Virus record (IMG/VR): IMGVR_UViG_3300033141_001863
Location: 1 to 41,421 of that record
Direction: 5' to 3' (one strand)
Length of the DNA: 41,421 nucleotides
Source: a virus
Part shown: piece after piece, positions 1 to 41,421 of the stretch
Position numbering within the stretch: the first letter of the stretch is position 1
Layout: each line of letters begins with the position of its first letter
Notes under the pieces: model-generated
Told to the model about the DNA's origin: nothing
What the model saw: the letters and a program-made list of their open reading frames with translations, nothing else
Database searches by the model: none
Position numbers and translations under genes: made by a program

Positions 1-418
1 TTTCGTCCTCCACGAGGGTGACGCAGTAAGAGACACCGGCAACGTCTATGCCAAGCTCTCGGCTAATTTGCCTCAGGCTCATTCCGAAGTCATCTCGAAG
101 GCGGATGAAGGCCCTGCCCTTTTCGGTGTCCGTCAGGTCGTCTCGTTGGACGTTCTCGGCAAGGCCCTGCAGCATCACCTGCTCGTCGGTCAGCTCCTGA
201 ACAAAGGCTTCGATGTCAGACCAGCCGAGCTGCTTTGCTGCCTCCACTCGCCGGTGGCCATAGACTATTTCGTACTCCTCACCCAGGGGGCGCACCTTGA
301 TTGGCACGGCTAGGCCCACTTCCTGCATGCTGGCCTTCAGCTCGGCCATGGGTTGACCGTTCATCTTGGACCGGCTCTGGAAGCGGCTCGGCCTAATCTT
401 GTTCAGCGGTATCTTCAT
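1..418 (-). CDS. ParB-like nuclease-domain protein, 5' part (runs off window start)
   Basis: ParB/Srx-fold DNA-binding protein, probably a regulator or nuclease-like accessory factor of the recombination operon. The open frame of 139 codons has the ParB box GHRRVEAAKQLGW at about residues 54-66, ENVQRDDLT at about 88-96, and a helix-turn-helix-like stretch MSLRQISRELGI at about 112-123. ATG at 418 follows AAGGAGATGAA, a strong ribosome site, and overlaps the end of the RecT gene by 26 bp, so the two are probably translationally coupled. No stop occurs before position 1. The frame is continued by 41421-41297 if the molecule is circular, giving about 180 residues. Family assignment is good; cellular role is unknown. 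Confidence 0.85.
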   Translation of the reverse strand, partial: MKIPLNKIRPSRFQSRSKMNGQPMAELKASMQEVGLAVPIKVRPLGEEYEIVYGHRRVEAAKQLGWSDIEAFVQELTDEQVMLQGLAENVQRDDLTDTEKGRAFIRLRDDFGMSLRQISRELGIDVAGVSYCVTLVEDE

Positions 419-1685
419 CTTTCATCTCCTTTTCTGTCTCTGCATCCGGTTCAATCAGGCCCTCGTCGATGGCCGCCTGGCACAAGCCAAGCACTTCCTT
501 CACCGCCACATCGAGCGGGAAGTATCCTGCACCTGGGCCATCTTTCTCCCTCGAACCAAGCATGCGCTCGATGGCTGCGAGCTGCGGGCCGGTCAGCTCG
601 CTGAAGCTGCTGATTTCGGGCCAGACGTATCGGAAGGCTGCTATCCGCATGGCATCGCTGTCGTCGTACCCCTCAAGGCACATTCGCACCTGCCAGACCA
701 CGAAGGACAGCAGCGTCATGTTCTTTCCCCGCCGATCATCCGGCTTGGCGTTCGCCAGCTCCTTCGAAGTGCTCAGCTTCTTCAGCTTCTCGGCCACGAT
801 ATGAGGCAGGTATGGCCGCTTGTCCTCTCTCAGGCCGAGGCGTGCATATGGATCATCGGGCGGCGGCTCCGGCTCCCGCTCGACTTCCGGCTCCGAATCT
901 GTATCCAGGTCCAGTATTTCATCATCGAGCACCTGCTTCAAATGCTCGATACGTTCCCGCGTCCTGGCCTTAGTTATCTCGTTCTCATAAGCATCCGAGA
1001 CGGCACCGATAGCCGTGTCCATCGACGGGTCGCCGGTGATGAAGTGGTCCAGCTCAATTGCTCTACTTGCCTCCGGCGACAGGTCAACGTACTTGGCCAG
1101 CCGCTTGAGCGCCACCTTGCGAGCCATCTCGCCGTACCAGTTTTTCCAGGCCGGACTGTCCGGTGCCCGCGAAGTAAGGCGTGCGAGCTCGATTTCCTCC
1201 CTGGTGACGACTTCGAAAGTAGGCTCTGCACCCTGCCGCCATACGATAGCGTAGGCATGGGTGACGATTTCGCCCTCATGCCTCGGCCCTGGACGATGCT
1301 CAAGCCTGGGCGTCAGACCGTACTCATACTCGAAGAAGTCGCCGGAATAGACGGCCCTGGCCTCGACCTTTGTCACGCCCGGCGACCTGAGCGTCAGGCG
1401 GATAAGGCCCTGGACCATGGGCATCAGCTCCGCCCTGTTCTTGTAGCGAATGATGGCTGCTTCCTTTCCATCAACCATCAAGCCAATACGAGCCGCCTCC
1501 AGCACAGATAGGATGAAGCTATCCGGCGTGCAGAGCTGCAGGTCGGGGTTCTTCGAAACCGCCATGACTGCCGTCAGCATGAACCGATCTGGGTCTACCC
1601 ACTGCGGCACCATCTTGATGATTTCCTGCCGCTTTTGCTCCAGTAGCGGCCCTGCTTCCTTGGCGACAATCTGCTTGTCAGACAT
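393..1685 (-). CDS. recT: RecT-family single-strand annealing protein
   Basis: Predicted phage recombinase of 430 residues that anneals complementary single strands exposed by its partner exonuclease. The N-terminal two thirds are typical RecT: a 'VDPDRFMLTAVMAV' helix, 'LCTPDSFILSVLEAARIGL', then 'AAIIRYKNRAELMPMVQGLIRL' with the conserved polar/aromatic core, and 'VALKRLAKYVDLSPEASRAIELD' at the end of the core. The C-terminal 180 residues are acidic and less conserved. ATG at 1685 is chosen because GGGAGGTGA lies just upstream; the in-frame GTG at 1694 falls inside that ribosome site. It overlaps the YqaJ stop by 8 bp, the usual pairing of exonuclease with annealing protein. Confidence 0.93.
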   Translation of the reverse strand: MSDKQIVAKEAGPLLEQKRQEIIKMVPQWVDPDRFMLTAVMAVSKNPDLQLCTPDSFILSVLEAARIGLMVDGKEAAIIRYKNRAELMPMVQGLIRLTLRSPGVTKVEARAVYSGDFFEYEYGLTPRLEHRPGPRHEGEIVTHAYAIVWRQGAEPTFEVVTREEIELARLTSRAPDSPAWKNWYGEMARKVALKRLAKYVDLSPEASRAIELDHFITGDPSMDTAIGAVSDAYENEITKARTRERIEHLKQVLDDEILDLDTDSEPEVEREPEPPPDDPYARLGLREDKRPYLPHIVAEKLKKLSTSKELANAKPDDRRGKNMTLLSFVVWQVRMCLEGYDDSDAMRIAAFRYVWPEISSFSELTGPQLAAIERMLGSREKDGPGAGYFPLDVAVKEVLGLCQAAIDEGLIEPDAETEKEMKDEDTAEQD

Positions 1686-2712
1686 CCGCCTCACCTCCCT
1701 TCAGGAAGAACGGCGAGAAGCTCCGCCGAGGCTTGCCAACAACAAGGAACTCTTCCAGGTTCAGGCCCGCCCTTTTCGCCATGGCCTCAGCCGTTTTCTT
1801 CCAGGACACGCTGCCCTTATAGGTGCGATAGTACAGACGGGCGAACCCTGGAATTTCGACAGCCGATAGGCCCATTTCATCCATCATGCTGCGGACCTTC
1901 TCCTTGGCCTGTTTCTCAAGCTCTTCCGCTGCCATCCGCAGCTCCCTGGCCTCCTTGATGTCTTTGGCCAGCTTGAGCCACTCGGGGTCCTCAATTACCT
2001 TCAGCTCCCCCTCGACCTTAGGCATCTCGACGACCGGCTCCGGCTCCACCTCCGGCGGCACCTGTGGAACCACATGCTTCTGCCAGAACTCCACTTCCTT
2101 TTCCAGCAGCCGCTCAATCAGGCGGTCATCCGCCTCCAGGTCGAAGTAGATGAGCCGCCAATGCTCGGCATTGAACAGCGCAAAGCTGCCCCACTCGTAG
2201 CCGAGAACGGCCATGTAGTGCATCAACTGCGCAGTCATGTAGTCAGGTAGGCCCTGCGCCTTGATCTTCGTCATCGTTGAGATACCAGGGCACTTGATTT
2301 CCAGCACGCCGGTCTCGGCCACATCGCCGGCGGCGAGGATTTGGCGGTCTGCGTTGCCCAGGATGAAAGGGAATTCCCGATGCTTGCGAAGCGGCTGCCG
2401 CCTGAGCTTGCGTCCTGTCTGCTCAGCGTAGAGGTCGGCCGCCACCGGCTCCAATACAGTGCCACGTATCATTGCCGCATTCGGTTTCTCCGGCGGCATG
2501 CGACCGATCTTTTCGAGCCATACATCGTATGGAGACTTCCAGGGATTCAGGCCGAGGATGGCGGCCGCGTCAGAACCGCCGATGCCTTTCCGCCTCTCCT
2601 CAAGCCATGCCTCACGGTCCCGATAGGACGCGATAGGGGCATCTTTCTCAGACATGATTGACTCCTTTCTGGATTTGCCTCTCGTGCGGATTCGATTCGG
2701 GGGTTCGCTCAT
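1678..2712 (-). CDS. yqaJ: YqaJ-family viral exonuclease
   Basis: Predicted alkaline exonuclease of the PD-(D/E)XK superfamily that resects dsDNA ends for RecT. Visible YqaJ motifs are GIGGSDAAAILGLNPW, RGTVLEPVAADLY, LGNADR, GVLEIKCP (metal/catalytic residues) and DYMTAQLMHYMAVLGYEWG. The C-terminal third is a charged helical region. Two in-frame ATGs each have a good ribosome site: 2712 (AAAGGAGG three to four bases upstream, 344 aa) and 2655 (AAAGGAGT, better spacing, 325 aa). The extra 19 residues of the longer form are basic and lie outside the conserved domain, so the main product may start at 2655. A promoter lies directly upstream. Confidence 0.93.
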   Translation of the reverse strand: MSEPPNRIRTRGKSRKESIMSEKDAPIASYRDREAWLEERRKGIGGSDAAAILGLNPWKSPYDVWLEKIGRMPPEKPNAAMIRGTVLEPVAADLYAEQTGRKLRRQPLRKHREFPFILGNADRQILAAGDVAETGVLEIKCPGISTMTKIKAQGLPDYMTAQLMHYMAVLGYEWGSFALFNAEHWRLIYFDLEADDRLIERLLEKEVEFWQKHVVPQVPPEVEPEPVVEMPKVEGELKVIEDPEWLKLAKDIKEARELRMAAEELEKQAKEKVRSMMDEMGLSAVEIPGFARLYYRTYKGSVSWKKTAEAMAKRAGLNLEEFLVVGKPRRSFSPFFLKGGEADV

Positions 2713-2734
2713 AGTCCTCCTTTCTGCCCACCCA

Positions 2735-2763
2735 ATGATAATCCTTCCCGCCTAAATAGTCAA
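2735..2763 (-). promoter_or_regulatory. Sigma70-type promoter upstream of yqaJ/recT
   Basis: On the minus strand, TTGACT (2763-2758), a 17-base spacer and TATCAT (2740-2735) match the sigma70 consensus. The predicted start is near 2728, about 15 bases before the ATG at 2712. This would give the recombination genes their own transcript in addition to readthrough from the 6711 promoter. Confidence 0.65.
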
Positions 2764-2777
2764 GGACAAAGTAGCCC

Positions 2778-2942
2778 CTACTCGACCACCTCAACGGTCG
2801 CCTCCAGCTTGTCGTCAATCAGCAGCGTGAGGGCGTCCTGCACAAAAGCGGTCAGAGCATCCTCCTCATCGCGGGCCTCTATCTCCATCTGAACGGTTAC
2901 TCGGTAGATTCTGAAGTCGTTCATGTCCATTTCGTCTTTCAT
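2778..2942 (-). CDS. Small acidic phage protein, 54 aa
   Basis: A 54-residue open frame starts with ATG at 2942, preceded by GGAAGGAAAG, and ends with TAG at 2780-2778. It begins MKDEMDMNDFRIYRVTVQME and has an alternating 'VTVQMEIEARDEEDA' strand followed by a helix 'ALTAFVQDALTLLIDD' and a C-terminal strand 'KLEATVEVVE', so it looks like a small folded beta-alpha-beta domain. No family is recognised. It sits between the small-gene array and the yqaJ promoter, in the same direction and with comparable ribosome-site strength, which is why I accept it despite its size. Confidence 0.6.
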   Translation of the reverse strand: MKDEMDMNDFRIYRVTVQMEIEARDEEDALTAFVQDALTLLIDDKLEATVEVVE

Positions 2943-3053
2943 CTTTCCTTCCCTTCTTCTGCTAGCATTGAGTCATCCGAGGTAGCTCGGGGGATTGCGT
3001 GCCTTTGCAGGATGGCGACCTGGGGTTGCCGCCCTACTATTTGAGGCCGCTTA

Positions 3054-3392
3054 TCATGCCACCACCCAAACGGCACGCTTCAGATATTTCTCCCACCGGC
3101 CGGCCCGCCAGCGCGTCTCCACGCTTGTTTTCGGGGGCGGCACAGGCTCCTCCTCGCTGAAGGCCGGCAAGGTGCGGCCTCGGTCCACCAGCCTATACTT
3201 GATGGGCGAAGCACCATAGTAGGGCTGATAGAGGCCGTCTCCCAGGGACTTCAGGCGAGTGCCGATATGATGATGAAAGCCGTCCGCCTTGACGCCGATG
3301 GGATACCATAGCCGCCGTAGCACAGGAGCATCGTAATCCGTGTCGCTATGAACGACGTACAAATAGCCGTCCTTCTCCTCAAGCGTTGTCAT
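3054..3392 (-). CDS. Hypothetical phage protein, 112 aa
   Basis: No family is recognised. The 112-residue product has a beta-rich N-terminal half ('DGYLYVVHSDTDYD', 'LWYPIGVKADGFHHHIG') with a HHH cluster, then a proline-rich segment 'EEEPVPPPKTSVETRWRAGR' and a hydrophobic end 'KRAVWVVA'. The ATG overlaps the preceding gene's stop as ATGA, so translation is probably coupled. About 110 bp separate it from the next gene downstream; that gap holds only a weak five-pair stem and no recognisable terminator. Confidence 0.6.
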   Translation of the reverse strand: MTTLEEKDGYLYVVHSDTDYDAPVLRRLWYPIGVKADGFHHHIGTRLKSLGDGLYQPYYGASPIKYRLVDRGRTLPAFSEEEPVPPPKTSVETRWRAGRWEKYLKRAVWVVA

Positions 3393-3646
3393 TTTGAATG
3401 GCCTCCGATGTTCGCCATGCGAGCGAGCGCAATCAAGTTGGCTAGATTGAATGTCTCGCTTCGGCCCGTGTTCTCGTTCAGCAGGACCATAAACACCTCG
3501 TGCTCGAGGCCTGCGTTATCGAGTTTCTCGCCCCAAACGCCGGCCAGAATTACCGGCGACTCGTGCATCGTATCGGCACAGCCTTGGGTGACTTCGAGCA
3601 ACCGCTCTTGACAATCTTGGAGCAATTCCTTTTCGTAGTCCTTCAT
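3389..3646 (-). CDS. Hypothetical phage protein, 85 aa
   Basis: Unrecognised 85-residue protein. The N-terminal third is helical and charged ('KDYEKELLQDCQERLLEVTQ'); the rest looks like alternating strands ('SPVILAGVWGEKL', 'HEVFMVLLNENT') followed by a helix 'NLANLIALARMANI'. The stop overlaps the next start as ATGA, and only two bases separate it from the gene upstream. Membership in the tightly packed early array supports it as a real gene. Confidence 0.6.
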   Translation of the reverse strand: MKDYEKELLQDCQERLLEVTQGCADTMHESPVILAGVWGEKLDNAGLEHEVFMVLLNENTGRSETFNLANLIALARMANIGGHSK

Positions 3647-3648
3647 TG

Positions 3649-3963
3649 CTATATCTCCAGTCGCTTACTTGCTGTCAAGGCAGCAATGTCGTTTGGGTTC
3701 AAGATGTCAATGGTCGTAGGTGTGACCAAGAGCCAATGCGGCCATTGCCGGACCAACTTGAACTTGTCGTCCAAGACTAGAGCGGGCCGCTCAGCGACGT
3801 AAGGTCCGCTACTGGGTGTTCCTTCGCACCCGTAGTACTGGGTCTTCGGCTCGCCTTCGCGTGCCACCTTTCGGGCGAGCATCTCCACCCGAACCTCGCG
3901 GGGGACCTTTCGGGGCCTGAGAGCCTCGGCCAGCATATTGGCGTCATTGAGCGGGTTGCGCAT
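3649..3963 (-). other. Likely internal translation product of the 4125 gene (104 aa)
   Basis: An ATG at 3963 is preceded by CAGAAAGGAGAGGGCG, the same extended ribosome site used by most neighbouring genes. It is in frame with the longer gene and no stop lies between. Either two proteins share a C-terminus, or two formerly separate genes have fused by loss of a stop codon. Sequence alone cannot tell which product dominates. Confidence 0.5.
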
Positions 3964-4125
3964 CGCCCTCTCCTTTCTGTGTAGTCTGTGCAAATGCCTT
4001 TGGGCGGCGGCATCATTGGCCCCCTCTGCAAGTTCGAGCACGGCAAGGATGCGCTCGGCACTGTCGAGCAGGCGGCGTCTTGCCTTTATGGTGTCTGGGC
4101 TGAGTCTCCTGCTTTTAGCGTTCAT
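3649..4125 (-). CDS. Hypothetical phage protein, 158 aa, with internal start at 3963
   Basis: Unrecognised protein that appears to join two parts in one frame. Residues 1-54 are basic and helical ('TIKARRRLLDSAERILAVLE'). Residues 55-158 start at MRNPLNDANML and include 'LVLDDKFKLVRQWPHWLLVTPTTIDILNPNDIAAL', a beta-rich domain. The ATG at 4125 has AAGGGAGGAAGCC. The internal in-frame ATG at 3963 has its own strong site (AAAGGAGAG), so a 104-residue product is also likely. The N-terminus MNAKS and its ribosome site belong to a repeated start region shared with the next two genes upstream. Confidence 0.6.
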   Translation of the reverse strand: MNAKSRRLSPDTIKARRRLLDSAERILAVLELAEGANDAAAQRHLHRLHRKERAMRNPLNDANMLAEALRPRKVPREVRVEMLARKVAREGEPKTQYYGCEGTPSSGPYVAERPALVLDDKFKLVRQWPHWLLVTPTTIDILNPNDIAALTASKRLEI

Positions 4126-4364
4126 GGCTTCCTCCCTTCGCCACGGCTCCGGCCTACGGCAAGCGCAGTGGCTCGCGCGATCAGCGCATGGGCTTTGTCA
4201 AGCTCATACATCGCGTCGGCCATGGCCCGACGAGCGTTAAGTGTGGCAAGGTCATCGGTCCTGTAGAGTACTAGTTCCGCGTACCCATCTTGCAGACTTT
4301 GCTTCACTTTTAGAAGAACGGGGAGGGCTTCCTTCGGGCTGGGCGTCTTGCTTTTGTTGTTCAT
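4122..4364 (-). CDS. Small helical phage protein, 80 aa
   Basis: Unrecognised 80-residue protein, mostly helical ('EALPVLLKVKQSLQDGYAELVLYR', 'ARRAMADAMYELDKAHALIARATAL'). Start MNNKS lies in the repeated start cassette, with AAGGGAGTAAGCC before the ATG. The last residues (AVGRSRGEGRKP) are encoded inside the neighbouring copy of the repeat, so the repeat both ends this gene and starts the next one (ATGA overlap). Confidence 0.6.
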   Translation of the reverse strand: MNNKSKTPSPKEALPVLLKVKQSLQDGYAELVLYRTDDLATLNARRAMADAMYELDKAHALIARATALAVGRSRGEGRKP

Positions 4365-4392
4365 GGCTTACTCCCTTCGCCACGGCTCCGGC

Positions 4393-4635
4393 CTACGGCA
4401 AGCGCAGCGGCTCGCCGTACTTGGCATGGTGCAACTCCGCGTAGCGTGCGAGATACTCGCACCGCGAGCACGGCGCTAGCTCCGCGTGCACCTTTTCGCG
4501 GATGTCATCGTCCATATGCTCAACGACGACCTTCCAGTCCGATGCGTCTTGCCACCTGTTCTCCTTGGCCTCTGGCGGGCACACATCGTGGGCAGCACAA
4601 TCCGCACAGTTGAGCTTCTCGCTTTTGTTGTTCAT
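4393..4635 (-). CDS. Small cysteine-rich phage protein, 80 aa
   Basis: Unrecognised 80-residue protein with six cysteines in two groups: 'NCADCAAHDVCPPE' near the N-terminus and 'CSRCEYLARY' near residue 56. This suggests one zinc-binding or disulfide-stabilised fold. The middle is helical and acidic. It starts with MNNKS from the repeated start cassette (site AAGGGAGTAAGCC) and ends inside the next copy of that cassette, in a different frame from its neighbour. About 28 bp separate it from the gene downstream. Confidence 0.6.
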   Translation of the reverse strand: MNNKSEKLNCADCAAHDVCPPEAKENRWQDASDWKVVVEHMDDDIREKVHAELAPCSRCEYLARYAELHHAKYGEPLRLP

Positions 4636-4650
4636 GGCTTACTCCCTTCG

Positions 4651-4929
4651 CTACGGCTCCAGTGCCTGGGCATCCTCCCTCTGGCCCAGGCGTATATGCC
4701 AAATCTGCTCAATTGAATCTAGAACACTGTCGATAGCGCGGAGTACGCTGGCCGCGCGAACGGAAATGCGAATCGGCATATCATCGGCGGCGCACTTTTC
4801 AACATACTGTCGGGAGAGTCTAAGTGCTGCTACGAGGCGCAGGTTCTCGGCCTCGAGTTGGGCTAGGCGCTCGGCAATTTCCTCAGAAGAGCGTCCCAAA
4901 AGCCACTTGCGCTGCTCAATGTTTCTCAT
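4651..4929 (-). CDS. Small coiled-coil phage protein, 92 aa
   Basis: Unrecognised 92-residue protein. Residues 14-40 ('SSEEIAERLAQLEAENLRLVAALRL') form a clear heptad-type coiled coil, followed by 'VRAASVLRAIDSVLDSIEQIWHI', a second amphipathic helix. This resembles small oligomerising phage proteins, but no function can be assigned. ATG at 4929 is preceded by AAAGGAGGCATATC, a strong site. It lies 15 bp upstream of the gene that follows. Confidence 0.65.
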   Translation of the reverse strand: MRNIEQRKWLLGRSSEEIAERLAQLEAENLRLVAALRLSRQYVEKCAADDMPIRISVRAASVLRAIDSVLDSIEQIWHIRLGQREDAQALEP

Positions 4930-4954
4930 GATATGCCTCCTTTGTGGTGTCGGT

Positions 4955-5209
4955 CTATGTTCGGGAAGTAGCGTCGGCCAGGTTCTCTTCGTCGTCGAAC
5001 GCCTTGTAGGCTGGGCAGCGCTCGCAGCGCACGATGTAGAAGACGTCGCCGTGCATGTCCTCGCATCTCTGGATCGGGCCTCCCCATCGGTGCCCCGGGC
5101 AGTCCCTGATCTTTTCGAGATTGTCGAGCGCCTTCTCTAGCAGTCCCGCCGTGCGGCTTTGGCGGGATTTTCGGCCCGCCATCACAGGATCAGTCAAATC
5201 TTTACTCAT
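4955..5209 (-). CDS. Small zinc-finger-like phage protein, 84 aa
   Basis: Unrecognised 84-residue protein. A basic N-terminal stretch ('AGRKSRQSRTAG') and helix precede 'CPGHRWGGPIQRC' and 'VRCERCPAYKAF', whose Cys/His spacing fits a zinc ribbon. ATG at 5209 is chosen because AGAAAGGAGTGGACG stands directly before it; an in-frame start at 5239 lies inside the hairpin element upstream and has no site. Possibly a small DNA- or protein-binding adaptor (inference). Confidence 0.62.
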   Translation of the reverse strand: MSKDLTDPVMAGRKSRQSRTAGLLEKALDNLEKIRDCPGHRWGGPIQRCEDMHGDVFYIVRCERCPAYKAFDDEENLADATSRT

Positions 5210-5225
5210 CGTCCACTCCTTTCTG

Positions 5226-5284
5226 AATTGAATGCCCACTCCCGACCCCGAGCAAATGCTCAGGGGCGGGGTCGATATTCAATT
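5226..5284 (-). repeat. Hairpin intergenic element, copy 1 (carries upstream stop codon)
   Basis: A 59-bp palindromic element. The outer arms are AATTGAAT (5226-5233) and ATTCAATT (5277-5284). The inner stem is CCCG-a-CCCC-GAGC (5241-5253) against GCTC-a-GGGG-CGGG (5258-5270), with loop AAAT. The stop of the upstream gene (TGA, 5281-5279) lies in one outer arm, and the next ribosome site follows the other. It shares CCCGACCCCGA and both outer arms with copy 2 at 6327-6383. No U-tract follows, so processing, stabilisation or translational isolation is more likely than termination. Confidence 0.8.
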
Positions 5285-5500
5285 GGGGAGCAGGCCGGCT
5301 GCCCGCAGGTCGTCCTCATGGACCATTCTCATAACCAATGGGTCGGCTGGCGAGAATAGCACTTGGCACTTGACCAGGCCAAGCTCGTTCGGGCCATCTG
5401 CGTCCTGCGTGACCACGATCGCCTCGCCCTCGAACTTCTGCCGGGTCACGGGGTCCTGGTAGACCTTCACCGGCTGGACTGCTACAGGCTTACTCGACAT
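5279..5500 (-). CDS. Hypothetical phage protein, 73 aa
   Basis: Unrecognised 73-residue protein with a compact beta-rich pattern ('PVKVYQDPVTRQKFEGEAIVV', 'LGLVKCQVLFSP') and a short C-terminal helix 'VHEDDLRAAGLLPN'. Start ATG at 5500 has AGAAAGGAGCAACCG. Its TGA stop is embedded in the outer arm of the palindromic element that follows. Confidence 0.62.
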   Translation of the reverse strand: MSSKPVAVQPVKVYQDPVTRQKFEGEAIVVTQDADGPNELGLVKCQVLFSPADPLVMRMVHEDDLRAAGLLPN

Positions 5501-5528
5501 CGGTTGCTCCTTTCTGTCGCTCGTTCGG

Positions 5529-5750
5529 CTACAGCTCGCCCTTCATCCGCAGCTCTTGCAGGTCCTCCACTCGCAGCGGGATGTAATAGGGCTTGCCCCT
5601 ATCCCGCTCGGCGTCCCGCTTCAGGGTGCGGGCACAGCGCTCGCAGGTATACATCGGCTTCTGCGTTCCGCTGGTGACTAGCTTGGTGGCGTAGGGAATG
5701 GGGCCACCCAGCCTGGTGATGTAGTGAACCTGGCACTTCTTGGGCTTCAT
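5529..5750 (-). CDS. Small zinc-ribbon-like phage protein, 73 aa
   Basis: Unrecognised 73-residue basic protein beginning MKPKKCQVHYITRLGG and containing 'PMYTCERCARTLKRDAERD', a CxxC knuckle that may bind zinc with the N-terminal Cys/His. ATG at 5750 is preferred over upstream in-frame starts because CGAAAGGAGCGGAGAA precedes it and because it overlaps the preceding gene's stop as ATGA. Function unknown; a nucleic-acid-binding role is only a guess. Confidence 0.62.
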   Translation of the reverse strand: MKPKKCQVHYITRLGGPIPYATKLVTSGTQKPMYTCERCARTLKRDAERDRGKPYYIPLRVEDLQELRMKGEL

Positions 5751-6049
5751 TTCTCCGCTCCTTTCGTAGCCTCGGACCTGAGCAGGCCCATACCCTTCAG
5801 GCCGCCCATCTCGACCCATTTGCGGACTGCCTCCTCGCTGCCCCAACAGGCCAGCGGGGCCTCCTCGTAAAGGAAATGGGCGTAGTCCAGCAGCCGCTCT
5901 CGGTTCACGTCATCTGCGCGCATGCCAGACTGAGAGAGACTGTCGCTGAGGACCGCCTGGAGGAAGCCCCCTGGCAGGATGCCCTGCTCGATGTAGCGCC
6001 TCATGCCGCCTCTCATATGCTCCGGCAAAAGCGAATAATTGATATCCAT
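5747..6049 (-). CDS. Conserved small phage protein, 100 aa
   Basis: This resembles a widespread family of about 70-100-residue phage proteins of unknown function. The recognisable pattern is 'LLPEHMRGGMRRYIEQGILPGGFLQAVLSD', then 'NRERLLDYAHFLYEEAPLACWGSEEAVRKWVEMGGL' (residues about 5-85). Family members typically sit among early small genes, as here. ATG at 6049 is chosen because AAGGAGGCAGAG precedes it; the ATG at 6064 has no good site. The stop overlaps the next start (ATGA). The all-helical composition suggests a protein-interaction module. Confidence 0.75.
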   Translation of the reverse strand: MDINYSLLPEHMRGGMRRYIEQGILPGGFLQAVLSDSLSQSGMRADDVNRERLLDYAHFLYEEAPLACWGSEEAVRKWVEMGGLKGMGLLRSEATKGAEK

Positions 6050-6060
6050 CTCTGCCTCCT

Positions 6061-6306
6061 TCATGCTTGCTCATTGATCTGCTCGATGAGGCTCACGCCC
6101 GTTTCCTGCTCGTAAGCCTCGCAGATTGCGGCGACCAAGGCAGGTGTGTCCTCCAGCAGGATGTTCACGCCCTTCTTCGTGGGCAGCCAATCTCCATCGC
6201 GCTGCCACACGTGTCGCACGTCCATCCGAAGGTCGCCGTTGTACTGGCTGACCTTCACTCGGACATTTCCCTTCTCCAGGTCTACGTTCGGCTCATACTC
6301 GGACAT
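6061..6306 (-). CDS. PC4/p15-like single-strand DNA-binding protein, 81 aa
   Basis: The middle of this 81-residue protein matches the PC4/YdbC-type fold: strands 'GNVRVKVSQYNGDLRMDVRHVW', a turn 'RDGDWLPTKKGVNILLED', and a helix 'TPALVAAICEAYEQE'. The basic 'LPTKKGV' turn is the hallmark of this family, which binds single-stranded or melted DNA as dimers. In an operon with YqaJ and RecT it may replace an SSB (inference). ATG at 6306 is preceded by GGAAAGGAGACGCAGAG. The second hairpin element lies just upstream. Confidence 0.7.
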   Translation of the reverse strand: MSEYEPNVDLEKGNVRVKVSQYNGDLRMDVRHVWQRDGDWLPTKKGVNILLEDTPALVAAICEAYEQETGVSLIEQINEQA

Positions 6307-6326
6307 CTCTGCGTCTCCTTTCCGTC

Positions 6327-6383
6327 AATTGAATGGCCGCTCCCGACCCCGACCATAGTCGGGGGCAGGGCTGCTATTCAATT
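6327..6383 (-). repeat. Hairpin intergenic element, copy 2 (carries upstream stop codon)
   Basis: A 57-bp palindromic element with outer arms AATTGAAT (6327-6334) and ATTCAATT (6376-6383), and a perfect inner stem CCCCGAC (6347-6353)/GTCGGGG (6358-6364) with loop CATA. As in copy 1, the preceding gene's TGA (6380-6378) is part of an outer arm and the following gene's ribosome site begins a few bases beyond the other arm. Inner-stem bases partly differ from copy 1 while pairing is kept. Confidence 0.8.
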
Positions 6384-6641
6384 CCCCTGGGCCATGTCCT
6401 CCAGCGCCTCATCCATCATTGCCCCGAACTCGGCTTCCGCTTTCAGGTCGATGATGATGTCGTCCAGCGTCGGGCTGCTGTCTAGGTAGCCGTGGCCATT
6501 TGAGCAGATAATCTTGAGCCTCGCCAGGATTTCACGGTCGAGCATCCGGTCCAGCTTGGCCAGGGGTTCCAACAGCACGATTGCTTCCTCTATCAGCTCC
6601 TGGGCTTGCTGGACAGCCATCAGCTTATCCTCTGCGTTCAT
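6378..6641 (-). CDS. Hypothetical helical phage protein, 87 aa, first gene of early operon
   Basis: Unrecognised 87-residue acidic protein, almost all helix ('EDKLMAVQQAQELIEEAIVLLEPLAKLDRMLD', 'DDIIIDLKAEAEFGAMMDEALEDMAQGN'). It is the first gene after the strong promoter at 6711-6682, with ATG at 6641 preceded by AGAAAGGAGAGAACG. First position after an early promoter often holds host-takeover or regulatory proteins, but nothing in the sequence identifies such a role here. Confidence 0.65.
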   Translation of the reverse strand: MNAEDKLMAVQQAQELIEEAIVLLEPLAKLDRMLDREILARLKIICSNGHGYLDSSPTLDDIIIDLKAEAEFGAMMDEALEDMAQGN

Positions 6642-6681
6642 CGTTCTCTCCTTTCTTGGTGTTTTCCTTTTGTCCTAGACT

Positions 6682-6711
6682 ATTTTAGCACACTCGGATG
6701 TTATTTGTCAA
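6682..6711 (-). promoter_or_regulatory. Strong sigma70-type early promoter
   Basis: Minus-strand TTGACA (6711-6706), an 18-base spacer and TAAAAT (6687-6682). The motif TCTAGGACAA follows the -10 box after two bases and is also found just after the -10 box of the promoter at 39231-39203, suggesting shared control. It would drive the small-gene array, and by readthrough the recombination genes. Confidence 0.8.
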
Positions 6712-6876
6712 GGATTATTTCTGGGGACAGGGCAAAGTGCCGGCGAATGGGTCCAGACAGCGTATAGGACCGCCTAGTTTTTGCCTGGGCGGGGCCTTTT
6801 CGAGTTTTGGGGGAAGTTATAAGAGGTGCAGAGAAAATCGCCTGAGACAGGCTATACGCCGATCTGCTTATAAATG

Positions 6877-6906
6877 GAAAGGATGGGGCCGCTGCACACC
6901 CCATCC
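6877..6906 (-). terminator. Rho-independent-type terminator after the late operon
   Basis: On the minus strand GGATGGGG (6906-6899) pairs perfectly with CCCCATCC (6888-6881) across a 10-base loop, followed by TTTCCATTTA. It lies about 40 bp after the last stop of the late operon and before the early promoter, so it should keep late transcription out of the early genes. Confidence 0.75.
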
Positions 6907-6945
6907 TTCCCGCACTTGGGAGGAGAAGTGAAACCGCCTACATTG

Positions 6946-7326
6946 CTAAATCCGCCCCTGGTCCTTGAGCCGATGGTATGCGGCACTCACCGCCGTAACT
7001 AATAGACCAGCAAGAGCCATGACCTCCTCGATCGTAGTAGGCACTCCGGAGATGGCTCCAGCCACGAGCAGGGCAATCGCCCCGATGATGGCGGCCACCA
7101 CATAGGTCGCAATCATCCGCCAAGCCCCGCCCGGGATTTTCAGAGCATCAAATAATGCCTTGAGCGGTTTTGGCCCCAGCAGGATGACCAAGAACGAGAT
7201 GATGCCAGCGATGATTTCCTCAACCCTGGCGGGCAGCTCGCCCTCGGACTGAAATGCCATCAGCATAAATGATAGCAATACAGCCGCCAACCCGAACGTG
7301 ACCACCCTCCACTTTCCTGCCTTCAT
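6946..7326 (-). other. Probable separately initiated holin-like protein (126 aa)
   Basis: ATG at 7326 is preceded by GAGGAGGGTTCAGAG, a near-ideal ribosome site, in frame with the hydrolase. The product begins MKAGKWRVVTFGLAAVLLSF and has about four membrane-spanning segments ('VVTFGLAAVLLSFMLMAF', 'IIAGIISFLVILLG', 'MIATYVVAAIIGAIALLVAG', 'VMALAGLLVTAVSAAY') with a short basic tail. Size, topology and position beside two wall hydrolases fit a holin. Confidence 0.6.
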
Positions 7327-8280
7327 CTCTGAACCCTCCTCTTCGACATGCTCATCAGGCTCGGCCCCAACGATAGCACTTTCCTCTAGGTTTTGCAAGC
7401 GATCTGCTAGTGCGGTATCAGGTCCTCCGGTCGCGGTCGGTACCGGCGTTGCCGTGGGCGTGGGCATCGCTGTTGGCGTCGGCTCATGCCTCTCAATAAG
7501 GCCCTGATCAAGCTCAATCCTGCCCTCAGCGACCGCATCCCAAAACCGGTTGTCCTTTGGATACTCATCTCGCCATATGTTGCCATGCTCAAAGAACCTC
7601 CTGCTCGCCAGGCCGCCCTGCCGGTCAATCGTTCCCATCCAAGTGACCTGCGGCGACCTGAAGCCATCATAGCCCCTCAGCTCCGGCGGGAACTCCGACA
7701 GCGGCTTCTCCAATATCTGCTGAGCTGCGACAAATGTCATATAGAACTCTATGACATCTTCATCGGTCGGGCATACCATTGCCCTCATGCTGGACCTGTC
7801 CTCTAGCTCACAGCCGAAGTAGATTTCCTGAGCCGCCCGTGCCGGACTGTACTGGCAGCCGCCATTACAAAGCGCCTCATGCTTTATCGAAGTCGGCGGC
7901 CCCCAGGCAAGAGGCAGCTCATTCTGGCCGGCATAATGGCCCGCCAGCTTGAATCCCAACTCTGCCCTGAGCCGGATATTCCACATCACATAGACGCGAT
8001 CATCAAATGAATTAGGGGCCTCGCCCATTGCCACCCTGGTGAGCACCAGGGCATCGCTCTCATTCCGCATGCAATCATGGACAGACCCACCGCACTCGAA
8101 GGCGTTCTCTATGCGGAAGCTGTCTACCAACTCAGGCCCTATGAAATCCAATGACGGCGGGCGAGCCGTTGCTGTTGGCGTCGGCGTCGGCGCATCCGCT
8201 GAAACTTCCTGAACTATCGCAAATGGGGAGATGAGGGCCGCCGCTGCGATAAGCAGGGCCAGCTCTCTTGCTACCCTAAT
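6946..8280 (-). CDS. Secreted SleB-like cell-wall hydrolase fused to a holin-like membrane domain, 444 aa
   Basis: The frame opens at ATT (8280), nine bases after GGAGAG, with no ATG/GTG/TTG before the conserved part. From ATT the product begins RVARELALLIAAAALISPF, a signal peptide with likely cleavage after VSA, then a Pro/Thr linker. Residues about 70-210 resemble SleB/CwlJ hydrolases: 'LTRVAMGEAPNSFDD' (Glu87 as candidate acid), 'VMWNIRLRAELG' and 'CQYSPARAA'. A second Pro/Thr linker (PTPTATPVPTATG) and an acidic segment lead into four hydrophobic segments (residues 319-444). An in-frame ATG at 7326 with GAGGAGGG could start the membrane part separately. Hydrolase assignment is moderate; signal peptide and membrane segments are clear. 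Confidence 0.7.
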   Translation of the reverse strand: MRVARELALLIAAAALISPFAIVQEVSADAPTPTPTATARPPSLDFIGPELVDSFRIENAFECGGSVHDCMRNESDALVLTRVAMGEAPNSFDDRVYVMWNIRLRAELGFKLAGHYAGQNELPLAWGPPTSIKHEALCNGGCQYSPARAAQEIYFGCELEDRSSMRAMVCPTDEDVIEFYMTFVAAQQILEKPLSEFPPELRGYDGFRSPQVTWMGTIDRQGGLASRRFFEHGNIWRDEYPKDNRFWDAVAEGRIELDQGLIERHEPTPTAMPTPTATPVPTATGGPDTALADRLQNLEESAIVGAEPDEHVEEEGSEMKAGKWRVVTFGLAAVLLSFMLMAFQSEGELPARVEEIIAGIISFLVILLGPKPLKALFDALKIPGGAWRMIATYVVAAIIGAIALLVAGAISGVPTTIEEVMALAGLLVTAVSAAYHRLKDQGRI

Positions 8281-9269
8281 GGAGGCTCACTCTCCAGGCC
8301 GTCGGGCATAGCCGCGATTTGCCTTTCGGTCTCAGCTCCTTCAAGCCATTCCTCATAACCCTCGAATGGCTCTCTCAGGACTTGGCTCTCCATTTCAGGG
8401 TCAACCTCCATCATGTCGCATTTCTCGATCAGCTTCTTGGTGACTTGCAAAGCTCCATCGTAGCGGCCCAATTCTACCAGCGCCTGCTCGTACTCGCCAG
8501 CCAGCCGGATATAATCCTCCTCCATATTTTCAGATGAGCCGCCGTTTTGCCTTGCCCTTGCAATCTCCTGAGCCTTGGCCTCCCTCAGTGCCGCAATCCT
8601 GTTCAGATTTGCAGTTGCCAACGCAACCTTCGGCTCATAGAATCTCTTCCAGCCCTCCAGCACCTTTCTGGGAATCATCTCTGTCTCCTCGTAGCCATAG
8701 ATGGGAGCATCGAGCAGCGCCACATCCTCCGGTGTCCATAGCTTTATGCCTCTCGCCTCTACATGGCCGAACATTCGATGCGCGCCAGGCCGCTGCCACG
8801 ACCATTGAAGATTTGAGGTCATCTCCACCCCATAAAGGCGTATCTCCTCAATCTTCTGGCCGCGGTCATGCATCAGAAGAGCAAGGCCAAGCATTTGCGA
8901 GAAAGTGCTTGTCAGAAACTTCGCCCGCCGGCTCCCTCTCCATGTGTTCGAAAAGAGATTGATCACTACATCTCTCAATGGATATTTCACCGAACTGGGA
9001 TACTCCGGCATGGCCTCCTGCATGTAAATAGGGAAAGCGTGCGGCCTTCTAAGCCAGGCATCATAGCCGCCATCAGAGCCGTACGTCGTGTGCTTGCTTC
9101 GTATCATCCAGGGCCAATGAATCTCGAAAAGCGCATCCACCTCGTGTTCTTCCAGCTCGCCATCGTATAGACCCATGTTCAGTGTCCATAGACGCCATTC
9201 CGGATTCAACCGCTTGAACTCTTTCACCCTGACATATGACGGGGCCAGCCCAACAATCAACAGCCTCAT
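8271..9269 (-). CDS. Conserved phage protein with Rossmann-like N-terminus, 332 aa
   Basis: The N-terminal 220 residues match a family common in tailed phages with no known function, distantly reminiscent of MptE/DUF115-like enzymes. Features: 'RLLIVGLAPSYVRVKEF' (nucleotide-binding-like strand-loop), 'VDALFEIHWPWM', 'FPIYMQEAMPEYPSSVKYPLRDVV', 'FSQMLGLALLM', 'IRLYGVEMTSNLQWSWQRP', 'VALLDAPIYGYE'. The C-terminal 110 residues are charged helices. The start overlaps the upstream gene as ATGA; its TAG stop lies inside the first codons of the hydrolase. Given the sugar genes elsewhere, a glycan-related role is possible but unproven. Confidence 0.7.
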   Translation of the reverse strand: MRLLIVGLAPSYVRVKEFKRLNPEWRLWTLNMGLYDGELEEHEVDALFEIHWPWMIRSKHTTYGSDGGYDAWLRRPHAFPIYMQEAMPEYPSSVKYPLRDVVINLFSNTWRGSRRAKFLTSTFSQMLGLALLMHDRGQKIEEIRLYGVEMTSNLQWSWQRPGAHRMFGHVEARGIKLWTPEDVALLDAPIYGYEETEMIPRKVLEGWKRFYEPKVALATANLNRIAALREAKAQEIARARQNGGSSENMEEDYIRLAGEYEQALVELGRYDGALQVTKKLIEKCDMMEVDPEMESQVLREPFEGYEEWLEGAETERQIAAMPDGLESEPPLG

Positions 9270-9622
9270 TTGATGATAAACCTCGGCTCTCCTCCAAGTG
9301 ATATGACCTGCTCGGTAAGAATCTCAACGCCAACCTTCAGATGGCCATTCTCCTTTGTCAGCATCTCAATTCTTTTAGCGCTTGCGGCTAAATCTTGCTC
9401 AAGCGCTTTCACCTTGGACTCCAGCACAGAGATACGATTCTGCATGGCCGAGATTTCGGCCTCATATTCATCTGCCCGCTCCCTATATTGCCTGAGCAGG
9501 CCGATCGCGCCATTCGTTAGCTCCTTGGCGCTTGAGGTCCGCGAGCGCAGAATGGCCACGATGCCCGCAATCAGACCAGGAATCGCCGCAACAACGGCTA
9601 CGACAACGGCTGTATTATCCAC
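9266..9622 (-). CDS. Membrane-anchored coiled-coil protein (lysis accessory), 118 aa
   Basis: One N-terminal hydrophobic segment ('VVVAVVAAIPGLIAGIVAILR', residues 6-26) is followed by a long coiled coil ('EYEAEISAMQNRISVLESKVKALEQDLAASAKRIEMLTKEN', about 52-92) and a short hydrophobic end. Gene order between a lysozyme, a multi-span membrane protein and a hydrolase suggests a spanin-like or holin-accessory role. No family was recognised. It overlaps both neighbours (8 bp upstream, ATGA downstream). Confidence 0.65.
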   Translation of the reverse strand: MDNTAVVVAVVAAIPGLIAGIVAILRSRTSSAKELTNGAIGLLRQYRERADEYEAEISAMQNRISVLESKVKALEQDLAASAKRIEMLTKENGHLKVGVEILTEQVISLGGEPRFIIK

Positions 9623-9974
9623 GGCCTATCCCCTTCTTCGATGCATTGTTTCGTTCCCTTCCGATCTGCCATGAGATTATCTCCTTCATCAGCAATGCGA
9701 TTACGCCATGAAGCCGCACCGCCGAGGACCAATTCTCGAACACAGATGCACCCAGCCACGGCCGCAGCAGATCATAAAGCCAGTCTTGCCCAAAATCCCT
9801 GACTGCGGCTAAGACGAAATAGAACAAAGACACATGCAGCATCCATGATGCCATTCCGACAGAAATCATCGATGCATACTGCCTCCCATTGGCTGCTTTA
9901 TAGCGAGCATGTCCAATAGCCACCCCTGCCGCAATTATTGAGATGCCGAATGTCAGCCATTGAGCCAGAATCAT
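9615..9974 (-). CDS. Multi-span membrane protein, holin candidate, 119 aa
   Basis: Three hydrophobic segments are visible: 'ILAQWLTFGISIIAAGVAIG' (2-21), 'SMISVGMASWMLHVSLFYFVLAAV' (35-58) and a weaker 'VRLHGVIALLMKEIISWQIG' (87-106), with a basic C-terminal tail. Size and position directly after the GH25 lysozyme (ATGA overlap) fit a class I holin, competing with the membrane domain at 7326 for that role. Family unknown. Confidence 0.6.
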   Translation of the reverse strand: MILAQWLTFGISIIAAGVAIGHARYKAANGRQYASMISVGMASWMLHVSLFYFVLAAVRDFGQDWLYDLLRPWLGASVFENWSSAVRLHGVIALLMKEIISWQIGRERNNASKKGIGRG

Positions 9975-10819
9975 CCCATCTCCTCGGCCACCTCGCTCAG
10001 CCGCTCTGCCGCGGCTCTCAGCATGGCCGCCTCCCGCCTAATCTTATCGGCAGGGCCGCCGGCCGGCGGTGGTGTCGGAGGAGCGCTGTCCTCTCGGAAC
10101 AGCACATCTCGGTCCATGAATGTTGAAGCGCAATAGCCGTCCACCTTGCCCCTGCCCTTCGATGTCCACTGTATGCCCAGCACACCCCCTCTCTCGTTAG
10201 GCCCTTTCTCGATGCTCCATGGTTTAGGAACTCGCCACTTCACCCGCGTTGAGATTTCCGCTGGGTCAAGAACGTCCTTTGAGTATCGTACTCCAAGCAA
10301 TTGCGATGGGTCGAGCGGATAATGGGCCACGATCAAGGGCCAATTATCCTCGCCCTTGCCGATGTGCGGCCCGAGCTTCGATGACGCCCAATACCAGGCC
10401 GCCGTATAGAACGCTCCCTCAATCTTCAACTCCTGCTCGACGGTATGCATCCAGACGACCGCCTGCTCGACCAATTCCTGCCCGCTTATGGCATAGGTCT
10501 CATGTCTCGGGTTTGTGCCCAGCTCAAAGTCGCCGACGAAAAACTCCGGCATGGCCGGCGCTTTCGAGGGGCATACCTTCTCCACGAAATTCATGGCATC
10601 GGCATATGGGTCCCTGTTCGTTGGCCAGGGCAGCCCATAGGCGGCAAACCGCAGCCCCTCGGCCTCCGCCTTTATCTTGGTGTCGAGATAGAATGGGTCT
10701 CTCTCGGCCTGGCCGATGACGCACCTGGCGATGATGCCGACGAAACCTCGACTCTTTATGGCCTTTGCATCGATCGGCCCATTGTGCCTGCTCGTATCAA
10801 CCCACGGCTCTCTGATCAT
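9971..10819 (-). CDS. GH25-family lysozyme (endolysin), 282 aa
   Basis: Predicted muramidase that cleaves the MurNAc-GlcNAc bond of peptidoglycan. It begins MIREPWVDTSRHNGPID, the typical D-x-S start of glycoside hydrolase 25. The catalytic-strand motif is 'FFVGDFELG' (Asp97 and Glu99), and near the C-terminus is 'VLGIQWTSKGRGKVDGYCA' followed by 'MDRDVLF', matching the usual GH25 ending. A Pro-rich linker and a short helical tail follow. No signal peptide, so export would need a holin. ATG at 10819 with GGAGATTTG is preferred over TTG at 10822. Confidence 0.82.
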   Translation of the reverse strand: MIREPWVDTSRHNGPIDAKAIKSRGFVGIIARCVIGQAERDPFYLDTKIKAEAEGLRFAAYGLPWPTNRDPYADAMNFVEKVCPSKAPAMPEFFVGDFELGTNPRHETYAISGQELVEQAVVWMHTVEQELKIEGAFYTAAWYWASSKLGPHIGKGEDNWPLIVAHYPLDPSQLLGVRYSKDVLDPAEISTRVKWRVPKPWSIEKGPNERGGVLGIQWTSKGRGKVDGYCASTFMDRDVLFREDSAPPTPPPAGGPADKIRREAAMLRAAAERLSEVAEEMG

Positions 10820-10832
10820 CAAATCTCCTCGT

Positions 10833-11549
10833 CTAAATCATCACTTCCTGATAGCGCCGCTCCAAATCATGCAATGGTATCAGCCCACGGCGAAGCTCAT
10901 CGTAGAAGCGGCGCGCTCGCTCCATCCAGAACCAAATCGCCTGGGAGCCGCCCACCGCCCCGTGCACCTCAAAAACAATGCACACCGCATCCTCTGTAGT
11001 GCCCCAGCTGAAGTATGGATTGTCGGTACCGCCCGTGGCTGCCACATGACCAAAGCCATAGCGATTCGTTCCATCCCCAAAATCGTAGTCCTCAGTCATG
11101 TTATTGGGATTGAGACCAGCTCCGCCACCGGTCTCCCTCTCAGTCCCATTCAGCACAATGCCCAGGTTGTCCCTTGTGCTGATGGCGGCCTGGACGTTGT
11201 ACCCTTGTGCAACGTTGCCTATGGCCGAATTGCCGATGTCCGTGCCACCCTGTATCGAGTAAAGCACCACATACCAGGTCCCGCCCGCATTATTGAAGGT
11301 GAAGTCGTGATTGCCCTCAGGCGCATTCTCAAGGGCCAGCGCATAAATTGTCAGATATAGTCCAGGGCTGCCGTGCGTGCATTGCTCCACTATCGTCATC
11401 GCCTGGCCGTTGTATTTGAAATTCGATGCCGTCCATGTTCCATAGCGGGCAACGAATGCCGCCAGCACCGAGCCATTGTTGTTGAAAGACACTGTGGCCG
11501 GACTTGTACTCACACTCGTCTGCGTCTTGTTGCCTATCTGCGCACTCAT
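10833..11549 (-). CDS. Probable tail-tip/fibre protein, 238 aa
   Basis: No named family is recognised. The sequence is rich in Gly, Asn, Thr and short strands ('TVSFNNNGSVLAAFVARYG', 'YLTIYALALENAPEGNHDFTF', 'TWYVVLYSIQGG'), the composition of phage distal-tail or receptor-binding beta structures. The last 35 residues turn into a charged helix ('FWMERARRFYDELRRGLIPL'). Position between tail-tip genes and the lysozyme supports a virion-tip or adhesion role. Confidence 0.6.
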   Translation of the reverse strand: MSAQIGNKTQTSVSTSPATVSFNNNGSVLAAFVARYGTWTASNFKYNGQAMTIVEQCTHGSPGLYLTIYALALENAPEGNHDFTFNNAGGTWYVVLYSIQGGTDIGNSAIGNVAQGYNVQAAISTRDNLGIVLNGTERETGGGAGLNPNNMTEDYDFGDGTNRYGFGHVAATGGTDNPYFSWGTTEDAVCIVFEVHGAVGGSQAIWFWMERARRFYDELRRGLIPLHDLERRYQEVMI

Positions 11550-11559
11550 CTGCCAAACC

Positions 11560-11994
11560 TCACGCCTGACTCGCCCGCAGCGCCACGGCTACTCGCTTAA
11601 CAGTCGTTGGCGTCCCGCTCACTTCCAACTTTAGCCAGTCGCCAGTATTCAGCGAATAACTCAGGCCCGTGATGCTCCTGCTTGCCTGAGAGCTGAGCGA
11701 GCAGTCTTGCAAGGATGTCCAGGAACCGCCGAGAGAGCTGGACTTGTAGAGCGTAATCGTCGCGCTTCCGCTCAGCCCCTCGAACTCCCAAATATTGATG
11801 ACCGTGATCGTGATGTCCGCAGGCACCTCCGTTATCGCAATTTCTCCCGACTGCAAGACCTGGTACTGATTTCCCAGGAGCATCGTAGCGCCGCGGGCGG
11901 ATAGCGCAAGTGCGTTATTTACAACATCCTGATTCCAGATGGCCGCGCTGATAAGATCGCCGGTTGCTCGTGTGTTAGGCGTTGACCAAGCCAT
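11560..11994 (-). CDS. Tail-associated structural protein, 144 aa
   Basis: The N-terminus 'WSTPNTRATGDLISAAIWN' followed by QDVVNN is a motif seen at the start of many phage tail-fibre and tip proteins (inference from pattern memory). The remaining 100 residues are beta-rich ('ITITVINIWEFEGLSGSATITL', 'TGDWLKLEVSGTPTTVKRVAVAL') and look like one jelly-roll domain. It lies between genes of similar character, three bases from the downstream gene. Confidence 0.65.
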   Translation of the reverse strand: MAWSTPNTRATGDLISAAIWNQDVVNNALALSARGATMLLGNQYQVLQSGEIAITEVPADITITVINIWEFEGLSGSATITLYKSSSLGGSWTSLQDCSLSSQASRSITGLSYSLNTGDWLKLEVSGTPTTVKRVAVALRASQA

Positions 11995-11997
11995 AGG

Positions 11998-12546
11998 CTA
12001 CTCCCTTTTCTTGGCTTTCTCAGAACGTGACCGCGGCAATCCATGCTCTAGGTTCTCTTCGGCCAGCGTCTCCAGACTTTCCGCCATGAATCCTCTTATC
12101 TTCAGTTTTGGATGGGCAGAAACCGCTGCGGCCGGCGTGTAATTCCTCGTGTCCGGCTCAGGTCGGGCCAGCAACACATCCTCAACTTCGCTGGCGTCAT
12201 CTGGAAAGATGATCGGTCTGGGCCTATTGCGGTTGCCCTCATTCATGCAGGATATGCAGAAGAAAGCGGGGTCGGCGGGCGTGACTACTTCCGCACCACC
12301 ACATTCACAGTCGGCAATCCACCGGTTAGCCTCCACTCTTGCATATACCGGCCGTCCGGTTGGATGACCCGTTGCCTTGGCAAGCAAGTCCAGACGGCCG
12401 TTCCGCGAGAGCAACTTTCTCAGCCACGCCCGCCGGTCCGCAGCATTCCACATTTTCCAATGGTCTTCTGCAGTGCATATCTTCCCAATCTCATTCCGCT
12501 GATATGCGTTCATCCTCATCTTGCGCATATAGCTCTCGTCAACCAT
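11998..12546 (-). CDS. Zinc-ribbon protein in tail region, 182 aa
   Basis: Unrecognised protein. The N-terminal 60 residues are helical and basic ('HWKMWNAADRRAWLRKLLSRNG'). A zinc-ribbon follows: 'IADCECGGAEVV' and 'AFFCISCMNEGNRNRP' (four Cys around residues 80-100). The C-terminal half appears disordered and ends in a basic tail 'RSRSEKAKKRE'. A zinc ribbon among tail genes is uncommon and its role is not clear. Confidence 0.6.
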   Translation of the reverse strand: MVDESYMRKMRMNAYQRNEIGKICTAEDHWKMWNAADRRAWLRKLLSRNGRLDLLAKATGHPTGRPVYARVEANRWIADCECGGAEVVTPADPAFFCISCMNEGNRNRPRPIIFPDDASEVEDVLLARPEPDTRNYTPAAAVSAHPKLKIRGFMAESLETLAEENLEHGLPRSRSEKAKKRE

Positions 12547-12554
12547 GCTTCCTC

Positions 12555-15500
12555 CTAGAACGCCAGCTTCGTTGCTATGCCTAGCTCTCCGAGTCCGGCG
12601 ACGCCGAGAGACCAGAACTGATCAAGGCTCGCCACCCTTGGGAAGTATCGTGCGAATATCGCGACACCGCCAGCCGCCTTAATCAGCCTCATCTCCACGC
12701 CGTTTATAAAGTGCTCGGCGTCGATGCCGCTCACTTCCTCTGCAATGTCTATGCGATCGCCTGGCTCCAGGCCAAGCACTGCATCGAGAAGCGTCTGCGA
12801 TTTGTTGCCCGCAATCACCACACTCTCCACAAATGTATGAGGGTCCTTTGTCCTCGATAAGACAATGGTCGCAAAGTCCTGCGCCACAAATGGGTCTGCA
12901 ATATAGCGCAGGTCCATCTTCATTGGGCGCAGGAAGTAAGATTCTATGCTGTCGCTGTCGTCTGCCCTGTACTCAATTGGGTCATAGGTGCGAATGGCCT
13001 TCCCCCTTACCTTGAGCTGGGTCACATAACCCGTATCATCGCTGAGATTATTAAGCACGAATTCGGCGCTGTTGCCGCTCAGTGTACTGTTAATCAATTC
13101 GAGGTATACATTCTTGTCCCCGCCGCCGCTCTCGCTTGATGAGAACTCGAAATTTAGCTCGCTCTCGTGGATGATGTACGCCTCGTCGATATATAGGGTG
13201 ACAGCGCCGCCGGAGAAGTTCGAAGCAACGGGATTGCCTACCCAAAAATTCACTTTGGCTGTGGAGGCGTTTGTGAGTGTTATAGAGCCCGCAACTCGCA
13301 CCCATCCCGAGGTCGATGTAGCAAGATCGGCAAGCTCTAGATTCGCCAAGAAGCCGCCGGCGCTATTCCTCTCCTGGAGGAGCACCTTCACGTTGCCGGG
13401 CCATATATCTGGAACATTCACATAAATTTGATAATACACGACATCGTTCTGGACAAAGCCGGTTAGTCGAGCACTTTGAGCGCCATAGACATTGGAGCTT
13501 CCAGTTCCGCTTGTGTATTTGAGGGAGTAGGTGCCCTTCTTGGCGTAAGAACTTGACCGGGCAACCGGCCCGCCACCGCTTACTGTCCAGCTTCCAACGC
13601 CGCCCTCAAATCCCCGGTCATCGGCGCTCCCTTGCTCAACGAGCTCGTTCTTTCCCTCTGGGTCGAGAAAATCCTTCCCGCCCAGGCGGACGTCTCTGTT
13701 GTCTGGGTCGCTGTACCTTGCCCTGATTGTCTTACTCGAATTAGGCGGAATCTCAATCGGCGTATAGAGGCTGTAAAGAATCTCATCCGTGTCGCTGACC
13801 TCTCTCGGATAAGCGGTTGCAATTATTCTGTTGAATACCTCCTCGATGTCTCTCCTGACATTCATATCGAAGATGTCATTGTCATCAATCGTCGCCTGAA
13901 TCGTCGTCTCCGTCACCCTTCTGTGTCGGTCCTCGAATGTCAGCTCCCCGCCGCCGTTTGTGTTGCCCCTGATATAGCAGAAGCCAAACTCGCTCCGCGT
14001 GACCCTATCAAGAGCCGCCATTGCCATCGTCTTTTCGTCTTTGAAATCATCTGCCACATATGTGAATGTCTCCTGGCCCTGCTCCAGCGAGATAGACTCG
14101 GGTGCGCTGTCGAGGTTATCGACGATGATCTGCACCATCTCATCGCTTCTTATATTCTCCTGAACATCTATGAGATTGACTGGATGCTTGCTGGCCGCAT
14201 AAAGCCAGTCCTGGGCGATGCAGATCGTTTTGCGCTCTCTCTTTTTCCCAGGCACAGGCGTGATTTGGGTGAGCCGCCCAACGAACTTATAGTAGTCGGC
14301 GCTGCCCTCCTCGATGACGAGCCGCACTTTCCTGCCCAGGTCGAAGCCAGACCTTGCGTTGGCGTGCCCTGGTGAATAGTATCCCTCCAGCCCGCCGCTG
14401 TTGGTCGTGTCATTCTTTAGTGCGAATTGCAGGGTTCCGGCTCCCGCCTGCCGCATCAGCTCGCCATGGCCCAGGATGCCATAGCGGAGATTGATCTGCT
14501 CTCCAACGCGGACGTCCTCGATGATGTCGTTCCATACTCCTTCAAAGGACACGCCATTGCTTCCGTCGCGGTAGAGGATTTGCACTTCCTCATCCGTCAG
14601 CGCCCGGTCCAGCACCACGAAGTCATCCATAACCGCGTTTATGTGGTTCGTAGTGCCCCATTGTCCGATTTTGAGGGTGGATGCTCCGGTATTGAGGTCG
14701 TCATTTTGCGCTTTTGTCGCCTCTAGGTTCCCGTCTAGATAAATGTAGATATCTGTTCCGTCCCAATTAAATACATAATGGTGCCATTCATAGGGTTGAA
14801 TCATAGTGCTGCCATAAAACGCGGTTCCTGGAATCGCGCCCCACCACGCAGGTACGGCACTCCGCTGTCCCCCGCTGCCATCGTCCTGCATATAAAGACC
14901 AAGAAGGAGGCCGACCCCTGCACCGCCATAACCGCATTCTGCAAACATGAAGTAGTCCGCGGTAGCCGGTTTATAATCATCCGGGTCAGCTCCCATAGTC
15001 ATTGCCCAGAATGCAATTGTACCCGTGTGGGAAAGGTCAGACACCACAGAATTTGGATATCTCAAATCTGTCGCCGTCCGGCTGCTCGTGCTGTTGTGCG
15101 CCGCGCCGCTCCAAGAATGGCCTTCGCCGAGGGAGCCATGGCAGATGGGAGTGGGATAAGATTTAGTCTCAGCTTGAACGGCGTCTACCAGAAACTCCTT
15201 GTCGGCCCCGGCATCAGCGCCGTTGTTTATCACGAGAAAGAGATTGGTGGGCGACGACCACCCATCCATCGTGGCATCGTCGACCGTTAGCGTGATATAT
15301 ACCCAGCCGTCACCGGACGTTATGGTCTGCCAACTCGTAGCTGCGGCGTTACCCCAGTCGCTTCCGTACAGGGCGACAGCAATTTGCACGCTCGAACTTA
15401 TAGCCTTCACGCGGACTTGGATTGTCACATCATCATTAGCGCCGCGGGTAAAGGTATCCGTCTTGATAAAGCGAATGCCCATGTCCGAGCCTGTCGTCGC

Positions 15501-15827
15501 CACTTTGCATGATGCACTTCCCATATACGCATCCGAGGTATAGTGCGTTGCAGTAGTGTTCGCTCCGGTAGACCATCCATCCGTAACGTTGTTTTCAAAG
15601 ATGGGATTGACGATCAGGTTCGTCGTCGCCTCGGCCAACTGCACCGCGCCCGCCCCCACCTGCGGCGTGATGTGCGCGGGGAAGATGATGCCGCCGCTTT
15701 CGGTCGAAGGCGTGTTTCCGTTCCCGCTGGCATCGTTGGAGTCTGAATCAAAAGGAAGATAGAGCAGCGAATCGGCCAACTCCTCTATCTTCAATTCCAG
15801 GCTTACATCATCGGGATATACGGCCAT
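12555..15827 (-). CDS. Large tail hub/tip protein with LamG and carbohydrate-binding-like domains, 1090 aa
   Basis: Multi-domain tail protein after the tape measure. Order: short N-terminus; about 70-220 a CBM4/9-like beta-sandwich ('NLIVNPIFENNVTDGWST'); about 250-425 a LamG/concanavalin-like domain ('IAFWAMTMG', 'EWHHYVFNWDGTDIYIYLDG', 'MDDFVVLDRALTDEEVQILY'); about 430-735 hub-like core; about 740-880 a second carbohydrate-binding-like sandwich ('FEGGVGSWTVSGGG'); the rest resembles baseplate-hub C-terminal parts. It probably attaches to host surface glycans. The domain calls are pattern-based; LamG is the clearest. Confidence 0.75.
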   Translation of the reverse strand: MAVYPDDVSLELKIEELADSLLYLPFDSDSNDASGNGNTPSTESGGIIFPAHITPQVGAGAVQLAEATTNLIVNPIFENNVTDGWSTGANTTATHYTSDAYMGSASCKVATTGSDMGIRFIKTDTFTRGANDDVTIQVRVKAISSSVQIAVALYGSDWGNAAATSWQTITSGDGWVYITLTVDDATMDGWSSPTNLFLVINNGADAGADKEFLVDAVQAETKSYPTPICHGSLGEGHSWSGAAHNSTSSRTATDLRYPNSVVSDLSHTGTIAFWAMTMGADPDDYKPATADYFMFAECGYGGAGVGLLLGLYMQDDGSGGQRSAVPAWWGAIPGTAFYGSTMIQPYEWHHYVFNWDGTDIYIYLDGNLEATKAQNDDLNTGASTLKIGQWGTTNHINAVMDDFVVLDRALTDEEVQILYRDGSNGVSFEGVWNDIIEDVRVGEQINLRYGILGHGELMRQAGAGTLQFALKNDTTNSGGLEGYYSPGHANARSGFDLGRKVRLVIEEGSADYYKFVGRLTQITPVPGKKRERKTICIAQDWLYAASKHPVNLIDVQENIRSDEMVQIIVDNLDSAPESISLEQGQETFTYVADDFKDEKTMAMAALDRVTRSEFGFCYIRGNTNGGGELTFEDRHRRVTETTIQATIDDNDIFDMNVRRDIEEVFNRIIATAYPREVSDTDEILYSLYTPIEIPPNSSKTIRARYSDPDNRDVRLGGKDFLDPEGKNELVEQGSADDRGFEGGVGSWTVSGGGPVARSSSYAKKGTYSLKYTSGTGSSNVYGAQSARLTGFVQNDVVYYQIYVNVPDIWPGNVKVLLQERNSAGGFLANLELADLATSTSGWVRVAGSITLTNASTAKVNFWVGNPVASNFSGGAVTLYIDEAYIIHESELNFEFSSSESGGGDKNVYLELINSTLSGNSAEFVLNNLSDDTGYVTQLKVRGKAIRTYDPIEYRADDSDSIESYFLRPMKMDLRYIADPFVAQDFATIVLSRTKDPHTFVESVVIAGNKSQTLLDAVLGLEPGDRIDIAEEVSGIDAEHFINGVEMRLIKAAGGVAIFARYFPRVASLDQFWSLGVAGLGELGIATKLAF

Positions 15828-15835
15828 ATTTCCCT

Positions 15836-18493
15836 CTACACATCAAGCGTCTGGATACCCTCGGTGACTGCCTTGGCCATATCGAAGGCAGTGCCCTGTG
15901 ACCGCAGAACCTCAGCGATTTCGTTCAATACCTGCACAACCCTCCGATTGCTTCGCTCCTGCGCCAATATCGCCCGCCTGGTCTCCATTGCCTGAGCTGC
16001 CTGGCTCTCTTTCAACTCAATTCCCATAGCTGAAAGAGCCTGACCAATTGCGGCGGCCGTCTCCTTGCTCACCTCCTCGGCCATTTGAGATGTGGCCTTC
16101 GCCACTTCAGTAACAACGGATGTCGTTGTTACCTTCGTCGTATCGGCGGCCTCCAATTTTGGCATTGTCCAGACGCCGCCTTTGGTCATGGCGCTCTTGT
16201 ATTTGCTCTTGTCGATTATGCCGCCGCCGTCATCTTCTGTGAGCGTTCCGCCGCCGCCTCCATCAGTTATATAGCCGGCCAGCGCAAGCCGCTTCCTGGG
16301 CCTGATGCCTGCGCTCAGCATCTTCCTTGTCGTGTTTGCGTCAAAGACATAGCCCCATGGGGAGATAAGCTCCTGCCCCTGCTCGCCGACCAGCGTCCAG
16401 CCACGAAGCGCGCCGCCATGTTGCGCCTGTTCCGGCACTCCCCTCCCGCCTCTTGTGCCCTCGCTCGTTATAGGCGGAGCCGATCCCCACCTCTGCTCAA
16501 CCAGGATTCTTATGCGCTTGCTCGTGGGCAGGTTGTTGAGCCTGTTCTCCAAATCATCAAGCTCCGAGATGGCAGCATCCACACCCTCGGCCATGAACGT
16601 CGATATTGCCGATGCAACGCCTTCCATGGTCTCCTTTGTAGTGCTGTCCACCAGGCCCCATCGCTCCGCCAGGGTTCCGAGAAACTGCAACTGCTGATCG
16701 AGCGGCAGGTCCATCATGGCCATCCGCTGAGCTACCATGTCGAAGATGATTTGCTTCGTCTGTTCGACGTGCGCCGCTTTCACGCGATCTATCTCGCCCG
16801 CGATTTCCCCCTGCCTCCTTTTCAATTCTTCGAGCTGCGTTCTCTGCTCGTCGCTAAGCCATGTCCGGCTCTCCAGCTCCTTTATCTTCTCGTTGTTCTC
16901 CGCGTACTCATGCTTCAGCTCGCGCATTTGGTCCGTGAAGTCCATCACGGTCTGTCCCAGCTCTCCCCGCATCGTTGTATTGAGCACTTCGAGCTGATTC
17001 TTGTAAAAGTCATCCATAGACTCAGCTAAGGCATCAACCTCATTGGCTTGCTCCGCCACGGCCTGCGCCGACGACAGCATGGCCAGCCGATACTCTTCAT
17101 GCGCGAAGCTCAAATCCTGGACCGCCATCACCGCTTCGTACTCCGCTTCAGAGACAATACGTACCGCTTGCTCATATTGCTTTTGCGTGATGGTCCCCTC
17201 CCGCAGCCGCCTGGCCAAATTCTCCTCGGTATCGACCAGCTGCCCGCGGGTCCATATGCTGCTCTCCACCACCCCCTTAGTGCGCTCCATCTCCGCCGCA
17301 TATTCTGCATAGCCCTTGGAAGTCTTTCGGACCTGCTGCTCATGCTCGATGATGACGTCCCGCAGCTCTTTCTTTTTCTTGCTCAGGTCCACGGTGAACT
17401 TGATAATCATGGCAAGCGCCGCGGCCCAGGCCACAAGTACGGCCGCCCCAGCTGCAGCAGCCGCCACTGCCGCCAGCGCAGGAGGCAAACCCGCCAGCGC
17501 CGTCGTAGCAAAGCCGGCCTTCGTCGCCAGCGCTGCAACATTCGTGCTCAGGCTGAAGAACGCCGAGCCAACCGTTGATAAGCCTCCAACCATCTTCGGG
17601 AGCTGTGAGCCGATAATGAGCATCGGCCCTACCATCATCGATATTGCCGTGCCTGCCGCAAGCGAATAGGAAGTCATCCGCTTCACTTCAGGATTGAGCG
17701 AATTGAACCACTTGAAGGCCGCCGTGACAGCATCGATCAGGGCCGCAAATGCCGGCAGGAACGCCTCGCCGACTGAGCGGGCCGCTTCCTCCATATGGCG
17801 GGCGAGCGAGGTCATCTTCTTGCCGGCCGTCTCCATGGCCGCTTCATATGAGCCTTGAATCGCCTCCCCCTTTATCATGATTTCGTTCACCATAGCCTGT
17901 TTCTTCTGCTGCATATCAAGCTGAGTGACGGCCACGCCCAGCTTTTCGGCGTAATTCTTATATGCCTCATTCAGGCTTACGGTGAGACCCATCTGCTTGA
18001 GAACCTGAGGGCGCAGCGTATTGATCGCCCAAACCATTCTCTGAAACGCCTCGCTCGAATTGATACCGGCGATGACTGCCGCATCCTGCGAGATTCTCGC
18101 CAGCTTGGTCGCATGCTCCAGGTCGATATTGGCTTGTACCAATCGGATGATGTTCGTTCGCGCCACCTGGGTCGTGATGCCCTGCTTGCGGACGCCTTCC
18201 TCGAAGCGATTCAGCTCCTCAGTCGTATAGCCCGCAGTCCTGCCGACCTGTCGCATGACGATGCCAAGCGTCTCCACTCGTGCGGCCAGCAATGTGGTCT
18301 TGGCAATGAGCGCACCGCCCGCCGCCCCAAGCGCCGACAGGGCCATGCCACTTTTCTTCATGGCTCCGCTCAGCATCTCGAAGCGCTTCTGAGCGTTAGT
18401 GGCGGCCATCTTTGCATCCCGCTCGAATTTCTTCAGCGCATCGCTCGCCTCATTCTTGCCAACAATCCTGATTTGAGCGACCATGTCCGTCAT
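15836..18493 (-). CDS. Tape measure protein, 885 aa
   Basis: Sets tail length and occupies the tail lumen. The N-terminus shows the standard pattern of long helices ('ASDALKKFERDAKMAATNAQKRF'), then 'LSALGAAGGALIAKTTLLAARVETLGIVMRQ'. A TMP core follows ('EAFQRMVWAINTLRPQVLKQMG', 'SLARHMEEAARSVGEAFLPAF'), then a hydrophobic block at about 320-375 and coiled coils to residue 620. With about 0.15 nm per residue the tail would be near 130 nm (estimate). Its ATG shares one base with the stop of the frameshifted chaperone, the expected gene order. Confidence 0.93.
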   Translation of the reverse strand: MTDMVAQIRIVGKNEASDALKKFERDAKMAATNAQKRFEMLSGAMKKSGMALSALGAAGGALIAKTTLLAARVETLGIVMRQVGRTAGYTTEELNRFEEGVRKQGITTQVARTNIIRLVQANIDLEHATKLARISQDAAVIAGINSSEAFQRMVWAINTLRPQVLKQMGLTVSLNEAYKNYAEKLGVAVTQLDMQQKKQAMVNEIMIKGEAIQGSYEAAMETAGKKMTSLARHMEEAARSVGEAFLPAFAALIDAVTAAFKWFNSLNPEVKRMTSYSLAAGTAISMMVGPMLIIGSQLPKMVGGLSTVGSAFFSLSTNVAALATKAGFATTALAGLPPALAAVAAAAAGAAVLVAWAAALAMIIKFTVDLSKKKKELRDVIIEHEQQVRKTSKGYAEYAAEMERTKGVVESSIWTRGQLVDTEENLARRLREGTITQKQYEQAVRIVSEAEYEAVMAVQDLSFAHEEYRLAMLSSAQAVAEQANEVDALAESMDDFYKNQLEVLNTTMRGELGQTVMDFTDQMRELKHEYAENNEKIKELESRTWLSDEQRTQLEELKRRQGEIAGEIDRVKAAHVEQTKQIIFDMVAQRMAMMDLPLDQQLQFLGTLAERWGLVDSTTKETMEGVASAISTFMAEGVDAAISELDDLENRLNNLPTSKRIRILVEQRWGSAPPITSEGTRGGRGVPEQAQHGGALRGWTLVGEQGQELISPWGYVFDANTTRKMLSAGIRPRKRLALAGYITDGGGGGTLTEDDGGGIIDKSKYKSAMTKGGVWTMPKLEAADTTKVTTTSVVTEVAKATSQMAEEVSKETAAAIGQALSAMGIELKESQAAQAMETRRAILAQERSNRRVVQVLNEIAEVLRSQGTAFDMAKAVTEGIQTLDV

Positions 18494-19352
18494 TAGGACT
18501 TTCTCCTTCCAGATGCTACATCCCGCAGCCTTTCAATCATCTGGATTATTCTCGCCTGGCTCTTGGTCAATCCTTCAAGGTCAGTGGCATATTGGCGAAA
18601 TGCATCGTATACGGTGAGTGCGGCCAATGCTTTCTCCAGCTCCAGTGCCTCCTCCTCCCGTATCTCATGGGGAAGGATATTCCAGTCAACCGCCCTGCAA
18701 AGCAACGCCTTCTTCAGGATGGCGGGCTGCCATATTGGTCTGCCGTCCGGCGTCTTTTTTATGGGACCTCGCCGTTCGCCTTCCTCCTGCTCTTCGAAAC
18801 CGAACTGAGCATAGTCGGCGACGGCGATTAGCGATTTGGGCCGAGTGCGCCTGCAAGGTTATAGGCCGCCCTGTATGCAGCCCAAACGAAGGCCGCTGTA
18901 TCAGGAGGCAGGTCGAACATGGCCTCCTCATACGCCTTCTCTAGTTGCCTCTCAAGACGCTCTTTCTCTTTCTGATCAGCTGCAGCTGCAATCTTTATGC
19001 GGATGGCCTTCGGCTTGAATGGCACCTGCTTTCCCAGCTCATCCAGGAAGTGCCAGTCCACAATCTTCCGGCAGACGACCACAGATGTCGCCCTGGAGCC
19101 AAGCGCTTCCTCGTACTCCACAAGGTCTCTGAACTTCCAGCCGCGCTGAACGAAGTCCACATACTCGCCTTCGTGACCCGCCGACTCATAGTCAATACGA
19201 ATGGGCCGGTTAGCTTCAGCTACGGATGCAGCCTTCTGTGCGTCCTGAAGCATTTGCTCGGCCATCAGCTCCACATCTGAGCTTCTGATGACAGGCTCCG
19301 CCTCGACCTCTGACATATCGCTCTCCGCCATATTTTGCTTTTCGTCAGTCAT
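18493..19352 (-). CDS. Tail-assembly chaperone long form (G-T type), made by -1 frameshift
   Basis: The short form (18828-19352) ends TAA shortly after the minus-strand heptamer C-CCA-AAT (18840-18834), an X-XXY-YYZ slippery site. A one-base backward slip there joins 173 codons of the short form to 113 codons of the -1 frame (TCG CTA ATC and onward to the stop at 18493), giving about 286 residues. The -1 frame has no independent start with a ribosome site but continues as a charged helical protein ('EIREEEALELEKALAALTVYD'). This is the lambda gpG/gpGT arrangement, directly before the tape measure gene. Confidence 0.8.
18828..19352 (-). CDS. Tail-assembly chaperone short form (G type), 174 aa
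   Basis: Predicted chaperone that coats the tape measure during tail assembly. Charged, acidic N-terminus, then 'YVDFVQRGWKFRDLVEYEEALGSRATSVVVCRKIVDW' and a helical C-terminal part 'ERLERQLEKAYEEAMFDLPPDTAAFVWAAYRAAYNL'. ATG at 19352 is chosen for GGGAGGTAGGA upstream; a start at 19424 lacks a site and lies in a GC-rich structured leader. The fraction of ribosomes that shift to the long form cannot be seen from sequence. Confidence 0.8.
   Translation of the reverse strand: MTDEKQNMAESDMSEVEAEPVIRSSDVELMAEQMLQDAQKAASVAEANRPIRIDYESAGHEGEYVDFVQRGWKFRDLVEYEEALGSRATSVVVCRKIVDWHFLDELGKQVPFKPKAIRIKIAAAADQKEKERLERQLEKAYEEAMFDLPPDTAAFVWAAYRAAYNLAGALGPNR
18834..18840 (-). promoter_or_regulatory. Ribosomal -1 slippery heptamer CCCAAAT
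   Basis: In the chaperone reading frame the bases are C CCA AAT, so both tRNAs can re-pair on CCC and AAA after a one-base slip. The zero-frame stop follows after one more sense codon (CGC TAA). No strong downstream pseudoknot was identified by eye. Confidence 0.8.
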
Positions 19353-19390
19353 TCCTACCTCCCGTCGTAGGTCCCGAAGAAAGGGCACAG

Positions 19391-19444
19391 GGGCGGCAGA
19401 CGGTCGGGACGCCGCTTTTCGCAACCGGTTTGCTAGCCGCCCCC
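19391..19444 (-). other. GC-rich stem in the chaperone leader
   Basis: GGGGCGGC (19391-19398) and GCCGCCCC (19437-19444) form an 8-bp stem around a 38-base loop that contains a smaller CGGT/ACCG pairing. It lies in the roughly 100-bp gap between the tail-tube stop and the chaperone start. No U-tract follows on the minus strand, so it could be an mRNA stability or attenuation element; function unknown. Confidence 0.45.
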
Positions 19445-19453
19445 GTCAGACGA

Positions 19454-19888
19454 CTAGGATACTGTTCCCCATGCCGGAGCCGTTGAGCCGTATGGTCTCC
19501 ATGACGTTGCCACATTGAGCTTCCCTTGAGGGGTTGCCGATATAGAAACCTTCTGGCACCAGAACTCGCCCTCAAACTGAGGGTCGCCGGCCGTCGGTGC
19601 AGCACCCTGGCCGACTTGAATGGTGATGGTGCGGCTTCCGCCTCCAGCCGCACCCTTGGCAATGTCAAAGAGACTATCGCTCGATGGGTCGAAGTGGCCA
19701 TTGATTTCGATGGGCATCGAGGGCATGCCGGCAATGCTGTTCACCACTCCATCCATGAAGCCGGTGACATCCAGCTCGCCATATTCATCGGGGATGTCAA
19801 CGCTCTCGACATCTGTGCTCACATCCTGTGGCGTATCCGCATCGTCGTCAATCAGAACCTTCAAATATTGTCCACTCAGCTTTGCCAT
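19454..19888 (-). CDS. Tail tube protein, short paralog, 144 aa
   Basis: Likely major tail-tube subunit. It starts MAKLSGQYLKVLIDDD and contains 'ESVDIPDEYGELDVTGFMDGVVNSIAGMPSM', 'TITIQVGQGAAPTAGDPQFEGEFW', typical of lambda-like/siphovirus tube proteins with alternating strands. The neighbouring upstream gene shares these motifs in the same order. Position just before the chaperone and tape measure genes is standard for the tube. The ATG has AAGGAGGATGAA. Confidence 0.8.
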   Translation of the reverse strand: MAKLSGQYLKVLIDDDADTPQDVSTDVESVDIPDEYGELDVTGFMDGVVNSIAGMPSMPIEINGHFDPSSDSLFDIAKGAAGGGSRTITIQVGQGAAPTAGDPQFEGEFWCQKVSISATPQGKLNVATSWRPYGSTAPAWGTVS

Positions 19889-19903
19889 TTCATCCTCCTT
19901 AGA

Positions 19904-20638
19904 TTAGTTTTCGCAAAGCAGAACTGCATAGCCGAAATCGTCGCCTGCCGAACCCGTTCGTGTGACCAGCAGCCTCACATATCGATTGATCGTTGAGCTG
20001 CTCGCCTTCCTCTCGGTCGTACGGCTCTGTCCATCCGCCGAGAAGGTAAGATAATCGACCCAGCTTCCATTATTGACCGTATTGTGTTGGACCTTCAGCG
20101 TGTAACTGTCGCTTGACGCTGGCGTGAAAACCACAAGATAGGCATTGGCCCCATTCGAATTTGCATCCCCCAGGTCGATGACATCGCATGTCTTGCTGTC
20201 GGTGATCGTCGCATAGTCCAGCACCCTTCCCCACTGCGGCACATAATTCCCCTTGACCAGGAACTTCGCATTAGCAACGATTTTCTCCTTGGGCGTCACC
20301 GGCCAGGAGAATGTAAACTGCTCAACCATGGCCGCAAGCCCTGGGTCGCCCTCATCCGGCACGGCTCCCTGCCCAATCAGAATCATCAGCACCTCTGGCG
20401 AGCTATGGCCAGCTGGGTCATCAAGCGCATCAAGGGACTCGTCCGTATCGGGGTCCATGAACGTCACAACGGCGGCATCCATGACGGCCAAGCCAGCCTC
20501 GGAATTGACCACGCCATCCTGGAAGGCCGTTGCATCCTGTTCCTCGTACTCCAGCGACACATCAATCTGACGGGACCTGCCGCTGATGTCATAGCCGGCG
20601 AACAGAATAGCCATATACTGCGCGCTCAGTTTAGTCAT
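19904..20638 (-). CDS. Tail tube protein, long paralog with extra C-terminal domain, 244 aa
   Basis: The first 140 residues align by eye with the adjacent 144-residue tube protein: 'KLSAQYMAIL', 'YEEQDATAFQDGVVNSEAGL', 'DESLDALDDPAG', 'LIGQGAVPDEGDPG'. Residues about 145-244 add a beta-sandwich ('ITDSKTCDVIDLGDANSNGA', 'SDSYTLKVQHNTVNNGSWVDYL', 'RYVRLLVTRTG'), like surface-exposed decoration domains on some tail tubes. It may be a minor subunit mixed into the tube or the tail-end variant (inference). Confidence 0.75.
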   Translation of the reverse strand: MTKLSAQYMAILFAGYDISGRSRQIDVSLEYEEQDATAFQDGVVNSEAGLAVMDAAVVTFMDPDTDESLDALDDPAGHSSPEVLMILIGQGAVPDEGDPGLAAMVEQFTFSWPVTPKEKIVANAKFLVKGNYVPQWGRVLDYATITDSKTCDVIDLGDANSNGANAYLVVFTPASSDSYTLKVQHNTVNNGSWVDYLTFSADGQSRTTERKASSSTINRYVRLLVTRTGSAGDDFGYAVLLCEN

Positions 20639-20882
20639 CCGCCGCCTCCTCTGCCGCCGCAGGCTTCGGCCCCTTCACGAACTCGATCGCTCCCATCTCG
20701 GCCAGGTGCTCCAGCAGCTCCGGCTCCCGCCGGCCCTTTGGCAAATCGTTGATCGTAAGCACCTTATTCTCGTCAGGCTCAAACCGAACGCCTGCGGGGT
20801 CCTTCTTGCGGTCAACTATGATATTGAAGCCGACCTTCACCACGAACATCACTTCCTCGCTAATTTTCTTTTTCCTCGGCAT
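20631..20882 (-). CDS. Small tail-region protein, 83 aa
   Basis: Unrecognised 83-residue protein. It has a basic start (MPRKKKISEE), a beta stretch 'VMFVVKVGFNIIVDRKKDPAGVRF', a region 'LTINDLPKGRREPELLEHLAEMGAIEF' and an acidic Ala-rich end. Similar short proteins often sit just upstream of the tail-tube gene. The start follows the previous stop directly (TAAATG) and the stop overlaps the next gene by 8 bp. Confidence 0.62.
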   Translation of the reverse strand: MPRKKKISEEVMFVVKVGFNIIVDRKKDPAGVRFEPDENKVLTINDLPKGRREPELLEHLAEMGAIEFVKGPKPAAAEEAADD

Positions 20883-21383
20883 TTACAGGACCTCCTTCAC
20901 TTCTTGAACAAGCTCGGCATAATGGCAGAGGACATCTCCGAACATCCTGAAATCGAACCTCGCCTGACAAGGCGGTCCGTAGAACTCGCCGCCGGAACCG
21001 TTGTCTCTCACGCTGCTGTGCAGCGAAGCCGAAGCGTTCAGCGCCGACATGATTGCCAGAACCAGAGCTGCGAATGTCTTTTCGCTCGCATCCGAATCCG
21101 AGACGGCCATAAAGCCTCGAATACGATAGGTATAAGTCACCTCCAGCGTATTGTCCCCACCGAATGTTCCGAATGACTCTTGCTCCTGCCTTACGTCCGA
21201 CAGCGATATGGTCCAACCCCTCATCTCCTCTGAGCCTTCGATCGTGGCCACAAATAGGCTGATGAGACTGTCCCAGTCATCGGCGTAGCGCTCGTAGTCA
21301 TGCACTTTACCTACATTATTGACGGACTCCAGCACACTCTTGATAAGCGCCCTGGCCTTGCTCTCGTTATAAGATATGGCCAT
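20883..21383 (-). CDS. Probable tail terminator-like protein, 166 aa
   Basis: Position between the HK97 gp10-like neck protein and the tail-tube genes is that of the tail terminator, which caps the tube and joins it to the head. The sequence has helices at the N-terminus ('ESKARALIKSVLESVNNVG'), strands 'TLEVTYTYRIRGFMAVSDS', a helix 'TFAALVLAIMSALNAS' and a final strand-helix, the alpha/beta composition expected of that family. No residue-level motif is diagnostic, so the call rests mainly on gene order. Confidence 0.6.
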   Translation of the reverse strand: MAISYNESKARALIKSVLESVNNVGKVHDYERYADDWDSLISLFVATIEGSEEMRGWTISLSDVRQEQESFGTFGGDNTLEVTYTYRIRGFMAVSDSDASEKTFAALVLAIMSALNASASLHSSVRDNGSGGEFYGPPCQARFDFRMFGDVLCHYAELVQEVKEVL

Positions 21384-21938
21384 CTACGCTCTCCTCATGG
21401 CGAAGCGTTTCACCGCCTTCTGTGGAACCTGGTCGAATATTCGCTGCACCCTTGTCTTTCCGCCTTCCGCCCATGCCCTGTGAAACATCTTCTTCGGCTC
21501 TGTGCCCTTCGTGCCAATCTTTCTGCGCACGAGGAATACTATGCTATCCAATTCGTCCGCCGGTGGGCTGAGCTTCCTGATGACCCATAACTGAATGGGG
21601 CCGACGGGCGGCCATTTGCCAGGCCGTCTGCCGAACTCCACATAATTTGCGTACTCGTGCGGGCTTGTGCCCGCCATCTGCACGGGTGACGCCCTCACCA
21701 GGCCCTCTAGCCCTCTCGCGCCAGACGGCGTTCCTCGGACCTCAAAGCCGGCGGGCCACTGAATGCTTGACCGAAGGATGCCGAAGTTGACCGGCGTTCG
21801 AGCCGCCACCATTGTCGTCAGAAGCTGGCCGCTCTCTCCCATCGCCGCCTCCAGCTCAGCATCTATGTCCTCTTTCATGGCAGGCATCGCCTCCGCCAAT
21901 CTGATCAGCGGTGTTACATCCAACTCGAAATCAATCAC
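21384..21938 (-). CDS. HK97 gp10-like neck/tail-completion protein, 184 aa
   Basis: Joins head and tail. Family-type motifs: an N-terminal helix, 'RTPVNFGILRSSIQW' (the usual P-V-x-x-G-x-L-R-x-S box), 'SPHEYANYVEFGRRPGKWPP' (Y-x-x-Y-V-E-F-G), and 'IGTKGTEPKKMFHRAW' near the C-terminus. Start is GTG at 21938, overlapping the connector stop as GTGA, with GGAGGCAGC upstream. Length and order fit the family. Confidence 0.8.
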   Translation of the reverse strand: MIDFELDVTPLIRLAEAMPAMKEDIDAELEAAMGESGQLLTTMVAARTPVNFGILRSSIQWPAGFEVRGTPSGARGLEGLVRASPVQMAGTSPHEYANYVEFGRRPGKWPPVGPIQLWVIRKLSPPADELDSIVFLVRRKIGTKGTEPKKMFHRAWAEGGKTRVQRIFDQVPQKAVKRFAMRRA

Positions 21939-23179
21939 CGCTGCCTCCGGCCATGGAAAAGGAAATCTCTACCCTGACCTGGGTCGATATCCATATCGTA
22001 GACCGCCGAGCCTGGCCTTCCCTTAGCCGACTTGCTGCGATCGATGCCGAGAAGCTCCTCGTATATCGATCGAAACTGCTTCGCCTGGGATCGATAGAAC
22101 TCTCCCTGCCTGCTACGATCAGCAACGTCCGCCTGCAGCGTGCTTGATCGCTTCTGGCCGAACTTGTTTGACAACCTCAGGCATGAAAGACTGGCCGCCA
22201 GATAGCAAATCGCCGTGAAATGTTCCGCCGGAGTATCAATCCGCGGATCTTCTGCCTCATCCCACACATAGGGATTGCTGAACCTGATGCGGACCTTCTC
22301 CGATGATGATGGGCTGTGCCTGCGCATGAACAGGTAGACATTCAGCGTTGGCCATTCTTCCGCCTGAGTTTGATACACCTGCCAGTCAGCATCCTCCAGC
22401 ACATTCGGCTGCTCATCCGACGAGACATCCGCCGCCGGATACTCGACCTCGATGGGTATGCCGAGCGGCGACCTCCACCCAGGCGTCGCTCCCACAACCT
22501 GAATGATGCCAGCGCTGTCCGTTCCATAGGCCGACCATGAGCTGCCATCGTAGGTCGATACCGTATTTGTCACGCTGCTCTGGTCCACGCCCAGGATGAC
22601 CTCAGTTGTGCCATCCACATAGTCGTAGCCGCTGCTCTCTACGCTGAAGTGATAGGTGCCCGCTGGCAGAGTGACCGGCTCATCGAGTGCGAACTTCACC
22701 GCGGCATATCTTCCCTCAGGAGGACCGGCATCATCATCAATATCCACGTTCTCCGATGCGGCGATGACAGCCGACGGCAATGACGAAGCATTCGTATATA
22801 TCTTGCTGAGCAGATCGCCCGCAACTGTGGCACCGGTCCGCTTGAGATAGATGTGCCACTCATAAATCGTATAGGTGCGATCGAGCGTGACAGAGATTGC
22901 AAGCCTCTGATCCGCAGCAGCGTCGGCGTCCGTCAATTCGATGCCCGCATCCTGTGTTGATTGGGCCACCGAATGAACAGCACCCCACAGCAAATAGTAC
23001 CTGCCGCCATCTCCGGCAAATTCCACTACATTCCTGCGCGGCATGTCTTTGTTGTAGATTTCGATGGCCTCTCGGATGGCATAGTCCCTATCCGCAGATG
23101 CGAGCACCGTATCCGCAATGCCCTGCAGCAATGAGTCAACTCTGCTGTTGAAGGTGCTGAGCTGGGTCAGCGTGGCCAT
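21935..23179 (-). CDS. Head-tail connector/adaptor protein with inserted beta-domain, 414 aa
   Basis: The two ends look like a connector: an N-terminal helical part ('SRVDSLLQGIADTVLASADRDYAIREAIEIYN') and a C-terminal part ('AEHFTAICYLAASLSCLRLSNKFG', 'SQAKQFRSIYEELLGIDRSK'). Between them, about residues 95-240, is a beta-sandwich resembling extracellular anchor or carbohydrate-contact domains ('YTIYEWHIYLKRTGATVAG', 'VTLPAGTYHFSVESSGYDY'). The insertion makes it about twice the length of simple adaptors. Gene order after capsid completion genes supports the call. Confidence 0.68.
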   Translation of the reverse strand: MATLTQLSTFNSRVDSLLQGIADTVLASADRDYAIREAIEIYNKDMPRRNVVEFAGDGGRYYLLWGAVHSVAQSTQDAGIELTDADAAADQRLAISVTLDRTYTIYEWHIYLKRTGATVAGDLLSKIYTNASSLPSAVIAASENVDIDDDAGPPEGRYAAVKFALDEPVTLPAGTYHFSVESSGYDYVDGTTEVILGVDQSSVTNTVSTYDGSSWSAYGTDSAGIIQVVGATPGWRSPLGIPIEVEYPAADVSSDEQPNVLEDADWQVYQTQAEEWPTLNVYLFMRRHSPSSSEKVRIRFSNPYVWDEAEDPRIDTPAEHFTAICYLAASLSCLRLSNKFGQKRSSTLQADVADRSRQGEFYRSQAKQFRSIYEELLGIDRSKSAKGRPGSAVYDMDIDPGQGRDFLFHGRRQR

Positions 23180-23234
23180 ATCTTTCTCCCTTTCCGCCTC
23201 TTATTTCAGACACTCATTGTAGGCATAGACCCGC

Positions 23235-23546
23235 CTAACCCACTGCAATATAGAGCACGTCATCACCGGCGTTGTCGCAAATCCGGTATAGCTGATTCAT
23301 GTTCTCAACCGGAATCCAAGGCGTCTCCTCGCCCGCATCAAGCTCCCATCCTGTCGTTGTATCTGTTGAGCCATTCGGCTTCGTGACGCCCGCAATACCG
23401 ATGTACACATTGCCCGAATTGCCAAGGACCGCCTTGAACTTCACGAGCCGACAAGAAAGGCTGGGCATCTGGGCCGCCGTTGCGCTGCCCGCGATCTCTC
23501 CAACCCCAATTACCCGCATGGCGGTTTCAAAGAGGCTCCCGCTCAT
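23235..23546 (-). CDS. Small virion protein, decoration candidate, 103 aa
   Basis: Unrecognised 103-residue beta-rich protein. Features: 'CRLVKFKAVLGNSGNVYIGIAG', 'TGWELDAGEETPWIPVENMNQLYRICDNAGDDVLYIAVG'. This pattern (value-offset strands ending in 'VLYIAVG') resembles head-fibre or decoration domains found next to capsid genes in other phages. The ATG at 23546 has GGAGAGTGAGAG. A strong hairpin stands just upstream. Confidence 0.6.
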   Translation of the reverse strand: MSGSLFETAMRVIGVGEIAGSATAAQMPSLSCRLVKFKAVLGNSGNVYIGIAGVTKPNGSTDTTTGWELDAGEETPWIPVENMNQLYRICDNAGDDVLYIAVG

Positions 23547-23565
23547 CTCTCACTCTCCAGTCGAA

Positions 23566-23598
23566 GGGCGAGAGCAGCCATGATGACCACTCTCGCCC
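23566..23598 (-). other. Perfect 9-bp intergenic hairpin in head region
   Basis: GGGCGAGAG (23566-23574) pairs perfectly with CTCTCGCCC (23590-23598) around a 15-base loop. It lies between the HhH protein stop and the next start. On the minus strand it is followed by TTCGACT rather than a U-run, so a partial terminator or transcript-end stabiliser is more likely than a full terminator. Confidence 0.6.
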
Positions 23599-23624
23599 CA
23601 CTTTTACGCTTCAGCTTTCCCTTC

Positions 23625-24191
23625 CTAAGCGGTGATCTGCTCGACGGCCGCCAGAATCTTCTCGGCCGTTTTCTTCCCAACGCCTTTCACCGCTTTCAGA
23701 TCGTTCACCGAAGCCCCAGCCAAGTCATCGACGGTTTCGAAACCAGCCGCCAGCAGCTCATTTGCCATGGCCTCGCCGAACATTTCCACGAATGGATGCT
23801 CGGCTTTCTCCTCCGTCTCTTCCTCGGCCTCCAGCTCAGCCAAGATTTCCGCCTTGGCGTCCTCCATCAGCTTCTGCTTGATGCGCACAATCAGCGTTAC
23901 TCTGCTGTTGGCGTCGCTGATGTTCAGCCCAAGAGAGACGGCCAGCCGTTTCAGCTCATCAAGCTGCAATTGCTCAAGGCCCGGCTCTGCTCGCTTATTT
24001 GCCACATCGAGCTCCCGCATCGAAGCATCGAATTTCTTCACGCCCTTGATGCCGTAGTCGATGACGGCCACAATGCGCTTTTCTCCGTCGGCGTCCTCAT
24101 AGAACTTGGCGCTGAGAACGTTTCCGCCCTTCAGCGTCTCGCCCTTATGAGCCACCAACTCCTCAAGGCTTTTCCTCAGCGCCTTGTCCAT
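23625..24191 (-). CDS. Head-region protein with C-terminal helix-hairpin-helix, 188 aa
   Basis: The C-terminal 50 residues ('ANELLAAGFETVDDLAGASVNDLKAVKGVGKKTAEKILAAVEQ') form a helix-hairpin-helix pair with the GVGKKTAEKIL signature, which binds DNA without sequence specificity. The N-terminal part includes 'SAKFYEDADGEKRIVAVIDYG' and 'LKRLAVSLGLNISDANSRVTLIVRIKQKLM', with a SAP-like helix pattern, then an acidic linker. In the connector region it may contact the packaged DNA or be a head-completion factor (inference). ATG at 24191 with AGGAGGGATGGG. Confidence 0.68.
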   Translation of the reverse strand: MDKALRKSLEELVAHKGETLKGGNVLSAKFYEDADGEKRIVAVIDYGIKGVKKFDASMRELDVANKRAEPGLEQLQLDELKRLAVSLGLNISDANSRVTLIVRIKQKLMEDAKAEILAELEAEEETEEKAEHPFVEMFGEAMANELLAAGFETVDDLAGASVNDLKAVKGVGKKTAEKILAAVEQITA

Positions 24192-24201
24192 CCCATCCCT
24201 C

Positions 24202-24546
24202 CTATTCTGAGACATAACCCCAAAGGATGACGCGGCCGGTCGCCTTCGGCGTTGAGCCGCCGGCCAGATTGAGGTCAAGCTCCACCCTGGAACCTGCTTC
24301 GATCCTCTTGGGTGTAGTCAGCGTGGCCAGCGCCGCCGATGATACATCAACCGCCACCGCCCCGCTAATGTCAGAGCAGTCATCTTGGATGTCGATCGTC
24401 GAGGTGGTCGGCGTGCCGGTCATTGTCAGGCCATGGCTGATATGGGTGAACAGGATTGATTTGGGGACATACTGCGGCTCGATACCGTCGGCATCCGCCT
24501 GGGCATCAAGTTGGAACATCGCGAACGGGATCAATCGCTCGTTCAT
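24202..24546 (-). CDS. Capsid-associated decoration-type protein, 114 aa
   Basis: Unrecognised 114-residue protein directly after the capsid gene. Beta-rich: 'VPKSILFTHISHGLTMTGTPT', 'SGAVAVDVSSAALATL', 'GSRVELDLNLAGG', 'ATGRVILWGYVSE'. Size and position match decoration/cement proteins. The ATG at 24546 is preceded by AAGGAGAGGAAAG. The hairpin at 24566-24593 separates it from the capsid stop. Confidence 0.62.
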   Translation of the reverse strand: MNERLIPFAMFQLDAQADADGIEPQYVPKSILFTHISHGLTMTGTPTTSTIDIQDDCSDISGAVAVDVSSAALATLTTPKRIEAGSRVELDLNLAGGSTPKATGRVILWGYVSE

Positions 24547-24565
24547 CTTTCCTCTCCTTCTTCAT

Positions 24566-24593
24566 GGTGGGAGGCGGAAACCCGCCCCCCACC
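24566..24593 (-). other. Strong hairpin after the capsid gene
   Basis: GGTGGGAGGCGG (24566-24577) pairs with CCGCCCCCCACC (24582-24593) with one mismatch (A24572 opposite C24587) and loop AAAC. It begins about 18 bases after the capsid stop; on the minus strand it is followed by ATGAAGAAGG, without a U-tract. It may protect the abundant capsid transcript or partly reduce downstream transcription. Confidence 0.6.
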
Positions 24594-24610
24594 CTATTCG
24601 CTTACTCGGC

Positions 24611-26341
24611 CTACGACACGTTGTTCTTGTGCAGAGGTCGGAAGTCCGCAACCGGCGCACAATGGTAAGTGCTTGAGAAGCGGAAGCCGAACAGCCGCAC
24701 CTTGAAGCGCAGCTCGTCGTTGGTGAACATCGAGCCAGCGCGCTCATCCTCAGCGGAGAACAGCTCCGGCGTCCTGCGGCCGCGCAGCCAGATGAGATAG
24801 ATCGCGGGGAACTGCGCGGGGTCAGCCACCAGCGCCCAGTCATTCGCATCTGTCCAGGCCGGAACCACAATCGTCTCAAGCGCCCCCTGGAGAATGTTGC
24901 GGGTCTGCAATTCGCCGCCACTCGTCGCTCCACCGGACTGACTCGGAACCATCTCCGACATCACGATTTGCTTTGCGGTCGCCTCCAGGTCAACGGGCAC
25001 CAAGAGGTAGCGAGGTGTGATGTTCAAGCGCCGGCCGGCACCAAGCGGCTGATCTGTCTGCTTGCGCATGGCCGTCCGCGCAGCGATTACGCCCGAATAT
25101 CCAAGCCCAGTCGTTAGCAGATTGGCATGGCCGCCGGCAGAGGTGACAGCCGTGGCATTGAAGAGAGCACCGGTGTCCGCCAGAACGGGACCGGCCGATG
25201 AGTTGACCGTGAACACATTGGCCACGAGATCGCTGACCTCGTTGTACCAGGCATTCGCCAGGCGGGAAGGAAGCGACCGAATCTTCGCCAGCTTATCCCT
25301 AAGCAGCGTCTCCAGCGTGACGCCGATGTAGCCGCCGCGCTTGAAGTACGAGCTGGTCTCCTCCTCATCTTCCCAGTCGAGCTCCAGGTATGTGTCACCC
25401 TGCGACATGGCATTCAGGCCGCCAATGCCGAACACGCGCACGAGCGTCGCATCATCGAGCGTGGCCACATCCTCTTGGCGAACGATCGGGTCCCACCATG
25501 CTTCACGCACGGAGTAATCCGCCGCCAGCAGCAGGTTGACGGTATTCTTCACGATGGAGCTGACGGTGCTGGTCGTGATGTTCGCCTCAGACAGGCGCTC
25601 GGGAGAAATCTTGCCATCCAGAGCATAGTCATAGCCGCCCATGAGACCGACATACCACTCAGACAGGCGACCGAACTCCGGAACGTGGAAGGACTTCTCG
25701 GCATAGCGCTTGAAGGATTCGCTGAACCGCTGAGGCGCATAGTGATCAATCTCTGCCTGCGGCTTGCCCGCATTCTCCTTGGCCTTTGCGACGAGGTCTG
25801 CAAAGCGAGAAGAACCGGCCACGAGCCTCATCAAAGACATCTCCCACTCGTCCCTTGAGACGCGGGCTTGCGTGCCGAGATTCACGCCATCCGGCACGAC
25901 GATACCATCATCTGCACCTTCAGCGATTTCTGCACGCATCTCCTTGATGATTTCCTCCAACTCCTTGCTCTCGAAAACCCGACCCGCAAATTGCTTGCGG
26001 ATGAGCTTCTGGACATAGGACGGGAGGCCGCTGGCCTTGAGCTTGGTATCAAGCTCAGCGGTGCATGCTTCGACACGAGCGGCTTCGGCCATTCGCTTGA
26101 CCTCATCCGCGGCTTTCTTGGCTTCCTTGACCAACTCCTCTACATCCTCCTTTTTCAAGCCTTCCTCCTCGTGCTCAGTCTCAGGGTCCGGCTGCTCGCC
26201 CTCCTGGACATCTTCTTCGGTCTCCTCGGTCTCCGGCTCTTCAGCAACAGCAGCCTCCAGAGCCTCCACCCGCTCCATAATCGGCTGAAGCTTCTCGTCG
26301 AGCGTCGAGCCGATTTTCTCCAGCAACTCCTGCATCTCCAT
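24611..26341 (-). other. Internal start for scaffold-capsid product (576 aa) inside the fusion
   Basis: ATG at 26341 (residue Met354) is preceded by AAGGAG nine bases upstream and opens exactly at the boundary between the protease domain and the coiled coil that starts MEMQELLEKIGSTLDEKL. Lambda C/Nu3 uses the same trick for its scaffold. If used, the capsid precursor could be made in excess of the protease. Confidence 0.55.
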
Positions 26342-27400
26342 AGCACTTTTCTCCTTGTTCTCTGAAATCTTCGCCGCGACAAGCCTCAGAAAGCGGCCGC
26401 CCGCAGCCGGCTCTGCAACCACATCCACGCTCAGCGCATCGGTGATTTTGTGGACCGCCAGGTAGCTTTGGCCATCGATCTCCTTTTCCTCGCCCTCTCC
26501 AACGGCGTCGATAGATAGACCAATCTCGCTCAGGACATCCGACTCCGCCGCATTCAGCAGCTTTGTCCTCAATCCCTCATCAATCACCTTGAGCGTCCCG
26601 ACGATCGCCTTCTTCTTTTCATCCCAGGCGACATCCACAATCACTCCGACCAATTCGTTTGCGACCGAGCGCATGCCCTGCTTCTCGGCAAATTCCTCAT
26701 CGGTGAGATGATTGTCGTAGACCTTGACCCTCTCAAAGAGAGGGGCCGCTTCCTCCAGCGCACTGGCACTGTATAGTCTGCCGTTGGCACTGCGAATGTA
26801 CGTCTCGCCATCCGCCTCGATGATGTCGTCCTTCGTGTCCGGCCCGATGATGGTCACAAGCCACTGCTTGCCTTCCTTCTTCTTGGCCTCCGCCACCTGG
26901 AAGAATGCCAGCCTTTCGGTCAGCGGCACCCACTGGCTCTCCAGCTCGACCTGCTTCCATTCTTCAAATGGCGCAAACACGACTTCATCATCCTTCAGCT
27001 CGAATGGCACATCGTAATTCTTGTCCTTGTAGCGGACAACGGCGTGGGTCTCGTACACCTCGCTCACCCAAGCCTCAAACTCCAATCCACTGCCAAACTC
27101 TTGGTGGAAAGCGGAGTGCACCTTCGCAACCATATCCTCGATGCTCTCTTCGCCGTTCATCAGGGTTTCGATCTCCCGCTTCGGCCTTTTATTCATCAAC
27201 CCTCCTTCGCTGTGCGCCTCTTTCTTGCCCACGACCCCATAGGCCATCTTGAATGCCTTCTCCTCGCAGTCCTTCCCGTCCTCCTGCTGACAGCGCTCCA
27301 AGGCACCATTGAAAACCGCAACCCACTGGGAGCGCTTTTTCGCCGACATCTTCTTGACGGCATCCGGCAGATTTGGGTCGTCCTTGCCGCTGTAAGGCAT
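24611..27400 (-). CDS. Fused ChaB-like / prohead protease / scaffold / major capsid protein, 929 aa
   Basis: One reading frame covers what are usually two or three genes. Residues 1-60: ChaB-like ('LPDAVKKMSAKKRSQWVAVFN'). About 76-160: accessory domain. About 165-345: prohead protease with candidate catalytic His231 ('VYDNHLT') and Ser296 ('SEIGLSIDA'), then 'SVDVVAEPAAGG'. About 354-530: charged coiled-coil scaffold/delta-like region. About 540-929: HK97-fold capsid protein resembling Mu gpT-like heads ('YLIWLRGRRTPELFSAEDE'). Internal in-frame ATGs with ribosome sites: 27196 (AAGGAGGG) and 26341 (AAGGAG). Self-cleavage of the fusion, internal initiation, or both, could release the capsid subunit. 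Confidence 0.87.
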   Translation of the reverse strand: MPYSGKDDPNLPDAVKKMSAKKRSQWVAVFNGALERCQQEDGKDCEEKAFKMAYGVVGKKEAHSEGGLMNKRPKREIETLMNGEESIEDMVAKVHSAFHQEFGSGLEFEAWVSEVYETHAVVRYKDKNYDVPFELKDDEVVFAPFEEWKQVELESQWVPLTERLAFFQVAEAKKKEGKQWLVTIIGPDTKDDIIEADGETYIRSANGRLYSASALEEAAPLFERVKVYDNHLTDEEFAEKQGMRSVANELVGVIVDVAWDEKKKAIVGTLKVIDEGLRTKLLNAAESDVLSEIGLSIDAVGEGEEKEIDGQSYLAVHKITDALSVDVVAEPAAGGRFLRLVAAKISENKEKSAMEMQELLEKIGSTLDEKLQPIMERVEALEAAVAEEPETEETEEDVQEGEQPDPETEHEEEGLKKEDVEELVKEAKKAADEVKRMAEAARVEACTAELDTKLKASGLPSYVQKLIRKQFAGRVFESKELEEIIKEMRAEIAEGADDGIVVPDGVNLGTQARVSRDEWEMSLMRLVAGSSRFADLVAKAKENAGKPQAEIDHYAPQRFSESFKRYAEKSFHVPEFGRLSEWYVGLMGGYDYALDGKISPERLSEANITTSTVSSIVKNTVNLLLAADYSVREAWWDPIVRQEDVATLDDATLVRVFGIGGLNAMSQGDTYLELDWEDEEETSSYFKRGGYIGVTLETLLRDKLAKIRSLPSRLANAWYNEVSDLVANVFTVNSSAGPVLADTGALFNATAVTSAGGHANLLTTGLGYSGVIAARTAMRKQTDQPLGAGRRLNITPRYLLVPVDLEATAKQIVMSEMVPSQSGGATSGGELQTRNILQGALETIVVPAWTDANDWALVADPAQFPAIYLIWLRGRRTPELFSAEDERAGSMFTNDELRFKVRLFGFRFSSTYHCAPVADFRPLHKNNVS

Positions 27401-27534
27401 TCGTCCTCCGGCTTAAAGCAAGAGACGCGCCGCACTAGGCAGCGCGTCGTTCCTCGGTTCACGCGCTCACGGGGCGGATTAACCCTTCGGTGTCCTCTCC
27501 CGCGAACTCACTCAACTGTGGCTATATTATACAA
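27401..27534 (-). promoter_or_regulatory. Structured 5' leader of the capsid gene
   Basis: Minus-strand segments GCGCGT (27466-27461), ACGCGC (27447-27442) and GCGCGT (27430-27425) allow two mutually exclusive stems: segment 1 with 2, or segment 2 with 3. The second can extend to GACGCGCTG against CGGCGCGTC with loop CCTAGTG. The leader ends with the capsid ribosome site GGAGGACG. Such an arrangement can act as a switch, but no ligand class or U-run was recognised. Confidence 0.5.
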
Positions 27535-27552
27535 TCACCCGCCACCTGTCAA
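27524..27552 (-). promoter_or_regulatory. Promoter upstream of the capsid gene
   Basis: Minus-strand TTGACA (27552-27547). A TATAAT lies 15 bases downstream (27531-27526), and the overlapping TAATAT (27529-27524) gives 17-base spacing. The sequence overlaps the end of the 27535 gene, so this would be an internal promoter boosting capsid expression with an untranslated leader of about 115 nt. Confidence 0.65.
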
Positions 27553-27753
27553 CTTTGAGCCATCAAGAACTCTGAACTTCTGCAAGCCATCCCTGCCCCT
27601 TGCACTTTTCTCAATGGCCATTACATGAAGCCCTGCCTCCATTGAGCGAATATGCTGAAGCAGCCTGAACTCAATAACCGAAACCTCAATAAACTCATCC
27701 TGCCTGCGCGGATGACCAACCATCATGCTGTCATCGCGCCAACTGCTATTCAT
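27535..27753 (-). CDS. Hypothetical protein, 72 aa
   Basis: Unrecognised 72-residue protein beginning MNSSWRDDSMMVG, with 'IEVSVIEFRLLQHIRSMEAGLHVMAIEKSARGRDGLQKFRVLDG', one likely strand-helix-strand unit. ATG at 27753 has GGGAGCGGGTCGGG and overlaps the upstream stop by 8 bp. It is the last of four small genes between the MuF-like protein and the capsid promoter, and its 3' end overlaps the -35 box. Confidence 0.55.
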   Translation of the reverse strand: MNSSWRDDSMMVGHPRRQDEFIEVSVIEFRLLQHIRSMEAGLHVMAIEKSARGRDGLQKFRVLDGSKLTGGG

Positions 27754-28000
27754 CCCGACCCGCTCCCGAAAAGCTGACGACCGCCGTCGGATATGCCGTT
27801 ATCCTTGGCGTCTTTCCTGGGTGAAAGATAGCGCTGTGCTTCTCCGCGATCTGCCTGCCCAAGCTTCCGCTGAATGTCTTGGCGCAATGGCCACAGTACC
27901 ATATCGTGAAGCTCTCTGCGACATCTTCAACCTCGGTCGCATCCAGTGGCCACATAGGACTCTTCCACTTCCACTCAACGACCTGGCGCGGGTCCTTCAC
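27746..28000 (-). CDS. Small CxxC protein, 84 aa
   Basis: Starts at GTG 28000, overlapping the preceding stop as GTGA. The 84-residue product has 'FTIWYCGHCAKTFSGSLGRQIAEKHSAIFHPG', a C-x2-C followed by His residues, which fits a zinc finger (C2H2-like spacing C-x2-C-x15-H). Function unknown. The longer open frame to 28090 has no good start and would overlap the upstream gene by over 90 bp. Confidence 0.55.
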   Translation of the reverse strand: MKDPRQVVEWKWKSPMWPLDATEVEDVAESFTIWYCGHCAKTFSGSLGRQIAEKHSAIFHPGKTPRITAYPTAVVSFSGAGRDE

Positions 28001-28218
28001 TCCTGGCCCCCTTCCTCCCAAGGGATGAACATGCCACACTCGGGGCAGAAATTCCACCATGCCAGCAGCAGCTTCTTGCACTGGCCGCATTTAGCCTCCG
28101 CAAGCTCAGTCGTCAACTCTACAAGCTGTCTGACCTTTGCCGTATCCGCAGCCGAGGCCCTTCCCCTGCTATGAGGAACGCTCAGCCTTGAGGACGCCAT
28201 CATCGCCGCTTTCTTCAT
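27997..28218 (-). CDS. Small zinc-ribbon protein, 73 aa
   Basis: A clear zinc ribbon closes this 73-residue protein: 'AKCGQCKKLLLAWWNFCPECGMFIPW' (four Cys). The N-terminal 35 residues are basic and Ser-rich. ATG at 28218 is preceded by GGAAGGAAATAAGGC. It overlaps the gene upstream by about 50 bp in another frame, which is more than usual; a start at 28203 would lessen it. No function assigned. Confidence 0.55.
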   Translation of the reverse strand: MKKAAMMASSRLSVPHSRGRASAADTAKVRQLVELTTELAEAKCGQCKKLLLAWWNFCPECGMFIPWEEGGQE

Positions 28219-28435
28219 GCCTTATTTCCTTCCCGCAGAGCCGCAATCTTTCGTACCTCTCCATTACGCTGTCCCTGTACCGGACAGCCTCCCTCTTTGT
28301 CCCATGCCACTTCCTGAGCGGCTTTCGTTTTCCATTTGCCAGGCGGCCTTCTCCCTTGTAGCGCTTATATCCGAACATTCTGGCCGACCAAATTCTTTCG
28401 TAACGATCGAAGCGTAGCCTTGGCGCTATGCTCAT
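28169..28435 (-). CDS. Small basic protein, 88 aa
   Basis: Very basic 88-residue protein ('RLRFDRYERIWSARMFGYKRYKGEGRLANGKRKPLRKWHGTKREAVRYRD'), suggesting nucleic-acid binding. The ATG overlaps the MuF stop (ATGA) and follows GAGGAGAGAGGGCTGGC. Family unknown. The overlap with the next gene leaves some doubt about the true 3' extent of use. Confidence 0.55.
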   Translation of the reverse strand: MSIAPRLRFDRYERIWSARMFGYKRYKGEGRLANGKRKPLRKWHGTKREAVRYRDSVMERYERLRLCGKEIRHEESGDDGVLKAERSS

Positions 28436-29364
28436 GCCAGCCCTCTCTCCTCAATGATGGCCTGCACCTCATCATCTAGGCCGCCCCATAGCTCGCTCGT
28501 GTCCCCCCATTCTTCTTTATGGGCGACCACTACACAACGGCAATTCACCCTCTCCTTTGCCGGCAATCCTGGGTCGCCTGGGAACATCGCAGGACATCCG
28601 CCAACCATAAACGGCTCATCCATCTTCACAATCTGGCCGTGAGCTTCCAAATGGCTGTCCCTGGTGCGTGTATCGCCGGTCGCCATCCATGCCCGCATCA
28701 GGTTCTCAACGCCCATCTCCGACGCCCACTTCATCATGTTCAATCCTGCAAGGTTCTGAGCAGCCATAAGCTCCGTTCTGAGAATTCGTTCCGCCTTAGC
28801 GCTTATGCCGGTCGTTCCAAGCTCTCGGAATGCGCCATAGCTTCGCAGGCCAACGATGTTGCTGATATCCCGCATGGCATCGAATGGGCTGCGGCCACCC
28901 AGATATGCAGAGTAGACCACATCCTTTATCCAGGTCCTCATCTCCTGCGTGACCTGGGTAATGCGCTCGAAGGTGAACGCTTCATGCACCGCTCTGAGGG
29001 AGGCAAATCCGACAGGCTCCGCCAGCTTGAAGCCGGTCGCCCCCTCAAAATACTCCATCCCGAACTCTATCTGGACCCTGGTCATTTCTTCTCCCAGCGC
29101 CCATCGCTCCTGATAAGTAGAGCGCACATCATTCGTTATATCGGTGGCGGCATCGATCAGCGAAGCATCGACCGAGGCGAGCATGGCCTGGATTTCCGCA
29201 GGCGACAATCCGGCCAATTCCGCCGAGGTTATGAGTCTATGCAGCTCCTTGCGGGCATCCGTCAACCTTCTGATGAGCCGCCTTCTTGCCTCATCATCGA
29301 GCGCCTGAGCCTTGCGGACCAGGCGCTCAATCTGCCGAGAAAATCGATCGGCCGCTGATGGCAT
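28432..29364 (-). CDS. MuF-like minor head protein, 310 aa
   Basis: Predicted minor head morphogenesis protein (Mu F/SPP1 gp7 family), bound to the portal and possibly injected. Helical N-terminal two thirds; then the family's C-terminal signature: 'RTELMAAQNLAGLNMMKWA' and 'WMATGDTRTRDSHLEAHGQIV' with 'GLPAKERVNCRCVV' (the N-C-R-C box). Follows the portal gene by a few bases, as in many phages. Length typical. Confidence 0.92.
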   Translation of the reverse strand: MPSAADRFSRQIERLVRKAQALDDEARRRLIRRLTDARKELHRLITSAELAGLSPAEIQAMLASVDASLIDAATDITNDVRSTYQERWALGEEMTRVQIEFGMEYFEGATGFKLAEPVGFASLRAVHEAFTFERITQVTQEMRTWIKDVVYSAYLGGRSPFDAMRDISNIVGLRSYGAFRELGTTGISAKAERILRTELMAAQNLAGLNMMKWASEMGVENLMRAWMATGDTRTRDSHLEAHGQIVKMDEPFMVGGCPAMFPGDPGLPAKERVNCRCVVVAHKEEWGDTSELWGGLDDEVQAIIEERGLA

Positions 29365-29367
29365 TCT

Positions 29368-31173
29368 CTATGCCGCCTCCTGTTTCGACTCCTGGCCTTC
29401 GGTTTCGGCTTCTTCCTCGGTCTCAGGCTCCTCCTGGCCAAGCTCATCCAGCAAGTCCTTCAGCGCATTCGCCTCCATCTCCTCTTTCTCATGATAGGCC
29501 AGCGTCTTTTCCATGTCTATCTCAACGCCGAACATCTTCACGATAGCGGCGATCAGCTCTATGGCCTTGTCCATTGTAATCATCTTGGCCATAAAAAGCC
29601 GCAGGACCACATTCACCACATTCATAAACGCCTGGCTGACCCGCAGCATATCCTTCGAGCTGATATGCGACATCGAGACCTCAAACGCATCCCTGGCCTT
29701 CACCATTTCGACATCATCCGAGCTTCCGGGAACCTCCACTTCCTCCGGCAGAAGGCCAAGCGCCACCAGCACATCAATCTGATACTGGCAAATCTGCTTG
29801 AACATATTCTGCACGAATTTTTGCCGCCGTGACAGCATCTTGAAGGTCGGCTCCCCCATCTCGGCCGCCGTAGCCCTATTGGTATATCCGCCCTCTGCCA
29901 ACCAATGTTCGGGAATGCGCATGCCGCCGGCAATGAAAATCCTAAGCGCCCTGATCAGCGTCTGAAGTTCCGGCGTATGCAGGCTTGGGTTCACTGCATT
30001 CAGCTTCACTCTTTCGTTGTGGGCATAGACGCTTGTCGCCCTGGCCCGGCCTACCCTGGCCGCATGGACGCTCAAATTCAATTCGGGGTCCGATGCAGTC
30101 TCACTGCCGCCCTCCACGGTGACATCCCACACAAAACGCTTTAGAGCTTCCACATGCTCCGCGCCATCGAAGAAAAGCTGATCATAGCGATCAAGCCAAT
30201 CAATCATTGGTAGCAGGTCGGGCCTGCCTCGAATGCCTGTGCTGAGCTTGTTCACCTGGAACAGAAAGCATTCGCCTTTATATTCCTGTCCTTCCAAAAC
30301 CTTCTCGGCCTTTTGAAGCTGCGCCCGACCTGTGCCATCATCAGCCTCTACGAAACGCCACTCCTGGCCTTTCTTAAGCCGGCGATTGAGCCGGGCGTGA
30401 AGCTGTCGCCTTTCGGCTTCACTCAAGCGATCGTTGCCGCTGTCCTCTGAAATCATTCGCCATGCTTCCAGGTCCTTATAGCCCTGGAGCGGGCCGTCTT
30501 TTCCCTCCGACCTGATCAGCTTGTAGATGGGACCATTATCCAGGCTGCCGGTTTCTCCCTTCAGCCTGATTGCGATTACATCCCTGCGGTTTTTCGGGTT
30601 TGTGATGATAGCCGCTATCTGGCTTGGGTCCACAGGGGCCAGCCTGAGCCGGCCGTCGCCCTTCATGCCAAGCTGCTCACCGTCCCTGACATATGCGATG
30701 AACAACTGCTCTCCGAAAAGCGACAGCTCCCTTACGATGCTCTCCGCCAGCTCGCCATCGAGGTCATTCACTGGGTCATTCCAGAATGCATCGAGCGCTT
30801 CGGCCACCTCATCATTCTTCGCCGAAATCGTGATGCCATCGCCCAGCACATAATCTACAATAATCTCCGTGATCGCCTTGGCAAGAGGGTTCGTATTCCA
30901 TAGGCGATACGCCGCTTCAATTGCCCTCTCCTGGCTGATTGAGGACAAATCACGCGGCGCATGTACGGTACTGCGGTACCCCCTGCTAATGGGCTTGCCG
31001 TCAGAAGTGAACATGGGCGGCTCATCATCGCCCGCCCATTGGATGCCTTCCTTCATTCCATCTGCGAAGGCCCTATGGCTTGCCTCTTTGACGGCCTGCC
31101 TTACTGCTTCTTCGAGCGTATCTCCCGCGATGAGGCGGATGAGGCGCTCCCTGAAACCCGCTCTCTCTTGCAT
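29368..31173 (-). CDS. Portal protein, 601 aa
   Basis: Dodecameric ring at the capsid vertex for packaging and ejection. Recognisable regions: 'LWNTNPLAKAITEIIVDYVLGDG', 'ALDAFWNDPVNDLDGELAESIVRELSLFGEQLFIAY' and 'RLRLAPVDPSQIAAIITNPKN' as in SPP1/Mu-type portals, then a clip/stem region and an acidic C-terminal tail 'EEPETEEEAETEGQESKQ'. ATG at 31173 has GGGAGGAACG and lies 73 bp inside the preceding small gene in another frame. Between terminase and MuF, the standard position. Confidence 0.92.
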   Translation of the reverse strand: MQERAGFRERLIRLIAGDTLEEAVRQAVKEASHRAFADGMKEGIQWAGDDEPPMFTSDGKPISRGYRSTVHAPRDLSSISQERAIEAAYRLWNTNPLAKAITEIIVDYVLGDGITISAKNDEVAEALDAFWNDPVNDLDGELAESIVRELSLFGEQLFIAYVRDGEQLGMKGDGRLRLAPVDPSQIAAIITNPKNRRDVIAIRLKGETGSLDNGPIYKLIRSEGKDGPLQGYKDLEAWRMISEDSGNDRLSEAERRQLHARLNRRLKKGQEWRFVEADDGTGRAQLQKAEKVLEGQEYKGECFLFQVNKLSTGIRGRPDLLPMIDWLDRYDQLFFDGAEHVEALKRFVWDVTVEGGSETASDPELNLSVHAARVGRARATSVYAHNERVKLNAVNPSLHTPELQTLIRALRIFIAGGMRIPEHWLAEGGYTNRATAAEMGEPTFKMLSRRQKFVQNMFKQICQYQIDVLVALGLLPEEVEVPGSSDDVEMVKARDAFEVSMSHISSKDMLRVSQAFMNVVNVVLRLFMAKMITMDKAIELIAAIVKMFGVEIDMEKTLAYHEKEEMEANALKDLLDELGQEEPETEEEAETEGQESKQEAA

Positions 31174-31415
31174 CGTTCCTCCCTGATATGGGCGTCCCGA
31201 CCGCCATTTTTCGTGCTACATGCCGCGCAGAGGTAAACATCAGGCGCGTAAATTGTGCCGCAGAGCGGGCAACGCCAGCCCTCTCTCACCTGCCTCGGCG
31301 GGCCATCATCCACAACATTATGATTATTCTCGGCTAATGGGCACCATGGCTTGTGAACTATCCCGCCGCTCGTCAATTCTGCCCCGCAGTAATAGCAGCT
31401 CGAAATCCAAAGCAT
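31101..31415 (-). CDS. Double zinc-ribbon protein, 104 aa
   Basis: Unrecognised protein with two Cys clusters: 'CYYCGAELTSGGIVHKPWC' near the N-terminus and 'WRCPLCGTIYAPDVYLCAAC' at about 50-70, then a basic, Ser-rich tail. ATG at 31415 follows TAGGAGTGGCT. The tail overlaps the portal start. A promoter (31465-31437) lies just upstream. Zinc ribbons of this kind often serve as nucleic-acid or protein adaptors. Confidence 0.58.
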   Translation of the reverse strand: MLWISSCYYCGAELTSGGIVHKPWCPLAENNHNVVDDGPPRQVREGWRCPLCGTIYAPDVYLCAACSTKNGGRDAHIREERCKRERVSGSASSASSREIRSKKQ

Positions 31416-31436
31416 AGCCACTCCTAACCGCCTTGC

Positions 31437-31465
31437 AGTATAGCATCTGAGCACATCTCAATCAA
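31437..31465 (-). promoter_or_regulatory. Candidate promoter upstream of the portal genes
   Basis: Minus-strand TTGATT (31465-31460), 17-base spacer, TATACT (31442-31437). It overlaps the 3' end of the methyltransferase gene and would drive the zinc-ribbon, portal and MuF genes. Confidence 0.5.
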
Positions 31466-32093
31466 CGCCAGACCACCTTCCAACCATCACCTTATCATGT
31501 ATCCCAGGCCATGAGTGCAGTGGGATGACGGGCTGATCTGCCAGCAGGCCGAAACCCCGCCAGAACTTATGCGCCGGACCGTAACCGTTGCGCTCCCCTA
31601 TGTAGACGATGGGCTTTTCGCTGCCCCATGCCTCTGCAAAATCGAGCACCTGCTCATCACCCACAGGCGGCCAAACGATTAGCAGGATGTCCGAGGCTGG
31701 CCCGAATGATTGAATGGCCTTGATGCCGTCCATCTCGATGACGTTTGTCGGTTCTTCCATCAGATCATGGATGGCCATCCACTCCCTGAGCATGGCATCA
31801 GTCGCCACTATGCTCACGCCGCATTCCTCAAGCGCCTTGGCGACCCAGCCTCCGCCTGCCATCACCTCCAGCACCGTGCGCCTGCCTATCCACTCCGCCA
31901 GCTTGCTGGTCCACACCTTCTCAATGACTGTCCAGCAGCCACGCCTGAACAGCTGCTCTCTTGCCTTCCTGACCATTTCGAACCTATGGGCACTCATGTC
32001 CGCCCAGTCGCCGCCTATGCTTGTCCCCTGGGGCGGCTCCGCTGGAATGCGGCCCGCTTCTATCTCCTTCAGATATTCCTCAAGCCGCATCAT
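31458..32093 (-). CDS. SAM-dependent methyltransferase-like protein, 211 aa
   Basis: Class I methyltransferase fold by pattern: glycine-rich SAM loop 'VLEVMAGGGWVAKALEE' (residues 74-90), acidic residue after strand 2 ('VSIVATDA'), and 'DILLIVWPPVGDEQ' with WPP at 141-143 in the place of the D/N-P-P-Y motif. Target unknown; the WPP form is unlike classic DNA adenine methyltransferases, so protein, glycan or lipid is possible. Starts ATGATG at 32093, overlapping the upstream gene by 14 bp. The glycan genes nearby suggest a link. Confidence 0.68.
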   Translation of the reverse strand: MMRLEEYLKEIEAGRIPAEPPQGTSIGGDWADMSAHRFEMVRKAREQLFRRGCWTVIEKVWTSKLAEWIGRRTVLEVMAGGGWVAKALEECGVSIVATDAMLREWMAIHDLMEEPTNVIEMDGIKAIQSFGPASDILLIVWPPVGDEQVLDFAEAWGSEKPIVYIGERNGYGPAHKFWRGFGLLADQPVIPLHSWPGIHDKVMVGRWSGVD

Positions 32094-32295
32094 CTTGAGC
32101 CATTATCTCCGTCATCAACTCGCTGACATGAGAGGCGATGAGAGTCTCCTGCTCCTTCCAAAAGCGCAATTCCATCACCATCTTCTCGCTCCATTCAGAC
32201 ACCTTGGCCAGCTGCGCCAGAATCATCAGCATGAAAAGGCAATGAAACACGAGAACTATAAAGATAGCGGCTACGATAATCGTCAATCCATTCAT
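32080..32295 (-). CDS. Small membrane-anchored protein, 71 aa
   Basis: N-terminal membrane segment 'LTIIVAAIFIVLVFHCLFMLMILAQL' (4-29) and a charged helical tail. ATG at 32295 has AAAGGTGATGGCAG. It overlaps the sulfotransferase C-terminus by 101 bp in another frame. Single-span proteins of this kind can tether enzymes to the membrane, but no partner is shown by sequence. Confidence 0.5.
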   Translation of the reverse strand: MNGLTIIVAAIFIVLVFHCLFMLMILAQLAKVSEWSEKMVMELRFWKEQETLIASHVSELMTEIMAQDDAA

Positions 32296-33118
32296 CTGCC
32301 ATCACCTTTCTGAGCCGTTCAAGGAACTGCTCATCTGTTCGTTCCAGAGGTTCATTGAATCCCAGGGCATCCAGCCAATCCCCCAGCTTTTTCTCCGCCA
32401 GCGCTCTCAGGGACGGCCCCATTTCATCCTTCCATCCGCCAGGCTTCCCGCGCCTGAAGGTCGGGCTGGCCTCGGGGCTGACGGAATCTATCATATAGCT
32501 CACAAGCTCGCTACTCCAATTCATGCCCGTTCGCTTACGCAGGTATCCCAGGATTGCCAGGCAGGACGTGACAGGATTGATCACGAGGTCCCTGTATTGA
32601 ATGGGCAGCACCCAGTCCTGTGCCAGCCAATATGCATATTGCTCCCATCTCTCTCTAAGCGAAGTGTATCCCGCGAGGCCAGTGATGACAGCCCTTACTC
32701 TGTCCTCGTGCGTCGGCAGCTTCTGGAACATGCGCTTGAAGGGATGTCTCCACCTTGAATCATCGGGGTTGCCAGCATGATAAGCCTCACTAATGGCCAC
32801 GTCTCGCAGGTCCCTGTGCAGAAAGATGACCGCCCATCCTTGCTCCCTTATCCATTGGAGCACCGGCACGCTGGCTGCGAGATGTCCTGCGACCATGCTC
32901 CCATCTTCGACATGATGGAGGTCATCCATGACTTTCTCTAGCGGTCTGACCGCCGGTCCCCATCCGCCATTCTCAAAGATGCTCAGGTACCTTTCCGCGG
33001 GCTGCCCTGGCAGAGAGGCAAAGCCTCTCGCCGGTTCCGCCAGCGGCCTGACCATCTGAGCAATCAGATGAGTACCCGATTTGGGAAAGCAGTTCAGCAA
33101 TATTGGCCTATGCGGCAT
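32195..33118 (-). CDS. PAPS-dependent sulfotransferase, 307 aa
   Basis: Predicted transfer of sulfate from PAPS to a hydroxyl or amine. Family motifs are complete: the 5'-phosphosulfate loop 'CFPKSGTHLI' (Pro12-Lys-Ser-Gly-Thr16), 'MVAGHL' (about 76-80), the 3'-phosphate motif 'LHRDLRDVAISEAYH' (Arg102, Ser110), and the C-terminal 'FRRGKPGGWKDE' (221-232). Length is normal. It stands between the terminase and portal genes, four bases from the terminase. The acceptor is unknown; sugars made by the upstream cassette are candidates. Confidence 0.9.
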   Translation of the reverse strand: MPHRPILLNCFPKSGTHLIAQMVRPLAEPARGFASLPGQPAERYLSIFENGGWGPAVRPLEKVMDDLHHVEDGSMVAGHLAASVPVLQWIREQGWAVIFLHRDLRDVAISEAYHAGNPDDSRWRHPFKRMFQKLPTHEDRVRAVITGLAGYTSLRERWEQYAYWLAQDWVLPIQYRDLVINPVTSCLAILGYLRKRTGMNWSSELVSYMIDSVSPEASPTFRRGKPGGWKDEMGPSLRALAEKKLGDWLDALGFNEPLERTDEQFLERLRKVMADEWIDDYRSRYLYSSRVSLPFHADDSGAAGQGV

Positions 33119-33121
33119 CCT

Positions 33122-34483
33122 TCACCTCCAGCTTGAGTGCTCCCTACTCCACACATCCTGCCTGGCCTTCTCCTCCAGCATGACCCCTTGAGCCTGCACT
33201 GCATCGCTGATAATCGTGACAGCGGCCCTGAGTGCATCCAGGCGATGGAATTTGCGCTTGTCTTGAATCTGGTTCGTCGGCTGACCTGTCTTGTCTATCT
33301 TGCGTTTATAACTCTCCAGCTCTGCCAGCAGGCCGCGGCATGAGCGGAATACCCTGAAGCGATCTGATTTAATAAGCCCAATCACCCGACTGATTCCCTC
33401 TTCCACTCCGCCAATCTTGGGAGCATCAACATAAATGCCGGCTGCTCTCCAATCCGCCCTGCTCTGTATTTCGGACGGCGAGCCGCCAACGTACTCTATG
33501 CTGCCCTCTGGGTCCTCCAGCACATCAGCGTCGTGCTCCTTTGTCCTCTCGACATGCTCAGGAGTTGAGACATTGCCGCCAAGGTACTCATCATAGACAT
33601 ACCAGCGATTATCCTGCGGGTTGAGGGCGAGCCATATCTGCGCTGTGTTCGCTCCGCCGAAGTCAATCCCGCACACTCTATCCCAATAGGTCGGTATCAA
33701 GAATGAGTCCACGATCATCTTCGATGGGTCAAAGGCATTGTAAATAAGGCCCGCCGGCCTGGTGAACTCTCCCAGGTATCGCATCTTGAACAGCCAATCT
33801 GGGAGCGTTCGCCTGGCCCTCTCAAACTCTTCTGGCGAGAACGCCGGGTTCAGAATGTTGGGGAACTGCACCACCTCATAATCTGGGTCGCCCATGAGCC
33901 AACGGTCGTACCACTCCGTCTTGAGCCATCCTGTATTATCCGGCGTTGTCGTGCCCAGCACCCTTCCCTGGTAGAGCGCCGTGCGGAGCTGGACATCCAC
34001 CCAATCGTTCAAGTCCCACTCATCATCTCCGACCTCATCGAGCCATGCAGCCCTGGCCGTAGCCGCCTGAATGCCGCCGGTCCCGCCGATCGATAGCAGA
34101 ATGATGCGGCCCCACATTCTATCTGTGGCCCTCCTCGCCCAAAAGCGGCCCTTTGGGTCTTTCAACTCAATCACCCTGGCCCCAGGCCAATACCTGCCTA
34201 TCCTGAGCAGGTCGCAGAACACCTCCTGCATGGCGGGCAGCATCTTGAGATTGAATAGAGGGAAGCTCGTCGTAACCGCCAGGTAGTCGTTATCTCCCCC
34301 TTCGGGGTCTGCGGTCCTGTTGATTTCTCTCGCAAACCACCAGGGGCCGAAGGAAGTCTTGCCGCTCTGCGCTCCCGACAGCATGAGCACAAACCTCGCC
34401 TTGGCGGTCCAGACGAGGTACTGTCCCTTGTGCGGTCTCAGCTCGATACGGCCATCGCTGCTGAGCGAGTAAATTCGTTTCAT
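33122..34483 (-). CDS. terL: Terminase large subunit, 453 aa
   Basis: Packaging motor ATPase and nuclease. Walker A 'GAQSGKTS' (37-44), Walker B 'AAWLDE' (145-150), coupling motif 'GTTTP' (177-181), RNase H-like nuclease with 'CGIDFGG' (Asp274) and 'FHRLDALRAAV' (Asp416). Overlaps the small subunit stop as ATGA. Length typical for siphoviruses. Type of packaging (headful or cohesive) cannot be decided here; apparent circular permutation is compatible with headful. Confidence 0.95.
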   Translation of the reverse strand: MKRIYSLSSDGRIELRPHKGQYLVWTAKARFVLMLSGAQSGKTSFGPWWFAREINRTADPEGGDNDYLAVTTSFPLFNLKMLPAMQEVFCDLLRIGRYWPGARVIELKDPKGRFWARRATDRMWGRIILLSIGGTGGIQAATARAAWLDEVGDDEWDLNDWVDVQLRTALYQGRVLGTTTPDNTGWLKTEWYDRWLMGDPDYEVVQFPNILNPAFSPEEFERARRTLPDWLFKMRYLGEFTRPAGLIYNAFDPSKMIVDSFLIPTYWDRVCGIDFGGANTAQIWLALNPQDNRWYVYDEYLGGNVSTPEHVERTKEHDADVLEDPEGSIEYVGGSPSEIQSRADWRAAGIYVDAPKIGGVEEGISRVIGLIKSDRFRVFRSCRGLLAELESYKRKIDKTGQPTNQIQDKRKFHRLDALRAAVTIISDAVQAQGVMLEEKARQDVWSREHSSWR

Positions 34484-34959
34484 TCAATTTTCTTAGATTT
34501 GGCTCTCTTGCGCGGTTTCTTGGGGCCATTCGATTTCCTTGCGCCTGCCGCCCTTCGCTTGGCGCTTTTGCGGGTCGATTTCTTCTCAATCTCTTCTGGC
34601 GGAACCACGCTAATCTCTTTCACCGGAATTGCCAGCACCCCAACGCCACCGCTCTCCTCAATTGCCTTGCCGAACTCTGAGCGCCAGCGTGGTCTGCCGC
34701 GGTTTATCAGGAAAAAGCGCTGTGCCTGGACGTTGCCGGACAGGGCGGTGACGAACAGGGCGTCCTCCACAAGCTCATTTCTTGAATCCAGGGCCTCATC
34801 GACGCGCTTCCTATACTCATCATCCTTCATGCGATAAGCGTACTCTGTCTGTCTTGCAACCTTTGCCAGCTCACATGCAGAGCTAATCGTATGGCCATTC
34901 AGGATTGCGTCCACAATGAGGTCCTGAACCGCCTTGGTCATCTTTGGTCGCCTTCCCAT
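34480..34959 (-). CDS. terS: Terminase small subunit, 159 aa
   Basis: DNA-recognition subunit of the packaging terminase. The N-terminal helix-turn-helix ('VQDLIVDAILNGHTISSACELAKVARQTEYAYR') is followed by 'DDEYRKRVDEALDSRNELVEDALFVTALSGNVQAQRFFLINRGRPRW', the usual oligomerisation region. The C-terminal 35 residues are strongly basic (KKSTRKSAKRRAAG and more). ATG at 34959 has GGGGAGGCCGT. Confidence 0.88.
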   Translation of the reverse strand: MGRRPKMTKAVQDLIVDAILNGHTISSACELAKVARQTEYAYRMKDDEYRKRVDEALDSRNELVEDALFVTALSGNVQAQRFFLINRGRPRWRSEFGKAIEESGGVGVLAIPVKEISVVPPEEIEKKSTRKSAKRRAAGARKSNGPKKPRKRAKSKKIE

Positions 34960-34998
34960 ACGGCCTCCCCATTAAGTCCATGTCCATATTGACTGATT

Positions 34999-35658
34999 TT
35001 ATTCAGATGCCAACCACTCTTCGAACGCCTCCATCAGTCGTTCTTTGAGCATAGGCAGCTGCTTTTTGGCCGATCGCTTGCTCATGTTCAGGCGAATGAC
35101 TGCCACAGGCGCATCTTCTATCCTGAAGCAGACAACCGCCTGATTCATATCATCCAGCAGCACTTCTGCCACCTTTCCCGCTATCTTGAGTGCCATTTCT
35201 CTTATCCTGGCCCTGCGCTGAGGCGTGCTATCTCCAATCGGCTTCGGCTGCTGCGGTATCAACCTGGTGAGCGGATATTTGAAAAGGTCCAGCTCTCTTA
35301 CGTCCAGCTCATTCTTTCTGATGATACGCTTCACCCTTGAGACACTCAATCCGCCACGCACTGTATTGAGATTGTTGACGAGATTGAACTCCTCCTCCTT
35401 GCTGAGCTTGCCCTCCAGCACAATAGCATCAATTTCATCATGGCCGAGCTGAGACCAGGCTTCTACTCGATGGTGGCCTGCGATGATGCGATATCGAGAG
35501 CCTTGCTTAAGCATCACTGGAAGCTCAAGCATCCCGTGACTTTTCAATTCTTCTCTGAGCCTGTTGAATGTCGCCCCATCCTCCTCATTTGCACTCAGAG
35601 GGTTATGATGCACATGCGCCAGCGGAATGGATTGCACGCCCACTCTTTTGACAGCCAT
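34999..35658 (-). CDS. ParB/Srx-fold protein next to terminase, 219 aa
   Basis: N-terminal ParB-like domain: 'VGVQSIPLAHVHHNPLSAN', 'RLREELKSHGMLELPVMLK', and box 'AGHHRVEAWSQLGHDEIDAIV' (60-80). The C-terminal half ('LSVSRVKRIIRKNELDVRELDL') resembles the helical DNA-binding part. Such proteins are frequent just before terS and may aid packaging or act as nucleases. Its ATG shares one base with the glycosyltransferase stop (TAATG). Second ParB-like gene of the window, only distantly similar to the first. Confidence 0.85.
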   Translation of the reverse strand: MAVKRVGVQSIPLAHVHHNPLSANEEDGATFNRLREELKSHGMLELPVMLKQGSRYRIIAGHHRVEAWSQLGHDEIDAIVLEGKLSKEEEFNLVNNLNTVRGGLSVSRVKRIIRKNELDVRELDLFKYPLTRLIPQQPKPIGDSTPQRRARIREMALKIAGKVAEVLLDDMNQAVVCFRIEDAPVAVIRLNMSKRSAKKQLPMLKERLMEAFEEWLASE

Positions 35659-36881
35659 TACAGCGATCTCCTGTCTCCTCTTTCGCTCAGGACCCTTATT
35701 CTATCGCCCAGCTTTATTGTATAGTCTCTCCACACCTCCGAAACAAGGTCGGCAAAATTCAGCGGCGCGCCGAACCTGCGTTTCATCCATCGCCTGAGCT
35801 TCTTCGAGTAGCTGGGGTAATTCTGCAGAGCATCAAGCACTTTCTCCGCCGCCTCGCCGACCGAATCGAATCGCAAGGGCCAATCCGCGGGAATTACATC
35901 GTGGGTCCATGGCCTATTCCAGACAACGGGAACGCATCCCTGGCCCATCAATTCGATGAAACCCGCCGGTAGACCTTCCGCGTGACTTGTAATCAGCAGA
36001 ACCTTTGCTTTCCTTGTGAGTGCTCGATAGATTTCAGGCGGCTCACCCGCATGTACCCGCAGATTTTCGATGGCCAGCATAGATTTATGTTCCGCGCTCA
36101 TCTGACCCGCCTCTCTGCTAAGAAACACCTCTTTGCGGATATTTGGAAGAAGCGCAAAGACCTCAGCGGCCATGCTTGGGTTCTTCATCTTGCTGGCCCT
36201 TCCAGACCATACGACAACGTCCTCCTTGCCGCGCCATGGCCTGCGATCCTGCCAGCTATAGCTCTTGGCCCTTCGAATGCGGGGAAAAAGAGGGTGGCCG
36301 GCGGCGGCCATGAGCTTACGCATTATGCGTTCCTCGTTGGCGCTGTCGAGAGTGAACACCCAAAATGTTTCGCTCCTTGCCATAGACGCCAGCATGAACT
36401 CTGCCGCCTCAGGGGTCACATAATCCCAAAGCTCCTCTGGCGCTTTCGCCATCACAGCAATCACGGGCGGCAAAGGTCGTCTCCAAAGCGCCATCCCATG
36501 CCCATATATGGCCCAGGCCGAGGCAAGGCCGTTTGTGATATAGAGGTCTGCCGTCAGCCCCTCCTCTTGATACATCGCGCATGTTATGTGCGTCTGTATC
36601 TGGAATATATGGTCAAGCTTGCTGGCCGCCGTCTCATGAGGGACCACATAGCTATTGCGCCACCCCTCCACATCCAGGCAATTGGTATATAGGCTGCTCT
36701 CAATCTTCGGATTGGCAGCAAGCAAGTCGTCCTGCATCACCCTTAGATGATGCACCACCATGCTTTCGTTTTGCCTGGCCCCGCCCGCCACCCAAACAAC
36801 TCTCCTGAGCGGATTGTCGGAGGCCATGATCTCGTACCAATTGCTTAGATGAACGTCCGCCTCTCTCTTACCTTCCTCCAT
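35658..36881 (-). CDS. GT-B glycosyltransferase (GT4-like), 407 aa
   Basis: C-terminal half shows the GT4 donor-binding layout: 'DVVVWSGRASKMKNPSMAAEVFALLPN' and 'LLITSHAEGLPAGFIELMGQGCVPVVWNR' with the E-G-x-P-x-x-x-x-E-x-x motif, ending in 'LRRWMKRRFGAPLNFADLVSEVW'. N-terminal half is an acceptor domain starting 'RRVVWVAGGARQNESMVVHHL'. Start could be 36881 or Met19 at 36827; neither has a strong ribosome site, and 36881 overlaps the SGNH gene by 37 bp. Donor sugar unknown, perhaps that made by the adjacent decarboxylase. Confidence 0.8.
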   Translation of the reverse strand: MEEGKREADVHLSNWYEIMASDNPLRRVVWVAGGARQNESMVVHHLRVMQDDLLAANPKIESSLYTNCLDVEGWRNSYVVPHETAASKLDHIFQIQTHITCAMYQEEGLTADLYITNGLASAWAIYGHGMALWRRPLPPVIAVMAKAPEELWDYVTPEAAEFMLASMARSETFWVFTLDSANEERIMRKLMAAAGHPLFPRIRRAKSYSWQDRRPWRGKEDVVVWSGRASKMKNPSMAAEVFALLPNIRKEVFLSREAGQMSAEHKSMLAIENLRVHAGEPPEIYRALTRKAKVLLITSHAEGLPAGFIELMGQGCVPVVWNRPWTHDVIPADWPLRFDSVGEAAEKVLDALQNYPSYSKKLRRWMKRRFGAPLNFADLVSEVWRDYTIKLGDRIRVLSERGDRRSL

Positions 36882-37411
36882 GCTCTACTCGCTATCTCCA
36901 TCGCGCCTTCCGGCGTAAGATGAATGCCGTCGGTGAATTTGCGGATGTTTTCGCATTCGACGATCGCATCGCTCTGGCCGCTCATAAGCTCATGAAGTCC
37001 CCGATTGTATTCCTTGATGCGGTCCAGCGCCTTTCTCGTGTAGCCTGGTGAACCGAAGCCCAGCGGCAGGGGAATCGTCATCACATAGGGGCGCTTCCCC
37101 AAAACATTACACCACTCGACGATTAGACCAACATTTCCGAGATAAAGCTGCAGGGGCGTATTGATCTCATCCTTGGCATCATTCGTTCCGATTAGAACAA
37201 AGACCTCCTTCGCTGGGGAGGCCCGCAGTTTATCGAGGGCCAGGCGAACAAGCTGCGAGCTCGTACGGCCATCCTTCGCCTCGATGTCAGGAAGCACTAC
37301 CGCCTCTTTCTTGGCAATCTGAGCCATGTATATAGGCCAGCACAATCCGAATGGGTCTCTGCTTCCAGCTGTCAGACTATCTCCAAGGAAAAGCATCTCA
37401 ATCCAGTTCAT
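36845..37411 (-). CDS. SGNH/GDSL-family hydrolase, 188 aa
   Basis: Esterase or carbohydrate deacetylase-type enzyme. Block I 'FLGDSLTAG' (Ser12), block II Gly48 ('KDGRTSS'), block III 'LIGTNDAKD' (Gly75, Asn77), block V 'DGIHLTPEG' (Asp161, His164): all catalytic and oxyanion residues present. No signal peptide, so cytoplasmic. In sugar operons these enzymes add or remove acetyl groups. Start overlaps the upstream gene as ATGA. Confidence 0.88.
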   Translation of the reverse strand: MNWIEMLFLGDSLTAGSRDPFGLCWPIYMAQIAKKEAVVLPDIEAKDGRTSSQLVRLALDKLRASPAKEVFVLIGTNDAKDEINTPLQLYLGNVGLIVEWCNVLGKRPYVMTIPLPLGFGSPGYTRKALDRIKEYNRGLHELMSGQSDAIVECENIRKFTDGIHLTPEGAMEIASRAWRKVRERRTFI

Positions 37412-38433
37412 GACTCACTCCATTCAATGATATCTTCTGCGTCGTGTTCCTTCGAGAGCATGCTCTGAAACTCCGCCTCCCTGTCCTTCTCTTCCCAATA
37501 CTGAATAACTTTCTCGATGCCATCATCGACGGTTATCTTTGGCTCCCAACGCAGCAGCTTAGCGGCCCTACTGATATCGGGCCGCCTTCGGCTTATTGGG
37601 TCCCATTTGCTCATGTCGTAGTCGATGGGCACCGACAGCTTGCCCGCAATGATTTCGGCCACCTCGCTGATCATCAATTCCAAATGGCCGCCGATGTTGA
37701 TAGGACCCTGGAACTGATGCTCCATCGCCGCCATTATGCCTCTCACGCAGTCATCGACATATAGCAGCGTCCTTGTCGTTGAACCCATGCCCCATATTGT
37801 CACCTTGCCCTTGTAAATTGCATCCCGCACCATGCTTGGAACGAGACGGCCATTTGCCCTCATCCTTGGGCCAAAGGTGTTGAAGATGCGAACAACGGCG
37901 CTCATCACATTTTTCTCTATGCGATATGTATTGAGCATTGTCTCGGCTGCTCGCTTGCCCTCGTCATATCCCCCCCTTGCTCCCATGTGATCGAAGCGGC
38001 CCGGCTCCTCCTCGGTGGTCGGCACATTTTCGGCATTGCCATAAACCTCGCTGGATGATGCGAACAGCAGCTTGGTCCTCTGTTCGCCCTCAATTTCCAT
38101 CCTGGCCAGGACATATCGCACGACTTCTTCAATTTGGCGGATTGAAACAACGAACGCCTCCGCCGGCCATTTTATGAAATCAGTCGCCGATACGACACCG
38201 GCCATCATGTAAATCTTGTCCCAGTGCCGATCGGCATTCAGGCTCCAGGAACGGCGGATAACATTCTCCACCGAAACGCTGAAAGCATCCGACGCCCGAA
38301 GCGCTGCGATATTGTCCGGGTAGCAATAGACCATTGAATCGATGACATGGACGGAATCGCCCTTAGAGATATGAGCCTCCGCCAGATGGCTTCCGATGAA
38401 ACCGGCCCCGCCGATAATGAGTATTTCTTCCAT
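37408..38433 (-). CDS. NAD-dependent sugar-nucleotide epimerase/decarboxylase (UXS-like), 341 aa
   Basis: Extended short-chain dehydrogenase. NAD loop 'GGAGFIGSHLAE' (8-19), catalytic Ser/Thr region 'FASSSEVYG' (124-132), Y-x-x-x-K 'GYDEGKRAAE' (Tyr156, Lys160), and 'RIFNTFGPRMRANGRLVP' (182-199). The YDEGKR and FNTFGPRM forms are those of UDP-glucuronate decarboxylase (UDP-xylose synthase) and relatives, so conversion of UDP-glucuronate to UDP-xylose is the best guess; 4,6-dehydratase or epimerase is possible. First gene after the terminator at 38451-38472, with CAGGAGGCGAA before the ATG. Confidence 0.85.
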   Translation of the reverse strand: MEEILIIGGAGFIGSHLAEAHISKGDSVHVIDSMVYCYPDNIAALRASDAFSVSVENVIRRSWSLNADRHWDKIYMMAGVVSATDFIKWPAEAFVVSIRQIEEVVRYVLARMEIEGEQRTKLLFASSSEVYGNAENVPTTEEEPGRFDHMGARGGYDEGKRAAETMLNTYRIEKNVMSAVVRIFNTFGPRMRANGRLVPSMVRDAIYKGKVTIWGMGSTTRTLLYVDDCVRGIMAAMEHQFQGPINIGGHLELMISEVAEIIAGKLSVPIDYDMSKWDPISRRRPDISRAAKLLRWEPKITVDDGIEKVIQYWEEKDREAEFQSMLSKEHDAEDIIEWSES

Positions 38434-38450
38434 TTCGCCTCCTGGCGCAC

Positions 38451-38472
38451 AAAAGCCCAGCCTGAGCTGGGC
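38451..38472 (-). terminator. Rho-independent-type terminator before the late operon
   Basis: Minus-strand GCCCAGC (38472-38466), loop TCAG, GCTGGGC (38461-38455), then TTTT (38454-38451). It stands between the RarA-like gene and the first late gene. Since no clear promoter follows, late transcription would have to pass it, by leakiness or antitermination. Confidence 0.75.
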
Positions 38473-38487
38473 CTCCGTGCCTTGAAT

Positions 38488-38503
38488 TGCTACTCGTGTA
38501 GCA
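38488..38503 (-). other. Small 6-bp hairpin beside the terminator
   Basis: TGCTAC (38488-38493) and GTAGCA (38498-38503) pair perfectly with a 4-base loop. It lies between the RarA-like stop and the terminator, so the two stems follow each other in the transcript end. It may be a processing or antitermination signal. Confidence 0.45.
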
Positions 38504-38529
38504 CTTTTGCCATTCCCACTCCAGCCGCC

Positions 38530-39165
38530 TTAGAACAGATTGATTTGTGGATCATCTTCGGTCGGTCTGTAACTGGGTTCTCTGGCACTTTTTCCATCTG
38601 CCGTGTGATAGCCGTCCCCTAGCTCAGGGTCCCAGCCTCGGTACTTGGAGGGGAAGGCTTCGTTCTCTAGTTTAGCACCTTCCAACCAAAAGTGCTCCAC
38701 CCCTCGGCCCATCTTCCGGCCCCTTGCCGTATGCATGTCCAGGGCGTAGTCGGGAACCTCACGCCGACCCTTTACACGCCGCATCCGAAGGACATGATTT
38801 GTGAAGTCGTCCGCCTCGCGGGATTTGGGGGACCGTGCCATCTCAAGGATAACGTATCCCAGCATGCAGAGGTCATACTTGTCATGCTTGGGGCGTTTTT
38901 TGGCCGATGGGTCCTTGAGCAGCGTGAGGATGTGATTGCAGAGATTGACGACAGTGTTCACGAGCTGATGATTGGCCGCGCCGATGTCCTCCGTTGCGAT
39001 GACAACGAGCCGCTTCCAGAGGTAGGCGTGATAGCCGGCCAGGGCGAACTCCAGCGCCCAGTACATCGCCTCCTCCTCCAGGCCCCTGCGGATTGACTTC
39101 TGAAGGGCCGAGGCCGCCTCCCCGAAGTCGTGGCCGAATTTGGTGACTTGCTGATATGCTGCCAT
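38530..39165 (-). CDS. Stand-alone RarA/MgsA C-terminal-like protein, 211 aa
   Basis: Resembles the C-terminal, non-ATPase half of RarA/MgsA/WRNIP1 replication-repair factors. Matching run: 'SALQKSIRRGLEEEAMYWALEFALAG' and 'LWKRLVVIATEDIGAANHQLVN' (19-70), then 'VILEMARSPKSREAD' and 'EVPDYALDM' later. The AAA+ part is absent. It may act on host or phage forks or clamp loader by mimicry (inference). It is expressed from its own strong promoter. ATG at 39165 follows GGAAGGAGCAGAA. Confidence 0.8.
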   Translation of the reverse strand: MAAYQQVTKFGHDFGEAASALQKSIRRGLEEEAMYWALEFALAGYHAYLWKRLVVIATEDIGAANHQLVNTVVNLCNHILTLLKDPSAKKRPKHDKYDLCMLGYVILEMARSPKSREADDFTNHVLRMRRVKGRREVPDYALDMHTARGRKMGRGVEHFWLEGAKLENEAFPSKYRGWDPELGDGYHTADGKSAREPSYRPTEDDPQINLF

Positions 39166-39202
39166 TTCTGCTCCTTCCTGTCCATTGGATTGTCCTAGAT
39201 TA

Positions 39203-39231
39203 ATTATATACTACTCGCCCCTTTACGTCAA
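39203..39231 (-). promoter_or_regulatory. Strong sigma70-type promoter for the RarA-like gene
   Basis: Minus-strand TTGACG (39231-39226), 17-base spacer, TATAAT (39208-39203), followed by TAA and TCTAGGACAA, a motif shared with the early promoter at 6711-6682. The -35 box touches the 3' end of the HTH regulator gene. Confidence 0.82.
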
Positions 39232-39608
39232 TTGGTCTTGGACTTTTTCCGGCGATATCTTCTGGCGTGATTGCGATTGAGAAAGACATGGCGGCTGCTG
39301 CTGGGAATGAAGGCCATGCCGCAACCGCAGGCGCACAGCCTGGCAGGACGATTGCAATATAGCAGCTTGTCATTAGTCTCGGCCGAATATGGGAGCCTTA
39401 CTTTTTGCAAGGTCACATGGTGATGCTGGCCCATGTTGTTGATCGCGCTTATCAATCTTTCTGTGAGCGGCAGCGATCCATTCTCGACAGCCGCGAGATA
39501 GCCCCTTGAATAGCCCAATAGTCTGCTCATCTCCGAAGCCGATAATCCCAGTTTTTGTCGTTTACGGCGGATGTCCTCCCTGCTACGTATGATTTGATGC
39601 TTTTGCAT
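39228..39608 (-). CDS. HTH (Xre/Cro-type) regulator with C-terminal zinc knuckle, 126 aa
   Basis: N-terminal Xre-type HTH: 'IRRKRQKLGLSASEMSRLLGYSRGYLAAVENGSLPLTERLISAI' (about 13-56). The C-terminal part has 'LCACGCGMAFIPSSSRHVFLNRNHARRYRRKK', a Cys/His cluster likely binding zinc, with a basic tail. ATG at 39608 follows TGGAGAAAATC; a start at 39629 has none. Located immediately upstream of the 39231 promoter, it may repress that promoter or the similar one at 6711. No lysogeny genes were found, so repressor in the lysogenic sense is unproven. Confidence 0.75.
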   Translation of the reverse strand: MQKHQIIRSREDIRRKRQKLGLSASEMSRLLGYSRGYLAAVENGSLPLTERLISAINNMGQHHHVTLQKVRLPYSAETNDKLLYCNRPARLCACGCGMAFIPSSSRHVFLNRNHARRYRRKKSKTN

Positions 39609-39631
39609 GATTTTCTCCACACGGCGCAAAA

Positions 39632-40015
39632 TTAGGCGGTTCTAGCACCCCATCGAGCCTTCCGCCAGCAGTATTCATCTATTTCTGGAGCCTGGGCCAT
39701 ATAGTCGAGCACAGCCGGCCCGCCATAGATAGATGAAAGTCTTGCGATGAACCAGCGACGATATCGCTTTCGCTTCGTCAAGAATTTGGTGAAGCGATAA
39801 CAAACGAGGCTGCAATTCATCTCGCTCCAGAAGTAGCTCCTCTTCGGCTGCGGCAGGCATTCAATGACCGGCCAGGGGAAAATGACCGGCCAGACTATCA
39901 GGGAGCCGGCGCACTGATGCTCTTCGAATTCCTGGCCCTCACATGCGCTCCCATTTGCCGCCTTCCTTCTTGGGTCCTCAAGCAGCGACTTTCTGATCTC
40001 CCTCAATTCGGCCAT
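39632..40015 (-). CDS. Hypothetical protein, 127 aa
   Basis: Unrecognised. The N-terminus 'MAELREIRKSLLEDPRRKA' is charged and helical; the middle has several Cys, Trp and Pro ('CAGSLIVWPVIFPWPVIECLP'); the C-terminal half is basic ('FLTKRKRYRRWFIARLSSIYGGPAVLDYM'). ATG at 40015 begins just after the previous stop; the in-frame ATG at 40036 would overlap that gene and has no site. Confidence 0.55.
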   Translation of the reverse strand: MAELREIRKSLLEDPRRKAANGSACEGQEFEEHQCAGSLIVWPVIFPWPVIECLPQPKRSYFWSEMNCSLVCYRFTKFLTKRKRYRRWFIARLSSIYGGPAVLDYMAQAPEIDEYCWRKARWGARTA

Positions 40016-40019
40016 ATTC

Positions 40020-40202
40020 TCAGCCCCTAAAAGCATCTGCTATAAGAGAACCTGCGGCGCAAGCCCAGGCCATAGCCAAGGACCCGAACAGGAAGAATCC
40101 ACGGCCACTCAGCTTCATCCAATATAGGCAAACGCTCGTTAGGGCAATGCATCCCAGGACCGCCATCCATCTCAAAAGCATGGGCCCAATCTTGACGCTC
40201 AT
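40020..40202 (-). CDS. Small two-span membrane protein, 60 aa
   Basis: Two hydrophobic segments: 'PMLLRWMAVLGCIALTSVCLYW' (7-28) and 'GFFLFGSLAMAWACAAGSLIAD' (35-56), joined by a short basic loop. ATG at 40202 has GAGAGGAGAGAAAAGA and overlaps the upstream stop as ATGA. Function unknown; the coupled 35-residue gene upstream is also a membrane protein. Confidence 0.6.
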   Translation of the reverse strand: MSVKIGPMLLRWMAVLGCIALTSVCLYWMKLSGRGFFLFGSLAMAWACAAGSLIADAFRG

Positions 40203-40306
40203 TCTTTTCTCTCCTCTCTCATTGCTATCAGGACGATCACTAAAATTCCCAGCAAGGCTCCCATTACAATGGCGATCGTCGCCGCCAAAGCGAAAATCTC
40301 TATCAT
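40199..40306 (-). CDS. Single-span micro-membrane protein, 35 aa
   Basis: MIEIFALAATIAIVMGALLG then ILVIVLIAM and a charged tail REERKE: one membrane helix of about 25 residues. ATG at 40306 is preceded by GGAGAAGGAAGG and overlaps the upstream stop (ATGA); the stop overlaps the next start (ATGA). Coupling on both sides and clean topology make it likely to be real despite its size. Membrane-subunit-like or inhibitor roles are guesses. Confidence 0.6.
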   Translation of the reverse strand: MIEIFALAATIAIVMGALLGILVIVLIAMREERKE

Positions 40307-41037
40307 CCTTCCTTCTCCTTTCCCGCCATCGGCAAATCATCCCATGTCCGGCCATCCAACAAGCGCCCGCCCCAGGCCCCATCAACCTTACTCATCCCTC
40401 CCCACTGCTTGAAGAAAAATGGAATATCATACGCGAGGCACTGATCTCTGATGTCCCGAACCCACTCCGGCTTCATCGGCCTGGCGTTGGGGCCGCTCTC
40501 GCCTCCAACGATGCACCAGTTGAGCGTCGGGAGGAATGAATAGAGATCCGGCAACGGTCCCAAAAGAGGTTCGGCGCTCACGAAACGGACTCTTGCCGGA
40601 AAATCCTCCAGGGCAACGAGACGGCACATGTTATCTCTATCTTCAACGGTCACGCCGATCCAAACGTGCGGCCACCCATTGTCCCAGTCCCAATCGGATG
40701 GCAGAATGTTTCTCAGGCTATGCGGTCGCTTCGTAAGGATCATGTATGTATGCCAGTCGGCTCGCCGCATGATTTCCCAGGCTTCATCAACCCAGCTCAT
40801 AGGTACTCGCTCATAGGCGAAATCGCTCCATGAACAGACGAAGATGCGCCTTGGGTCCTTCCACTTCAGCGGCTCCTCAAATGTCGTCTTACTGCGGCGT
40901 AGCTTGGTCGGGTCGTGGCCGAAGCGCTTCTGCTCGCGGAACATGTAGCAGTTGGCACAACCCGCGCTGACCTTTGTGCATCCTATCCAGGGGTTCCAGG
41001 TTGCATCCGCCCACTCTATTCCTGTCGTTTTGCCCAT
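40303..41037 (-). CDS. Phage Gp37/Gp68 family (DUF5131) protein, 244 aa
   Basis: Family hallmark start 'IEWADATWNPWIGCTKVSAG' (7-26) followed by 'CANCYMFRE', giving Cys20, Cys27, Cys30, which resembles an iron-sulfur or radical-SAM-like cluster; later 'VFVCSWSDFA'-type ('RIFVCSWSDFAYE'), 'TKRPHSLRNILP', 'WIGVTVEDRDN', 'SAEPLLGPLPDL' and 'VGGESGPNARPMKPEWVRDIRDQC'. These proteins are common in phages and mobile elements; their chemistry is unknown. ATG at 41037 chosen; GTG at 41040 is alternative. Confidence 0.88.
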   Translation of the reverse strand: MGKTTGIEWADATWNPWIGCTKVSAGCANCYMFREQKRFGHDPTKLRRSKTTFEEPLKWKDPRRIFVCSWSDFAYERVPMSWVDEAWEIMRRADWHTYMILTKRPHSLRNILPSDWDWDNGWPHVWIGVTVEDRDNMCRLVALEDFPARVRFVSAEPLLGPLPDLYSFLPTLNWCIVGGESGPNARPMKPEWVRDIRDQCLAYDIPFFFKQWGGMSKVDGAWGGRLLDGRTWDDLPMAGKEKEG

Positions 41038-41078
41038 CACTCATCATCCTTTCTCCCCCGGCCAAATCTTGCTGTTCG

Positions 41079-41300
41079 CTAATAAACCACCGTCTCTTTC
41101 TCATCGCCCTCTTCAGGCGCTAACTCCCTGCCGCATTCGGCGCAGAAGTATCGGTGGTCATGGTCAGTAATTGATAATGTCGTATAGGGTGGCCACGGTA
41201 GGCTCGCGCGCGTTCTTGACCACTCGTGTCGAATAGCCGCTTTCGGGTGGTCGGGACAAACATAGGGCAAGCCCCGACCTTTCTTCTTTGTGCCCATCAT
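41079..41300 (-). CDS. Small zinc-ribbon protein, 73 aa
   Basis: Basic N-terminus, then 'LPYVCPDHPKAAIRHEWS' and 'DHRYFCAECGRELAPEEG', with Cys/His spacing of a zinc ribbon. ATG at 41300 overlaps the ParB-like stop as ATGA and has AGGAGGGAGGATGA in front. Function unknown. Confidence 0.62.
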   Translation of the reverse strand: MMGTKKKGRGLPYVCPDHPKAAIRHEWSRTRASLPWPPYTTLSITDHDHRYFCAECGRELAPEEGDEKETVVY

Positions 41301-41421
41301 TCATCCTCCCTCCTGTCCATACATTCCAGCCAGGCGATGCCGACTGCTATTGTCTCGACCAACTCTTTGCGGACGTCGGCCTGCGTCACGCCAGGATAGC
41401 CGAAGTGGACGCCGAGCATGG
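41297..41421 (-). CDS. 3' part of the ParB-like gene (continues from position 1)
   Basis: An open frame enters from the window edge and ends TGA at 41299-41297. If position 41421 follows position 1 on the minus strand, codon 140 is completed as ACC and the frame continues with MLGVHFGYPGVTQADVRKEL and 20 more residues, ending 'LECMDRREDE'. This gives a 180-residue protein with the ParB box and HTH in the first part. The stop overlaps the next gene's ATG as ATGA. The alternative is a separate gene cut by the window edge. Confidence 0.7.
   Translation of the reverse strand, partial: MLGVHFGYPGVTQADVRKELVETIAVGIAWLECMDRREDE

Follow-up and report, generated by a model that had tools for sequence, protein, structure and literature searches.

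A probable PAPS-dependent sulfotransferase gene recurs in the head module of phages, apparently apart from the sugar genes of the same locus

Mycobacteriophages such as Che8, Corndog and Myrna decorate their heads and tails with the help of their own glycosyltransferases, according to the passages on Freeman 2023 in PMC11256854 and PMC12363180. Sulfotransferases of unclear function occur in OM43 phages and in Synechococcus phage S-SRM01 (PMC10580990), and sulfotransferase and epimerase genes are among the AMGs of Patescibacteria viruses (PMC12285232). The locus analysed here resembles the mycobacteriophage systems, as far as those passages describe them, in its phage-encoded glycosyltransferase and in the GT4 genes that stand behind a capsid-like gene in related phages. 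It differs from them in having genes for a predicted sulfotransferase (ST) and a UDP-glucuronate decarboxylase-like enzyme (UXS), and a GT4 without a match in INPHARED. A phage-borne protein of the ST family is what it shares with the OM43 phages, S-SRM01 and the Patescibacteria viruses, but the OM43-phage enzymes belong to Sulfotransfer_3 (PMC10580990), whereas the present one belongs to Sulfotransfer_1, recurs beside the portal gene and has no INPHARED match. A preliminary description of the locus had called sulfation especially rare among phage decoration systems; the STs of PMC10580990 and the viral ST clade in IMG/VR presented below qualify that claim.

The window, by which we mean the whole stretch of DNA analysed, is an entire IMG/VR virus record, 41,421 bases long; megablast against INPHARED gave no match. 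The five enzyme genes considered here (below, the cassette) all lie on the minus strand, interspersed with the genes for ParB, TerS and TerL, and the portal gene lies beyond. UXS (37408..38433), a 341-aa SDR, is followed on that strand by a 188-aa SGNH/GDSL hydrolase (36845..37411), a 407-aa GT4-type glycosyltransferase (35658..36881) and a ParB_N-domain protein (34999..35658; PF02195, 7.5e-6), which over residues 4–117 also matched phrog_498, a DNA methyltransferase family. Then come the terminase small subunit, TerS (34480..34959; phrog_4102 and phrog_309), the large subunit, TerL (33122..34483; PF03237, phrog_2 and phrog_5653), the 307-aa ST (32195..33118), a 211-aa class-I SAM methyltransferase-like protein, MT (31458..32093), and the portal protein (29368..31173), which is 47–55% identical to the portals of ST-bearing contigs and serves as the marker of the ST-carrying module. 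A 71-aa ORF on the same strand (32080..32295) overlaps both ST and MT and has one strong N-terminal membrane segment (maximum KD19, 3.01); it matched no family in Pfam or PHROGs and may be a gene.

Neighbouring genes from UXS to the portal overlap or stand no more than 39 bases apart, and 96 bases separate UXS from the gene before it, which encodes a protein with a RarA/MgsA C-terminal domain (38530..39165, minus strand; PF12002, 1.1e-10). This is the first gene past a promoter-like TTGACG-17-TATAAT (39203..39231, minus strand), recognised by consensus match only, with 11/12 matches. From the short gaps and this site, and in spite of the 96 bases before UXS, we infer that the genes from UXS to the portal are carried on one transcript, and late transcription may begin at the site. 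When the region was shuffled 200 times, the longest stop-free run averaged 179 codons and reached 294 at most, a maximum that TerL, GT4, UXS and ST all exceed. Every cassette gene except MT has curated-family support. Another IMG/VR contig, L002, matches the window at 100% identity across 29137–38155, so the contiguity of the genes is not an assembly artefact. The cassette is close to the core genes in codon usage, ST and GT4 being at the low end. Neither a signal peptide nor a membrane segment was predicted in any of the five enzymes (UXS, SGNH, GT4, ST and MT), and all are predicted to be cytosolic. The five genes of the preliminary description are thus confirmed at these coordinates, intermixed with late head genes. 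Elsewhere on the minus strand of the window, an 80-aa ORF (4393–4635) matched the anti-CRISPR AcrIC5 (PF22147, 1.1e-13; 51.6 bits against a cut-off of 27), and an 81-aa ORF (6061–6306) has a PC4 transcriptional coactivator domain (6.5e-11).

The ST scored 34.8 bits for Sulfotransfer_1 (PF00685, 1.5e-8), for which the cut-off is 22, and fell under the cut-off for the Sulfotransfer_3 family PF13469. The PAPS motifs that had been described as complete were all found: the 5'-phosphosulfate loop PKSGTxxL as PKSGTHL at residues 12–18, the 3'-phosphate motif RxxRDxxxS as RDLRDVAIS, RxGxxGxWK as RRGKPGGWK, and the SULT-type histidine in GHL. By this full motif set, the protein is most likely a member of the PAPS-dependent sulfotransferase family. 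Its best PDB match, a weak one, was Teg14, an antibiotic sulfotransferase. Enzymes of PF00685 have a broad substrate range that includes small molecules and proteins. When the window ST and an ST of the L239 type were run by tblastn against INPHARED, neither gave a match.

A profile made from the window ST and its cellular relatives was then used on viral records and found 18 further loci. The viral STs are 31–48% identical to the window ST overall (48% for L238/L239, 38–40% for L240–L243 and 33–35% for L244–L247), and the cellular STs compared are more distant, at 26–34%. In the tree, the window ST forms a pair with that of L239 (0.89) within a viral clade (SH-like support 0.91), apart from the Chloroflexota and Priestia STs. 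By these comparisons, the ST belongs to a phage ST clade distinct from those STs of Chloroflexota and Bacillota that were included. In L238–L243, the ST gene stands immediately upstream of a portal gene 52–53% identical to that of the window, and MuF follows the portal wherever the contig extends that far. In L246/L247, it lies near a capsid fusion gene 50% identical to the window's. A 929-aa gene of the window (24611–27400, minus strand) has relatives of about 50–55% in L246, L258, L262 and L263 and likely encodes a fusion of prohead protease and major capsid protein.

A portal profile seeded with the ST-bearing contigs found 14 further contigs, 13 of which had enough upstream DNA to test for ST. 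In this sample, biased by the way the profile was built, an ST gene stands between TerL and portal in seven of the 13 (L240–L243, L259, L261 and L262), and the arrangement is present in four of eight lineages after near-identical contigs had been collapsed, with GC of 0.51–0.69. Half of the lineages lack the ST, which is therefore not essential. L262 has another type of TerL, with no tblastn match to the window TerL, so the ST–portal pair was kept across a change of terminase. Across the relatives, ST identity and portal identity drop broadly in parallel. BLAST with the window proteins found no window-like UXS, GT4, SGNH or MT beside ST in the flanks of the portal relatives; these contigs are partial, and sugar genes may lie beyond the flanks. 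From the flanks compared, the ST appears not to be part of the sugar cassette but to recur in the head module apart from it. A first scan of genome contigs with the portal gave no match, and the only portal relative in INPHARED, that of Microcystis phage Mae-JY22 (29.5%), leaves no room for an ST gene between it and the next gene upstream. What is new here is the ST clade in the head module, of which we found no description in the papers searched.

The sugar genes were named correctly in the preliminary description, all three having complete catalytic motifs and a Pfam family match. UXS (PF01370, 1.9e-35) has the extended-SDR motifs GxxGxxG, SxE and YxxxK, as GGAGFIGSH, SSSEVYG and YDEGK, together with NTFGPRM. 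Its best PDB match was human UXS1 (4gll/2b69), at 165 bits, whereas the next family reached 81, and by PDB comparison its closest characterised relative is a UXS, not RmlB or GalE; no equivalog cut-off was reached in NCBIfam. UXS-type genes are common in IMG/VR (at least 120 in a pattern scan). Phage and bacterial UXS proteins have the Rossmann, SxE, YxxxK and NTFGPRM motifs in common with the window UXS, but among the matches listed the viral ones are only about 24–42%, mostly 31–38%, identical to it, and its best PDB matches are to the human enzyme. In 50 UXS-bearing viral records, an ST rose above the cut-off in five, always more than 20 kb from UXS; the two genes are not a linked pair in these records. 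The UXS record of Aphanizomenon phage Yong-DA (ON073792.1, 13800–26705) was dropped as a precedent because that stretch resembles a bacterial O-antigen cluster.

The SGNH enzyme, which lacks a signal peptide, has all three triad blocks, Ser (GDS), Asn (GxND, as GTND) and His (DxxH, as DGIH), and scored 48.3 bits for PF13472 (2.2e-12; cut-off 32.9). Since this is a family of hydrolases, the acylation role first proposed for it has to be corrected. GT4 has a Glycos_transf_1 C-terminal domain (PF00534, 1.8e-7) and the E-x7-E motif (EGLPAGFIE); AlphaFold from the single sequence gave a pLDDT of 35, and the matches in Chloroflexota were weak and partial. Neither GT4 nor SGNH had a tblastn match in INPHARED. 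Among the window ORFs, we recognised no gene for a PAPS synthase, a UDP-glucose dehydrogenase or a flippase, and donors and acceptors would therefore be host-derived. In MT, the class-I motif (VLEVMAGGGW) and the WPP of the preliminary description were found, but no known glycan-MT family: the protein matched no Pfam family and nothing meaningful in the PDB, and its match was limited to phrog_19090 (4.6e-13). Its AlphaFold model, also from the single sequence, had a pLDDT of 42; both this model and that of GT4 were too poor to use. Relatives of MT occur in Klebsiella phage Miami (27%, annotated as a SAM-dependent methyltransferase), Streptococcus phage GXN1 and an unannotated jumbo phage; no sugar genes were seen beside those of Miami and the jumbo phage in the short stretches read.

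Co-occurrence of the five genes was surveyed in 43 further virus records with a TerL relative. ST (PF00685), Epimerase/UXS-type (PF01370), SGNH (PF13472) and phrog_19090 were each present in 0/43 of these records, which are partial, so that absence from a record does not show a virus without the gene; GT4 (PF00534) was present in five. A DNA methylase (PF01555) occupies the slot upstream of TerL in L005, L007 and L022. L016 has a NeuB-family gene (nonulosonic acid synthase; 532–1590, 1.5e-83) just upstream of its terminase genes. This varied content marks the slot as an accessory site. In four of the relatives (L048, L049, L050 and L052), a GT4 lies directly behind a capsid-like gene; in L050, it is followed by a class-I methyltransferase and has glycosyltransferase B736L as its best PDB match. 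None of these GT4s, nor the L050 methyltransferase, showed BLAST likeness to the window GT4 or MT.

Glycan genes thus seem to recur in the TerL clade as different, independently gained sets. The preliminary description had proposed one system in which a single glycan is built, acylated, sulfated and methylated. As to linkage of the set, the survey found what that description had itself named as refuting, independent gain and loss without co-occurrence, in these partial records: ST, UXS-type, SGNH and MT genes were not found in the 43 records, and ST occurs in portal relatives without the others beside it. The broader theme of glycan genes in a late operon held up better, as shown by NeuB in L016 and the GT4s of L048–L050 and L052, but not as a linked set; the polysaccharide clusters that hold cellular ST relatives also agree with the preliminary description. 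Overall, the sequences compared support the one-system proposal in part.

ST homologs were found in 17/301 Chloroflexota genomes, usually as two copies and often near each other (best match 8e-27, 34%), in 0/251 Armatimonadota genomes and in 0/287 genomes from the phylum to which a Peregrinibacteria MAG belongs. In the one annotated example (L219), the neighbours include NeuB, cytidylyltransferases, a PMT-like protein, Capsule_synth and GT2. The eight loci fetched (L219–L226) show a common Chloroflexota cluster of NeuB, cytidylyltransferase, PMT-like and Capsule_synth genes with one or two STs, most of the genes being present in 8/8. On a Priestia plasmid, the ST is located among glycosyltransferases and epimerases. 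PKSGTH, RDPRDV and RxGKxGxW of the paired Chloroflexota STs align with the phage ST at 26–34% identity, but these STs form a clade separate from the viral ones. The cellular relatives, through their association with polysaccharide clusters, point to glycan sulfation as a possible activity of ST. A TerL profile found 26 loci in bacterial genomes, 30–54% identical and mostly in Chloroflexota (Caldilineae, Anaerolineae and Herpetosiphon) and Armatimonadota, which suggests a host of one of these types.

The explanation we prefer, to which we give about an even chance of being right, has two layers. The first would be the ST, an old member of the head module, inherited together with the portal gene and produced during head building. 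It would draw on host PAPS to sulfate a target that is synthesised or becomes exposed late in infection; a virion or host-surface glycan is the likeliest target, and a protein or small molecule is less likely. The second layer, UXS–SGNH–GT4, would be a separate insertion into the accessory slot upstream of ParB–TerS, recent and unique to this phage, and would contribute a pentose-type sugar step. From host UDP-glucuronate, UXS would make UDP-xylose (or the 4-keto form); GT4 would attach a sugar to an acceptor in the cytoplasm, and an acyl group would be removed by the SGNH enzyme. Both layers might act on surface or virion glycans. Synteny of ST with the portal was observed, and no linkage was observed between the layers. 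Several points weigh against this two-layer explanation: small molecules and proteins are also substrates of PF00685 enzymes, and the best PDB match is the weak one to Teg14; the window ST and its nearest viral relative (L239) are only 48% identical; the ST-bearing contigs are partial, and their flanks were tested with the window proteins rather than with family models; the ST is missing from half of the portal lineages; and the sample is biased by a portal profile that was seeded with ST-bearing contigs. A bolder version, in which the ST family sulfates the virion itself, at a head or portal tyrosine or on a capsid glycan, as a regular and heritable part of making heads in several phage lineages, is put forward tentatively and as rather unlikely. 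To our knowledge, virion sulfation has not been described in tailed phages.

The enzymes could instead alter surface polysaccharide precursors in the host cytoplasm, masking receptors and blocking superinfection. Phages are known to convert O-antigen, and both the predicted cytosolic location of the enzymes and the capsule-type clusters in which host ST relatives reside fit such a role. In the window, however, we recognised no gene for a membrane GT or a flippase and none like gtrA/B, and receptor masking by genes placed beside terminase and portal would come late; we consider this explanation unlikely. Quite unlikely, in our view, is a single pathway of all five enzymes that builds, deacylates or acylates, sulfates and methylates one glycan. 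The common operon with its tight overlaps favours it, and all the families are plausible for glycan work, but the ST recurs without the others beside it, the others are missing from the TerL relatives, the STs of UXS-bearing viral records are distant from UXS, and MT relatives lack adjacent sugar genes in the stretches read. Slightly less likely still is that the genes are unrelated morons, in which case ST would have a small molecule or lipid as its substrate, MT would modify nucleic acid or protein, and the sugar genes would serve metabolism. The substrate range of PF00685, which is generally known to be broad, and the separate gain and loss of genes among TerL relatives would agree with that, but the synteny of ST with the head module exceeds what is expected of random cargo, and its cellular relatives lie in glycan clusters. 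Hypermodification of phage DNA by ParB, MT and the glycosyltransferase, for which the DNA methylase upstream of TerL in relatives might speak, is highly improbable and was rejected: no modified-base synthesis gene was recognised among the window ORFs, MT has no DNA-methylase Pfam match, and GT4 with UXS is typical of surface-glycan work.

The reading of the locus as one cassette is corrected by these results, in that adjacent decoration genes can have separate histories. The ST clade in the head module of half of the portal lineages turns what looked like a one-off oddity into a testable question, namely what gets sulfated during head building. Sulfation of the virion or the envelope, if confirmed, would mean that phages of Chloroflexota-type hosts shield their particles or control superinfection by a chemistry new to these tasks.
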